IMG/VR virus record: IMGVR_UViG_3300028394_000162
Coordinates: 1 to 38,315 of that record
Source of the DNA: a virus
Direction: 5' to 3' (one strand)
DNA: 38,315 bases
The notes under the pieces are model-generated. The model searched no databases and had not been told where the DNA came from. It saw only the letters and a list, made by a program, of their open reading frames with translations. This document shows, piece after piece, positions 1 to 38,315 of this stretch (the stretch's first letter is position 1; each line of letters opens with the position of its first letter). Made by a program: the position numbers and the translations under genes.

Positions 1-1
1 G

Positions 2-493
2 GCAACTATTACTACTCTCTCTAATGCTGTTGGTGCAGGTACTCACCCTAGTCGTGCTCTTCGCAACATGCCTTATGTTGTTGAAAACACCATTAACTTT
101 GCTTCTGCTGTAACTGCTAAAGGTTCTGCCTTGGCTGCTGCTGATGTGATTGAAGCTCTTCAGATTCCTGCACAATCTATTGTGTTGGCTGCTGGCTTTG
201 AAGTTATTTCTGCTGTGACGGGTAGCTGCACAGTTAGCTTGGGTGTTACTGGTGTGACAGCCGCTGCCTATGTGTCTGCTTTTGGTGTGACTGGCTCTCT
301 TGCTGTGGGTGATTATGCAACACCAGCTACTGCAGGGTATCCTATTGTCAGCAAGTCTGCAGATACTTTGGACTTGTTGTTGGTTACTGAAACCACTACC
401 TTGAGTGCAGGTTCAATCCGTGTCTTTGCTGTCATCGTAGATGCACAAGATCGCGTTGGTCCAGCTTCTGTTGACCGTGAGCAACTGGCTTAA
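2..493 (+). CDS. Partial virion-type structural protein (5' end missing)
   Basis: The reading frame is open from base 2, so the true start lies left of the window; the ATG at 68 is internal. The visible 164 residues are rich in Ala, Val, Thr and Ser, with alternating beta-strand-like segments and no Cys-rich or enzymatic motif, as in phage capsid surface or fibre-associated proteins. A strong terminator follows directly (511-545). It belongs to the left branch (1-1193) that may come from a different genome copy than the rest of the window. A capsid decoration or minor structural role is inference; no family was recognised with certainty. Confidence 0.6.
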   Translation, partial: ATITTLSNAVGAGTHPSRALRNMPYVVENTINFASAVTAKGSALAAADVIEALQIPAQSIVLAAGFEVISAVTGSCTVSLGVTGVTAAAYVSAFGVTGSLAVGDYATPATAGYPIVSKSADTLDLLLVTETTTLSAGSIRVFAVIVDAQDRVGPASVDREQLA

Positions 494-510
494 TCGCTAA
501 AAGCTAAACA

Positions 511-545
511 GGGGCAGCTTCATAACGAGGTTGCCCCTTTGTTGT
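511..545 (+). terminator. Intrinsic terminator after the first structural gene
   Basis: An 11-bp stem (511-521 with 527-537, two G-U wobbles, starting GGGGCA and ending TGCCCC) has a 5-nt loop at 522-526 and is followed by a T-rich run (TTTGTTGTTT). It isolates the partial gene at the left edge from the 147-residue gene beginning at 596. Confidence 0.85.
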
Positions 546-595
546 TTGTATGCTCTATTAGAGAGCGTTTTTATATAACTTAAGAGGATTCTCTA

Positions 596-1039
596 ATGGC
601 TATTACTTCTGCAATTTGCACAAGCTTCAAGAAAGAGTTGCTTGAGCGTAAGCATGACTTTAACGTAACAAGTGGTCACACATTCAAGATTGCTTTGTAT
701 ACATCGTCAGCTACACTTGGCGCATCCACAACCGCATACAGTACAAGCAACGAAGTTGTTGGTACAGGCTACACCGCTGGTGGAACTACATTAACTAACA
801 TCGACCCAACCTCTAGTGGTACTACAGCATTCATTGACTTTGTAGATGCTACATGGCCTAGCGCTACAATCACTGCTAATGGTGCTCTTATCTATAATAC
901 AACAACTGATGGCGGCACTGGCACTACGAATGCTGTTGCTGTAATTGCTTTTGGTGGAGACAAAACTTCTACTAATGGTGATTTTGTTTTGCAATTTCCT
1001 ACAGCAGATGCTACAAATGCTATTGTTCGCTTGAATTAA
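596..1039 (+). CDS. Conserved phage structural protein, 147 aa
   Basis: Starts at ATG 596 behind AAGAGG at good spacing. The N-terminus (ICTSFKKELLERKHDF) followed by FKIALYTSSATLG, FIDFVDATWPSATITANGALIYN and a FGGDKTSTNGDFVLQFP motif matches a widespread family of virion-associated proteins in tailed phages of proteobacteria; the precise virion position is not established to my knowledge. It precedes a fibre gene, which fits a tail or capsid surface role. It lies in the left branch whose linkage to the rest of the window is uncertain. Confidence 0.75.
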   Translation: MAITSAICTSFKKELLERKHDFNVTSGHTFKIALYTSSATLGASTTAYSTSNEVVGTGYTAGGTTLTNIDPTSSGTTAFIDFVDATWPSATITANGALIYNTTTDGGTGTTNAVAVIAFGGDKTSTNGDFVLQFPTADATNAIVRLN

Positions 1040-1052
1040 ACTATTAATCGGT

Positions 1053-1928
1053 ATGTCTACACTTGTTACCCGTATAGCTAAAGGCTCTCCTTTAACTCAT
1101 GTTGAACTTGATAGTAATTTTACAAATTTAAATACTGATAAAGTAGAAAAAACCTCTGCTGATATTACAGGTGGTTCAATTAATAGCACAACGATCGGCG
1201 GCACTACTGCTGCTGCGGGTACGTTTACGACTGTTACCGCAACAACGGTAAATATTGCTGCATCAGCAGCTAATGCTGGTTTGACGTTGTTGCGAGATAC
1301 TGGAACCGCCACTAGAAGTTCGCGCATTTTTTTGGATGCCTCTGGCGGTGTTACGGCAATTTACAACAACGCAAACAGTATTTTATTTAATACTTCTGCA
1401 ACTATTGGCTCTAGTTCTGGAGCTAACCAATTCCAAGTTTTCCACACAGCCTCTGCTGTTAACTATGTACAAGTAACGGGTGCGGGAGCTGGTAATCCTC
1501 CCGTTATTTCTTCTCAAGGTGCGACTACACCCGATCTTGACCTAACCCTAACCCCCAAAGGCGCAGGCCGTGTAAACATCACAACCAGCATCAAGCCCAA
1601 AGTTAACTCAACTACGTCAGTAGCTTCACCGCTTGCTTGGAACAGCACTTCATACGATGAATATGCTTTAACTGCTTTGGCTAACGCTTTGACAATTAAC
1701 GCTGATGCAAACACTGCGCCTGCTGATGGTCAACGAATGATGTTCAGGTTTAAAGACAACGGCACAGCACAGACGTTGACTTGGACAACAGGCTCTGCAA
1801 GGGCGTTTAGGGTTGTTGGCGTAACGCTGCCCACTACAACCGTGGCAAGCAAACTGCTATATGTCGGATGTATATACAACGCTGCCGATAGCCGTTGGGA
1901 TGCTATTGCTGTGGGTCAGGAAGCATGA
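1053..1928 (+). CDS. Tail fibre protein, 291 aa, C-terminal module shared with the gene at the right edge
   Basis: The N-terminus carries the fibre-associated motif KGSPLTHVELDSNFTNLN, seen in many phage tail fibre and collar proteins. Residues 48 onward are Thr/Ala/Ser-rich beta structure with a C-terminal segment LTWTTGSARAFRVVGV typical of fibre tips. Bases 1194-1320 are identical to the last 127 bases of the window, in the same frame. Around the circle the longer fibre gene starting at 36995 therefore probably reads into residue 48 of this frame, giving a 642-residue protein. The short 47-residue N-terminus here would then be an alternative head from a variant genome. The stop overlaps the next start in ATGA. 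Confidence 0.75.
   Translation: MSTLVTRIAKGSPLTHVELDSNFTNLNTDKVEKTSADITGGSINSTTIGGTTAAAGTFTTVTATTVNIAASAANAGLTLLRDTGTATRSSRIFLDASGGVTAIYNNANSILFNTSATIGSSSGANQFQVFHTASAVNYVQVTGAGAGNPPVISSQGATTPDLDLTLTPKGAGRVNITTSIKPKVNSTTSVASPLAWNSTSYDEYALTALANALTINADANTAPADGQRMMFRFKDNGTAQTLTWTTGSARAFRVVGVTLPTTTVASKLLYVGCIYNAADSRWDAIAVGQEA
1194..1320 (+). repeat. 127-bp exact repeat of the window's right end
   Basis: Identical to 38189-38315; the bases immediately before the two copies differ (G at 1193, C at 38188). The repeat ends exactly at the window edge, and its length equals a common largest assembly word size, so it most likely marks an assembly-graph overlap that closes the phage genome, not a biological duplication. 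Confidence 0.9.
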
Positions 1929-2818
1929 CAACAATTACCTTAACTAACACAGGAACGTGGACGCTTCCCGCTGATTGGAATGATGCCGCAAATACGATTG
2001 AAGTGTATGGCAGCGGCGGTAATGGAGCATTTACAAGTTTTACAACACAAAGTGGCGGGGGTGGAGGTGGAGGCGCTTATGTTAAAGGTGTTAATGTTCC
2101 ATTAAAAGCCCAATTTCAAGCTGGATGGATAACAAATTTTAATTATTCAGTTAACACTGCAGGCACTGGTTTTGCAACTATTTTTGCATATTACGACCCA
2201 GACACTGGCCTTCCTGTTTATCAAGATCAAAGTATTGCCACAGCTGGTTCATCCGCGAATAATACATTTGGAGGGGGCGGTGGTATTCAAGGAAGCATTT
2301 ACATTTACAGTGGTGGCTTAGTAGATGTAAAAACAATTTTTAACGCAGGCGGTGCTGGCGGTAATGGGAGAGCAAGTAGCACTGCGGCAGGCGGCGGCGG
2401 TGGTGGTGCGGGTGGGCCTAATGGGGTGGGTGGAGCTGGTGGCTCAAACACTACGACACTACCTACTGTTGGGCGTGGCGGCGGTGGTGCAAACGGTGGA
2501 ACGGCAGGATCTTCTATTGCTACTACTGGTGGAGTAGGAAGTAATGGCGGCGGTAACGGCGGTAACGGTGGAATTGCGTCCACTTCAGGAACTAATGGAT
2601 TTGCTGGAACAACAGTATATTCTGGAGGTGGCGGTGGCGGTGCTGGAGATGGTTCTGGAACAAACACAGGCGGCAACGGAGGTGGTTATGGCGGCGGTGG
2701 GGGCGGTCAAGCATCTTTTTTAACATCTTCTGCTGGAACTGGCGCTCTAGGTATTATTGTTATAAATTACACTCCAATTGCCGGGACAAACACCTCCAAC
2801 TTTTTTATGATGTTTTAA
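1925..2818 (+). CDS. Glycine-rich tail tip / adhesin-like protein, 297 aa
   Basis: The best start is ATG 1925, coupled by ATGA to the fibre gene stop; an in-frame start 30 bases upstream would lie inside the fibre gene. After an N-terminal beta segment (TLTNTGTWTLPADWN, then IEVYGSGGNG) the protein carries many GGGGG runs and GGAGG/GGNGG repeats between roughly residues 45 and 280. Such glycine-rich domains occur in phage receptor-binding proteins, where they can pack as polyglycine-II helices, as in gp38-type adhesins. The context immediately after a fibre gene supports a distal adhesin. Receptor unknown. Confidence 0.75.
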   Translation: MTTITLTNTGTWTLPADWNDAANTIEVYGSGGNGAFTSFTTQSGGGGGGGAYVKGVNVPLKAQFQAGWITNFNYSVNTAGTGFATIFAYYDPDTGLPVYQDQSIATAGSSANNTFGGGGGIQGSIYIYSGGLVDVKTIFNAGGAGGNGRASSTAAGGGGGGAGGPNGVGGAGGSNTTTLPTVGRGGGGANGGTAGSSIATTGGVGSNGGGNGGNGGIASTSGTNGFAGTTVYSGGGGGGAGDGSGTNTGGNGGGYGGGGGGQASFLTSSAGTGALGIIVINYTPIAGTNTSNFFMMF

Positions 2819-2826
2819 GGATAATC

Positions 2827-3096
2827 ATGGCACTCATCAAATCAGTAGACACAGATTACGGCATCCCAGCTTTGTACTGGAACATTGGAGCCGTCCAAGA
2901 AGATTTCAAAGGCAAAGGCACTGAAGTCACGTTCTACGGCTACGCATCCAAAGAAGCCCGTGATGCCGGCAAACAGCCACTAAGCGCAGGCAAGGTGCAG
3001 ATTGCTGGTGATGAATACGTTGCAGGCGCAGACCGCCAAGCCTTGTATCAGATCATCAAGCAAAAGCCTGAGTTTGACGGTGCACAGGACGCATAA
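2827..3096 (+). CDS. Small conserved phage protein, 89 aa, unknown function
   Basis: Starts at ATG 2827 behind AAGGATAATC, a good ribosome site. It begins MALIKSVDTDYGIPA followed by YWNIGAVQEDFKG and a YGYASKEARDAGKQP segment, suggesting a small beta-sandwich with charged loops; no signal peptide, membrane segment or enzyme motif is visible. It lies between the adhesin-like gene and a 40-residue frame resembling a fibre tail, so a fibre chaperone or accessory tail role is possible but not shown. Confidence 0.7.
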   Translation: MALIKSVDTDYGIPALYWNIGAVQEDFKGKGTEVTFYGYASKEARDAGKQPLSAGKVQIAGDEYVAGADRQALYQIIKQKPEFDGAQDA

Positions 3097-3098
3097 CT

Positions 3099-3221
3099 AT
3101 GCAAACAGAATACATGGCTATCCTCTTGAATGTAATTGGCAATTGGGCGACAATGGTGTCTGACGGCACTAATTGGGTAATCATGCAAGCCGCGTCAAAT
3201 AACAACTTGCTACTGGAGTAA
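3099..3221 (+). CDS. Small protein resembling a tail-fibre C-terminal fragment, 40 aa
   Basis: ATG 3099 begins two bases after the previous stop and the frame closes at 3221 just before the next ribosome site. The central motif GNWATMVSDGTNWVIMQA resembles the last strands of many fibre C-termini (pattern LVSDGTNWxV). It could be a true small gene or the detached end of a fibre whose body was replaced by recombination. Tight packing between neighbours (2-3 base gaps) favours translation. Confidence 0.5.
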   Translation: MQTEYMAILLNVIGNWATMVSDGTNWVIMQAASNNNLLLE

Positions 3222-3224
3222 CGA

Positions 3225-3695
3225 ATGCCTGTAATGTCCACAGAATGGCAAGAGCAAAATCAAGCCAACAAACAAAACTGGTGCCTTGGCAACCAGCACG
3301 CTGTGGATTTTCTCAACTGTTTGTTTGATGCTGTGGAACTTTGGGACGACCTGATTGACAAAGACGTTGTTGTTGAAGACAGCCATGTCAACAGGGTGTT
3401 TATGTCGTTGATGTTTTCACTTCCATCAAACCCTTGGTTTATGGCAAACTACACCTATTATCAGCCGCTGATCATGGCGTCCATCAATGGGTTCCATGAT
3501 GCCAACGAGATGGCAAAAAGCGACAAGAAGCATTTGCGAAATCTTGCATTTCACGTCCGCAATTTAGGTATTGAAATCCATATCGCCACTGCGTTTTTGC
3601 TTGGTGGATTTGAACACATGCGTAAAGTGTCTCCTGAAATTCGGGAGTTTTACGCTTTTGAAACTTTTGAAGAATGGGAGCGCAGTCATGCCTGA
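3225..3695 (+). CDS. Conserved phage protein of unknown function, 156 aa
   Basis: GGAG lies 6 bases before ATG 3225. The protein is mainly helical, acidic and soluble, with a WDDLIDKD motif near residue 41 and conserved-looking aromatic segments (NPWFMANYTYYQPLIM, HVRNLGIEIH). I recognise it as a frequent companion of ejection-protein genes in podoviruses but know of no assigned function. Its last 8 bases overlap the next gene, so the two are probably translationally coupled. Confidence 0.7.
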   Translation: MPVMSTEWQEQNQANKQNWCLGNQHAVDFLNCLFDAVELWDDLIDKDVVVEDSHVNRVFMSLMFSLPSNPWFMANYTYYQPLIMASINGFHDANEMAKSDKKHLRNLAFHVRNLGIEIHIATAFLLGGFEHMRKVSPEIREFYAFETFEEWERSHA

Positions 3696-4437
3696 TCCAG
3701 TAAGTGGCGCCATTGGCGGCAGTGCCGTACTCGGCGCGTTTAGCTCTAAAAACGCAGCGGACACGCAAGCCGGTGCGGCTAACCGTGCGTCTGATATTTC
3801 AAACGATCAGTACAACCAAACTCGTGCCGATCAAGCCCCATTCCGTGAAGCTGGCCTTACTTCGCAAAATAGATTGATGAGTCTGCTAGGTATCGGCGGC
3901 GATCCAAATGCTGCTGGCTACGGCAAGTATGGCCGCGACTTCAGCATGGCCGATTATCAAGCTGACCCAGGCTATCAATTCCGTTTGTCTGAAGGCCAAC
4001 GTGCTTTGTCTCGCGGCGCAGCCGGTCGTGGTGGTTTGGTGTCCGGCAATTCGCTTAAGGCAATGCAAGATTACGCGCAGAACTCAGCGTCGGGCGAATA
4101 CGCTAATGCGTTTAACCGTTACCAAGCTAACCGAAGTAACCAATTAGCACCCCTCCAATCATTGATGGGTGCTGGCCAATCGGCCACTAACTTTATTGGC
4201 CAAGCTGGCGCGCAAAACGCTTCTACTATGGGTGGGTACATGACGGGCGGCGCTGCTGCTCAAGCTGCTGGCCAAGTGGGCACTGCCAACGCAATTACTG
4301 GTGGCTTGGGTACATACTTAAATTACAACCAAGGCAACAACTTGGTCAACGCTTTGCGTAGCAGCGGCGGCGGGGGCATGGCAACGCCCACAGGCATGAC
4401 GCAACAAGAATATGCCATCGCGAGTGGTGGATATTAA
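3688..4437 (+). CDS. Ejection / DNA transfer protein (p32-like), 249 aa
   Basis: Start chosen at ATG 3688 (MPDPVSGAIGG), preceded by GGGAGCG and overlapping the upstream stop; the longer open frame from 3571 lies inside the previous gene. The DPGYQFRLSEGQRALSRGAAGRGGLVSG block near residues 94-121 and the following YANAFNRYQANRSNQLAPLQSL block are typical of the DNA transfer proteins ejected by P22-like and related podoviruses. Gly/Ala/Asn-rich low-complexity regions follow. With the next two genes it forms the predicted ejectosome that lines a channel for DNA through the cell envelope. Confidence 0.8.
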   Translation: MPDPVSGAIGGSAVLGAFSSKNAADTQAGAANRASDISNDQYNQTRADQAPFREAGLTSQNRLMSLLGIGGDPNAAGYGKYGRDFSMADYQADPGYQFRLSEGQRALSRGAAGRGGLVSGNSLKAMQDYAQNSASGEYANAFNRYQANRSNQLAPLQSLMGAGQSATNFIGQAGAQNASTMGGYMTGGAAAQAAGQVGTANAITGGLGTYLNYNQGNNLVNALRSSGGGGMATPTGMTQQEYAIASGGY

Positions 4438-4447
4438 GGAATAAATT

Positions 4448-5716
4448 ATGGCACTTGATCCAAACATTGCTCTTGGCGTTAGGCCGCTTGAACTTGCTAA
4501 CCCGTTGGCGCAATACGGCCAAATGGCGCAACTGCAAAACGCGCAAACCCAGAATCAATTACAGCAAATGCAAATGCGCGAAGCTGAAGCGGTTTCGCAA
4601 GAACGCAACATGCTGCGCCAATTAAATCCTTCTGCGCCGGATTACGAGCAACAGCTTTTTAGAGTAAACCCACAGTTAGGCATTGCGTTTCGTAAAGAAG
4701 CCAGCACAGCCGCAGCCCAAGAAGCTGCCCGCCAAAAATCCCTTATTGAAGCTGCAACAGCTAAGCAAGGGATGCTGGGCCAAGCGTATCGTGATATTAG
4801 CAGCCGCCCTTCCGACGCTAATATTACGGCGCACACTGAGGACGTCCAAGCGTCCGATTTGTTTACGGCAGCGGAAAAACAAAAAGTGCTTGCTTTACAG
4901 AAGACGCTGCTGGCAATGCCATTGGCTGAACGCGGCGCGTACTTGGCCAGCCAAGGCGCAAAATCTAGCGAACTTAAACCTAACGTCAATGTTGGGCCAA
5001 CCGGAATTGTTCAAACACCCGCGTTTGGCGGCGCGGCCACTGTAGTGCCTGGAACAGAAGCTGCATTCCAAATGACGCCGGGGCAGCTTGCGGCCAATAA
5101 GATTGCCCAACAACGCGCAAACTACGAAGGTCAGCGTGTCGGTCTTGAAGGTCAGCGTGTCGGTTTTGAAGGCCAGCGTGTTGATTTGGCAAGACAAGCG
5201 CAAACCACTGAAGGTTTAAATCCTAAAGAGATTCAAAAGCGGGAAGCTGCGCTGCCGCAAGCCACAGCAGCCATTAAAGGTTTTGAAACCAAGTCGGACA
5301 GCTTTGTTGCCGATCTTCAAAGGTTACGCGATCATCCTGGTCTGTCACAGATTACTGGCTTGATTGCTGGTCGAGTGCCTGCCGTTACCGCCGACGGCCG
5401 CGCTGCACAAGCGCTGTACGATAAAGTTGTTGCCAAAGGCGGTTTTCAAGCCTTGCAAGATATGCGCGACGCATCCAAAACTGGTGGTGCGCTGGGTAAC
5501 GTGTCTAACCAAGAGGGTAAGCAGCTTACCGCATCGTTTGCGGCCATTCAACGCACGCAAGACGCAAAAGATGTGCGTGCGGCTATTGACGACGCGGTGG
5601 CTAACATACAGGGCGCTAAGACTCGTATGCGTGAAGCGTATGATTCAACGTACTCATATAAAACCGGCAACGCGCCAGCATCAGGCGGCGTAATTGAATT
5701 TGGGAGTCTAAAATAA
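4448..5716 (+). CDS. Ejection-type internal virion protein, 422 aa
   Basis: ATG 4448 follows AAGGAATAAATT. Residues 15-75 are Gln/Ala-rich and predicted helical (QMAQLQNAQTQNQLQQMQMRE), and residues 225-247 hold three tandem seven-residue units of the form EGQRVG[LF], encoded by 21-base repeats at 5126-5188. A more ordered helical C-terminal half follows (LQALQDMRDASKTGGALGNVSN-type segment). This layout fits podovirus ejection proteins of the P22 gp16/gp20 type in role, though direct homology was not established. The stop overlaps the next start by one base (TAATG). Confidence 0.7.
   Translation: MALDPNIALGVRPLELANPLAQYGQMAQLQNAQTQNQLQQMQMREAEAVSQERNMLRQLNPSAPDYEQQLFRVNPQLGIAFRKEASTAAAQEAARQKSLIEAATAKQGMLGQAYRDISSRPSDANITAHTEDVQASDLFTAAEKQKVLALQKTLLAMPLAERGAYLASQGAKSSELKPNVNVGPTGIVQTPAFGGAATVVPGTEAAFQMTPGQLAANKIAQQRANYEGQRVGLEGQRVGFEGQRVDLARQAQTTEGLNPKEIQKREAALPQATAAIKGFETKSDSFVADLQRLRDHPGLSQITGLIAGRVPAVTADGRAAQALYDKVVAKGGFQALQDMRDASKTGGALGNVSNQEGKQLTASFAAIQRTQDAKDVRAAIDDAVANIQGAKTRMREAYDSTYSYKTGNAPASGGVIEFGSLK
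5126..5188 (+). repeat. Three tandem 21-bp repeats inside an ejection-protein gene
   Basis: Units at 5126-5146, 5147-5167 and 5168-5188 all begin GA-AGG[TC]CAGCGTGT and encode EGQRVGL, EGQRVGF and EGQRVDL. The 21-base register keeps a heptad, which suits a lengthening coiled coil. The first two units are nearly identical, so the array probably grew by slippage. Confidence 0.9.
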
Positions 5717-7440
5717 TGGACGTCCGTTTACCTGATGGCACGATTATCAAGGGTGTACCCGATGGTATGAGCAAGGCCGACTTGACGGCCAAGCTGCAAG
5801 CCAACGGGTACGACATGAGCAAACTTGCGCCTGCTTTGCCTACGCAACCAGTTGTCGCAACACCGGCAGCGCCTGCGCCTTTACGCGGTAAAGCCGGTAT
5901 GTTTGATATGCTGTCCGCGCCGTTTGAAATGGGCATGGAATTAGCCAATAAACCCCGCGCTGAACAAGCCGCATTTATTGCGCCTACGGTAGAAGCATTG
6001 GGCGCGGGCGGCGGTGCGATGCTCGGTTCAATGGGTGGCCCGTTAGGGGCCGTTACGGGCGCTGGCGCGGGGTATGCTGGGGCAAAAGAATTAATGCGCT
6101 ATGCTGCTGGTACAGCAACGCCAGAAACATTACCGCAAGCATCTCAGCGCGTAGCTGAAAACGCGATAACCGGCGCAGCTATGGAAGCTGGCGGTCGAGC
6201 CATAATTGGCCCCATAATTGATAAAGCTGCTAAAGCTGCTGGATGGGTTTTTGACACCGTAAGCGGTAATTTGTTACAAGTGCGCGCGGGCAAAATTATC
6301 CGTCAAATTGCTGGCGCTGATCTTGATGCTGTCAAAGCAGCAGCTTCAAATGCTCCGCAAAATCTTACTGCTGCGCAAGCCGTCGCGCCCGTAGGAAACG
6401 ATATGTTATCGGCGCTTGGCGCGCGGGCGGCAAAAAATGATGTGGTTAACTTTTTTTCCCGCACAGCCGCAGAACAAGAGGCTGCACGTTCAGCCGCGTT
6501 AAAAGCGGTTACGCCAGACATGGCCACCGCCCAAGCTATGCGGGGCAACGCAGCATCACCGCTGTACACGGCAGCAACGCAACCCAGCGTTGCCATCAAT
6601 ACAAAACCGTTAGTAACTCGCGTAGATGATTTGTTGGCGCGTAACCCCGGCAATCCTGAATTGATTACGGCGCTAAACAAAATTAAAACTGGTCTTGAAT
6701 CAAGCAACAACGCTGAACAAGTGTCTTCTGTTTTAGACGGGTTAAAAACAGCAATCGCGTCTAAAGATAACAAATTTATTGCTAAGAATTTGTTAGACGT
6801 GAAGTCGTCTATTGAGTCTGCGTTACCTGGGTATAAAACAGCGCAACAAGTTTTTGCCACAGCTTCAAAACCGGTTAATCAAGCCGCCGTTTTGGGGGAA
6901 ATGCAAAATGTTCTTGCCCGTGAAGGTGGCGGGGAAAGAGTCACGCCGTTTTTAAATGTTTTAGGGCGCGGCGAAAACGCGTTGATCAAACGTACCACTG
7001 GGGACGCGCGATTTGGCGATCTTGGGGATGTATTGTCTAAACCGCAAATGGCAGTTGTAGATGATGTTGCTGGGCAGCTTACGCGAGATTTGCAGTTGGC
7101 TAAAGCTGCGGCGCGCGGCGAAGGTGGTCTTTCGCGTATTTTAGGCGAAGCTAAAGCGACTGCTGAATTGCCGCCAGCTTTTAACATATACACGCGTACA
7201 TCTAATAAAGTTCTTAGTTTATTAGAGGGCCGCGTAAACACTAACACTTTAAAAGCTATGGAAGACGGAATGCGGTCGGGTAAAGATTTGATGTCATTGA
7301 TCAACAAACTGCCTGCTGCTGAACGCGTTAATGCGCTAAAAGCCATTGGTACTTCGGCTAAAGATTTTGGTCGTGCGGCTACCTTTGGTACAAACGCGCT
7401 TGCCCCTCAATCCGAAAATCAAAACGCATTGGTGAAGTAA
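5716..7440 (+). CDS. Large ejection-type internal virion protein, 574 aa
   Basis: ATG 5716 overlaps the previous stop (TAATG). The N-terminus DVRLPDGTIIKGVPDGMSKAD is a short domain that I recognise at the front of several large phage internal or ejected proteins. A hydrophobic Gly/Ala-rich stretch (about residues 90-125, GAGGGAMLGSMGGPLGAVTGAGAGYAG split here into its core) could insert into membrane. The remainder is helical and Ala/Lys-rich. It is the third member of the ejection block and directly precedes lysis genes. An ejection role is inferred from position, composition and N-terminal motif. Confidence 0.7.
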   Translation: MDVRLPDGTIIKGVPDGMSKADLTAKLQANGYDMSKLAPALPTQPVVATPAAPAPLRGKAGMFDMLSAPFEMGMELANKPRAEQAAFIAPTVEALGAGGGAMLGSMGGPLGAVTGAGAGYAGAKELMRYAAGTATPETLPQASQRVAENAITGAAMEAGGRAIIGPIIDKAAKAAGWVFDTVSGNLLQVRAGKIIRQIAGADLDAVKAAASNAPQNLTAAQAVAPVGNDMLSALGARAAKNDVVNFFSRTAAEQEAARSAALKAVTPDMATAQAMRGNAASPLYTAATQPSVAINTKPLVTRVDDLLARNPGNPELITALNKIKTGLESSNNAEQVSSVLDGLKTAIASKDNKFIAKNLLDVKSSIESALPGYKTAQQVFATASKPVNQAAVLGEMQNVLAREGGGERVTPFLNVLGRGENALIKRTTGDARFGDLGDVLSKPQMAVVDDVAGQLTRDLQLAKAAARGEGGLSRILGEAKATAELPPAFNIYTRTSNKVLSLLEGRVNTNTLKAMEDGMRSGKDLMSLINKLPAAERVNALKAIGTSAKDFGRAATFGTNALAPQSENQNALVK

Positions 7441-7661
7441 TGGAATCTCAACAGTTATTCAACATCGCCCTTGGTCTAGCTGCTTTTCTGGGCGGCTGGG
7501 TACTGAACAACATTACCAAAGCCATTGAGCGCCTTGACACGGACGTTAGGGCGATGCCAAGTACCTACGTTTCCAAGGACGATTACCGCCATGACATTTA
7601 CGAAGTAAAAGAAATGTTGGCTAAGATATTTGATAAGCTAGACACTAAAGCCGACAAATGA
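7440..7661 (+). CDS. Small membrane protein of the lysis cassette, 73 aa
   Basis: Start overlaps the preceding stop (TAATG). One hydrophobic segment at residues 6-26 (FNIALGLAAFLGGWVLNNI) is followed by a charged helical tail with heptad spacing (ERLDTDVRAM, YEVKEMLAKIFDKLD), so a single-pass inner-membrane protein with a coiled-coil domain is likely. It is coupled to the holin by ATGA. It may act as an accessory holin, antiholin or spanin-like factor; sequence alone cannot decide. Confidence 0.7.
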   Translation: MESQQLFNIALGLAAFLGGWVLNNITKAIERLDTDVRAMPSTYVSKDDYRHDIYEVKEMLAKIFDKLDTKADK

Positions 7662-8065
7662 GCCTTGATCCAGTATCAGTTTTGTTAAATGTTGGCGGCA
7701 AAGTCATCGACAGGCTTTGGCCAGACCCCGCGCAGGCAGCAAGCGCTAAGTTGGAACTTATAAAACTGCAACAATCTGGTGAATTGGCCGCTATGGCTGG
7801 GCAGTTGGAAATCAATAAAGTTGAGGCGGCCAGCACCTCAGTATTTGTTAGCGGCTGGCGGCCCTTTATCGGTTGGGTTTGCGGCGCGGCTTGCGCTTGG
7901 AACTGGATTGGATTAAAGATTGCTTTATTTGCGGCTGCATATTTTGAACATCCTTTAAATTTAACCCCAGCCGATCTATCTGAAATGACGCCTGTGTTGA
8001 TGGGTATGCTTGGTATTGGTGGCTTACGAACAATTGAAAAGCTAAATGGTGTTGCCAGAACATGA
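7658..8065 (+). CDS. Holin of the 3TM (GTA-holin) family, 135 aa
   Basis: Coupled to neighbours on both sides by ATGA overlaps. The N-terminal third is an amphipathic helix region (SAKLELIKLQQSGELAAMAGQ). Then comes the family hallmark VFVSGWRPFIGWVCGAACAWNW and two further hydrophobic stretches ending LMGMLGIGGLRTIEKL, which matches the holin-of-3TMs family (PF11351). It should permeabilise the inner membrane at a set time so that the endolysin encoded next reaches the peptidoglycan. Confidence 0.88.
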   Translation: MSLDPVSVLLNVGGKVIDRLWPDPAQAASAKLELIKLQQSGELAAMAGQLEINKVEAASTSVFVSGWRPFIGWVCGAACAWNWIGLKIALFAAAYFEHPLNLTPADLSEMTPVLMGMLGIGGLRTIEKLNGVART

Positions 8066-8595
8066 GATCAAATTACGCTGAATCTTTACAAGCCGTTCTT
8101 GTCCATGAGGGCGGTTTTGTTAACAATCCCAAAGACCCTGGCGGCATGACTAACCTTGGTTGCACTAAAGCAACATGGGAAGAGTATTGTGGCAAGCCTG
8201 TAGATGAAAAAACCATGCGAGCCTTGACTCCCGTGGATGTTATGCCGCTATACAAGACTAAATACTGGGATAAGGTTTGTGCTGATGACCTGCCTATGGG
8301 TGTTGATTACGTTGTATTTGATGCTGCCATCAATAGTGGCCCAGGAAGGGCTGCAAAGTGGCTTCAAACGTGCGTTGGCGTCAATCCTGATGGCGGCATA
8401 GGGCCAAAGACTTTAGCTGCTGTACGGGCTAAAGATCCAAAACAATTGATAGACGATTACTGTGCATACCGTTTGGCTTATCTTAAGATGCTTCAAACTT
8501 GGGATACGTTTGGAAAAGGTTGGGAGCGCAGGGTTAAAGAAGTAAACGCAAAAGGTCTTACTTTGTCACAAAAGATTCTTACTGCCGCAGTCTAA
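8062..8595 (+). CDS. Endolysin, glycoside hydrolase family 108 muramidase, 177 aa
   Basis: The N-terminus has the GH108 signature HEGGFVNNPKDPGGMTNLG, with Glu16 of the EGG motif the expected catalytic acid. The C-terminal half (about 95-177, with VNPDGGIGPKTLAAV and RLAYLKMLQTWDTFGKGW) fits the PG_binding_3 domain usually fused to it. Length is normal for the family. There is no obvious signal peptide, so export should depend on the holin encoded just upstream through an ATGA overlap. Confidence 0.93.
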   Translation: MRSNYAESLQAVLVHEGGFVNNPKDPGGMTNLGCTKATWEEYCGKPVDEKTMRALTPVDVMPLYKTKYWDKVCADDLPMGVDYVVFDAAINSGPGRAAKWLQTCVGVNPDGGIGPKTLAAVRAKDPKQLIDDYCAYRLAYLKMLQTWDTFGKGWERRVKEVNAKGLTLSQKILTAAV

Positions 8596-8602
8596 TGCGC
8601 TC

Positions 8603-9019
8603 ATGCTCAAACGTGTAGATATTCGCAAAGAGTCCGTTCAGATAAAACTGTCGGAACTTCAGAATATTTGCCTACCTTTTGATAAGTTGTATGACACTAA
8701 TTTTGGATGCTGGTGGATTGCTTCTGAAGATGGCATGGATATTGGTTTTGCGGGGCTTGTTCGCAGCGTGTCTTGGTCTGATTGTGGTTATTTGTGTCGG
8801 GCAGGTGTTGTTCCTTCTGCTCGTGGACACGGCATACAGAAAAAGTTTATTTACGTCCGAATCCGACAGGCAAAAGCTCTTGGGTGGAAGTGGCTTGTAA
8901 CTGATACTCGTCTTAACCCTGCTTCGGCAAACAGTCTGATTTCATGTGGGTTCAAAATGTTTGAGCCTTCTAACCCTTGGGGGTGTAAAGAAACCCTATA
9001 TTGGCGAAAGAAGTTGTAA
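8603..9019 (+). CDS. GNAT-family N-acetyltransferase, 138 aa
   Basis: Starts at ATG 8603; an earlier ATG at 8595 is out of frame and closes quickly. The acetyl-CoA motif is VVPSARGHGIQKKF (residues 69-82, R-x-x-G-x-G/A type loop at RGHGIQ), followed by a beta-alpha unit and the usual LNPASANSLISCGFKMF end of GNAT folds. The substrate is unknown. It sits between endolysin and a metallophosphoesterase with a TAATG overlap, so the two non-lysis enzymes appear to be co-expressed with the late/lysis genes. Modification of host proteins, cell wall or small molecules are all possible. Confidence 0.82.
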   Translation: MLKRVDIRKESVQIKLSELQNICLPFDKLYDTNFGCWWIASEDGMDIGFAGLVRSVSWSDCGYLCRAGVVPSARGHGIQKKFIYVRIRQAKALGWKWLVTDTRLNPASANSLISCGFKMFEPSNPWGCKETLYWRKKL

Positions 9020-9987
9020 TGGGTAATACCGATAAAGAAATTATGACTGCCATTCAAAACAGCAGTTCAATGTCAGAAGCCAGCAGAATACTTGGCATTA
9101 CCCAATCGGGGCTTAACAAGCGGCGTAGACGTATTGAGAACAAGCTCAAGATAGCTATCGTAGCACCACAGAATACAGATCAATACAAGCATCTTCAAGT
9201 TGCCGCTACTCACCCGCAGCAAAAGAATCTTGGCATCTTAAATGGTACTGTAGTTGTGTTTAGCGATGCTCATTTTTGGCCTGGGGTGTACACAACAGCG
9301 TTTCATGGCCTTTTGTGGGCGATTAAAGAACTTAAACCTCACGCTGTGATAGCTAACGGGGATATTTTTGATGGGGCGGGTATCAGTCGCCACCCCCGCA
9401 TTGGCTGGGCAAAGTCTCCTTCCGTGATGGAAGAACTGAAAGCCTGCACTATTTCAATGGGATACATTGAGGAGGCCGCTAAAGAAGCCCGTCACAACGT
9501 CAAATTGATGTGGCCCTTGGGTAACCATGACGCAAGGTTCGAAACGTTTTTGGCAGCTAACGCGCCACAATATGAACACGTTAAAGGCTTTACCCTTAAA
9601 GACCACTTTCCCGATTGGGAGCCTTGCTGGGCAATATGGATAAACAATGAGACAGTTGTTAAGCACCGCTTTAAAGGTGGCGTTCATGCAACGCACAACA
9701 ACGCACTTTCTAGCGGCAAGAATATTGTAACTGGTCACCTGCACAGCCTGAAGGTAACGCCATATAGCGATTACAACGGGGTGCGCTATGGCATTGATAC
9801 GGGTACGCTTGCAGAGCCTTATGGTCCACAGTTTGAGGATTACACCGAACAAGGACCGCTTAACTGGCGCAGTGGCTTTGCAGTGCTGACGTTTGTGGAC
9901 GGAAAATTAATCTTGCCTGAGTTGGTAACAACACACAGCCAAGGATCTATTGAGTTCCGAGGCCGTGTGATTAAAGTTACACAGTAG
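9019..9987 (+). CDS. HTH - calcineurin-like metallophosphoesterase fusion, 322 aa
   Basis: ATG 9019 is preferred because it overlaps the upstream stop (TAATG) and follows AAAGAAG; a TTG six codons earlier is less likely. Residues 5-42 form a helix-turn-helix-like segment (MSEASRILGITQSGLNKRRRRI). The metal-binding motifs of calcineurin-like phosphatases follow in order: SDAH (82-85), NGDIFD (113-118), GNHD (168-171) and TGHLH (238-242). All expected metal ligands are present, so it is probably active on a nucleotide, nucleic acid or phosphoprotein. The 3' end overlaps a convergent minus-strand gene by 11 bases. Confidence 0.88.
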   Translation: MGNTDKEIMTAIQNSSSMSEASRILGITQSGLNKRRRRIENKLKIAIVAPQNTDQYKHLQVAATHPQQKNLGILNGTVVVFSDAHFWPGVYTTAFHGLLWAIKELKPHAVIANGDIFDGAGISRHPRIGWAKSPSVMEELKACTISMGYIEEAAKEARHNVKLMWPLGNHDARFETFLAANAPQYEHVKGFTLKDHFPDWEPCWAIWINNETVVKHRFKGGVHATHNNALSSGKNIVTGHLHSLKVTPYSDYNGVRYGIDTGTLAEPYGPQFEDYTEQGPLNWRSGFAVLTFVDGKLILPELVTTHSQGSIEFRGRVIKVTQ

Positions 9988-10177
9988 CTTCTTCTTCGTC
10001 TTCTTCTTCTTCGGGTTCCAAGTCTTCAAAAGCGGTGCCTTCCCAAGCGCCAACCCAGCCTTCGCCTTCTTGGAACTCAACAAACTCTTTCAAAACTTCA
10101 ATAACGTCAAAGTCATGTGTTTCAATAGTCAGTTTGCCATCGCCTAACCAGCCCAATTCGATTTCAAGTTTGTACAT
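9977..10177 (-). CDS. Small acidic protein, 66 aa, unknown function
   Basis: Last gene of the leftward operon, converging on the phosphoesterase with an 11-bp overlap. The first 50 residues look like a compact beta-alpha domain (YKLEIELGWLGDGKLTIE, FDVIEVLKEFVEF). The last 15 residues are almost all Glu/Asp, a DNA-mimic-like tail. No family recognised. A gap of 90 bases separates it from the next upstream gene, with a weak promoter candidate at 10217-10245. Confidence 0.6.
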   Translation of the reverse strand: MYKLEIELGWLGDGKLTIETHDFDVIEVLKEFVEFQEGEGWVGAWEGTAFEDLEPEEEEDEEEATV

Positions 10178-10216
10178 AACAGCCCCAATTAAATACAGCG
10201 AATTTGCTGCTCTTTA

Positions 10217-10245
10217 ATCGTAATGGTCTGAAATGACAAATACAA
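10217..10245 (-). promoter_or_regulatory. Weak sigma70-like promoter for the acidic small gene
   Basis: On the minus strand TTGTAT (10245-10240) and TACGAT (10222-10217) are separated by 17 bases in the only sizeable gap of the leftward operon, about 40 bases upstream of the start at 10177. The hexamer matches are moderate, so this is tentative. No other gene was found in 10178-10267. Confidence 0.3.
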
Positions 10246-10267
10246 GACTTATGGCTTTGACGCGCCC

Positions 10268-10357
10268 CTACGCATAAGCGTGTAACCACAACGCTATTAG
10301 CGCAAGCATTATGACGCCTGCAATGCCGGTAAACAACCACCAAAGAAAATCCATCAT
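10268..10357 (-). CDS. Single-pass membrane microprotein, 29 aa
   Basis: A frame of 29 codons starts in the ATGA overlap with the upstream HTH gene. The product (MMDFLWWLFTG then a run of Ile/Ala/Leu, ending LHAYA) is one hydrophobic helix over nearly its whole length. Tight coupling to its neighbour supports real translation. Function unknown; such peptides are often toxins, regulators of host membrane enzymes or small lysis factors. Confidence 0.5.
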   Translation of the reverse strand: MMDFLWWLFTGIAGVIMLALIALWLHAYA

Positions 10358-10584
10358 TTGTTAGGCCTCGGTGTGTTATCTGGTACTTCCATGCAAACAT
10401 ACACGGCTGCGTATTGCCCCCGCTTTGGTGCATTCCACCTGTCAATGTATACGCCGTACACATCCGGCAATGCCCTGCGTATTGCAGCAGGGTCTGCGTC
10501 CAGCCTTGCGGCGATCTCGTTGGCGGTCATGCCATCTTCCGAATTAAGCAGCAGTTCACGTATTTGGTTGTGTCGGGACTGCAT
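10354..10584 (-). CDS. Winged-helix / HTH small DNA-binding protein, 76 aa
   Basis: ATG 10584 is preferred (AAGGGTGACG in front); a GTG two codons upstream is the alternative. Residues 5-40 (IRELLLNSEDGMTANEIAARL then DPAAIRRAL) are a clear helix-turn-helix of the winged type, followed by a beta wing (VYIDRWNAPKRGQYAAVYV). Family resembles small phage regulators of proteobacteria. It starts inside the previous gene (about 29-bp overlap) and is coupled to the microprotein downstream. Likely a transcriptional or replication regulator; target unknown. Confidence 0.75.
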   Translation of the reverse strand: MQSRHNQIRELLLNSEDGMTANEIAARLDADPAAIRRALPDVYGVYIDRWNAPKRGQYAAVYVCMEVPDNTPRPNK

Positions 10585-10738
10585 CGTCACCCTTGTTAAG
10601 TTCTTCCCACTCTTCGTCGGTAATCAATGGGATCGGGCTTGGCTCTTTGGCTCGCTCCATAGCGTAGCGCACAGCCATCATGCGGACACGCGCCTCCATC
10701 TCAATCCTGTTGAACTCATCATCTTCGTAATCATTCAT
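10556..10738 (-). CDS. Small acidic helical protein, 60 aa, unknown function
   Basis: ATG 10738 is chosen because it sits in an ATGA overlap with the upstream gene and follows GGAGAGAAC; an in-frame start ten codons earlier lies within that gene. The product is one charged helix (EMEARVRMMAVRYAMERAKE) with an acidic C-terminal segment (TDEEWEELNKG). No family recognised. Confidence 0.6.
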   Translation of the reverse strand: MNDYEDDEFNRIEMEARVRMMAVRYAMERAKEPSPIPLITDEEWEELNKGDDAVPTQPNT

Positions 10739-11043
10739 GCTTGTTCTCTCCTGTAATTTTTGCCGCACTTAACACAGCGCCATTGCGGTTTGTTTTTTGT
10801 GTCGTCTATCCATTCGTGAGTGCAGTTGCTTGCCACCGGCTCCTGCTCTGGCTGTGCTGCGGGTGGGGTGGTGTAAAGAGGAATTGGAAAGCACTTGTGG
10901 TCATTGTTGTCGCTGACATTGCCATCCGCATCCATCCACGCCACAGGCTCCTGCTCTGGCTGTGCCAAGCCATCACAGTATTTTTCAAGCGCCCGTGTGT
11001 ATGCCGTCAGGCTTGTGTAGTCTGATTCAATCGGTCGTTTCAT
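10735..11043 (-). CDS. Small protein with internal repeat and C-terminal zinc-ribbon-like motif, 102 aa
   Basis: The nine-residue unit AQPEQEPVA occurs twice (residues 27-35 and 63-71), the first followed by WMDADG and the second preceded by IPLYTTPPA; EPVAWM-type modules with an ending PLYTxPP are common in proteobacterial phage early proteins. The C-terminus has C74, H76, C90 and C93 (CTHEW ... CVKCGK), a plausible zinc ribbon. ATGA couplings join it to genes on both sides. Function unknown; nucleic-acid binding is a reasonable guess. Confidence 0.65.
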   Translation of the reverse strand: MKRPIESDYTSLTAYTRALEKYCDGLAQPEQEPVAWMDADGNVSDNNDHKCFPIPLYTTPPAAQPEQEPVASNCTHEWIDDTKNKPQWRCVKCGKNYRREQA

Positions 11044-11285
11044 GCTTGTCCCTTTGCTTTGAGGGCGTTTGAATTGCTTGCCAGCGAATAAGAGTCGTGC
11101 AGTTGGCGCAACGCCCCCAAGAACTTTTCACGCTCGGCTTGTACAGCTTCCCGTACAGCTACACATAACGGTCTGGTGCAAAACGGGCTGCATGAATGCA
11201 CGTCATAGTCCAGCCCCAACTCACGCGCATTCTCTGCCTTGATGTCAAGGGCAATCTGACGCTTGCGCCAGCCTGAATCAGTCAT
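11040..11285 (-). CDS. Small phage protein, 81 aa, unknown function
   Basis: Coupled by ATGA overlaps upstream and downstream. It has a basic helical N-terminus (GWRKRQIALDIKAENARELGL), a short Cys-rich segment with CSPFCTRPLC at residues 32-41 that could bind a metal, and a helical coiled-coil-like C-terminus. No family recognised. Confidence 0.6.
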   Translation of the reverse strand: MTDSGWRKRQIALDIKAENARELGLDYDVHSCSPFCTRPLCVAVREAVQAEREKFLGALRQLHDSYSLASNSNALKAKGQA

Positions 11286-11434
11286 ACCGTACCTCTCAGT
11301 TCCCAGCCAAGTAAAAAATATTTCCAGCGTGTCTGAAGTGAAGGGACTGCATAACGTCCATTTTTTGCTTTGGTGAAATCGTAGTTACCACTAGCAATCA
11401 TGATTGCCTCAAATGTTTTTTGGGCTTGTGTCAT
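11282..11434 (-). CDS. Small phage protein, 50 aa, unknown function
   Basis: The start at 11434 (MTQAQKTFEAIMIASGNYDF) follows AGGGGAAAAT, a good ribosome site, and overlaps the previous stop in ATGA; the longer open frame runs into the upstream gene. The segment FTKAKNGRYAVPSLQTRWKYFLLGWELR resembles small phage proteins of unknown role that share the ending RWxYFLLGWE. Confidence 0.6.
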   Translation of the reverse strand: MTQAQKTFEAIMIASGNYDFTKAKNGRYAVPSLQTRWKYFLLGWELRGTV

Positions 11435-11562
11435 ATTTTCCCCTTTGGTACAGCTAACAACCATTTGTCACCGAGATGGCGAAGGCTGCGCGCCCACTGG
11501 CGCTGATAGGCGCGCTGGCCGGGGAACAGGGCGCGCGCTTGGGTTAGTCGGACTGTGTTCAT
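11431..11562 (-). CDS. Small basic protein, 43 aa, unknown function
   Basis: A 44-codon frame between two ATGA overlaps. The product is strongly basic (12 Arg/Lys, with RLTQARALFPGQRAYQRQWAR) and has no membrane segment; nucleic-acid binding is possible. The perfect coupling with both neighbours is the main support. Confidence 0.5.
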   Translation of the reverse strand: MNTVRLTQARALFPGQRAYQRQWARSLRHLGDKWLLAVPKGKI

Positions 11563-11744
11563 TTGGTTGCTTCTCTCAAAAGTTCCACGCGCTCTCTAGC
11601 CACACGCAGAGTGTTGTAACGCTGGTGCAAACGCTCCAGCACGGTGACGCGCTTGTGGGATGCGCGCTCTTGGTTTAATAAATCCAAAACCTCGTCCTCA
11701 GTTTTTACGCTCAGGTCACTGTTTAGTTTTCGCCATGTGATCAT
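11559..11744 (-). CDS. Small helical protein, 61 aa, unknown function
   Basis: Starts MITWRKLNSDLSV and continues as one long charged helix (EDEVLDLLNQERASHKRVTVLERL). Its first 29 bases overlap the end of the upstream 55-residue gene, and its stop overlaps the next start by ATGA. No family recognised. Confidence 0.55.
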   Translation of the reverse strand: MITWRKLNSDLSVKTEDEVLDLLNQERASHKRVTVLERLHQRYNTLRVARERVELLREATK

Positions 11745-11883
11745 AAATTTTTCTTTCTAAATCCACTACTTCGCCATCGGTGCGCATATAACTGCGGATG
11801 GCCGAGTTCATCTGCCTCTCTTTGTGCTTGGCCTCAGACCTTGCGGCCTTCAGCTTGGCTTTCCATAAATCAATGCGTTTCAT
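11716..11883 (-). CDS. Small basic helical protein, 55 aa, unknown function
   Basis: A frame of 55 codons starts in the ATGA overlap with the helicase stop (MKRIDLWKAKLKAARSEAKH) and stays open to 11716. The product is one Lys/Arg/Glu-rich helix. It overlaps the next gene by 29 bases. Tight coupling to the helicase suggests an accessory factor, but no function can be assigned. Confidence 0.5.
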   Translation of the reverse strand: MKRIDLWKAKLKAARSEAKHKERQMNSAIRSYMRTDGEVVDLERKIYDHMAKTKQ

Positions 11884-13196
11884 TTAAGCGCCTCCAGTGC
11901 AATTTCAGATACGGCCTGCTTAGTGTGCAGCGCCGCCCATATTTTCTCGTCCACAGTTTTCTCAGTCATTAGTACATAGACCCACACGTCATGCCGCTGG
12001 CCGCTACGGTGCAGCCTGCCCACGGTTTGCTCGAACAACTCAAGACTCCACGGCAAGGACAAAAATACCATGTGCTGCCCGCCGTGTTGTAAGTTAAGCC
12101 CGTGACCTGCGGATTTAGGATGCACGGCAAGGATTCGTACCTGACCTGCATTCCATCGAGTGATCGCGTCAGCATCATCAAGCGTTGTGATGGTGAATCG
12201 TCGCTGAAGTTCGGCGAGTTCTTCTTTGTACGTGTAAACAATGATGGTGTTTGCATTCTGATTCTCCTCAAGCAATTCAGTCAATCGGTCAAACTTATGG
12301 CTGCTAAACCATATGGGGGTCTGTGTTACAGTGAACTTACCGGGTGTTTCGGAGGCCACTGATTTGGTGTCGTAAACAAAGCCCGACGCCAGTTGCTGCA
12401 ACTTGCCAGTGACGACGCCCGCGTTGACCGCCGTGATGGTGTCCAGCACAAACTCTTTTTTGAGCTTGTTGTACGGCGTCAAGTCCATCTTGCACATCAT
12501 TTCAACGTGATGGCAGGGCGGCAATTTGTCCTTATAGTCGCCCGGCTCCAGCACAAATGTCGCTGGTTTGATTTTCTGCATGACCTTATCAAGCGCGCCG
12601 GGGCGCGGCGCCCACTCACCAAACTCAGGGTTCATCAGCACAAAATACTGCTGCATGAACGCGCCCTTGGCCCGGCCCAGCAGCGATTGGTCTACGATCT
12701 TGCACTGGCCAAACACATCCTCAAGTCCGTTGCTGGTAAATGAACCGGTTAAACCCCACCGCACACGCATCGGGTCCATGACTTTCAGCAGCGCTTTGAA
12801 GCGTGCGCCGCTGGGGTTCTTGAGGCGGGTCAACTCGTCGAACACAATGCCGTCAAAGTTCAGCGACTGCTCGGCCAGCCATTGAATGTTGTCGTAGTTG
12901 GTGACAACCACTTGAGCCTTGGATTTAAGCGCCGCAGTGCGTTCTTTGGGCGTGCCCACAGCCACGGCCAGCGACATGAACGGCGCCCACTTGGGCTGCT
13001 CGACTGGCCACACGTCGGTGCAGACGCGCTTAGGCGCTAAGACAAGAAAGCGCTTAACGTGTTCGTCGCGCAGCATCTCCCACATGCCGGTCAGTGTGAT
13101 GGCGGTTTTGCCCGCGCCCACAGGCGCAAGGACCATCGCACGGTCATGCTCGTAAATGAAGTCGGCGGCCAACTCCTGATAGGGCCTAAGTTGCAC
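11880..13196 (-). CDS. Superfamily 2 (SNF2-like) DNA helicase / translocase, 438 aa
   Basis: Motifs in order: PVGAGKT Walker A (25-31), LVLAPKRV motif Ia (51-58), VTNYDN, FDELTRLKN motif II (119-127), GLTGSF motif III (148-153), and QTVGRLHRSGQ motif VI (about 390-400). The DEL[T] variant and the RxHRxGQ ending are typical of phage SNF2-like helicases. An ATP-driven nucleic-acid translocase acting in early replication or recombination is expected. It begins inside the DUF3310 gene (11-bp overlap) and is followed by a chain of coupled small genes. Confidence 0.92.
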   Translation of the reverse strand: MQLRPYQELAADFIYEHDRAMVLAPVGAGKTAITLTGMWEMLRDEHVKRFLVLAPKRVCTDVWPVEQPKWAPFMSLAVAVGTPKERTAALKSKAQVVVTNYDNIQWLAEQSLNFDGIVFDELTRLKNPSGARFKALLKVMDPMRVRWGLTGSFTSNGLEDVFGQCKIVDQSLLGRAKGAFMQQYFVLMNPEFGEWAPRPGALDKVMQKIKPATFVLEPGDYKDKLPPCHHVEMMCKMDLTPYNKLKKEFVLDTITAVNAGVVTGKLQQLASGFVYDTKSVASETPGKFTVTQTPIWFSSHKFDRLTELLEENQNANTIIVYTYKEELAELQRRFTITTLDDADAITRWNAGQVRILAVHPKSAGHGLNLQHGGQHMVFLSLPWSLELFEQTVGRLHRSGQRHDVWVYVLMTEKTVDEKIWAALHTKQAVSEIALEALK

Positions 13197-13401
13197 GGCG
13201 GTTTTCCAAGTCGATCAGCAACTCAATGTAGTGCTTGGCCTTCTCAAGGTCAGCAATGCCGTTCTTGTTGCGCCAGCGGCTGACGTACTTGACGACGTTG
13301 CCCTCCAAATAGCCCATCGCGTTGGCATGGATGTACTGAACCGGCTGGATCGGCATATCCTTGTAATGGCTGCCGTCAACTTGTTTGTCTAACGAATTCA
13401 T
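13186..13401 (-). CDS. DUF3310 family protein, 71 aa
   Basis: The start at 13401 (MNSLDKQVDGSHYKD) is backed by GGAG 7 bases upstream; a longer open frame extends through the nuclease gene and is not real. The motif set HYKDMPIQPVQYI, GNVVKYVSRWRNKNG and DLEKAKHYIELLIDLE matches DUF3310 (PF11753), a small helical family common near phage nucleotide-metabolism and replication genes. Overlaps VRR-NUC upstream by 26 bases and the helicase downstream by 11. Confidence 0.85.
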   Translation of the reverse strand: MNSLDKQVDGSHYKDMPIQPVQYIHANAMGYLEGNVVKYVSRWRNKNGIADLEKAKHYIELLIDLENRRAT

Positions 13402-13651
13402 CAATCTGCTCCTTAGTCCATAAACATGCGTAACTCTGACGTAGCGTTGCCATATCAGCGGCAAACATTTTCTGCAAGGGTGACAGCCTGCCGCCTTTGG
13501 TCTTGAGTTCCACAAACCACGTCTGCCCATCGGGCAAACAAGCGATCTGGTCGGCCACGCCTTTGCGCCCTGGTGACGTGAACTTCCACGTCTTGCCCCC
13601 TGCACGCTCGACGGCCCAAACAAAGTGCCGTTCAACTTCTGATTCTTTCAT
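13376..13651 (-). CDS. VRR-NUC domain nuclease, 91 aa
   Basis: First gene of the leftward operon. The stand-alone VRR-NUC fold is recognised by ESEVERHFVWAVE, SPGRKGVADQI (26-36, with the metal-binding Asp34), WFVELKTKGG (E48-x-K50) and SPLQ (57-60). It is a predicted metal-dependent PD-(D/E)XK nuclease, probably a Holliday-junction or flap nuclease for recombination or packaging. It reads from the divergent control region at 13652-13738. Confidence 0.9.
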   Translation of the reverse strand: MKESEVERHFVWAVERAGGKTWKFTSPGRKGVADQIACLPDGQTWFVELKTKGGRLSPLQKMFAADMATLRQSYACLWTKEQIDEFVRQTS

Positions 13652-13738
13652 GGCCTAAAATATATCATGTAAAAAAGTTTTGCACAACAATTATTTTTAG
13701 TGTACACTGGCATCTCCATCAACTAAACTGGAGTACCC
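13652..13738 (+). promoter_or_regulatory. Divergent early control region with two palindromes
   Basis: Rightward sigma70-like promoter: TTGCAC (13680-13685), 17-bp spacer, TACACT (13703-13708). A perfect 10-bp palindrome AGTGTACACT (13699-13708) covers the -10 box, and a 12-bp near-palindrome GTTTTGCACAAC (13677-13688; 10 of 12 symmetric) covers the -35 box. Leftward, TTGTGC and TATATT with a 17-base spacer precede the VRR-NUC gene. The sites sit where one regulator could control both operons; the small HTH protein at 10354 is a candidate. Confidence 0.55.
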
Positions 13739-13900
13739 ATGAAAATTGAATTTACCCGCGCCGAAGTTGAGCGCATTCTTTTGCATTTTGCTAACTCCTT
13801 TGCGCCAGACGCAAAGTTTGACAAAGTTGAACCGACCGGCTACCGCATGATGCCCGACGGCTTTGTTGTCAGCACGAAAGAAGATGATGCAGCACAGTAA
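13739..13900 (+). CDS. Small early protein, 53 aa, unknown function
   Basis: First gene of the rightward replication operon, with GGAG 4 bases before ATG 13739. The sequence begins MKIEFTRAEVERILLHFANS and contains a GYRMMPDGFVVS beta turn; no known domain was recognised. It overlaps the start of the Cas4-like nuclease gene. Confidence 0.65.
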   Translation: MKIEFTRAEVERILLHFANSFAPDAKFDKVEPTGYRMMPDGFVVSTKEDDAAQ

Positions 13901-14999
13901 TATCGTCGGCGGCTCGACCGCCAAGCGCGTCATCAACTGCCCCGGCTCCGTAGTGCTGGTGCAAAAGATGCCGCCTAAGCCATCCAGCGAACACGCAGAC
14001 CGTGGCACGCTGTTGCACAACGCCATCAGCGCCATCTTGGAAGATATGAACGTCGATGTGATCGGCATGAAGTACGAAGACCAAGTGTTGACGCAAGACT
14101 TGTACGACGAGAAGATCATGACGGCGCTGGCGCTGCTTGACGAAGTAGACCCAAACAAGGAGATGATGTATGAAGTTGAAACCCGTGTTGGCTTCGGTGA
14201 TCTCTTGCCTGGGGTATTTGGCAGCACTGACTTGGTTGGCCGTATTGGTACTCGTGCCATTGTTCTTGATTGGAAGTTTGGTGACGGCGTTGTCGTCGAT
14301 GCTGAAGAAAATGATCAGTTGATGTTCTACGCGGCTGCGGCCATGCGTACCGAATCAGCAGCTTGGGCGTTTGATGGCGCAACCGAGATCGAGTGCGTTA
14401 TCGTGCAGCCTCCCATGATGAAGCGTTGGGTCACCACAAGAGAGCGCATTTCGCAGTTTGAGCGCGATCTGGTTAAGGCCGTGAAGGCTGCGCAGTTGCC
14501 CGATGCCAAGCTGGCTGTGGGCGATCACTGTCGCTGGTGCGCAGCCAAGCCGGTGTGCCCCAAGATGACCGGCGCTGTGGACCGCGCGCTGCAAGTGCAA
14601 CTGAAAGAAATAGACGTTGACACGCTAAGCAAATACCTGAAGAATGCAGACCTCTTAGAGGACTGGATCAAAGACCTGCGCGGTCTGGCCATGCAGTTGC
14701 TTGAGAAGTCTTTGCCCGTGCCAGGCTACAAGTTGGTTGCTAAGCGCGGTACAAGACAGTGGATTGATGAAGACGAAGCCGTGGCTATCCTAGGCGTCGC
14801 AGGCATTGACCCATACAAAGAACGTGAAGTGATTTCGCCTGCGCAAGCAGAGAAGTTACTCAAAAAGAGCAAGTTGACTTTGCCACCGGAATTAACGGTG
14901 TCATTGTCTTCAGGCACAACACTGGCAGATGAGGCTGACCCCCGTCCAGCAGTGTTGCAGTTGAGTGGCCTTACGGCTGCTCTTTCTAAAATCCAATGA
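13884..14999 (+). CDS. Cas4/RecB-like exonuclease (DUF2800-type), 371 aa
   Basis: Two adjacent ATGs (13884, 13887) follow GAAAGAAG; the first is given. The PD-(D/E)XK core is visible: His45 in RGTLLHNA, Asp116 in VFGSTDLVGR, Asp129-x-Lys131 in LDWKFGDG, and the Q-x3-Y motif around Gln145. Cys19 together with Cys215, Cys218 and Cys225 (CRWCAAKPVC) form the expected Fe-S ligand set. DUF2800/Cas4-like phage nucleases act as 5' exonucleases in recombination and replication. It leads the replication genes and is followed at short distance by the SSB-like gene. Confidence 0.88.
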   Translation: MMQHSNIVGGSTAKRVINCPGSVVLVQKMPPKPSSEHADRGTLLHNAISAILEDMNVDVIGMKYEDQVLTQDLYDEKIMTALALLDEVDPNKEMMYEVETRVGFGDLLPGVFGSTDLVGRIGTRAIVLDWKFGDGVVVDAEENDQLMFYAAAAMRTESAAWAFDGATEIECVIVQPPMMKRWVTTRERISQFERDLVKAVKAAQLPDAKLAVGDHCRWCAAKPVCPKMTGAVDRALQVQLKEIDVDTLSKYLKNADLLEDWIKDLRGLAMQLLEKSLPVPGYKLVAKRGTRQWIDEDEAVAILGVAGIDPYKEREVISPAQAEKLLKKSKLTLPPELTVSLSSGTTLADEADPRPAVLQLSGLTAALSKIQ

Positions 15000-15008
15000 A
15001 AGTTTAAA

Positions 15009-15653
15009 ATGCAATTGACTACTTTTTCTTCGGCAAATCTGCCAGCGGTTTCTTCTTTGTCTACCTCCCTGCGCGCGCTTGAAAAAGACGTTGGCCCAGC
15101 CGGTACTGTCATCCTTAAAATGGACAAGACAGGCCACTGGGTCTTTGGTGCAGACCAGACAGAAGCCGAGCCTGACTCTCTTTGGGCTATCAATCCTTTC
15201 TCGTTCATCCACGGCTTTATCGCTTGGGGTGATGGTGAAGTGTTGGGCGAGAAGATGGTTGGCGTATCTGAGCCACTGCCTGAACTGGAAAGCGCTCACA
15301 AGGACGCCAAGCGCGGCTGGGAGACTCAGATCGGTATGTCGCTCAAGTGCACCACTGGCGAGGACAAGGACATGGAAGCACGCTTCACAACCACTTCGGT
15401 GGGCGGCAAGCGCGCGGTCCAGACCCTTGGTGTCGCCATTGCGACGCAAGTTGAGAAAGACCAATCTAAGCCTGTGCCTGTCGTGCGTCTGAAGAAGGAT
15501 CACTACCAGCACAAGTCTTACGGCAAAATCTACACGCCAGTGTTTGAGATTGTCGAGTGGGTTGGCCTTGACGGCGCTGCTGAAGAAGCCGCACCCGCTG
15601 CTGAGGCAGAGCCAGAAGCACCTGCTGCTGGCCGTCGCCGCCGTAGCGTCTAA
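15009..15653 (+). CDS. SSB-like / recombination-associated phage protein, 214 aa
   Basis: ATG 15009 lies 9 bases after the nuclease stop. The protein has a compact beta-rich N-terminal body with the conserved segments LWAINPFSFIHGFIAWGDGEVLGE and a C-terminal low-complexity Ala/Glu linker ending in RRRRSV. I recognise similar proteins next to Cas4-like nucleases in other proteobacterial phages, usually unnamed. A single-strand DNA-binding or annealing role is inferred from position. Unlike classical SSB its tail is basic, not acidic. Confidence 0.6.
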   Translation: MQLTTFSSANLPAVSSLSTSLRALEKDVGPAGTVILKMDKTGHWVFGADQTEAEPDSLWAINPFSFIHGFIAWGDGEVLGEKMVGVSEPLPELESAHKDAKRGWETQIGMSLKCTTGEDKDMEARFTTTSVGGKRAVQTLGVAIATQVEKDQSKPVPVVRLKKDHYQHKSYGKIYTPVFEIVEWVGLDGAAEEAAPAAEAEPEAPAAGRRRRSV

Positions 15654-15660
15654 GTAAATC

Positions 15661-15748
15661 GGGGGCTGTTAAGCCAGCGTTCGAGGATGTTTCTGTAGGG
15701 ATTTTCTGGCTTTCTTCCCTACCTTGACGAGACCAAATCGAAGCCCCC
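15661..15748 (+). ncRNA. Candidate structured RNA (pseudoknot) in the DNA polymerase 5' leader
   Basis: The 111-bp gap between two genes contains nested and interleaved complements. P1: GGGGGCT (15661-15667) with AGCCCCC (15742-15748). P2: CGTTcGAGG (15678-15686) with CCTTGACG (15722-15729), one bulge and two wobbles. P3: GTAGGGA (15695-15701) with TCCCTAC (15716-15722). The P3 loop holds CTGGCTT (15706-15712), complementary to AAGCCAG (15671-15677) in the P1-P2 junction, so the loop can fold back as a pseudoknot. No T-run follows, so it is not a plain terminator. The polymerase start 17 bases later has only a weak ribosome site, suggesting control of translation. I do not match it to a known riboswitch or ribozyme. 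Confidence 0.6.
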
Positions 15749-15764
15749 ACCTATAAAGTACAGT

Positions 15765-17681
15765 ATGGTTTATATCGATTTCGAGACCCGTAGCCGGTGC
15801 GATCTGAAGGCCAAAGGCGTTTACAACTACGCTCAGGACGCCAGCACCGACGTGCTGTGTATGTCCTACGCCTTTGATGACGGCGAAGTGCAGACGTGGA
15901 CGTCAGGCCCGTTGCCTGACTTCACAGGGCACATGATCTACGCCCACAACGCCGCCTTCGAGCGGTTAATTTTTTGGTATGTGCTGCAACAGAATTACCC
16001 GCTTGAGTCGTTCTACTGCACCGCAGCACAAGCCCGGTCCAACTGCGCGCCTGGTAGCCTTGAGGACGTCGGCCGCTTTGCTGGCGCAGACATGAAGAAG
16101 GACCACCGGGGCGCTCAACTAATACGTTTACTTAGCATCCCTAAGGCCGATGGTACGTTCAACAACGACCCGACCTTGATGGCCGAGATGATTGCGTACT
16201 GCGAACAAGACGTGCGGGCCATGCGTGCCGTCAGCAAGGCCATGCGGCCGCTGTCTGACGATGAGTTGGCCGACTACCACGCCAACGAGCGCATTAACGA
16301 TCGGGGCGTCTTGGTGGACGTGCCGTTGTGCGAGGCCGCCGTGCGTTACGCTGGCGCTGAAATGGACGAGATACAGAAGATCGTCGCCGAGGTGACAGAG
16401 GGCGTGATCACCAGCGTGCGCTCACCTAAGATGCGCGAGTGGGTGCTGGAGCGTGTCGGGCCAGAGGCCAAAAAGCTGATGTGGACCGGCGAAAAATATT
16501 CTATTGACAAGACCGTGCGGGCTAACTTGCTTGCGATGGAGAACCATGATGAAGTCCCAGCCGATGTGGCCGAAGTTATACAGTGCGCCGATGACCTTTG
16601 GGCGTCGTCGGTTGCGAAGTTCAGCCGCCTTAAAAGTTTGGCAGACGAGGAAGACGGCCGAGTTAGAGGTGCCTTTGTTTTTGCTGGAGGCAGTGCAACA
16701 GGGCGCGCTTCGTCGTACGGCGCTCAAGTCCATAATTTCCCGCGTAAAAGCGCTCAAGACCCCGAAACCGTCCGCACAGCAATGGTTCGAGGCCATGAAA
16801 TCGTGCCACGATTCGAAAAACGCATTACAGACGTTCTAAAGAAGATGCTGCGCCCGGCTATTGTGGCCAAGCCTGGGCACGTCCTGATCGCTTACGATTG
16901 GTCGGCCATCGAAGGGCGCGTGCATCCGTGGCTGTCCAACTGCCCGGCGGGTGAAGCCAAGCTAAACGTGTTCCGGTCAGGCCTTGACCCGTACAAAGTT
17001 AACGCTACTGCGACCTTTCGCGTGGCTTACGATGACGTGACGGGCGATCAACGCCAAGTGGGTAAGGTGCAAGAATTGGCGCTGGGTTTTCTTGGTGGTG
17101 CTGGCGCGTTTGAAGTGTTCGGCCGCGCCTACGGCATCCACTTGTCAGCCGCTGAGGTTGCCCGCGCTGTTGAGGGCTGGCGTAGGGCAAACCCTTGGGC
17201 GCAAGACCACGGCCGACGTTTAGAAGATGCGTACCTGCGCGCCATGAGAAACAAAGGGCATGAATTTGCTGCGGGTCGTGTTGTGTACTTGTTTGATGGC
17301 CAGACCCTCTGGTACAGTCTGCCTTCCGGCCGGGTGCTTTGCTACCCAAACGCCAAGTTTGACGAAGAAGGCAACGTGACGTACACCAAAGCAGCTTGGA
17401 AGCCAGCAGCCGATGCGACCGAGTGGCCGCGCGCCCGTTTGTGGCGTGGTCTGGCTTGCGAGAACGTCACTCAAGCGGCTGCGCACGATGTGCTGCGCCA
17501 TTCACTGCGCCAGCTTGATGACATCGTGCTACACGTCCATGATGAGATTGTCGTCGAGTGCCCTGAGTCAACCGCCGAGGCTACGGCCGCCCACATTCAC
17601 AAGATCATGTGTACACCGCCTGCGTGGGCTGAGGGTTTACCCTTGGCCGCTGAGGGCGTGACAACAAAGCGGTATAGCTAA
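15765..17681 (+). CDS. Family A DNA polymerase with 3'-5' exonuclease, 638 aa
   Basis: Exonuclease motifs are YIDFET (Asp5, Glu7), AHNAAFE (60-66) and YCEQD (145-149). The polymerase domain shows TGRASSYGAQVHNFPR (312-327), motif A DWSAIEGR (379-386 region), a motif-B helix around Arg430/Lys434 with ELALGFLGG, and motif C HVHDE (590-594). These are the full set expected for an active replicative phage polymerase. The second exonuclease motif has Glu where Asp is usual after HNxxF. It sits between the structured RNA candidate and a GC hairpin, then the primase-helicase. Confidence 0.94.
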   Translation: MVYIDFETRSRCDLKAKGVYNYAQDASTDVLCMSYAFDDGEVQTWTSGPLPDFTGHMIYAHNAAFERLIFWYVLQQNYPLESFYCTAAQARSNCAPGSLEDVGRFAGADMKKDHRGAQLIRLLSIPKADGTFNNDPTLMAEMIAYCEQDVRAMRAVSKAMRPLSDDELADYHANERINDRGVLVDVPLCEAAVRYAGAEMDEIQKIVAEVTEGVITSVRSPKMREWVLERVGPEAKKLMWTGEKYSIDKTVRANLLAMENHDEVPADVAEVIQCADDLWASSVAKFSRLKSLADEEDGRVRGAFVFAGGSATGRASSYGAQVHNFPRKSAQDPETVRTAMVRGHEIVPRFEKRITDVLKKMLRPAIVAKPGHVLIAYDWSAIEGRVHPWLSNCPAGEAKLNVFRSGLDPYKVNATATFRVAYDDVTGDQRQVGKVQELALGFLGGAGAFEVFGRAYGIHLSAAEVARAVEGWRRANPWAQDHGRRLEDAYLRAMRNKGHEFAAGRVVYLFDGQTLWYSLPSGRVLCYPNAKFDEEGNVTYTKAAWKPAADATEWPRARLWRGLACENVTQAAAHDVLRHSLRQLDDIVLHVHDEIVVECPESTAEATAAHIHKIMCTPPAWAEGLPLAAEGVTTKRYS

Positions 17682-17686
17682 AAGAA

Positions 17687-17711
17687 AGCCCCCGTGGATT
17701 AGACGGGGGCT
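17687..17711 (+). promoter_or_regulatory. GC-rich hairpin after the polymerase gene
   Basis: AGCCCCCGT (17687-17695) and ACGGGGGCT (17703-17711) form a perfect 9-bp stem with a 7-nt loop. Only TAAATCCC follows, so termination would be poor; mRNA protection or partial attenuation before the primase-helicase is more likely. It shares AGCCCCC/GGGGGCT with P1 of the RNA candidate upstream of the same gene. AAGGAGAGAG follows as a strong ribosome site for the next gene. Confidence 0.7.
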
Positions 17712-17734
17712 AAATCCCAACTAAGGAGAGAGCC

Positions 17735-20026
17735 ATGAGCGATTTTATAGAGTTTTTGACAGAGTTAGCGCCGGAGGGCGAAACTTTTTTGATGGTGCGC
17801 CAAAAGCCACAACTTAAAGACAACCAATACCAGTATCACGCCGATGGCGCTATCAAATGCACTTGGCCCGCCATGCTGCCCGACGCCAAGGTCAAGCCCT
17901 CATGGGCGATCTACGGCAACACCGCCAGCTTTATCATCGACCGCTTCAAAGACGGCTACCCCGGCGCGCAGGCTGCCAACTGTGAGTATGTGCTGGTGAT
18001 GGTGCTGGACGACGTGGGCACCAAGGCCACCGTGCCGCCGCTTGAGCCGACGTGGAAGATGGAGACGTCGCCAGGTTCGTTTCAGTGGGGCTATGTGTTC
18101 AGCGAGCAGCCGACCAAGGCCGAGTTTAGCGCCGCCATTGTCGCTATTGCTGAGGCAGGCTACACCGACAAGGGCGCGATCAATGCGGTGCGTAATTTCC
18201 GCCTGCCTGGTAGCGTGAACCTGAAGCCCGGCCGTGATGAGTTCAAGTCTGTGCTGGTCGAGTTTTACGCGCACCGTGATTTCACACTGCCTGAGATCTG
18301 CGCAGCGCTTAACGTGACGCCCGGCGTGGCAACCGACGCATATAAGCCCATCCGTATCAGTGACGACGGCACAGATGACGTGATGGTCTGGCTGTCAGAA
18401 AACGGCCTGCTGCTGTCTAAACCCAATCAAGAGGGCTGGGCTGGCGTGATCTGCCCCAACAGCACATCGCACAGCGACGGCAACCCAGAGGGCCGTTATT
18501 TGCCCGCAAACCGGGCTTACTGCTGCCTGCACTCGCACTGCTTAGACTTTACATCGTCCGTGTTCCTGCAATGGGTGGCCGACAATGGTGGCCCCAAGCA
18601 CACGCCCGGCCTGCGTGAGGAACTGCTGACGACTGCAATGGAGTCTGCGCTGGCCAAACTTCAACCGACAACCGCGTTCCCCGACGTAGTGGCCGACGTG
18701 GTGGCCGAGGTCGAGCGCAAAGAACTTGGACGGCTTGAGAAAGACGGCTGGTATGAGCGCTTTGCATACCTACAAGACGATGACGCCTTCTTTGATTTGG
18801 TAGAGCGCCATGAGGTGGCGCGGTATTCGTTCAACGCGATTTATAGGCACGTCCCCTGCAACAGCATTCACGGTAAGCGCCCCAAAATTGAAGCGGGTAC
18901 GTGCTTTGATGAGAACCGCCAAGCCAAGGGCGCGCGCATTCTGAAGGGTGTCACCTACGCGGCTGGGGAGACTATCCTTTGTTCACGCGACGGCATCGTC
19001 TACGGCAACCGCTGGCGCGATGCCCGGCCGGTTCCGGTCGCCGGTAACGTGAAGCCGTGGCTTGACCATGTGGAACGCATGATCCCAGACGCTAAAGAGC
19101 GTGCGCACATCCTGAACGTGATGGCGTTTAAGGTTCAGCATCCGAACCGCAAAATCAACCACGCCGTACTGCATGGGGGCAACCCTGGCAGCGGTAAAGA
19201 CACCATGTGGGCACCGTTCTTTTATGCGATCGGCGGGCAGTCGCTGCGTAACGTGTCGCTGGTGCGTAACGAAGAAGTGACCTCACAGTGGGGCTATGCC
19301 CTTGAAACTGAGGTGCTGGTCATTAACGAGTTGCGCCAGTCTGAAGCCAAAGACCGTAGGGCCCTTGAGAACACCCTAAAGCCCCTGATCGCTGCGCCGC
19401 CTGAGTTCTTGGCTGTGCAGCGCAAGGGCTTGGCCCCTTATGACATGGTGAACCGCTTGCTGGTCGTGTCGTTTTCTAACGAGCGCGTGGCGATCAATCT
19501 GCCCTCAGACGATCGGCGATGGTTCGTGGCGTGGTCTGACGCGCCCCGCATGAGTGACGCCGAGGGTGAGGTCATTTGGGCGTGGCTTGAGTCGGGCGGT
19601 AAATCGGCCGTGGCGGCTTGGCTGCATCAGCGTGACGTGTCCGCGTTTGCCCCTGGTGCAACCCCAATGATGACCGAAGCCAAGGCGATCATGGTCGAGG
19701 CTGGCATGAGTGGCGCTGAGTCGTTCCTGGTTGATCTTATGCGCTCACGCATTGGTGAGTTCAGCCGGGGCGTGGTGGGCGCGCCGTGGCACGCGCTGTG
19801 CGATCGTTTGCAAGGCACTGCACAGGGTAGCGTCAAAGTCGTGCAGCCTGCCCTTCTACACGCGTTTAAAGAAGCCGGATGGGTAGATATGGGCCGTCTG
19901 AAGTCCCGCCGGTTTGACAACAAAAAGCACATTTTTTGCGCGCCTGAGATGGCCGGGGTTAGCCGGTCCGAACTGCGCGACATGGTGGAAGACCCGCCCG
20001 CGTCAAGTGTGCGCCTGGTGAAATGA
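17735..20026 (+). CDS. Primase-helicase (RepB/NrS-1-like), 763 aa
   Basis: A strong AAGGAGAGAG site precedes ATG 17735. The N-terminal 200 residues (YHADGAIKCTWPAML, INAVRNFRLPGSVNLKPG) fit a RepB-like primase domain. A zinc-ribbon-like segment follows at about 245-278 (CPNSTSHSDG, CCLHSHC). The C-terminal helicase has Walker A GGNPGSGKDT (about 480-489), Walker B VLVINELR (about 526-533) and the later LLVVSFSNE arginine-sensor region, typical of DUF5906/SF3-like helicases. It should prime and unwind at the phage fork, working with the family A polymerase. A terminator closes the operon 4 bases after its stop. Confidence 0.88.
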   Translation: MSDFIEFLTELAPEGETFLMVRQKPQLKDNQYQYHADGAIKCTWPAMLPDAKVKPSWAIYGNTASFIIDRFKDGYPGAQAANCEYVLVMVLDDVGTKATVPPLEPTWKMETSPGSFQWGYVFSEQPTKAEFSAAIVAIAEAGYTDKGAINAVRNFRLPGSVNLKPGRDEFKSVLVEFYAHRDFTLPEICAALNVTPGVATDAYKPIRISDDGTDDVMVWLSENGLLLSKPNQEGWAGVICPNSTSHSDGNPEGRYLPANRAYCCLHSHCLDFTSSVFLQWVADNGGPKHTPGLREELLTTAMESALAKLQPTTAFPDVVADVVAEVERKELGRLEKDGWYERFAYLQDDDAFFDLVERHEVARYSFNAIYRHVPCNSIHGKRPKIEAGTCFDENRQAKGARILKGVTYAAGETILCSRDGIVYGNRWRDARPVPVAGNVKPWLDHVERMIPDAKERAHILNVMAFKVQHPNRKINHAVLHGGNPGSGKDTMWAPFFYAIGGQSLRNVSLVRNEEVTSQWGYALETEVLVINELRQSEAKDRRALENTLKPLIAAPPEFLAVQRKGLAPYDMVNRLLVVSFSNERVAINLPSDDRRWFVAWSDAPRMSDAEGEVIWAWLESGGKSAVAAWLHQRDVSAFAPGATPMMTEAKAIMVEAGMSGAESFLVDLMRSRIGEFSRGVVGAPWHALCDRLQGTAQGSVKVVQPALLHAFKEAGWVDMGRLKSRRFDNKKHIFCAPEMAGVSRSELRDMVEDPPASSVRLVK

Positions 20027-20030
20027 TTAA

Positions 20031-20052
20031 GGGGCCGTGAGGCCCCTTTTTT
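20031..20052 (+). terminator. Intrinsic terminator of the replication operon
   Basis: GGGGCC (20031-20036), a GTGA tetraloop and GGCCCC (20041-20046) followed by TTTTTT (20047-20052). A textbook rightward terminator. It lies directly between the rightward replication operon and the convergent leftward small-gene operon. Confidence 0.92.
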
Positions 20053-20110
20053 ATAGGTCAAGCAAGATGGCCAGCAAGGCCGCGATTAGAAGGCTAACTA
20101 GAACGAGCAT
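20051..20110 (-). CDS. Membrane microprotein, 19 aa
   Basis: A 20-codon frame starts behind GAGG at good spacing and ends inside the terminator's T-run. The product (MLVLVSLLIAALLAILLDL) is a single hydrophobic helix. It overlaps the upstream gene by 17 bases and is the last frame of the leftward operon. Length alone makes chance possible. Confidence 0.4.
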   Translation of the reverse strand: MLVLVSLLIAALLAILLDL

Positions 20111-20276
20111 CCGCGCGCCCTCGTTCGATTAGCGTGCGCGCATACGTTTGATCTTCAGGCCGTTCGCTTGAGAGCATGGCGCGCAGCTTGTAGGCGATTG
20201 CCTGCGCCCGGTCGGGGCTGCTGGCGCGTTCATACGCCGCCCCGGTGTTGATATAGTCGGCTTCGGTGTGGTTCAT
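20094..20276 (-). CDS. Small protein, 60 aa, unknown function
   Basis: Coupled by ATGA to the upstream coiled-coil gene. The product is helical and charged (AYERASSPDRAQAIAYKLRAM, TYARTLIERGRADARSS). No family recognised. Belongs to the second leftward operon of small genes. Confidence 0.6.
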   Translation of the reverse strand: MNHTEADYINTGAAYERASSPDRAQAIAYKLRAMLSSERPEDQTYARTLIERGRADARSS

Positions 20277-20503
20277 GGGATAACCCGCGCGGCTAGCATC
20301 ATGGCTTGGTTAGACGTCATCGTGCCGCTTTTCAAGCCTTTATAAATTTCGTCCAAGGCTTCAAGGTACAGATCACGGTCGATCTGCACTTCTTCAAGTT
20401 CAAGCTGCAAATCTGCAAGCTGCGCCAATAGTGAGGCGGCTTCAGTGAAGCCTTCGGTGTAGGCGATGCGCTCGCGTTCGGTGGGGGTGAGGTTAGTTAG
20501 CAT
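20273..20503 (-). CDS. Small coiled-coil protein, 76 aa, unknown function
   Basis: Starts MLTNLTPTERERIAYTEGF and continues with a Leu/Glu-rich heptad segment (LLAQLADLQLELEEVQIDRD) followed by a helical tail. A homodimeric coiled coil is likely. Nine bases separate it from the upstream gene and ATGA couples it downstream. Confidence 0.6.
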   Translation of the reverse strand: MLTNLTPTERERIAYTEGFTEAASLLAQLADLQLELEEVQIDRDLYLEALDEIYKGLKSGTMTSNQAMMLAARVIP

Positions 20504-20512
20504 AGCGGCCCC

Positions 20513-20851
20513 TTAATAGTTAGCGTAGACAATAGCGCCCGCTTCGGTGACGCCAACCAGCGCACCCTGCTCGCTAACGTGTTCGATGACGATGGCCGCG
20601 CACTGTTCCGCGTAGTCGTCGTCCTCAGGGTCCACGTCGTTCAGGTTGATCGAGTAGTCGCGCGCGATCTCAGCGGGCGTCGATTCGGTGTAGTCGCAAC
20701 ACAAGGCCACGACGTCCAGGTCGTACTGGGGGTCAATTTCCTCCAAGTAGTCAAACAGCAGGCCGAGGCCTTCATAAGAGAATTGATCGCCCCGGCCTGC
20801 GCGGTTGAATTCGTCGCGAAATTGTGAAGCGTTATCGATTGTGATGTACAT
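20513..20851 (-). CDS. Conserved acidic phage protein, 112 aa, unknown function
   Basis: The order FRDEFNRAGRGDQFSYEGLGLLFDYLEEI, LDVVALCCDYTEST and an acidic C-terminal region is a pattern I recognise in many phages and plasmids of Gram-negative bacteria, where it is listed without function. About a fifth of the residues are Asp or Glu. Acidic, small and in an early operon of unknown genes, it could be a DNA mimic or an anti-defence protein, but nothing in the sequence proves this. Confidence 0.75.
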   Translation of the reverse strand: MYITIDNASQFRDEFNRAGRGDQFSYEGLGLLFDYLEEIDPQYDLDVVALCCDYTESTPAEIARDYSINLNDVDPEDDDYAEQCAAIVIEHVSEQGALVGVTEAGAIVYANY

Positions 20852-20864
20852 GGTGGGCTTTCGG

Positions 20865-21092
20865 TTAGTTGGAGAAAATGACGCCGTTGGGCTGAATTTT
20901 GGTCAAGTTGGCGATGGGCACATGGCGCACTGTGCCGCCGTCCTCATGGGCAACCCATGTGCCCGCAAAGTCAATCGCGGCCGTGTTGGCGCTGACGCTG
21001 ACGACAGTGCCACGGGCGCGGGTGCCGTCCATCGTGCGGCGGATGACAGCTTGGGAAAAGGCGACTTTATCGCCGACAGTTAATTTGGCCAT
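20865..21092 (-). CDS. Small SH3-like beta-barrel protein, 75 aa
   Basis: Begins MAKLTVGDKVAFS and alternates short strands (RARGTVVSVSANTAAIDFAGTW, GGTVRHVPIANL), which fits a small SH3/KOW-like barrel found in phage nucleic-acid-binding proteins. A GAAAG site lies upstream. Function unknown. Confidence 0.65.
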   Translation of the reverse strand: MAKLTVGDKVAFSQAVIRRTMDGTRARGTVVSVSANTAAIDFAGTWVAHEDGGTVRHVPIANLTKIQPNGVIFSN

Positions 21093-21101
21093 TTTTTGCT
21101 T

Positions 21102-21242
21102 TCAGAATGTGAGGATGTCGAAATAGGCAAGGGCGCAGACAGTCAGGGCGACTGAGTAGGCAAGAACTGCGAGCATGTCCATAGCGGCGGCGCGGCGCTT
21201 CTCCAGCGCTTCCTGAGTTGGTTTGTATGTGTAGCGGTGCAT
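21102..21242 (-). CDS. Small single-pass membrane protein, 46 aa
   Basis: A 47-codon frame starts at 21242 behind AAGGA, 6-7 bases upstream. A basic N-terminus (HRYTYKPTQEALEKRRAA) precedes one hydrophobic helix (LAVLAYSVALTVCALAYF), predicting N-in topology. It fills the gap between two other frames of the operon almost exactly. Function unknown. Confidence 0.6.
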   Translation of the reverse strand: MHRYTYKPTQEALEKRRAAAMDMLAVLAYSVALTVCALAYFDILTF

Positions 21243-21251
21243 GGTCAATCC

Positions 21252-21377
21252 TTAACGGTAAAAATAAATGGCGGCGTTTTGTTCAGCATCGCGGGCAGTC
21301 GCGCCCCAATACTTGTGGCCGGTGATGTAACCGGTGACATACCAGAGCTTTGTTTCAGGGCATTGTGTGAGTTTCAT
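21252..21377 (-). CDS. Small soluble protein, 41 aa, unknown function
   Basis: A frame of 41 codons starts at 21377 behind AAAGG and ends 9 bases before the next start. Residues include LWYVTGYITGHKYWGATARDA, a Trp/Tyr-rich beta segment followed by a helix, a layout resembling a tiny DNA-binding or inhibitor fold. No family recognised. Confidence 0.55.
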   Translation of the reverse strand: MKLTQCPETKLWYVTGYITGHKYWGATARDAEQNAAIYFYR

Positions 21378-21379
21378 GG

Positions 21380-21688
21380 TTAGCCTTTCAGTTGGTTTGC
21401 GAAAGCCTCGCGGCGTTCAGATATTGGGCGCGCCAGTTTTAACGCGCCCTCAAGGGTTGTCGATGACGTGAGAATCTCAAGCGTCTGCGCGCTTTTCACT
21501 GTGAACTTGCGAACGCGCTCTTTGTATGTCCAGCGGCTCGGGCTGCTGCCGTTGTCATAATCGACATACACACTAGCGCGGCGAATGTGCCTATCGCGGC
21601 AAAACGACAGCCACGGCTTGACTAGCTGCTGCTGATCGGGCGTGATCGTCTCGGCTTTTTGAGCTGCGCGGGTGGAAATAATTATCAT
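21380..21688 (-). CDS. Small basic protein, 102 aa, unknown function
   Basis: Starts MIIISTRAAQKAETITPDQQQ directly after the upstream stop. The body is basic (FCRDRHIRRASVYVDYDNG, RWTYKERVRKFTV) and mixed alpha/beta, with no catalytic motif I can name. Position as second gene of the operon suggests early expression. Confidence 0.6.
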   Translation of the reverse strand: MIIISTRAAQKAETITPDQQQLVKPWLSFCRDRHIRRASVYVDYDNGSSPSRWTYKERVRKFTVKSAQTLEILTSSTTLEGALKLARPISERREAFANQLKG

Positions 21689-21690
21689 AA

Positions 21691-21891
21691 TTAGGCTTTC
21701 GCAGGTGTGATGACTTGGCGCATGTTGTCCGCCTGGTCGACCGCTTCAAATAAGCGATCGGCGAGGGCGAACCAAACGCGCGCGCTTTCGGCGGTGTTCG
21801 GGTCGGTGTCCAGTTGCGCGGCGAACTGTTGCGCCAAGATGGAATATTCCAGCAAGTTAAAGCGCATGGTGTCGAAGTCTTTTGATTTCAT
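21691..21891 (-). CDS. First gene of the second leftward operon, 66 aa, unknown function
   Basis: AAGGAACCCACC precedes ATG 21891. The product is one helical bundle-like sequence (FNLLEYSILAQQFAAQLDTDPNTAES, RVWFALADRLFEAVDQADNM). It lies about 45 bases downstream of a good sigma70-like promoter with a -35 TTGACA, so it should be strongly transcribed early. No family recognised. Confidence 0.65.
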   Translation of the reverse strand: MKSKDFDTMRFNLLEYSILAQQFAAQLDTDPNTAESARVWFALADRLFEAVDQADNMRQVITPAKA

Positions 21892-21941
21892 GGTGGGTTC
21901 CTTAGTTGGTTATGGTTCGTCCGTCCCGCGAGGGAACCCCG

Positions 21942-21988
21942 AGTGTAAGCTATTTCTTTACGCTGTCAAGTACTACACGTAAAGAAAT
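21942..21988 (-). promoter_or_regulatory. Leftward early promoter flanked by an 11-bp inverted repeat
   Basis: On the minus strand the -35 box is TTGACA (21969-21964, consensus) and the -10 box TACACT (21947-21942) after a 16-bp spacer. A perfect 11-bp inverted repeat, ATTTCTTTACG (21952-21962) and CGTAAAGAAAT (21978-21988), brackets the -35 element, with one arm in the spacer. This is the geometry of a repressor or activator operator. It should drive the genes 21891 to 20051. Confidence 0.7.
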
Positions 21989-22020
21989 TTGTAACAGAGT
22001 GTAACAGCGCAAAACTGTTG

Positions 22021-22379
22021 TTTTGTGGACATTGTGGGCTGAGTGTGGACGCTGGAGATGGCGTGAGATTGTCCACGCTCGAAGCTAGTAGCGGCAAGGC
22101 TTTGGGCATTTTGTGGACATTGTGGATAGTGTGTTTGAAAGGTTTGTCAAAAGATAGGTACTGTATATAAACACAGTAATACTCAATATGGGGTAGACCA
22201 ACTGAAAACGCATTGTCCACATGTCCACATTGTCCACACTTTAGACCGACGCATTTTGCTGGCGCGCGTACATGTGGGCATTGTGGACCATGCATTAATG
22301 CATCGTGTTGGTCCGCATGTGGACTGTCCACATTGTCCACACTGCTACCAGGCCATGCGACCTGCGTGGACATGTCCAC
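22021..22379. repeat. Array of 13 GTCCAC/GTGGAC motifs, candidate replication origin
   Basis: GTCCAC starts at 22071, 22215, 22223, 22232, 22326, 22335 and 22374; GTGGAC at 22025, 22045, 22113, 22283, 22319 and 22366. Chance expectation for this length is well under one. Most copies read ATTGTCCACA, one base from a DnaA box. The array includes perfect inverted pairs at 22317-22333 and 22366-22379, a 14-bp palindrome ATGCATTAATGCAT (22290-22303) and a 17-base direct repeat (22021-22037, 22109-22125). A T-rich tract lies just downstream. Origin or multi-site operator is the best reading. Confidence 0.75.
22144..22178 (+). promoter_or_regulatory. Rightward promoter overlapped by a LexA-like SOS box
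   Basis: TTGTCA (22144-22149), 16-bp spacer and TATAAA (22166-22171) each match the sigma70 consensus at 5 of 6 positions. The -10 box lies within TACTG-TATATAAACA-CAGTA (22159-22178), which matches the enterobacterial LexA consensus at 18 of 20 positions with the essential CTG-N10-CAG. LexA of the host would block this promoter until DNA damage. The transcript would run through the repeat array toward the terminase genes 380 bases away. Confidence 0.72.
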
Positions 22380-22465
22380 ATGATCCACAGCCATTTTGGG
22401 TTCGGCATGAGGGGGAGGGGGTAGGGCCGACGGCATAGGGCCTGCTGCAACGGAGCGTTCGCAGA

Positions 22466-22530
22466 CAATTTTTTTTGCAACCTAGTTTTTGTAAAAGATT
22501 TTTAATTTTTTATTTTTTGATATATCATTC
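22466..22530. other. T-rich tract upstream of the terminase genes, possible unwinding element
   Basis: Almost pure T/A (runs of T8, T5 and T6, then GATATATCATT) between the GTCCAC array and the start at 22560. Such tracts serve as duplex-unwinding elements beside DnaA-box arrays or as UP-element-like promoter DNA. The remaining bases of this gene-free stretch (22380-22465, 22531-22559) show nothing recognisable. Confidence 0.45.
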
Positions 22531-22559
22531 GCGCACGCATTCACGCGGCCATACAATTT

Positions 22560-23027
22560 ATGAGTTTCTATTCACTGCCACTCGTCATCAATGAAGTGCG
22601 CGCCACAGAGGCGGTGCTTAACCGCATCTACGACGCCGCCAAGCTGGGCTTAAAGGGCGACAACCTGGCGCTGGCCGCCGGGCTGCTGCCCAAAGCGTAC
22701 CGCCAACTGTGCGAGTTAGACCCGATCGCTGAGATGGCCGAACAAAAGGGCCGCGCTGAAGGCGAGATGACCGCATCTAAGCAACTGCACCAAGCAGCAG
22801 CCGAAGGCGACGCCAAAGCGGCGTTGGCCATTCTTCAGAACGTCCACGGCTGGGTAGCCAAGCAGTCCATCACTGTCGATGTGGATCAGCGCATATCCAT
22901 CATTGGCGCGCTGGCCGAAGCCGAACGACGCGCAGCACCGGACGTGGTGGACGTCATAGCGCACGAACCCACGCCGACGCTTAAGGCTCGGTTGGCGCCA
23001 ACGAGAAAACAAAATGCAGTCAACTAA
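22560..23027 (+). CDS. Probable small terminase subunit, 155 aa
   Basis: ATG 22560 has no clear ribosome site (ACAATTT precedes it), unlike most genes here, so translation may be weak or start differently. The product is helical, with an HTH-like N-terminal segment (RIYDAAKLGLKGDNLALAAGL) and a later amphipathic helix (GDAKAALAILQNVHGWVAKQ), as in small terminase subunits that recognise packaging sites. It overlaps the large terminase gene by 14 bases, the standard arrangement. Confidence 0.75.
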   Translation: MSFYSLPLVINEVRATEAVLNRIYDAAKLGLKGDNLALAAGLLPKAYRQLCELDPIAEMAEQKGRAEGEMTASKQLHQAAAEGDAKAALAILQNVHGWVAKQSITVDVDQRISIIGALAEAERRAAPDVVDVIAHEPTPTLKARLAPTRKQNAVN

Positions 23028-24543
23028 GTACAGCGCCGAAGACGAACAAGAGTTAATGTCCCGGCTGTGGTCGCCGCAGTACAAAGACAACCCGCTGGCG
23101 TTTGTAAAGTTTACGTTTCCGTGGGGCGTCAAGGGTACGCCACTGGAGAACTTTGACGGGCCGCGCAAATGGCAGCGTGAAGTGCTGCAAGAGATAACCA
23201 CACAGATACAAGCAAACAAGGGTCTGGTTGACTTCAACACCTTGCGCCACACAGTCTCGTCCGGCCGGGGTATCGGCAAGTCGGCCTTAGTCTCGTGGAT
23301 CGTGCTGTGGATGCTGACCACGCGGATTGGCTCGACGACCATCGTATCGGCCAACAGTGAGTCTCAATTGCGCTCGGTCACATGGGCTGAGATTACCAAG
23401 TGGCTGGCCATGTCACTTAACAGCCATTGGTTTGAGGTCTCGGCCACCAGGCTGATGCCTGCCAAGTGGCTGACCGAACTGGTCGAGCGCGATCTAAAGA
23501 AAGGCACCCGCTACTGGGGCGTCGAAGGGCGGCTGTGGTCGGCCGAGAACCCGGACGCATACGCGGGCGTACACAACTTTGATGGTGTGATGGTGATCTT
23601 TGACGAGGCCAGCGGTATCGACGACGCCATCTGGGCGGTGACGTCAGGCTTCTTTACTGAGAACACGCCTAACCGGTTCTGGCTGGCGTTTAGCAACCCA
23701 CGGCGCAACAGCGGGTACTTCTACGAGACGTTCCACAGCAAGCGTGAGTTCTGGGTGACCAAGGTGGTGGACGCCCGCACTGTTGAGGGCACCGACAAAC
23801 AGGTCTACCAACAGATCATTGACGAGTACGGCCCAGACTCCTCACAAGCGCACGTTGAGGTGTACGGCGAGTTTCCCAACGCGGGTGACGACCAGTTCAT
23901 ATCCAGCATGGTGGTCGATGACGCCATGAAACGGCCTAAGTATCAAGACCCGTCAGCGCCCATAGTGATCGGGGTGGACCCGGCGCGGTTTGGTGCGGAC
24001 GCCACGGTGCTGGCAATCCGGCAGGGGCGCGATATTGTCAAGATTATCAGGCACCGGGGCGACGACACCATGACGGTGGTCGGGCATGTGATCGAAGCGA
24101 TTGAAGAATGGAAGCCCGCGATGGTGTTTATCGACGAAGGCGGGCTGGGCGCGGGGATTGTGGACCGGCTTAAAGAGCAGCGGTACAAAATTAAGGGCGT
24201 CAACTTTGGCTGGAAGTCCAAAAACCCGGCCATGTACGGCAATATGCGCGCACAGATTTGGGGTTCAATGCGCGACTGGCTTAAAAGCGCCAGCATTCCA
24301 AGCGACAGGTTCTTGAAATCTGATTTGATTTCGCCTATGATGAAGCCAGATTCCAAAGGCTCTATATTCTTGGAATCCAAAAAAGACATGAAGGCGCGCG
24401 GGCTGGCGTCTCCAGATGCTGCGGATGCGATAGCGCTTACGTTCTCGTATCCAGTAGCCAGTCGCGGGGACTTGAGTGCCCGCACCGAGCGCCGCGTCGT
24501 TTCTGAACGTGGCATGGTATCAACAGGATGGATGGGGGCTTAG
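23014..24543 (+). CDS. terL: Terminase large subunit, 509 aa
   Basis: Walker A SGRGIGKS (83-90), Walker B VMVIFDE (192-198) and the coupling region SNPRRNSGYFYE form the ATPase motor. The RNase H-like nuclease has VDPARFGAD (321-329), FIDEGG (372-377) and SPDAADA (466-472), supplying the three metal-binding acidic residues. It translocates DNA into the prohead through the portal encoded downstream and cuts the concatemer. Length is normal for the family. Confidence 0.97.
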   Translation: MQSTKYSAEDEQELMSRLWSPQYKDNPLAFVKFTFPWGVKGTPLENFDGPRKWQREVLQEITTQIQANKGLVDFNTLRHTVSSGRGIGKSALVSWIVLWMLTTRIGSTTIVSANSESQLRSVTWAEITKWLAMSLNSHWFEVSATRLMPAKWLTELVERDLKKGTRYWGVEGRLWSAENPDAYAGVHNFDGVMVIFDEASGIDDAIWAVTSGFFTENTPNRFWLAFSNPRRNSGYFYETFHSKREFWVTKVVDARTVEGTDKQVYQQIIDEYGPDSSQAHVEVYGEFPNAGDDQFISSMVVDDAMKRPKYQDPSAPIVIGVDPARFGADATVLAIRQGRDIVKIIRHRGDDTMTVVGHVIEAIEEWKPAMVFIDEGGLGAGIVDRLKEQRYKIKGVNFGWKSKNPAMYGNMRAQIWGSMRDWLKSASIPSDRFLKSDLISPMMKPDSKGSIFLESKKDMKARGLASPDAADAIALTFSYPVASRGDLSARTERRVVSERGMVSTGWMGA

Positions 24544-24693
24544 ATGAAAAAACCCGGCTTGTACGCCAATATTCACGCTAAACAACAAAGAATAGCGGCT
24601 GGTTCTGGCGAGAAAATGAACAAAATCGGCAACAAAGCTGCACCAACAGCCAAAGACTTTAAAGAGTCGGCTAAAACTGCGAAGAAGAAATAA
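24544..24693 (+). CDS. Small basic phage protein, 49 aa
   Basis: Begins just after the terminase stop. MKKPGLYANIHAKQQRIAAG, then GSGEKMNKIG and a Lys-rich tail (KTAKKK), is a sequence I recognise from many environmental phages, where it lies near head genes and has no assigned function. The basic charge (about a quarter Lys) suggests DNA contact within the head. Confidence 0.75.
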   Translation: MKKPGLYANIHAKQQRIAAGSGEKMNKIGNKAAPTAKDFKESAKTAKKK

Positions 24694-24695
24694 TC

Positions 24696-25127
24696 ATGGC
24701 AAACACTAAACCAATCGGCGTAGCCTTTGAAGATCAAAACATCATTGGCGCGGATACGGTCAGTGCTAATGTGGTGTATGCCGTATCGCAGCTCGGTTAC
24801 ACCAATGGTGCGTATGGCACAGTAACACAGACTGGCAGCAAAGCGTCAGCGGTAACTTTGAACAAGACTGCTGGCACAATTACAACGTCGAATGCGCAGA
24901 TGGCCCCCGGTGCCAAAGTTGCGTTTGTTGTAAACAACAGTCAAGTATCCTTACTAGATACGGTTATTGTGAACATTGCCTCCGGCGCTACCGCCACATT
25001 TGCGTACCTTATTGCGGTGGTGACGGTAACTGATGGTGCATTTACAATTAATTTAGACAATGTATCAAGCAACGCCTACACCGACACGCTTAAAATCAAT
25101 TTTTCCATTCTTCACGTTCAACCTTGA
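24696..25127 (+). CDS. Beta-rich structural-type protein, 143 aa
   Basis: GAAGAAG lies upstream of ATG 24696. The first 13 residues ([13 protein letters not shown]) match those of the later gene at 34273 (MPNTKPVGVAYSD), although the bodies differ. The rest is Thr/Val/Ala-rich beta structure ([21 protein letters not shown]) as in capsid surface proteins. Probably a minor head or decoration component. Confidence 0.65.
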
Positions 25128-25135
25128 GATGTAAA

Positions 25136-25273
25136 ATGCCACTCGTTAAATCTAAATCACCCGAGGCGTTTCGCAAGAACGTAGCCGCCGAAGTTAAAGC
25201 TGGCAAACCAGTAAAACAGGCTGTGGCAATTGCGTATTCCGTCAAACGTGCAGCACCAGCAAAGAAAAAATGA
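25136..25273 (+). CDS. Small basic protein (DUF6496-like), 45 aa
   Basis: [16 protein letters not shown], then [18 protein letters not shown] and a Lys-rich end, is a family often seen near phage portal genes. It is coupled by ATGA to the next gene. No function is known; the basic charge suggests DNA or capsid binding. Confidence 0.75.
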
Positions 25274-25512
25274 CCCCAAAAGCCCTGCAAAACTGCATAA
25301 TCATGGACCGTGATGTTGAGACTCACGCCACTTTTGTTCTGACCTCAACTGAGAAACTTCCAACGGGTGTGATAGTATCCGCTGGGCCTGACTGTAAAGA
25401 ACTCAAAGTCGGCGACCGGGTATACTTCGATGTAGGGCAAGAATTTACGCACATGGGCAAAGAGTATGTCCTGATGCGCGAACCTCACGTTTTAGGGGTC
25501 TTTAATGGCTGA
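25270..25512 (+). CDS. Phage-encoded Cpn10 (GroES)-like co-chaperonin, 80 aa
   Basis: The sequence has the GroES pattern: a short N-terminal strand with NCIIMDRD, a middle [16 protein letters not shown] segment, then [14 protein letters not shown] and a C-terminal [13 protein letters not shown] strand. The mobile-loop region is short ([13 protein letters not shown]) and unlike the host version. It probably works with host GroEL to fold the coat protein, as T4 gp31 does. The 3' end overlaps the portal start by 8 bases. Confidence 0.82.
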
Positions 25513-27682
25513 TCCAACCGGAATGGCCGCCGTAGCTAACGTAGCTGCTGGCGGCAAACCACTGAAAAGCGACTCAGACATTCTGACCGTTGCGCGCAGC
25601 CGTCTGGATATGGCCATTTCCTCGTTGTCCGAAAGCCGTGAGGACGAGATCGACGATTTGCGGTTTTATGCCGGTTCTCCAGACAACTGCTGGCAGTGGC
25701 CAGCGGACATTTTGGCCACTCGTGGCGCGGTCCAAGGCCAAGCAATCAACGCCCGGCCTACACTGACCATTAACAAGCTGCCCCAGCACGTTCGCCAAGT
25801 CACCAACGACATGCGGCAAAACCGCCCAGGCGCTAAAGTTATCCCCGTGGATGACAACGCTGACGTTGAAGTGGCGCAGATTTTTAACGGCATGATTCGG
25901 CACATCGAGTACATCTCTGACGCCGACGTGGCCTACGACACCGCTTGCGAAAATCAAGTCTCCTACGGCGAGGGGTACATCACCCTGATGACCGAGTATT
26001 GCGACGACAACACGTTCGATCAAGACATCAAGATCGGCCGTGTGCGCAACTCGTTCAGCGTCTACATGGACCCGATGATCCAAGACCCCACCGGCGCAGA
26101 TGCCAAGTGGTGTTTTATCACCGAGGACTACACAAAAGCCGAATACGAGCGCATGTATCCCGATGCGTCGCCCGTTTCTACCTTACAGTCGTTGGGTGTG
26201 GGTGATCAGTCGATCAGCAACTGGCTGAACGAAGACACTGTACGCATCGCCAGCTACTACTACGTTGACTACGACAAGACCACGCTCAATTTGTACCCTG
26301 GCAACCAGTCTGCGTTTGTAAATACGCCTGAAGACAAGATGCTCAAGGAGATGTTTGGCAAACCGGTCAAGTCTCGCGTGTCTGAGCGCCCACGGGTCAA
26401 GTACTGCAAGATCAACGGCTACGAAATTCTTGAAGAAAAAGAGTGGGCAGGCAAATGGATTCCTGTTATCCGTGTTGTTGGCAACGAATTTGAGGTTGAC
26501 GGCCGCTTGTACGTGTCGGGCTTGGTGCGTAACGCCAAAGATGCCCAGCGTATGTACAACTACTGGTCGTCCCAAGAGGCTGAGATGCTGGCGCTTGCGC
26601 CAAAGGCACCATTTATTGGCTACGGTGGGCAGTTTGAAGGCTACGAAGACAAGTGGAAGACCGCTAACACCCAGAATTGGCCCTATTTGGAGGTCAACCC
26701 GGACGTTACAGACGGCCAAGGCGCTGTCCTGCCACTACCTCAGCGAGCACAGCCTCCAATGGCCTCTAGCGGCCTTCTGCAAGCCAAGGCGGGCGCTTCT
26801 GAAGACATCAAGTCCACCACTGGGCAATACAACGCTTCTTTGGGCATGGGTTCCAATGAAAGAAGCGGTAAAGCCATCTTGGCACGCCAGCGCGAAGGCG
26901 ATGTAGGCACCTATCACTATGGTGACAACCTCACCCGCGCCGTGCGCCATGTGGCCCGTCAGTTGGTGGACCTGATTCCTAAGATTTACGACACGCAGCG
27001 TATCGCCCGGATCATTGGTGAGGACGGCGAAACCAAGATGGTCAAGATTAACCCCGAGCAGGCTGAGCCAGTCAACAAGATTGTTGACCAAAACGGCATC
27101 GTGATCGAAAAAATCTACAATCCAGGCGTCGGCAAATACGACGTAGTGGCGACCACCGGCCCAGGCTACGCGACTAAGCGTCAAGAGGCACTCGAAGCAA
27201 TGGCACAACTGTTGCAAGGTAATCCTCAACTGTGGACTGTGGCCGGTGACCTGTTTGTCAAAAACATGGACTGGCCGGGCGCACAAGAGATGGCCAAGCG
27301 GTTCCAAAAGACCATCGATCCTAAGTTCTTGTCCGATGCGGATGAGAACCCAGCGTTGCAGGCTGCACAGATGCAGATGCAGGCAATGGGTCAAGAATTG
27401 CAGCAGATGTCTCAGATGCTTCAGGAAGTTGGCAAAACTGTTGAAGTGCAGGACATGCACCGCAAGGACTTTGAAGCGCAGGTCAAGGCATACGAAGCCG
27501 AGACCAAGCGCTTGGCTCAAGTGCAGGCTTCTATGTCGCCCGAGCAGATTCAAGACATTGTTATGGGTACGGTCCACGGCATGATCACCTCGGGTGATCT
27601 GGTGGGCGAGATGCCCGGCCGTGATGTTGACATGGGCGCCGAGATGCCAATGGAGTCGATGGAACAAGGACAAATACAATGA
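25505..27682 (+). CDS. Portal protein, P22 type, 725 aa
   Basis: Equals P22 gp1 in length. Hallmarks include LRFYAGSPDNCWQWP, ARPTLTINKLPQHVRQVTNDMRQNRP in the clip/wing region and SFSVYMDPMIQDPTGADAKW. The C-terminal 130 residues are Gln/Met-rich coiled coil (QMQMQAMGQELQQMSQMLQ), which in P22 forms the barrel. The dodecamer forms the DNA entry vertex, binding terminase outside and the gp4-like adaptor below. Coupled by ATGA to the next gene. Confidence 0.95.
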   Translation: MADPTGMAAVANVAAGGKPLKSDSDILTVARSRLDMAISSLSESREDEIDDLRFYAGSPDNCWQWPADILATRGAVQGQAINARPTLTINKLPQHVRQVTNDMRQNRPGAKVIPVDDNADVEVAQIFNGMIRHIEYISDADVAYDTACENQVSYGEGYITLMTEYCDDNTFDQDIKIGRVRNSFSVYMDPMIQDPTGADAKWCFITEDYTKAEYERMYPDASPVSTLQSLGVGDQSISNWLNEDTVRIASYYYVDYDKTTLNLYPGNQSAFVNTPEDKMLKEMFGKPVKSRVSERPRVKYCKINGYEILEEKEWAGKWIPVIRVVGNEFEVDGRLYVSGLVRNAKDAQRMYNYWSSQEAEMLALAPKAPFIGYGGQFEGYEDKWKTANTQNWPYLEVNPDVTDGQGAVLPLPQRAQPPMASSGLLQAKAGASEDIKSTTGQYNASLGMGSNERSGKAILARQREGDVGTYHYGDNLTRAVRHVARQLVDLIPKIYDTQRIARIIGEDGETKMVKINPEQAEPVNKIVDQNGIVIEKIYNPGVGKYDVVATTGPGYATKRQEALEAMAQLLQGNPQLWTVAGDLFVKNMDWPGAQEMAKRFQKTIDPKFLSDADENPALQAAQMQMQAMGQELQQMSQMLQEVGKTVEVQDMHRKDFEAQVKAYEAETKRLAQVQASMSPEQIQDIVMGTVHGMITSGDLVGEMPGRDVDMGAEMPMESMEQGQIQ

Positions 27683-28041
27683 AAGCAAACGAATTTGTAG
27701 GGCTGCTGTTTTTGGCCCGTGATGTGGCGCACAGCGTTCACCTGAACACGCGCAGCTTTAGCAAGCACATGGCCCTCAATACCTTCTACGACAGCATCAT
27801 TGACCATGCTGATGCGTTTTCTGAGGCATACCAAGGCCGTCATGGTTTGATTGGCCCCATCACACTGCATTCGGCCAAAAAGACAAACAACATCATTGAG
27901 TTTCTGCAAGAATCACTTGCTGAGATTGAAGCTGCACGTTACGATGTGTGTGATAAGTCGGATTCATCGCTTCAGCAATTGATAGATAATATCGTTGAGT
28001 TATATTTAACGACCCTCTACAAACTTCGCTTCTTGGCCTAA
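27679..28041 (+). CDS. DUF5856-like helical protein, 120 aa
   Basis: Starts in an ATGA overlap with the portal. LARDVAHSVHLNTRSFSKHMAL, DHADAFSEAYQGRHGLIG and a helical C-terminus match a small, probably ferritin-like four-helix family (DUF5856) that is common after phage portal genes. Several His/Glu positions (VAHSVH, DHADAF) could be metal ligands. A DNA-protecting role like that of Dps is only a guess. Confidence 0.72.
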   Translation: MKANEFVGLLFLARDVAHSVHLNTRSFSKHMALNTFYDSIIDHADAFSEAYQGRHGLIGPITLHSAKKTNNIIEFLQESLAEIEAARYDVCDKSDSSLQQLIDNIVELYLTTLYKLRFLA

Positions 28042-28049
28042 GGATCATC

Positions 28050-28352
28050 ATGGAATTGCTCAATCCCCTATCTAAAGTTGATTACCCTGGTCGCACTGCC
28101 TCGTACACTGGCAGCGCGGGTAACACCGCTGACTGGAGTCCAGGTCCTGAAGGCGTGGTGATCTGGTCTACAACCCCATGCTATGTTGAGATTGGCCCCG
28201 GCGCTGTGGCAACCACTGCTAGCACCCCAATCCCTGCGTACACCCCGATCCCGTTCTATCTGCCTATGGGCACCGGCGCACCTTGGCGCGTGAGCGCGAT
28301 TCAAGTGGCTGACGCTGGTTCGATCTACTGCAAACCGATTAACAAGCAATGA
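28050..28352 (+). CDS. Small structural-type protein, 100 aa
   Basis: AAGGATCATC precedes ATG 28050. A Pro/Gly/Thr-rich beta sequence with ASYTGSAGNTADWSPGPEGVVIWSTTPCYVEIG-type strands (quoted here only in part of its pattern: TADWSPGPEGVVIW, CYVEIGPG) and an ending WRVSAIQVADAGSIYC resembles small phage surface or joining proteins. Coupled by ATGA to the next gene. Function unknown. Confidence 0.65.
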   Translation: MELLNPLSKVDYPGRTASYTGSAGNTADWSPGPEGVVIWSTTPCYVEIGPGAVATTASTPIPAYTPIPFYLPMGTGAPWRVSAIQVADAGSIYCKPINKQ

Positions 28353-28513
28353 GCTTCGGTGTTGCCCTCCGCAACGCGCTAGGTCTTGGACTTGGCGGCA
28401 TTGCCACGTTGCTTACCGGAAGTCGCGGTGACATCATTATTGGCAACTTGTTGTGCGAGAATGGCGACAATCTCGTCCAAGAGGACGGCGGCTTGATTCT
28501 TTTGGAGCCTTAA
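28349..28513 (+). CDS. Small phage protein with LLxEDG motif, 54 aa
   Basis: MSFGVALRNALGLGLGGIA is followed by a short LLCENGDNLVQEDGGLILLE repeat-like end. The [NL]L.E[ND]G pattern is frequent in short phage proteins and at the ends of tail proteins, probably forming a small beta roll. Tightly packed between coupled neighbours. Exact role unknown. Confidence 0.7.
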   Translation: MSFGVALRNALGLGLGGIATLLTGSRGDIIIGNLLCENGDNLVQEDGGLILLEP

Positions 28514-28514
28514 C

Positions 28515-29021
28515 ATGACGGTTCTTCTTTCCCCCGTCGCCGGTGCTGCTGCTCAGTTTTTTACCAACACCGGCTCAGTCCTGACCGGCGGTAAGCTGTA
28601 CGCATACTATGCAGGCACGACAACACCTGCGCCTACATATACCTCTGTAGCTGGCAGTACGTACCATCCAAACCCCATTGTGCTGAATGCAGCAGGGCGC
28701 GTGCCCAACAGCGGTGAGGTTTGGTTAGATAACAACGTGCAGTACAAGTTTGTGCTGAAAGACTCCGCTGAAGTCCTGATTGCCACATACGACAACATTT
28801 CAGGCGCGTTTAACCCCGCAAACATACAAATTGTTAACGGCACTGGCAACGGCGTGCTGAGGGTTTATAGTATGCCTACTGGGCCAGCTAGCATCTATCA
28901 GACAAACATTTATATCAACGGCGTGTACCAAAACAAGAATACATACACTCTTGCGGGATCAACGTTTACGTTTTCTGAAGCACCGCCATTGAATTCGGTC
29001 ATTGAGTTCAACTATTATTGA
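28515..29021 (+). CDS. Tailspike/fibre head-binding-like protein, 168 aa
   Basis: Residues 1-110 (AAAQFFTNTGSVLTGGKLYAY, TTPAPTYTS, NPIVLNAAGRVP, GEVWL, YKFVLKDSAEVLIATYDNI) match the N-terminal adaptor domain that fixes podovirus tailspikes to the virion. The last 60 residues form a separate beta domain. Here it is a stand-alone protein, so it may serve as an adaptor for the spike encoded two genes later. Confidence 0.8.
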   Translation: MTVLLSPVAGAAAQFFTNTGSVLTGGKLYAYYAGTTTPAPTYTSVAGSTYHPNPIVLNAAGRVPNSGEVWLDNNVQYKFVLKDSAEVLIATYDNISGAFNPANIQIVNGTGNGVLRVYSMPTGPASIYQTNIYINGVYQNKNTYTLAGSTFTFSEAPPLNSVIEFNYY

Positions 29022-29031
29022 GGAATAAATC

Positions 29032-29586
29032 ATGGCTGACTTAAAAATCTCCGCACTACCAGCATCAACCACACCGCTTGCTGGTACTGAGGTATTGCCA
29101 ATTGTGCAAAGCAGCGCAACAAAACAAGTGTCTATTGCTAACTTGACGGCTGGACGCACACAAACCTCCAACGGTATTGTGCAAGGTACTGCTGGAACAG
29201 GTTACAACTTCACCGCCAACACCCCAGCAGCGGGAATGACAAGTCAGTTGCTGAACTGGTATGAGGAAGGGACTTGGACGCCCAGCCAGGGTAGTGGCCT
29301 TACTGTTGTTGGAACTTTTGCTTCATCTGGAAAATATACCCGTATAGGTAGACAAGTAACTATTCAGGCTCAATATACTGGGTCAACATCTATTTCTTGT
29401 TCCGCAGTGGGAGTTCTTTCTAATAATATGCCATATTCGTCTGGCACAACTATTTTTTCTGGTAGTGTTTTTTCTGAAAACCCAACTCAAGGCGGCCTTT
29501 GCGTATCTTCTGACGTTGTTTTATATTCAGTTAATACAATTTCTACTGCTACTAAAATTGTAGTAACAACAACCATTTTTGTATAG
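29032..29586 (+). CDS. Small tail fibre protein, 184 aa
   Basis: AGGAATAAATC precedes ATG 29032. The N-terminus (DLKISALPASTTPLAGTEVLPIV) is a recurring attachment segment of phage fibre proteins, and the second half (TWTPSQGSGLTVVGTFASSGKYTRIG) is a common fibre beta domain. Ser/Thr-rich with no catalytic motif. Probably a short fibre or branching component beside the tailspike. Confidence 0.75.
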   Translation: MADLKISALPASTTPLAGTEVLPIVQSSATKQVSIANLTAGRTQTSNGIVQGTAGTGYNFTANTPAAGMTSQLLNWYEEGTWTPSQGSGLTVVGTFASSGKYTRIGRQVTIQAQYTGSTSISCSAVGVLSNNMPYSSGTTIFSGSVFSENPTQGGLCVSSDVVLYSVNTISTATKIVVTTTIFV

Positions 29587-29594
29587 GATAATTT

Positions 29595-31340
29595 ATGTCA
29601 CTAACTAAAGTTTCTTATTCAATGATTGATGGGGCGCCAGTCAACATTGTTGATTTTGGCAGTGGGACAGAAGTTGGCGCTTTGCTTCAAGCGGCAATTG
29701 ATTCTGGCGCAAAGTATATTCAAATTCCAGACGCAACAAATTGGACATGGACAACAAAAGTAGTTCTTCCAGAATTGTGGCGTGGAAGGATTGTTTCCTT
29801 GCAATCAAAAGCAGCAGCGAGTGCAATTGTTGCTACTACTGGCAACAACAATCCCTGCATTGACGCCCAAGGTGCGCTTTTTGTAGAGCTTGATGGTTTT
29901 AATGTACTAGCCAGCAATACAGGTGCAGGAGCTTCTGCCTGTTTTGTTGTTTTTGCAAGAATGCCTTCTGGAGCATCATCAAGCAACCACCGAGTAGTAA
30001 ATAATATAATTGAAGGGCCGTTTTATTATTGCTCAATTTATAATTGCGGCGGCGAAGAACTTTACTTTCAAAATAATTATGTTTCAATATACGGAACTTT
30101 AAACTCCGTACAATATAGAACCGCTTGTGTTGTTCACACATTGACTGAAGAGTCTTATTTTAGTGGAATCGTAACAAAAGCATCTAGAGCAAACGGAAGT
30201 TCTTGTTCTGCAATTCAACACGCTGGCGATAATTTTAAAAACTTCAACGTAGGCGGCTCTGCTATTTACGTTGGCCCAAATACAAATGACATTACGTTTG
30301 ATTTGTCTTATGGATACACCGCTGACAATAGCTACTTTTTAAGCCTTGGTGGTTATTTTAATAACATTAAATTAGGCGCGGAACGAGTAGAAACTACAAA
30401 AAACAGTCCTATTGTTTACTCGCCAGTTGCTCAAAGCTCCGGAAGTGTTATTCTTTACAAAGGTTCTTATTTAAGGGGTGGGGCCGTAAATGCTGCAAAA
30501 TCAGCAGTTAGCTTTACTGGTGGCACAACATCTAACACTGTGACCATTATTATTGATTCTGGCGTATCTTGGACAACACCTTTCACATCTGAACCAGAAG
30601 ATATTTATTTAATTAACTCTGTAAGAAAAACTATTTGTGACGTTAGTTTTTTAGGTGGTGGTCTTACTGCTGGAAGTCTTTACAGCTCCGTAGTCACAAT
30701 TGCATTTTTGTTAAACTCTTCAATTTCAATGGGATTGAGTTCAAATTTAATTGTGTCAACTTATTTTGGTGCAAATAAATTTTGGTTTTTTGGAGAGACA
30801 TCAAATCCTGGCCATGTTTTTAACAATGGTGCAAAATTTCAAGGAAGTAATGGGGTTAGTTTTACTGGTCAAACAACTACATTTAATGCTTCTTTTGGTG
30901 CTTACCCCGCAATTACATCAGTTGCAGACAGCGTATCAACATCTATACACTCTTACTTTTACAATCCAAATGGCGTAGTTGGTTCAATTACATCATTAGG
31001 CAGCGCAACATCCTATTTGACAAGTTCAGACCCCAGGCTAAAAACAATAACTGGCAAAATTACACCATCAAACGCTAAAATTTTTGTAATGGCATTGCAG
31101 CCAAAAACTGGAACATGGAATTCAAATGGTGAACCTTTTAGCGGTTTTTTAACTAACGATTACTCATTGGTTGACCCACCTGCTGTTTTTGGTAAATCAG
31201 ATGCAGTTGATGAAAAAGGAAATCCTGTTTATCAGCAAATGGAATATGGTTCAATGGCTTGGTGCGCAAACATGACTGCGCTAGTTCAGTCTTTAACTAT
31301 ACAAGTCGATGCTTTGAATGCAAAAGTAAATATTGCCTAA
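29595..31340 (+). CDS. Tailspike with S74-type intramolecular chaperone, 581 aa
   Basis: Residues 15-55 carry a pectate-lyase-like entry (VNIVDFGSGTEVGALLQAAIDSG, IQIPDATNWTW) followed by right-handed beta-helix-type repeats up to about 420. The C-terminus has SDPRLK (478-483), the Ser-Lys site of the Peptidase S74 chaperone family, then a final helix (ALVQSLTIQVDALNAKV) for trimerisation. A depolymerase or receptor-binding role is likely. The gene is clearly richer in A+T than its neighbours, which points to acquisition from another source. Confidence 0.85.
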   Translation: MSLTKVSYSMIDGAPVNIVDFGSGTEVGALLQAAIDSGAKYIQIPDATNWTWTTKVVLPELWRGRIVSLQSKAAASAIVATTGNNNPCIDAQGALFVELDGFNVLASNTGAGASACFVVFARMPSGASSSNHRVVNNIIEGPFYYCSIYNCGGEELYFQNNYVSIYGTLNSVQYRTACVVHTLTEESYFSGIVTKASRANGSSCSAIQHAGDNFKNFNVGGSAIYVGPNTNDITFDLSYGYTADNSYFLSLGGYFNNIKLGAERVETTKNSPIVYSPVAQSSGSVILYKGSYLRGGAVNAAKSAVSFTGGTTSNTVTIIIDSGVSWTTPFTSEPEDIYLINSVRKTICDVSFLGGGLTAGSLYSSVVTIAFLLNSSISMGLSSNLIVSTYFGANKFWFFGETSNPGHVFNNGAKFQGSNGVSFTGQTTTFNASFGAYPAITSVADSVSTSIHSYFYNPNGVVGSITSLGSATSYLTSSDPRLKTITGKITPSNAKIFVMALQPKTGTWNSNGEPFSGFLTNDYSLVDPPAVFGKSDAVDEKGNPVYQQMEYGSMAWCANMTALVQSLTIQVDALNAKVNIA

Positions 31341-31351
31341 AGGAAAATATC

Positions 31352-31693
31352 ATGGAATTCAAATGGTCAGTTAATAAAGTTACGGTCGCTGAAAACAATC
31401 TGGTTGTCAAAGTTGATTTGACAGTCACCGCTACTGATGGCGACAAAACAGCCTCTGCTGTTTACAATTGCAACTTAAAGCGTGGTGAAACCTTTATTCC
31501 TTACGACCAACTTACAGAAGATCAAGTCCTTGCTTGGTGTTTTGCGCCTGTTGTTACCACTTGGACAGACTTACAAAATGTCCAGCAATCATCTACCCGT
31601 CTTATCAAAGATGAAGGTGAAGCACAAGTAGCTGAACAAATTGCTCGTCAGTTGGCACAAAAAGCCGTAGAACTTGCTTTGCCTTGGGCATAA
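31352..31693 (+). CDS. Conserved phage protein, 113 aa, unknown function
   Basis: AAAGGAAAATATC before ATG 31352 decides the start; the longer frame begins inside the tailspike. MEFKWSVNKVTVAENNLVVKV is followed by LTVTATDGDKTASAVYNCNLKRG and a helical QQSSTRLIKDEGEAQ segment. A small beta-sandwich protein commonly found close to phage fibre or head genes; role unknown. Confidence 0.72.
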   Translation: MEFKWSVNKVTVAENNLVVKVDLTVTATDGDKTASAVYNCNLKRGETFIPYDQLTEDQVLAWCFAPVVTTWTDLQNVQQSSTRLIKDEGEAQVAEQIARQLAQKAVELALPWA

Positions 31694-31739
31694 ATTCCAG
31701 CATAATGCTGAAAACACCGTATCGGCCAGGTTGACCGAG

Positions 31740-31753
31740 GAATCTTAGGATTC
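31740..31753 (+). promoter_or_regulatory. Small hairpin covering the scaffold gene ribosome site
   Basis: GAATC-TTAG-GATTC forms a 5-bp stem with a 4-nt loop. The Shine-Dalgarno-like AGGA (31747-31750, 9 bases before ATG 31760) lies partly in the loop and partly in the stem, so folding could reduce scaffold translation. A second, more distant GAGG (31737-31740) precedes the stem. Confidence 0.4.
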
Positions 31754-31759
31754 GTTTAA

Positions 31760-32536
31760 ATGACTGAAGAAGTCCAAGCCCTAGCGGAAGTAGACTCCGC
31801 GCCAACCACGGATGTGACGGCCACACCTGAAGTTGCTGAAAGTACGCCGGAAGTAGCTGAAACACAGCCTGCCAAGACATTCTCGCAAGAGGAACTTGAC
31901 GCTGCAATCGGCAAACGCCTCGCAAGAGAGCAACGTAAGTGGGAACGAGATCAAGCGCAGCGTCAGTCTGAACAACAGACGTTGAGAGCCGCCCCAACAG
32001 CATCCGCTGACCAGTTCGAGTCTACTGAAGCCTATGCGGAAGCACTGGCCCTCCAGAAAGCCGAAGAACTGATCGCCAAGCGTGAAGCTGCCAAGCAGCA
32101 GTCGCAAGTTCTTGAGAGCTACCACGATCTTGAGGAAGAAGCACGGACGAAGTACGACGACTTTGAACAAGTTGCCTACAACCCCAAACTTCCAGTCACG
32201 AACGTGATGGCTGAAGCGATCCAGTCTTCTGAGATTGGGCCTGAGTTAGCGTACTACCTCGGCTCAAACCCAAAGGAAGCGGACCGTATCTCGCGTATGA
32301 CGCCACTCGGTCAGGCGAAAGAGATTGGGAAAATTGAGGCCAAATTGGTTTCAGCGCCCCCGGTCAAAAAAACAACTTCTGCACCAGCGCCAATTTCGCC
32401 GGTGACTGCGCGGTCCTCTGGATCGCCTGCTTATGACACTACTGATCCTCGGTCTACCAAGACCATGAGTGATTCGCAGTGGATTGAAGCTGAACGCAGA
32501 CGCCAGCAAAAGAAGTGGGAAGCGCAGAACCGCTAA
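31760..32536 (+). CDS. Scaffolding protein, 258 aa
   Basis: Lies directly before the coat gene. A disordered acidic N-terminus (TPEVAESTPEVAETQPAK) leads to a long charged coiled-coil (EELDAAIGKRLAREQRKWER, QKAEELIAKREAAKQQ) and a basic C-terminus (WIEAERRRQQKKWEAQNR). In P22 the basic helix-turn-helix end binds coat; this tail fits that role. It directs prohead assembly and leaves before DNA enters. Length is slightly below P22 gp8. Confidence 0.9.
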   Translation: MTEEVQALAEVDSAPTTDVTATPEVAESTPEVAETQPAKTFSQEELDAAIGKRLAREQRKWERDQAQRQSEQQTLRAAPTASADQFESTEAYAEALALQKAEELIAKREAAKQQSQVLESYHDLEEEARTKYDDFEQVAYNPKLPVTNVMAEAIQSSEIGPELAYYLGSNPKEADRISRMTPLGQAKEIGKIEAKLVSAPPVKKTTSAPAPISPVTARSSGSPAYDTTDPRSTKTMSDSQWIEAERRRQQKKWEAQNR

Positions 32537-32562
32537 CTTTGACTTTTTAAAGGAATACTAAC

Positions 32563-33765
32563 GTGTCCAATTCTATCTTAACAATTGACATGATCACAAG
32601 AAAGAGTCTCGAAATCCTCGAGAATAACCTTGTGATCACCCGTAACGTGAACCGCCAGTACGATGACAGCTTCGCTGTCAATGGTGCAAAAATCGGTTCA
32701 ACTTTGCGTATCCGTTTGCCCGACCGCGCTTTGGTGACCGACGGTGCCGCCCTGCAAGTTCAGGACGACAACGAACAGTTCACTACTTTGACCGTTGCTA
32801 GCCAAAAGCACATCGGTGTCAACTTCACATCCGCTGAATTGACCATGCAGTTGGACGACTTTGCTGAGCGTGTCTTGAAACCACGTATCTCTCAGTTGGC
32901 CTCCAGCATTGACGCTGACGTTGCTAACAGCTACAAGTTCATCGGTAACACCGTTGGTACTCCAGGCACCACTCCTTCGACTTCTTTGGTGCTGTTGCAA
33001 GCCCAGCAGAAGCTGAACGAGAACGCTGCCGTGATGAACCCACGTTACGCTACCGTCAACCCTGCCGCTAACGCTGGTTTGGTTGAAGGCATGAAAGGTC
33101 TGTTCAATCCTACTGACACTATCAGCCGCCAATTCAAGAATGGCATGATGGGCGTTGGCGTGTTGGGCTTTGACGAGATCAACATGTCTCAGTCGATCAA
33201 GCAGTTCACAACCGGTTCGCGTGCTGCCACTGGCGGTACAACTTCTGCTGCTGTGACCGCTGAAGGCGCAACCACCATCGCAATGACCGTTGGTTCTGGC
33301 GTGACAGTTAAGCAAGGCGACGTGTTCACCGTGGCTGACTGCTATGCTGTGAACCCACAGACCCGCGAGTCAACTGGTTCTTTGTTCCAGTTCGTGGCTG
33401 TTGCTGACGCTACTGCTGTTAGCACCGCTATCACTGTGACCGTGGCTCCAATGTACTCGGCCAACAATGCTTTGGCTACCGTGGATGCTTTGCCTGGTAA
33501 CAGCAAAGCTGTCGTGTTTGTCGGCGCTGCCTCAACTCAGTACCCACAAAACTTGGTGTACCACAAAGATGCCATCACCTTTGCAACTGCTGACTTGCTG
33601 TTGCCACAAGGTGTTGACATGGCTGCTCGCGCTGTTCACAACGGTATCAGCTTGCGTGTCGTGCGCCAGTACGACATCAACAACGACCGCCTGCCTTGCC
33701 GTATTGACGTTTTGTACGGTTTCGGCGTGATCCGTCCACAAATGGCCGTCCGCATGTGGGGCTAA
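32563..33765 (+). CDS. Major capsid protein, P22 coat family, 400 aa
   Basis: Follows scaffold with a good AAAGGAATACTAAC site and a GTG-ATG-free clear start. ITRKSLEILENNLVITRNVNRQYDDSF, GSTLRIRLPDRA, FAERVLKPRISQLASSIDADV and the ending ITFATADLLLPQG, RQYDINNDRLPCRIDVLYGFGVIRP identify the P22 coat (HK97-fold) family. The inserted domain (about 200-300) is Thr/Ala-rich. Its G+C-balanced, strongly biased codon use is like that of a highly expressed gene. Terminator follows at once. Confidence 0.95.
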   Translation: MSNSILTIDMITRKSLEILENNLVITRNVNRQYDDSFAVNGAKIGSTLRIRLPDRALVTDGAALQVQDDNEQFTTLTVASQKHIGVNFTSAELTMQLDDFAERVLKPRISQLASSIDADVANSYKFIGNTVGTPGTTPSTSLVLLQAQQKLNENAAVMNPRYATVNPAANAGLVEGMKGLFNPTDTISRQFKNGMMGVGVLGFDEINMSQSIKQFTTGSRAATGGTTSAAVTAEGATTIAMTVGSGVTVKQGDVFTVADCYAVNPQTRESTGSLFQFVAVADATAVSTAITVTVAPMYSANNALATVDALPGNSKAVVFVGAASTQYPQNLVYHKDAITFATADLLLPQGVDMAARAVHNGISLRVVRQYDINNDRLPCRIDVLYGFGVIRPQMAVRMWG

Positions 33766-33773
33766 ATTGAAAT

Positions 33774-33803
33774 GGGGACCTCGGTCCCCTTTCATTCGTT
33801 TTA
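33774..33803 (+). terminator. Intrinsic terminator after the coat gene
   Basis: GGGGACC (33774-33780), two-base loop-closing TC, GGTCCCC (33783-33789), then TTTCATTCGTTTT. The stem is perfect; the T-run is interrupted, so read-through into the next gene is likely. First of three terminators that each follow one gene. Confidence 0.85.
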
Positions 33804-33823
33804 ATCTTTTTAAGGAAATTATC

Positions 33824-34231
33824 ATGGCTTTACCTAATGGCGCAGGCGGTTATCAAGTTGGTGCAGGCAACCGCGCAGAAACTATCATGGGCGCAATGGC
33901 CGCCCCTCAGACAGCTACGGCTACAGCAACCCTGACAGCAGCTCAAATTGTTAACCAGATGTTGGTGGCTAACCCCTCCGCAACTGCTGCGACATACACG
34001 CTGCCTACAGGCGCGTTGATCGACGCTGCTGTTCCTAACGCTACTGTTGGCAGCACCTTTGACTTGTCAATTGTCAACATTGGCACTGCCTCTGGTGCAG
34101 TGACTTTGGCAGTCAGCACTGGTGTGACCGATGGCGGCAACGCTGTGGTTGCCATCGCTGTGACAACTAGCCAGTTGTTCCGCTTCCGCAAGACTGGTGA
34201 CGGCACTTACGTTGTGTATCGTATTGGCTAA
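33824..34231 (+). CDS. Capsid surface (decoration-type) protein, 135 aa
   Basis: The start at 33824 follows TAAGGAAATTATC; the open frame from 33767 begins in the coat terminator and is not real. LTAAQIVNQMLVANPSATAATYTLP, FDLSIVNIGTASGAVTLAV and the ending FRFRKTGDGTYVVYRIG form a pattern I know from phage proteins next to coat genes. A capsid surface or stabilising protein is likely. Confidence 0.75.
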   Translation: MALPNGAGGYQVGAGNRAETIMGAMAAPQTATATATLTAAQIVNQMLVANPSATAATYTLPTGALIDAAVPNATVGSTFDLSIVNIGTASGAVTLAVSTGVTDGGNAVVAIAVTTSQLFRFRKTGDGTYVVYRIG

Positions 34232-34238
34232 ATTAAAT

Positions 34239-34260
34239 GGGGGCTTCGGCCCCCGTTTTT
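34239..34260 (+). terminator. Intrinsic terminator with UUCG tetraloop
   Basis: GGGGGC (34239-34244), TTCG, GCCCCC (34249-34254), G and TTTTT to 34260. Very stable, textbook structure between the two small surface-type genes. Confidence 0.95.
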
Positions 34261-34272
34261 AAAGGACACAAT

Positions 34273-34590
34273 ATGCCTAATACAAAACCCGTTGGCGTTG
34301 CTTATAGCGACCCCGAATTGACTGCTGGTACTACCATCACTGGTGCGACTATCACTGGCTCTACTTCAACAGGTGCTACCGTTAGCGGCACGTTTACTTC
34401 AACTGCGACTACTGGCGCAGTGATTGCAAACGCTACTGCTGGTCTGTACTTTTTGACGACTGCTATCACTGCAAACGTGACTACAACCACTGTGCCTGTC
34501 GGCTCAATTGCAACTACAACCAATGCTACTGGCACTGGTAAGTTGTTTATTTCTGACGGCTCTAAATGGCAGTTTGCTGTTGTTGCCTAA
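34273..34590 (+). CDS. Thr-rich surface protein, 105 aa, paralogous N-terminus
   Basis: AAAGGACACAAT before ATG 34273 sets the start. MPNTKPVGVAYSDPELTAG matches the beginning of the 143-residue gene at 24696. Residues 20-75 are a TITGATITGSTSTGATVSG-type repetitive beta region with hydrophilic Thr, followed by GKLFISDGSKWQFAVVA, a fibre-like last strand. A decoration or short spike component is likely. It has its own terminator. Confidence 0.7.
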   Translation: MPNTKPVGVAYSDPELTAGTTITGATITGSTSTGATVSGTFTSTATTGAVIANATAGLYFLTTAITANVTTTTVPVGSIATTTNATGTGKLFISDGSKWQFAVVA

Positions 34591-34593
34591 ACT

Positions 34594-34620
34594 AAATGGG
34601 GGCTAATTACCCCCATTTTT
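34594..34620 (+). terminator. Intrinsic terminator after the third capsid-region gene
   Basis: AAATGGGGG (34594-34602) and CCCCCATTT (34610-34618) form a perfect 9-bp stem with a 7-nt loop, running into TTTTT. Closes the coat-surface gene block. Confidence 0.92.
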
Positions 34621-34624
34621 AATT

Positions 34625-34813
34625 ATGAACATTGTCATGACCCACCCCATCCACGGCGCTAAAGTTGCCACGATGGAAGCTGAAGCTGAAGCAGATGAGC
34701 AAAACGGCTGGATGCGCTACAATCCCGATACGCCTTCAGACTCTGAAGAAGCGGCCAACACACTTGTTGTAAAGCGCAAATACACCCGTAAGGTGGAAAC
34801 TGAAGGAGTCTGA
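34625..34813 (+). CDS. Small neck-region protein, 62 aa
   Basis: HPIHGAKVATMEAEAEADEQNGW and the ending VVKRKYTRKVETEGV match small proteins placed ahead of gp4-like genes in many podoviruses. No ribosome site precedes ATG 34625, which lies 5 bases after a terminator T-run; ATG 34637 (MTHP) is an alternative. Translation may require read-through transcription. Role unknown. Confidence 0.7.
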   Translation: MNIVMTHPIHGAKVATMEAEAEADEQNGWMRYNPDTPSDSEEAANTLVVKRKYTRKVETEGV

Positions 34814-34815
34814 GC

Positions 34816-35529
34816 ATGACCACGTACACCGCTGGCCAACAAATTGAACGAGCGCTTAGGCTGCTCGGCGTGCTTGCCGAAGGTGAAACACCGTCTGCTG
34901 CTACTTCTCAAGACGCCTTAATGGCGCTCAACCAAATGATCGACAGTTGGAACACTGAGCGATTGGCTGTCTTCTCCACACAAGATCAAGTATTCACATG
35001 GCCGTCTGGCCTGATCAGCCGCACACTTGGCCCGTCGGGCGACTTTGTGGGCAACCGTCCTATTTTGCTTGATGATGCCACATACTTTGTGGCGCCCAAC
35101 GGCGTGTCGTATGGCATCAAAATGATCAATCAGCAGCAGTACGATGGTATTGCTGTCAAGACCGTGACATCCACGTATCCGCAGGTCATGTTTACCAACA
35201 TGTCGTTCCCCGACATTGAAATGTTCATCTACCCTCGTCCAACTCAGGACATGGTGTGGCACTTCATTTCGGTTGAGGAACTAAACAAACCCGCTGATCT
35301 GTCCACGGTCTTGTACTACCCACCAGGCTATCTGCGTGCGTTCACGTACAACTTGGCGATGGAGTTTGCCCCTGAGTTTGGCGTCGAGCCAAGCCCCCAA
35401 GTGCAGCGCATCGCCATGACCAGCAAGCGCGATCTCAAACGCATCAACAACCCGGACGATGTGATGGCAATGCCGTACTCCATGATCGCCACTCGCCAGC
35501 GCTTTAACGTCTACGCCGGAAACTACTGA
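34816..35529 (+). CDS. Tail accessory factor gp4-like head-tail adaptor, 237 aa
   Basis: GAAGGAG lies before ATG 34816. AGQQIERALRLLGVLAEGE, DALMALNQMIDSWNTERL and the C-terminal helix SKRDLKRINNP match the P22 gp4-type tail accessory family, which binds below the portal and seals DNA. The middle (FTWPSGLISRTLGPSGDFVG) is a beta insert, making it longer than P22 gp4 (166 aa). The stop overlaps the gp10-like start. Confidence 0.88.
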   Translation: MTTYTAGQQIERALRLLGVLAEGETPSAATSQDALMALNQMIDSWNTERLAVFSTQDQVFTWPSGLISRTLGPSGDFVGNRPILLDDATYFVAPNGVSYGIKMINQQQYDGIAVKTVTSTYPQVMFTNMSFPDIEMFIYPRPTQDMVWHFISVEELNKPADLSTVLYYPPGYLRAFTYNLAMEFAPEFGVEPSPQVQRIAMTSKRDLKRINNPDDVMAMPYSMIATRQRFNVYAGNY

Positions 35530-36995
35530 TGAAGTCGCCCATTCTCGGTTCGGCCTATGTAGCCCGGTCTGTCAATGCGGCAGACAACCGGATGATCAAC
35601 CTGTTCCCGGAGATCATTCCAGAGGGCGGCACTGAGCCTGCGTTTCTAAACCGCGCCCCAGGATTAAAGTTTCTTAAGCTCGTTGGCACTGGCCCTATTC
35701 GTGCGCTGTGGGCGCACCAGACCAACGGCAGCGACTTCTACGTAGTGTCGGGCTATGAGGTCTACAAAATGACCAGCTTGACCGCCACGCCCATCAAGAT
35801 CGGTGATGTGTCGGGCACTGGGCCTGTCTCAATCGCCGATAACGGCGCTGTAATCTTCTTTGCTTGCGGTGGCCCCAGCTACACGTATTACGAGCCTACG
35901 GGCGAGTTTAATCAGATTACAGACCCCAATTTTCCCGGCGCTTTGACTGTGGCCTACATCGACAACCTGTTTGTGTTCAACGAACCTAACAGCCAGCGCA
36001 TTTGGAGCGTAGATACGGTCAACCCAAACACAGGCGACTACATCTACCCGCTGGTGTTTAACGCACTGGATTTTGCATCTGCTGACGGTTCGCCCGACGG
36101 CGTAGTTGCCATCAACGTGGACCACCGCCAGATGTGGGTGTTTGGTACTGACTCGGTTGAAGTCTGGTACAACGCTGGCTTGGCCAACTTTCCGCTGACC
36201 AACATCCAAGGCGCGTTTAACGAGATCGGCTGCGTAGCGCCATTCTCTGTTGCCAAGCTGGATAACACGCTGTGGTGGTTGGGCACAGACGCCCGTGGGC
36301 AAGGTATTGTTTATCGGGCGCAGGGCTACGGCGCAGCGCGGGTGTCCACGCACGCCATTGAGTACGCTATCGCACAGTACGGCAACATCTCAGACGCGCT
36401 GGCATACACATACCAGCAAGAAGGCCACAGCTTTTACGTGCTGACCTTTCCATCGGCCAACGCCACTTGGGTCTACGACGTGGCCACGCAAGCCTGGCAT
36501 GAGCGTGCCGGATGGTTTAATGGCGAGTTTATGCGCCACCGTAGTAACTGCCAGTGCAACTTTGGCGGCAACATCATTGTGGGCGATTTTGAAAACGGCA
36601 TCATTTACACGTTTGACTTGGACGTTTACGCAGACAACAGTCGGCCCCAAAAGTGGCTGCGCTCTTGGCGTGCGCTGCCCACTGGCCAAAACAATTTAAA
36701 GCGCACCGCGCAGCACACGCTTCAGTTGGAATGCGAGTCGGGCGTTGGTTTAAACGGCGGCCAAGGTAGTGACCCCGAGGTCATGTTGCGTTTCTCAGAT
36801 GATGGTGGCCATACTTGGTCAAACGAACACTGGTCCAAGATGGGCAAGATCGGCCAATACTACAAGCGCGTCTTTTGGCGTCGTTTGGGTATGACGCTCA
36901 AGTTGCGCGACCGGGTGTATGAAATCTCGGGCACTGACCCCATTAAAATTGACATCATGGGCGCTGAAATTATTGCTTCACCAACAAACGCATAA
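35529..36995 (+). CDS. Packaged DNA stabilisation protein, gp10-like, 488 aa
   Basis: Similar in length to P22 gp10 (472 aa). It begins SPILGSAYVARSVNAADNRM with NLFPEIIPEGG, and contains GTDSVEVWYNAGLANFP and GCVAPFSVAKLDNTLWWLG, hallmarks of the family (PF11134). It forms the hub of the tail between gp4-type adaptor and needle, where tailspikes attach. TAATG overlap with the next gene indicates coupled translation. Confidence 0.93.
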   Translation: MKSPILGSAYVARSVNAADNRMINLFPEIIPEGGTEPAFLNRAPGLKFLKLVGTGPIRALWAHQTNGSDFYVVSGYEVYKMTSLTATPIKIGDVSGTGPVSIADNGAVIFFACGGPSYTYYEPTGEFNQITDPNFPGALTVAYIDNLFVFNEPNSQRIWSVDTVNPNTGDYIYPLVFNALDFASADGSPDGVVAINVDHRQMWVFGTDSVEVWYNAGLANFPLTNIQGAFNEIGCVAPFSVAKLDNTLWWLGTDARGQGIVYRAQGYGAARVSTHAIEYAIAQYGNISDALAYTYQQEGHSFYVLTFPSANATWVYDVATQAWHERAGWFNGEFMRHRSNCQCNFGGNIIVGDFENGIIYTFDLDVYADNSRPQKWLRSWRALPTGQNNLKRTAQHTLQLECESGVGLNGGQGSDPEVMLRFSDDGGHTWSNEHWSKMGKIGQYYKRVFWRRLGMTLKLRDRVYEISGTDPIKIDIMGAEIIASPTNA

Positions 36996-38315
36996 TGGCA
37001 ACGCAGAACAATAACCAAATTACCGCGCCCCGTGTTGACTTCTTAGATGAGCGCACGGGAAAAATCTCGCGTGAGTGGTACATGTTCTTATACAACTTGT
37101 ATTCAATTACAGGTTCAGGCTCAGGCATCACGCCCATCATTAACGGCGGTACGGGGCTAAGCACGCTGCCCACCAATGGGCAATTGCTGATTGGCAATAA
37201 CGGCGCGTACAGCCTTGGTACATTGGGCGCAGGCGTTGGCGTCTCAATAACCAATGGTTCGGGCACAATTGTGCTGGCTAACACTGGTGTGCTGTCAAAC
37301 ATTGCAGGCACAGGAATATCGGTGTCTAGCGCCACCGGCAACGTCACAATTGCAAACACAGGCGTTTTGTCATTCTCAGGCGGCACAACTGGCTTAACAC
37401 CTGTGGCTGCTGCCGTAGGCGCCGTAACATTAGGCGGTACACTGGCTATTGCTAATGGAGGTACTGGCACTGCAACTCCAAGTTTGATTGCTGGAACCAA
37501 CATAACCATTACTGGAACTTGGCCTAATCAGACAATTAACAGTTCTGGCGGCAGTGGCAGCGGAACTGTAACTAGCGTTGCAGCTTTAACACTTGGAACA
37601 ACCGGAACTGATCTTAGTTCAACAGTTGCAAACAGCACAACAACACCCGTAATTACTTTAAATGTACCAACAGCATCTGCCACTAATCGTGGTGTTTTAA
37701 GTTCTGCGGATTGGACTACTTTTAACAACAAAGGTTCAGGCACAATTACATCGGTGACAGGTACAGCGCCGGTGATGTCCACGGGTGGGCAGACACCTGC
37801 AATCAGTTTGGCGTCAGGTTATGGCGACACACAAAACCCTTACGCCGCAAAGACTGCCAACTATGTTCTGGCTGGCCCTGCATCCGGCGCGGCGACTGTA
37901 CCTACGTTTAGAAGTCTTGTAGTGGCAGACATCCCCGCGCTTCCGTATGCCCCGCAGACTAGCGGAACGTCAATACTGTACGGCAACGGTACTGGTGGCT
38001 TTAGTAACGTAACTATTGGCTCTGGTATTAGTTTTATTAGCGGCACTTTATCTGCAACTGGATCAGGCGGTACTGTTACTTCTGTTGGCGGCACAGGAAC
38101 GGTTAACGGCTTGACTTTGACGGGCACGGTAACCAGTTCAGGAAACCTGACACTGGGCGGAACGCTTGATTTGTCCAGCCCACCAGCCATCGGCGGCACT
38201 ACTGCTGCTGCGGGTACGTTTACGACTGTTACCGCAACAACGGTAAATATTGCTGCATCAGCAGCTAATGCTGGTTTGACGTTGTTGCGAGATACTGGAA
38301 CCGCCACTAGAAGTT
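36995..38315 (+). CDS. Long tail fibre protein, 3' end beyond the window
   Basis: 440 codons are visible. The N-terminus has VDFLDERTGKISREWYMFLYN, a virion-attachment segment known in podovirus fibres. The body repeats short Gly/Thr/Ser-rich beta units (GGTGLSTLPTNGQLLIGN, VTSVAALTLGTTG, NRGVLSSADWTTFNNKG). The last 127 bases equal 1194-1320 in frame. If the genome is circular, the gene continues at 1321 and ends at 1928, giving 642 residues. It replaces the position of P22's tail needle gene. Confidence 0.85.
   Translation, partial: MATQNNNQITAPRVDFLDERTGKISREWYMFLYNLYSITGSGSGITPIINGGTGLSTLPTNGQLLIGNNGAYSLGTLGAGVGVSITNGSGTIVLANTGVLSNIAGTGISVSSATGNVTIANTGVLSFSGGTTGLTPVAAAVGAVTLGGTLAIANGGTGTATPSLIAGTNITITGTWPNQTINSSGGSGSGTVTSVAALTLGTTGTDLSSTVANSTTTPVITLNVPTASATNRGVLSSADWTTFNNKGSGTITSVTGTAPVMSTGGQTPAISLASGYGDTQNPYAAKTANYVLAGPASGAATVPTFRSLVVADIPALPYAPQTSGTSILYGNGTGGFSNVTIGSGISFISGTLSATGSGGTVTSVGGTGTVNGLTLTGTVTSSGNLTLGGTLDLSSPPAIGGTTAAAGTFTTVTATTVNIAASAANAGLTLLRDTGTATRS
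38189..38315 (+). repeat. 127-bp exact repeat of 1194-1320 at the window edge
   Basis: Second copy of the repeat described at 1194-1320. Its length and edge position suggest the overlap of an assembly graph, so bases after 38315 in the real genome should be those from 1321 on. Confidence 0.9.

Follow-up and report, generated by a model that had tools for sequence, protein, structure and literature searches.

We have analyzed a window of 38,315 nucleotides, that is, the whole stretch from position 1 to 38,315 of the virus record IMGVR_UViG_3300028394_000162 (IMG/VR). Between an open reading frame that ends at 15653 and the ATG of a family A DNA polymerase gene at 15765 there is an interval that is non-coding, as an earlier reading made from the sequence only (the sequence-only reading from here on) had stated. 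The interval holds a predicted pseudoknotted RNA of about 88 nt, with the helices P1, P2, P2b and P3 and a 7-bp pseudoknot that joins the loop of P3 to J1/2 (Table 1). The protein encoded upstream carries the PHROG label of nucleotidyltransferase, a name also used in the annotation of Caulobacter phages. The label is probably wrong, since the structure predicted for the protein looks like that of OB-fold ssDNA-binding proteins. Specifically, the AlphaFold model (pLDDT 75.7) gave weak PDB matches, mostly to SSB OB folds, and with the core of RB69 gp32 the values were Z 5.5, 130 aligned and rmsd 4.3. The model is suggestive of an OB-fold ssDNA-binding protein.

Table 1. Coordinates in the window of the pseudoknotted RNA, its parts and the two flanking genes.
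Feature	Position	Strand	Evidence
Upstream gene, probable OB-fold ssDNA-binding protein	15009..15653	+	AlphaFold model; stop codon 7 nt before P1
Whole pseudoknotted RNA	15661..15748	+	Model R1, 93.8 bits at 15660-15750; alignment A1; weak full-length Atu_At1 match
P1, 5' strand GGGGGCT	15661..15667	+	Double-sided changes in 7/7 pairs, 98.3% paired
Pseudoknot, 5' strand AAGCCAG, in J1/2	15671..15677	+	Almost invariant in A1; covaries in phage variants (110/112) and rhizobial copies
P2, 5' strand TCGA	15681..15684	+	Double-sided changes in 3/4 pairs
Conserved internal loop GGAU	15685..15688	+	Invariant A1 columns (part fixed by the search pattern); also kept in the rhizobial alignment
P2b, 5' strand	15689..15691	+	Double-sided changes in 2/3 pairs, 100% paired
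P3, 5' strand GTAGGGA	15695..15701	+	Double-sided changes in 7/7 pairs
Pseudoknot, 3' strand CTGGCTT, in P3 loop, flanked by UUUU and UC	15706..15712	+	A1; phage and rhizobial covariation
P3, 3' strand TCCCTAC	15716..15722	+	As P3 5' strand
P2b, 3' strand	15731..15733	+	As P2b 5' strand
Conserved internal loop CAAA	15734..15737	+	Nearly invariant in A1
P2, 3' strand TCGA	15738..15741	+	As P2 5' strand
P1, 3' strand AGCCCCC	15742..15748	+	As P1 5' strand
Downstream gene, family A DNA polymerase	15765..17681	+	phrog_17, E 1.3e-93; ATG 16 nt after P1

The folding energy of the element is unremarkable (z -1.07, with 35 of 200 shuffles as good) and so uninformative; the fold cannot be proven from a single sequence and the proof is covariation. 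A search pattern, GGATG...TTTTCTGGCTTTC, was derived from the sequence of the window and those of its closest relatives and run on the IMG/VR contigs. It matched at least 120 of them, nearly all with the same folded RNA, and altogether the contigs of uncultured phages that carry the pseudoknotted RNA number well over 200. Patterns and models retrieve sequences that resemble their seeds, so that all copy counts given here are lower bounds, and the phage contigs are redundant. Among the INPHARED phages, blastn with two different queries gave no copy of the RNA. In an alignment of 58 diverse phage homologues (A1), 95.4% of the pair cells were standard pairs, against 30–51% when the structure was slid. 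Changes on both sides affected 20 of the 31 pairs, amounting to 332 such cells versus 87 expected from shuffles. P1, P2, P2b and P3 were each supported; support was weaker for a short helix, P2c (33-35 with 75-77). P1, P3 and the pseudoknot had been proposed in the sequence-only reading, and all three are present within 15661-15748 and confirmed by the covariation. The P2 of that reading, a bulged helix of 8 bp, exists as a helix but is better described as 4 bp followed by the GGAU/CAAA internal loop and P2b; lengthening P2 by the bulged GG/CC would be in competition with P2b, and P2b covaries. Compensatory changes, the absence of which at the pairings had been named beforehand as grounds for dropping the candidate, were found, and the candidate stands.

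In A1 the pseudoknot hardly varies, which is due to the search pattern, as this had fixed one of the two strands. In phages, we used a relaxed pattern in which one position of the 5' strand must be anything but A and four positions of the 3' strand are unconstrained. This gave 112 distinct copies, 110 of them fully complementary (G-U allowed), with 15 strand combinations overall. For the related RNAs of Rhizobiales described below, we used the genome-wide matches of a covariance model (R2) built without the pseudoknot. These matches carry at least 10 covarying variants, nearly all complementary (AACCGGA/TCCGGTT, AACGGGA/TCCCGTT, AAACGAA/TTCGTTT, AATCGGG/CCCGATT, AACCAGA/TCTGGTT, AGCCGGA/TCCGGCT and others), and the weakest one, L492, showed no recognisable pseudoknot. 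Covariation in two tests that do not presuppose the pairing indicates that the pseudoknot is real.

At the pair positions G-U was much more frequent than A-C (112:21 and 97:12), indicating that the functional product is the RNA of the sense (+) strand. A structure at the DNA level or an antisense RNA was rejected on the same grounds, and also because the orientation follows the genes. Taken together, the substitution patterns show the window element to be a self-contained pseudoknotted RNA domain of the sense strand. Other candidates were discarded as well. The element lacks a terminator T-run, as noticed earlier, and T-runs of 4 or more are found in only 37 of 114 phage copies, which speaks against a transcription terminator. 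A pseudoknot for readthrough or frameshifting is unlikely, since the upstream frame reaches a further stop codon within the element and the spacing from stop codon to P1 varies in frame across copies. ARAGORN found no genes in the window, in agreement with the view that this is neither a tRNA nor a tmRNA.

The searched phage contigs usually have one copy, in sense orientation, mostly 4–8 nt past the upstream stop codon (114 copies of this RNA, designated type A, and 114 of a second one, type B, see below) and most often 7–30 nt before the next start codon. The neighbors, taken from simple ORF calls, are diverse. Downstream there are DNA polymerases A and B, terminases, exonuclease, methylase and others; upstream, unrelated SSB families (PF00436, Enc34/gp2.5, DUF669, PHROG SSBs, acidic-tip proteins). 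SSB-type clusters account for 67 of the 179 copies with a called upstream gene, counting the cluster of the window itself. In one contig (G739) the RNA follows the same upstream gene as in the window and precedes a different downstream gene. In two contigs whose polymerases are 90–91% identical (L006 and L012) the intergenic RNA is absent and the rest of the contig has no copy either, and 19 out of 23 related contigs are devoid of any copy. This distribution shows that the RNA is an accessory module, presumably of phage transcripts. Regulation specific to the polymerase, as the sequence-only reading had proposed, is not supported, given the homologues before so many other genes. Autoregulation by the polymerase was rejected on account of the varied contexts, the absence in L006 and L012 and the downstream swap in G739. 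In a second phage clade the RNA mostly follows an exonuclease gene at a distance of 40–140 nt, and the next ORF begins only well after it; some copies are behind a short type B-like RNA. In two phages a tRNA-Asn gene comes directly after the pseudoknotted RNA (L402, 3435-3510; L519, 5454-5529).

When the same two flanking genes were inspected in related phages, the slot between them contained type A (the RNA of the window), type B, other closed RNAs, plain hairpins or nothing. A slot at polB is also common to types A and B. An accessory RNA that is replaced by unrelated domains, or by nothing, makes control specific to the polymerase unlikely, and the comparison suggests that the need of the slot can be met by different closed folds. 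The type B RNA, GAAAGCGGATGCTG...GCAGCGAGTA with a hypervariable tip, is found on at least 120 contigs and has no match in Rfam. Its architecture is P1, GAAAGCGGAUGCUG, hypervariable tip, GCAGCGAGUA and P1 again (examples are L335-L453, L014, L017, L020, L024, L043 and L045, the L014 copy lying just before 5001). At least four further closed folds, apparently unrelated, are found just 5' of the polymerase in L022, L025, L034 and L077, all bracketed by a GGGG...CCCC stem. Besides, some closed slot RNAs have tRNA-like sequences nested in them. One is at 61-129 of L459, minus strand (in L043), with a sub-threshold tRNA match of 25 bits at a place where ARAGORN finds no gene; another is at about 2685-2830 of L004, where the domain that bears it stands in tandem before a type A RNA.

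No Rfam family, riboswitches and ribozymes included, reached the gathering score over the whole window, which agrees with the earlier statement that no known RNA could be recognised. However, that statement has to be amended, as there is a distant relative, the orphan family Atu_At1 (RF02496), which together with a poor match to isrG was all that appeared when the 201-base neighborhood was searched up to E 10. Atu_At1 aligned with the window element over model positions 1-108 of 108 at 16.4 bits. The gathering threshold of the family is 60 bits, and the element is thus not placed as a formal member; nor does it come from a Rhizobiales cellular genome, the window being a virus record. A general pattern that allowed other pseudoknot sequences, run on GTDB genomes, gave mainly Rhizobiales matches. 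The alignment of 44 rhizobial copies (A2) has the same fold as the phage RNA plus an extra small hairpin, with 94.5% paired. Model R2, made of rhizobial copies only, recovered, in a search over 335 kb, 27 of the 30 phage loci, its matches lying precisely on the element, with E down to 1e-7 (these covariance models are home-made and their E-values rough), and scored 19.9 bits on the window element. The phage model R1 found in turn some rhizobial copies (25.2 bits, E 0.0012) and no match in 289 alphaproteobacterial genomes. Judged by sequence and predicted fold, the phage RNAs and the rhizobial Atu_At1 RNAs are distant homologues, and the window element is a new phage branch of the orphan family and not a formal Rfam member. 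A literature search by the name Atu_At1 found no paper; the phage RNA appears to be uncatalogued, and an earlier computational prediction of the motif is possible. In the structure line of RF02496 in Rfam, J1/2 forms a small hairpin of its own and the P3 loop has no partner; the pseudoknot that pairs the two, which covaries in rhizobial copies, could be added to it.

Whole-genome searches identified clear rhizobial-type copies in 10 of 12 genomes, 1–4 in each and mostly 2–4, and there were matches in 17 of 150 genomes sampled across the Rhizobiales. The 289 genomes from across the Alphaproteobacteria gave one weak match beyond the reference genome, G188, outside the Rhizobiales and with its pseudoknot not recognised. 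In this sample, Alphaproteobacteria outside the Rhizobiales have essentially no copies. A promoter-like GGAAC-N18-TT was found in 51 of 72 rhizobial copies, with GGAAC about 46–55 nt before the pseudoknot strand. We take this to be the EcfG/general-stress promoter form of Alphaproteobacteria. The RpoE2 regulon of Sinorhizobium has been treated elsewhere (PMC3616915). The sense genes downstream include ligD, xth (exodeoxyribonuclease III), DUF763, GXWXG, pyridoxamine-oxidase-like, DUF892 and others, and in Agrobacterium fabrum C58 a copy on the At plasmid, at 55166-55267 of NC_003064.2, is directly 5' of ligD. Most copies have a sense start codon within about 100 nt downstream and few terminator-like sites in between, and several without a called long ORF are still near a start codon. 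Stress-type promoters, nearby sense starts and few terminators suggest that in Rhizobiales this RNA mainly constitutes the 5' end of stress-gene mRNAs.

The alternative that these are putative trans-acting small RNAs, processed from longer transcripts and binding a host factor, and that phages bring along a stress RNA of the host in a version of their own, we consider unlikely. Rfam does list Atu_At1 as a Rhizobiales sRNA, P1 closes the 5' and 3' ends, and the RNA is usually single in a searched phage contig, accessory and with varied neighbors. The copies followed directly by tRNA-Asn, those in tandem behind a type B-like RNA and a copy of Mesorhizobium terrae with no annotated sense gene downstream also fit. 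However, most rhizobial copies are close to the start codon of a sense gene and terminator-like sites between the two are few, which goes against it, and many sRNA calls in Agrobacterium have been argued, as a general claim, to be 5' UTRs (Lee et al., 2013; PMC3738593).

Two other readings are confronted with the same contexts. Sense orientation within operons and at the 5' ends of leaders would suit a putative element of the put/EAR kind, an antiterminator or pausing signal acting on the transcribing RNA polymerase; phage put RNAs are structured cis-acting antiterminators. This is improbable, as the slot also holds unrelated RNAs, hairpins or nothing and the rhizobial copies often have just one gene behind them, ligD or xth for instance. 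Compact nested helices, a pseudoknot from loop to junction and conserved loops are, on the other hand, reminiscent of the general layout of small ribozymes, for example twister. A putative new self-cleaving ribozyme that trims intergenic mRNA seems very improbable all the same: no Rfam ribozyme was found at gathering score or up to E 10, and the rhizobial domain begins close to where transcription is expected to start, a place at which a cut would take off next to nothing.

The explanation that we tentatively prefer, with less than even confidence, is that the RNA may be a closed cis domain that works as a nuclease barrier or insulator. It would act in cis on its own transcript, the compact domain closed by P1 blocking ribonucleases and insulating the flanking reading frames. 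In the window it would protect the mRNA of the upstream probable ssDNA-binding gene and separate it from that of the polymerase, and the rhizobial copies would protect stress mRNAs at their 5' end. We favor a barrier or insulator because such a role tolerates the swap for unrelated closed folds and fits both the site after the stop codon in phages and the 5'-end site in Rhizobiales. The recurrence of different closed folds and hairpins in the slot also fits the view that what is required there is closure of the RNA and not one particular ligand. Against it, the copies of the second phage clade are not immediate leaders, Atu_At1 is filed as an sRNA and the spacing from the stop codon could stem from genome compaction alone. 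In addition, the conserved unpaired loops (GGAU/CNAA, UUUU...UC, UUAAG) exceed what a barrier needs. Loops so strongly conserved suggest a specific partner, and for this reason the trans-acting RNA, and also control by a protein or ligand, are retained as alternatives. The latter, not very likely in our view, would be a riboswitch-like or protein-bound cis-regulator whose loops would make up a pocket that takes a small signal molecule or a protein of host or phage, with control of the neighbor genes as the outcome. It would agree with the unpaired conserved loops, with the close start codons and with the position as a 5' leader before functionally diverse rhizobial stress genes, as is the case for second-messenger riboswitches. 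Nevertheless, the copies show no common expression platform of the terminator or T-run kind, with T-runs in the minority of phage copies given above and few terminator-like sites in the rhizobial leaders, and an accessory RNA replaced in its slot by unrelated ones or by none speaks against such control.

The observation is larger than first noted: hundreds of uncultured phages carry the RNA, and rhizobial stress genes have a leader RNA that is related to it. Its only relative in Rfam, an orphan family of rhizobial sRNAs, has a high score threshold, and the link with Atu_At1 and the C58 copy directly upstream of ligD provide a testable handle on function in a laboratory strain. Since unrelated closed folds are exchanged at one place behind ssb-type genes, one may ask what phages use such RNA cassettes for. 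It is possible, if speculative, that a single pseudoknotted RNA module is common to phages and to the general stress response of Rhizobiales, and that it binds a specific factor or signal of the host or withstands the host's nucleases. Phages would then have adopted, or supplied, a stress-RNA device of the host, and together with type B, which is equally common and of unrelated structure, the module would represent an unrecognised class of interchangeable operon RNA cassettes.

Several known systems can be compared with this one. REP-type intercistronic stem-loops protect the upstream mRNA in bacterial operons, and they share with the window RNA the position directly past a stop codon within an operon, although the latter is far more elaborate, conserved and pseudoknotted. 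The exoribonuclease-resistant RNAs of flaviviruses (PMC7527734) are also compact and pseudoknotted, but their helix arrangement and organisms are different and they have no Rfam match here; the proposal of a similar function is by analogy only. The pseudoknot in the gene 32 mRNA of T4, which serves the autoregulation of an SSB (PMC535899), is likewise a pseudoknotted mRNA element tied to a phage gene for an ssDNA-binding protein. However, in T4 it is located 5' of the ssb gene that it regulates, whereas the window RNA lies 3' of an ssb-like gene, 7 nt past its stop codon and not in a 5' leader, and its phage homologues are often beside genes other than ssb. From Atu_At1 itself the phage branch differs in the absence of the rhizobial P4, in the sequences of the other helices and in its location in phage operons rather than behind stress promoters. 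Both have in common P1, P2, the GGAU loop, P2b, P3 and the position of the pseudoknot, and they are collinear over their full length.
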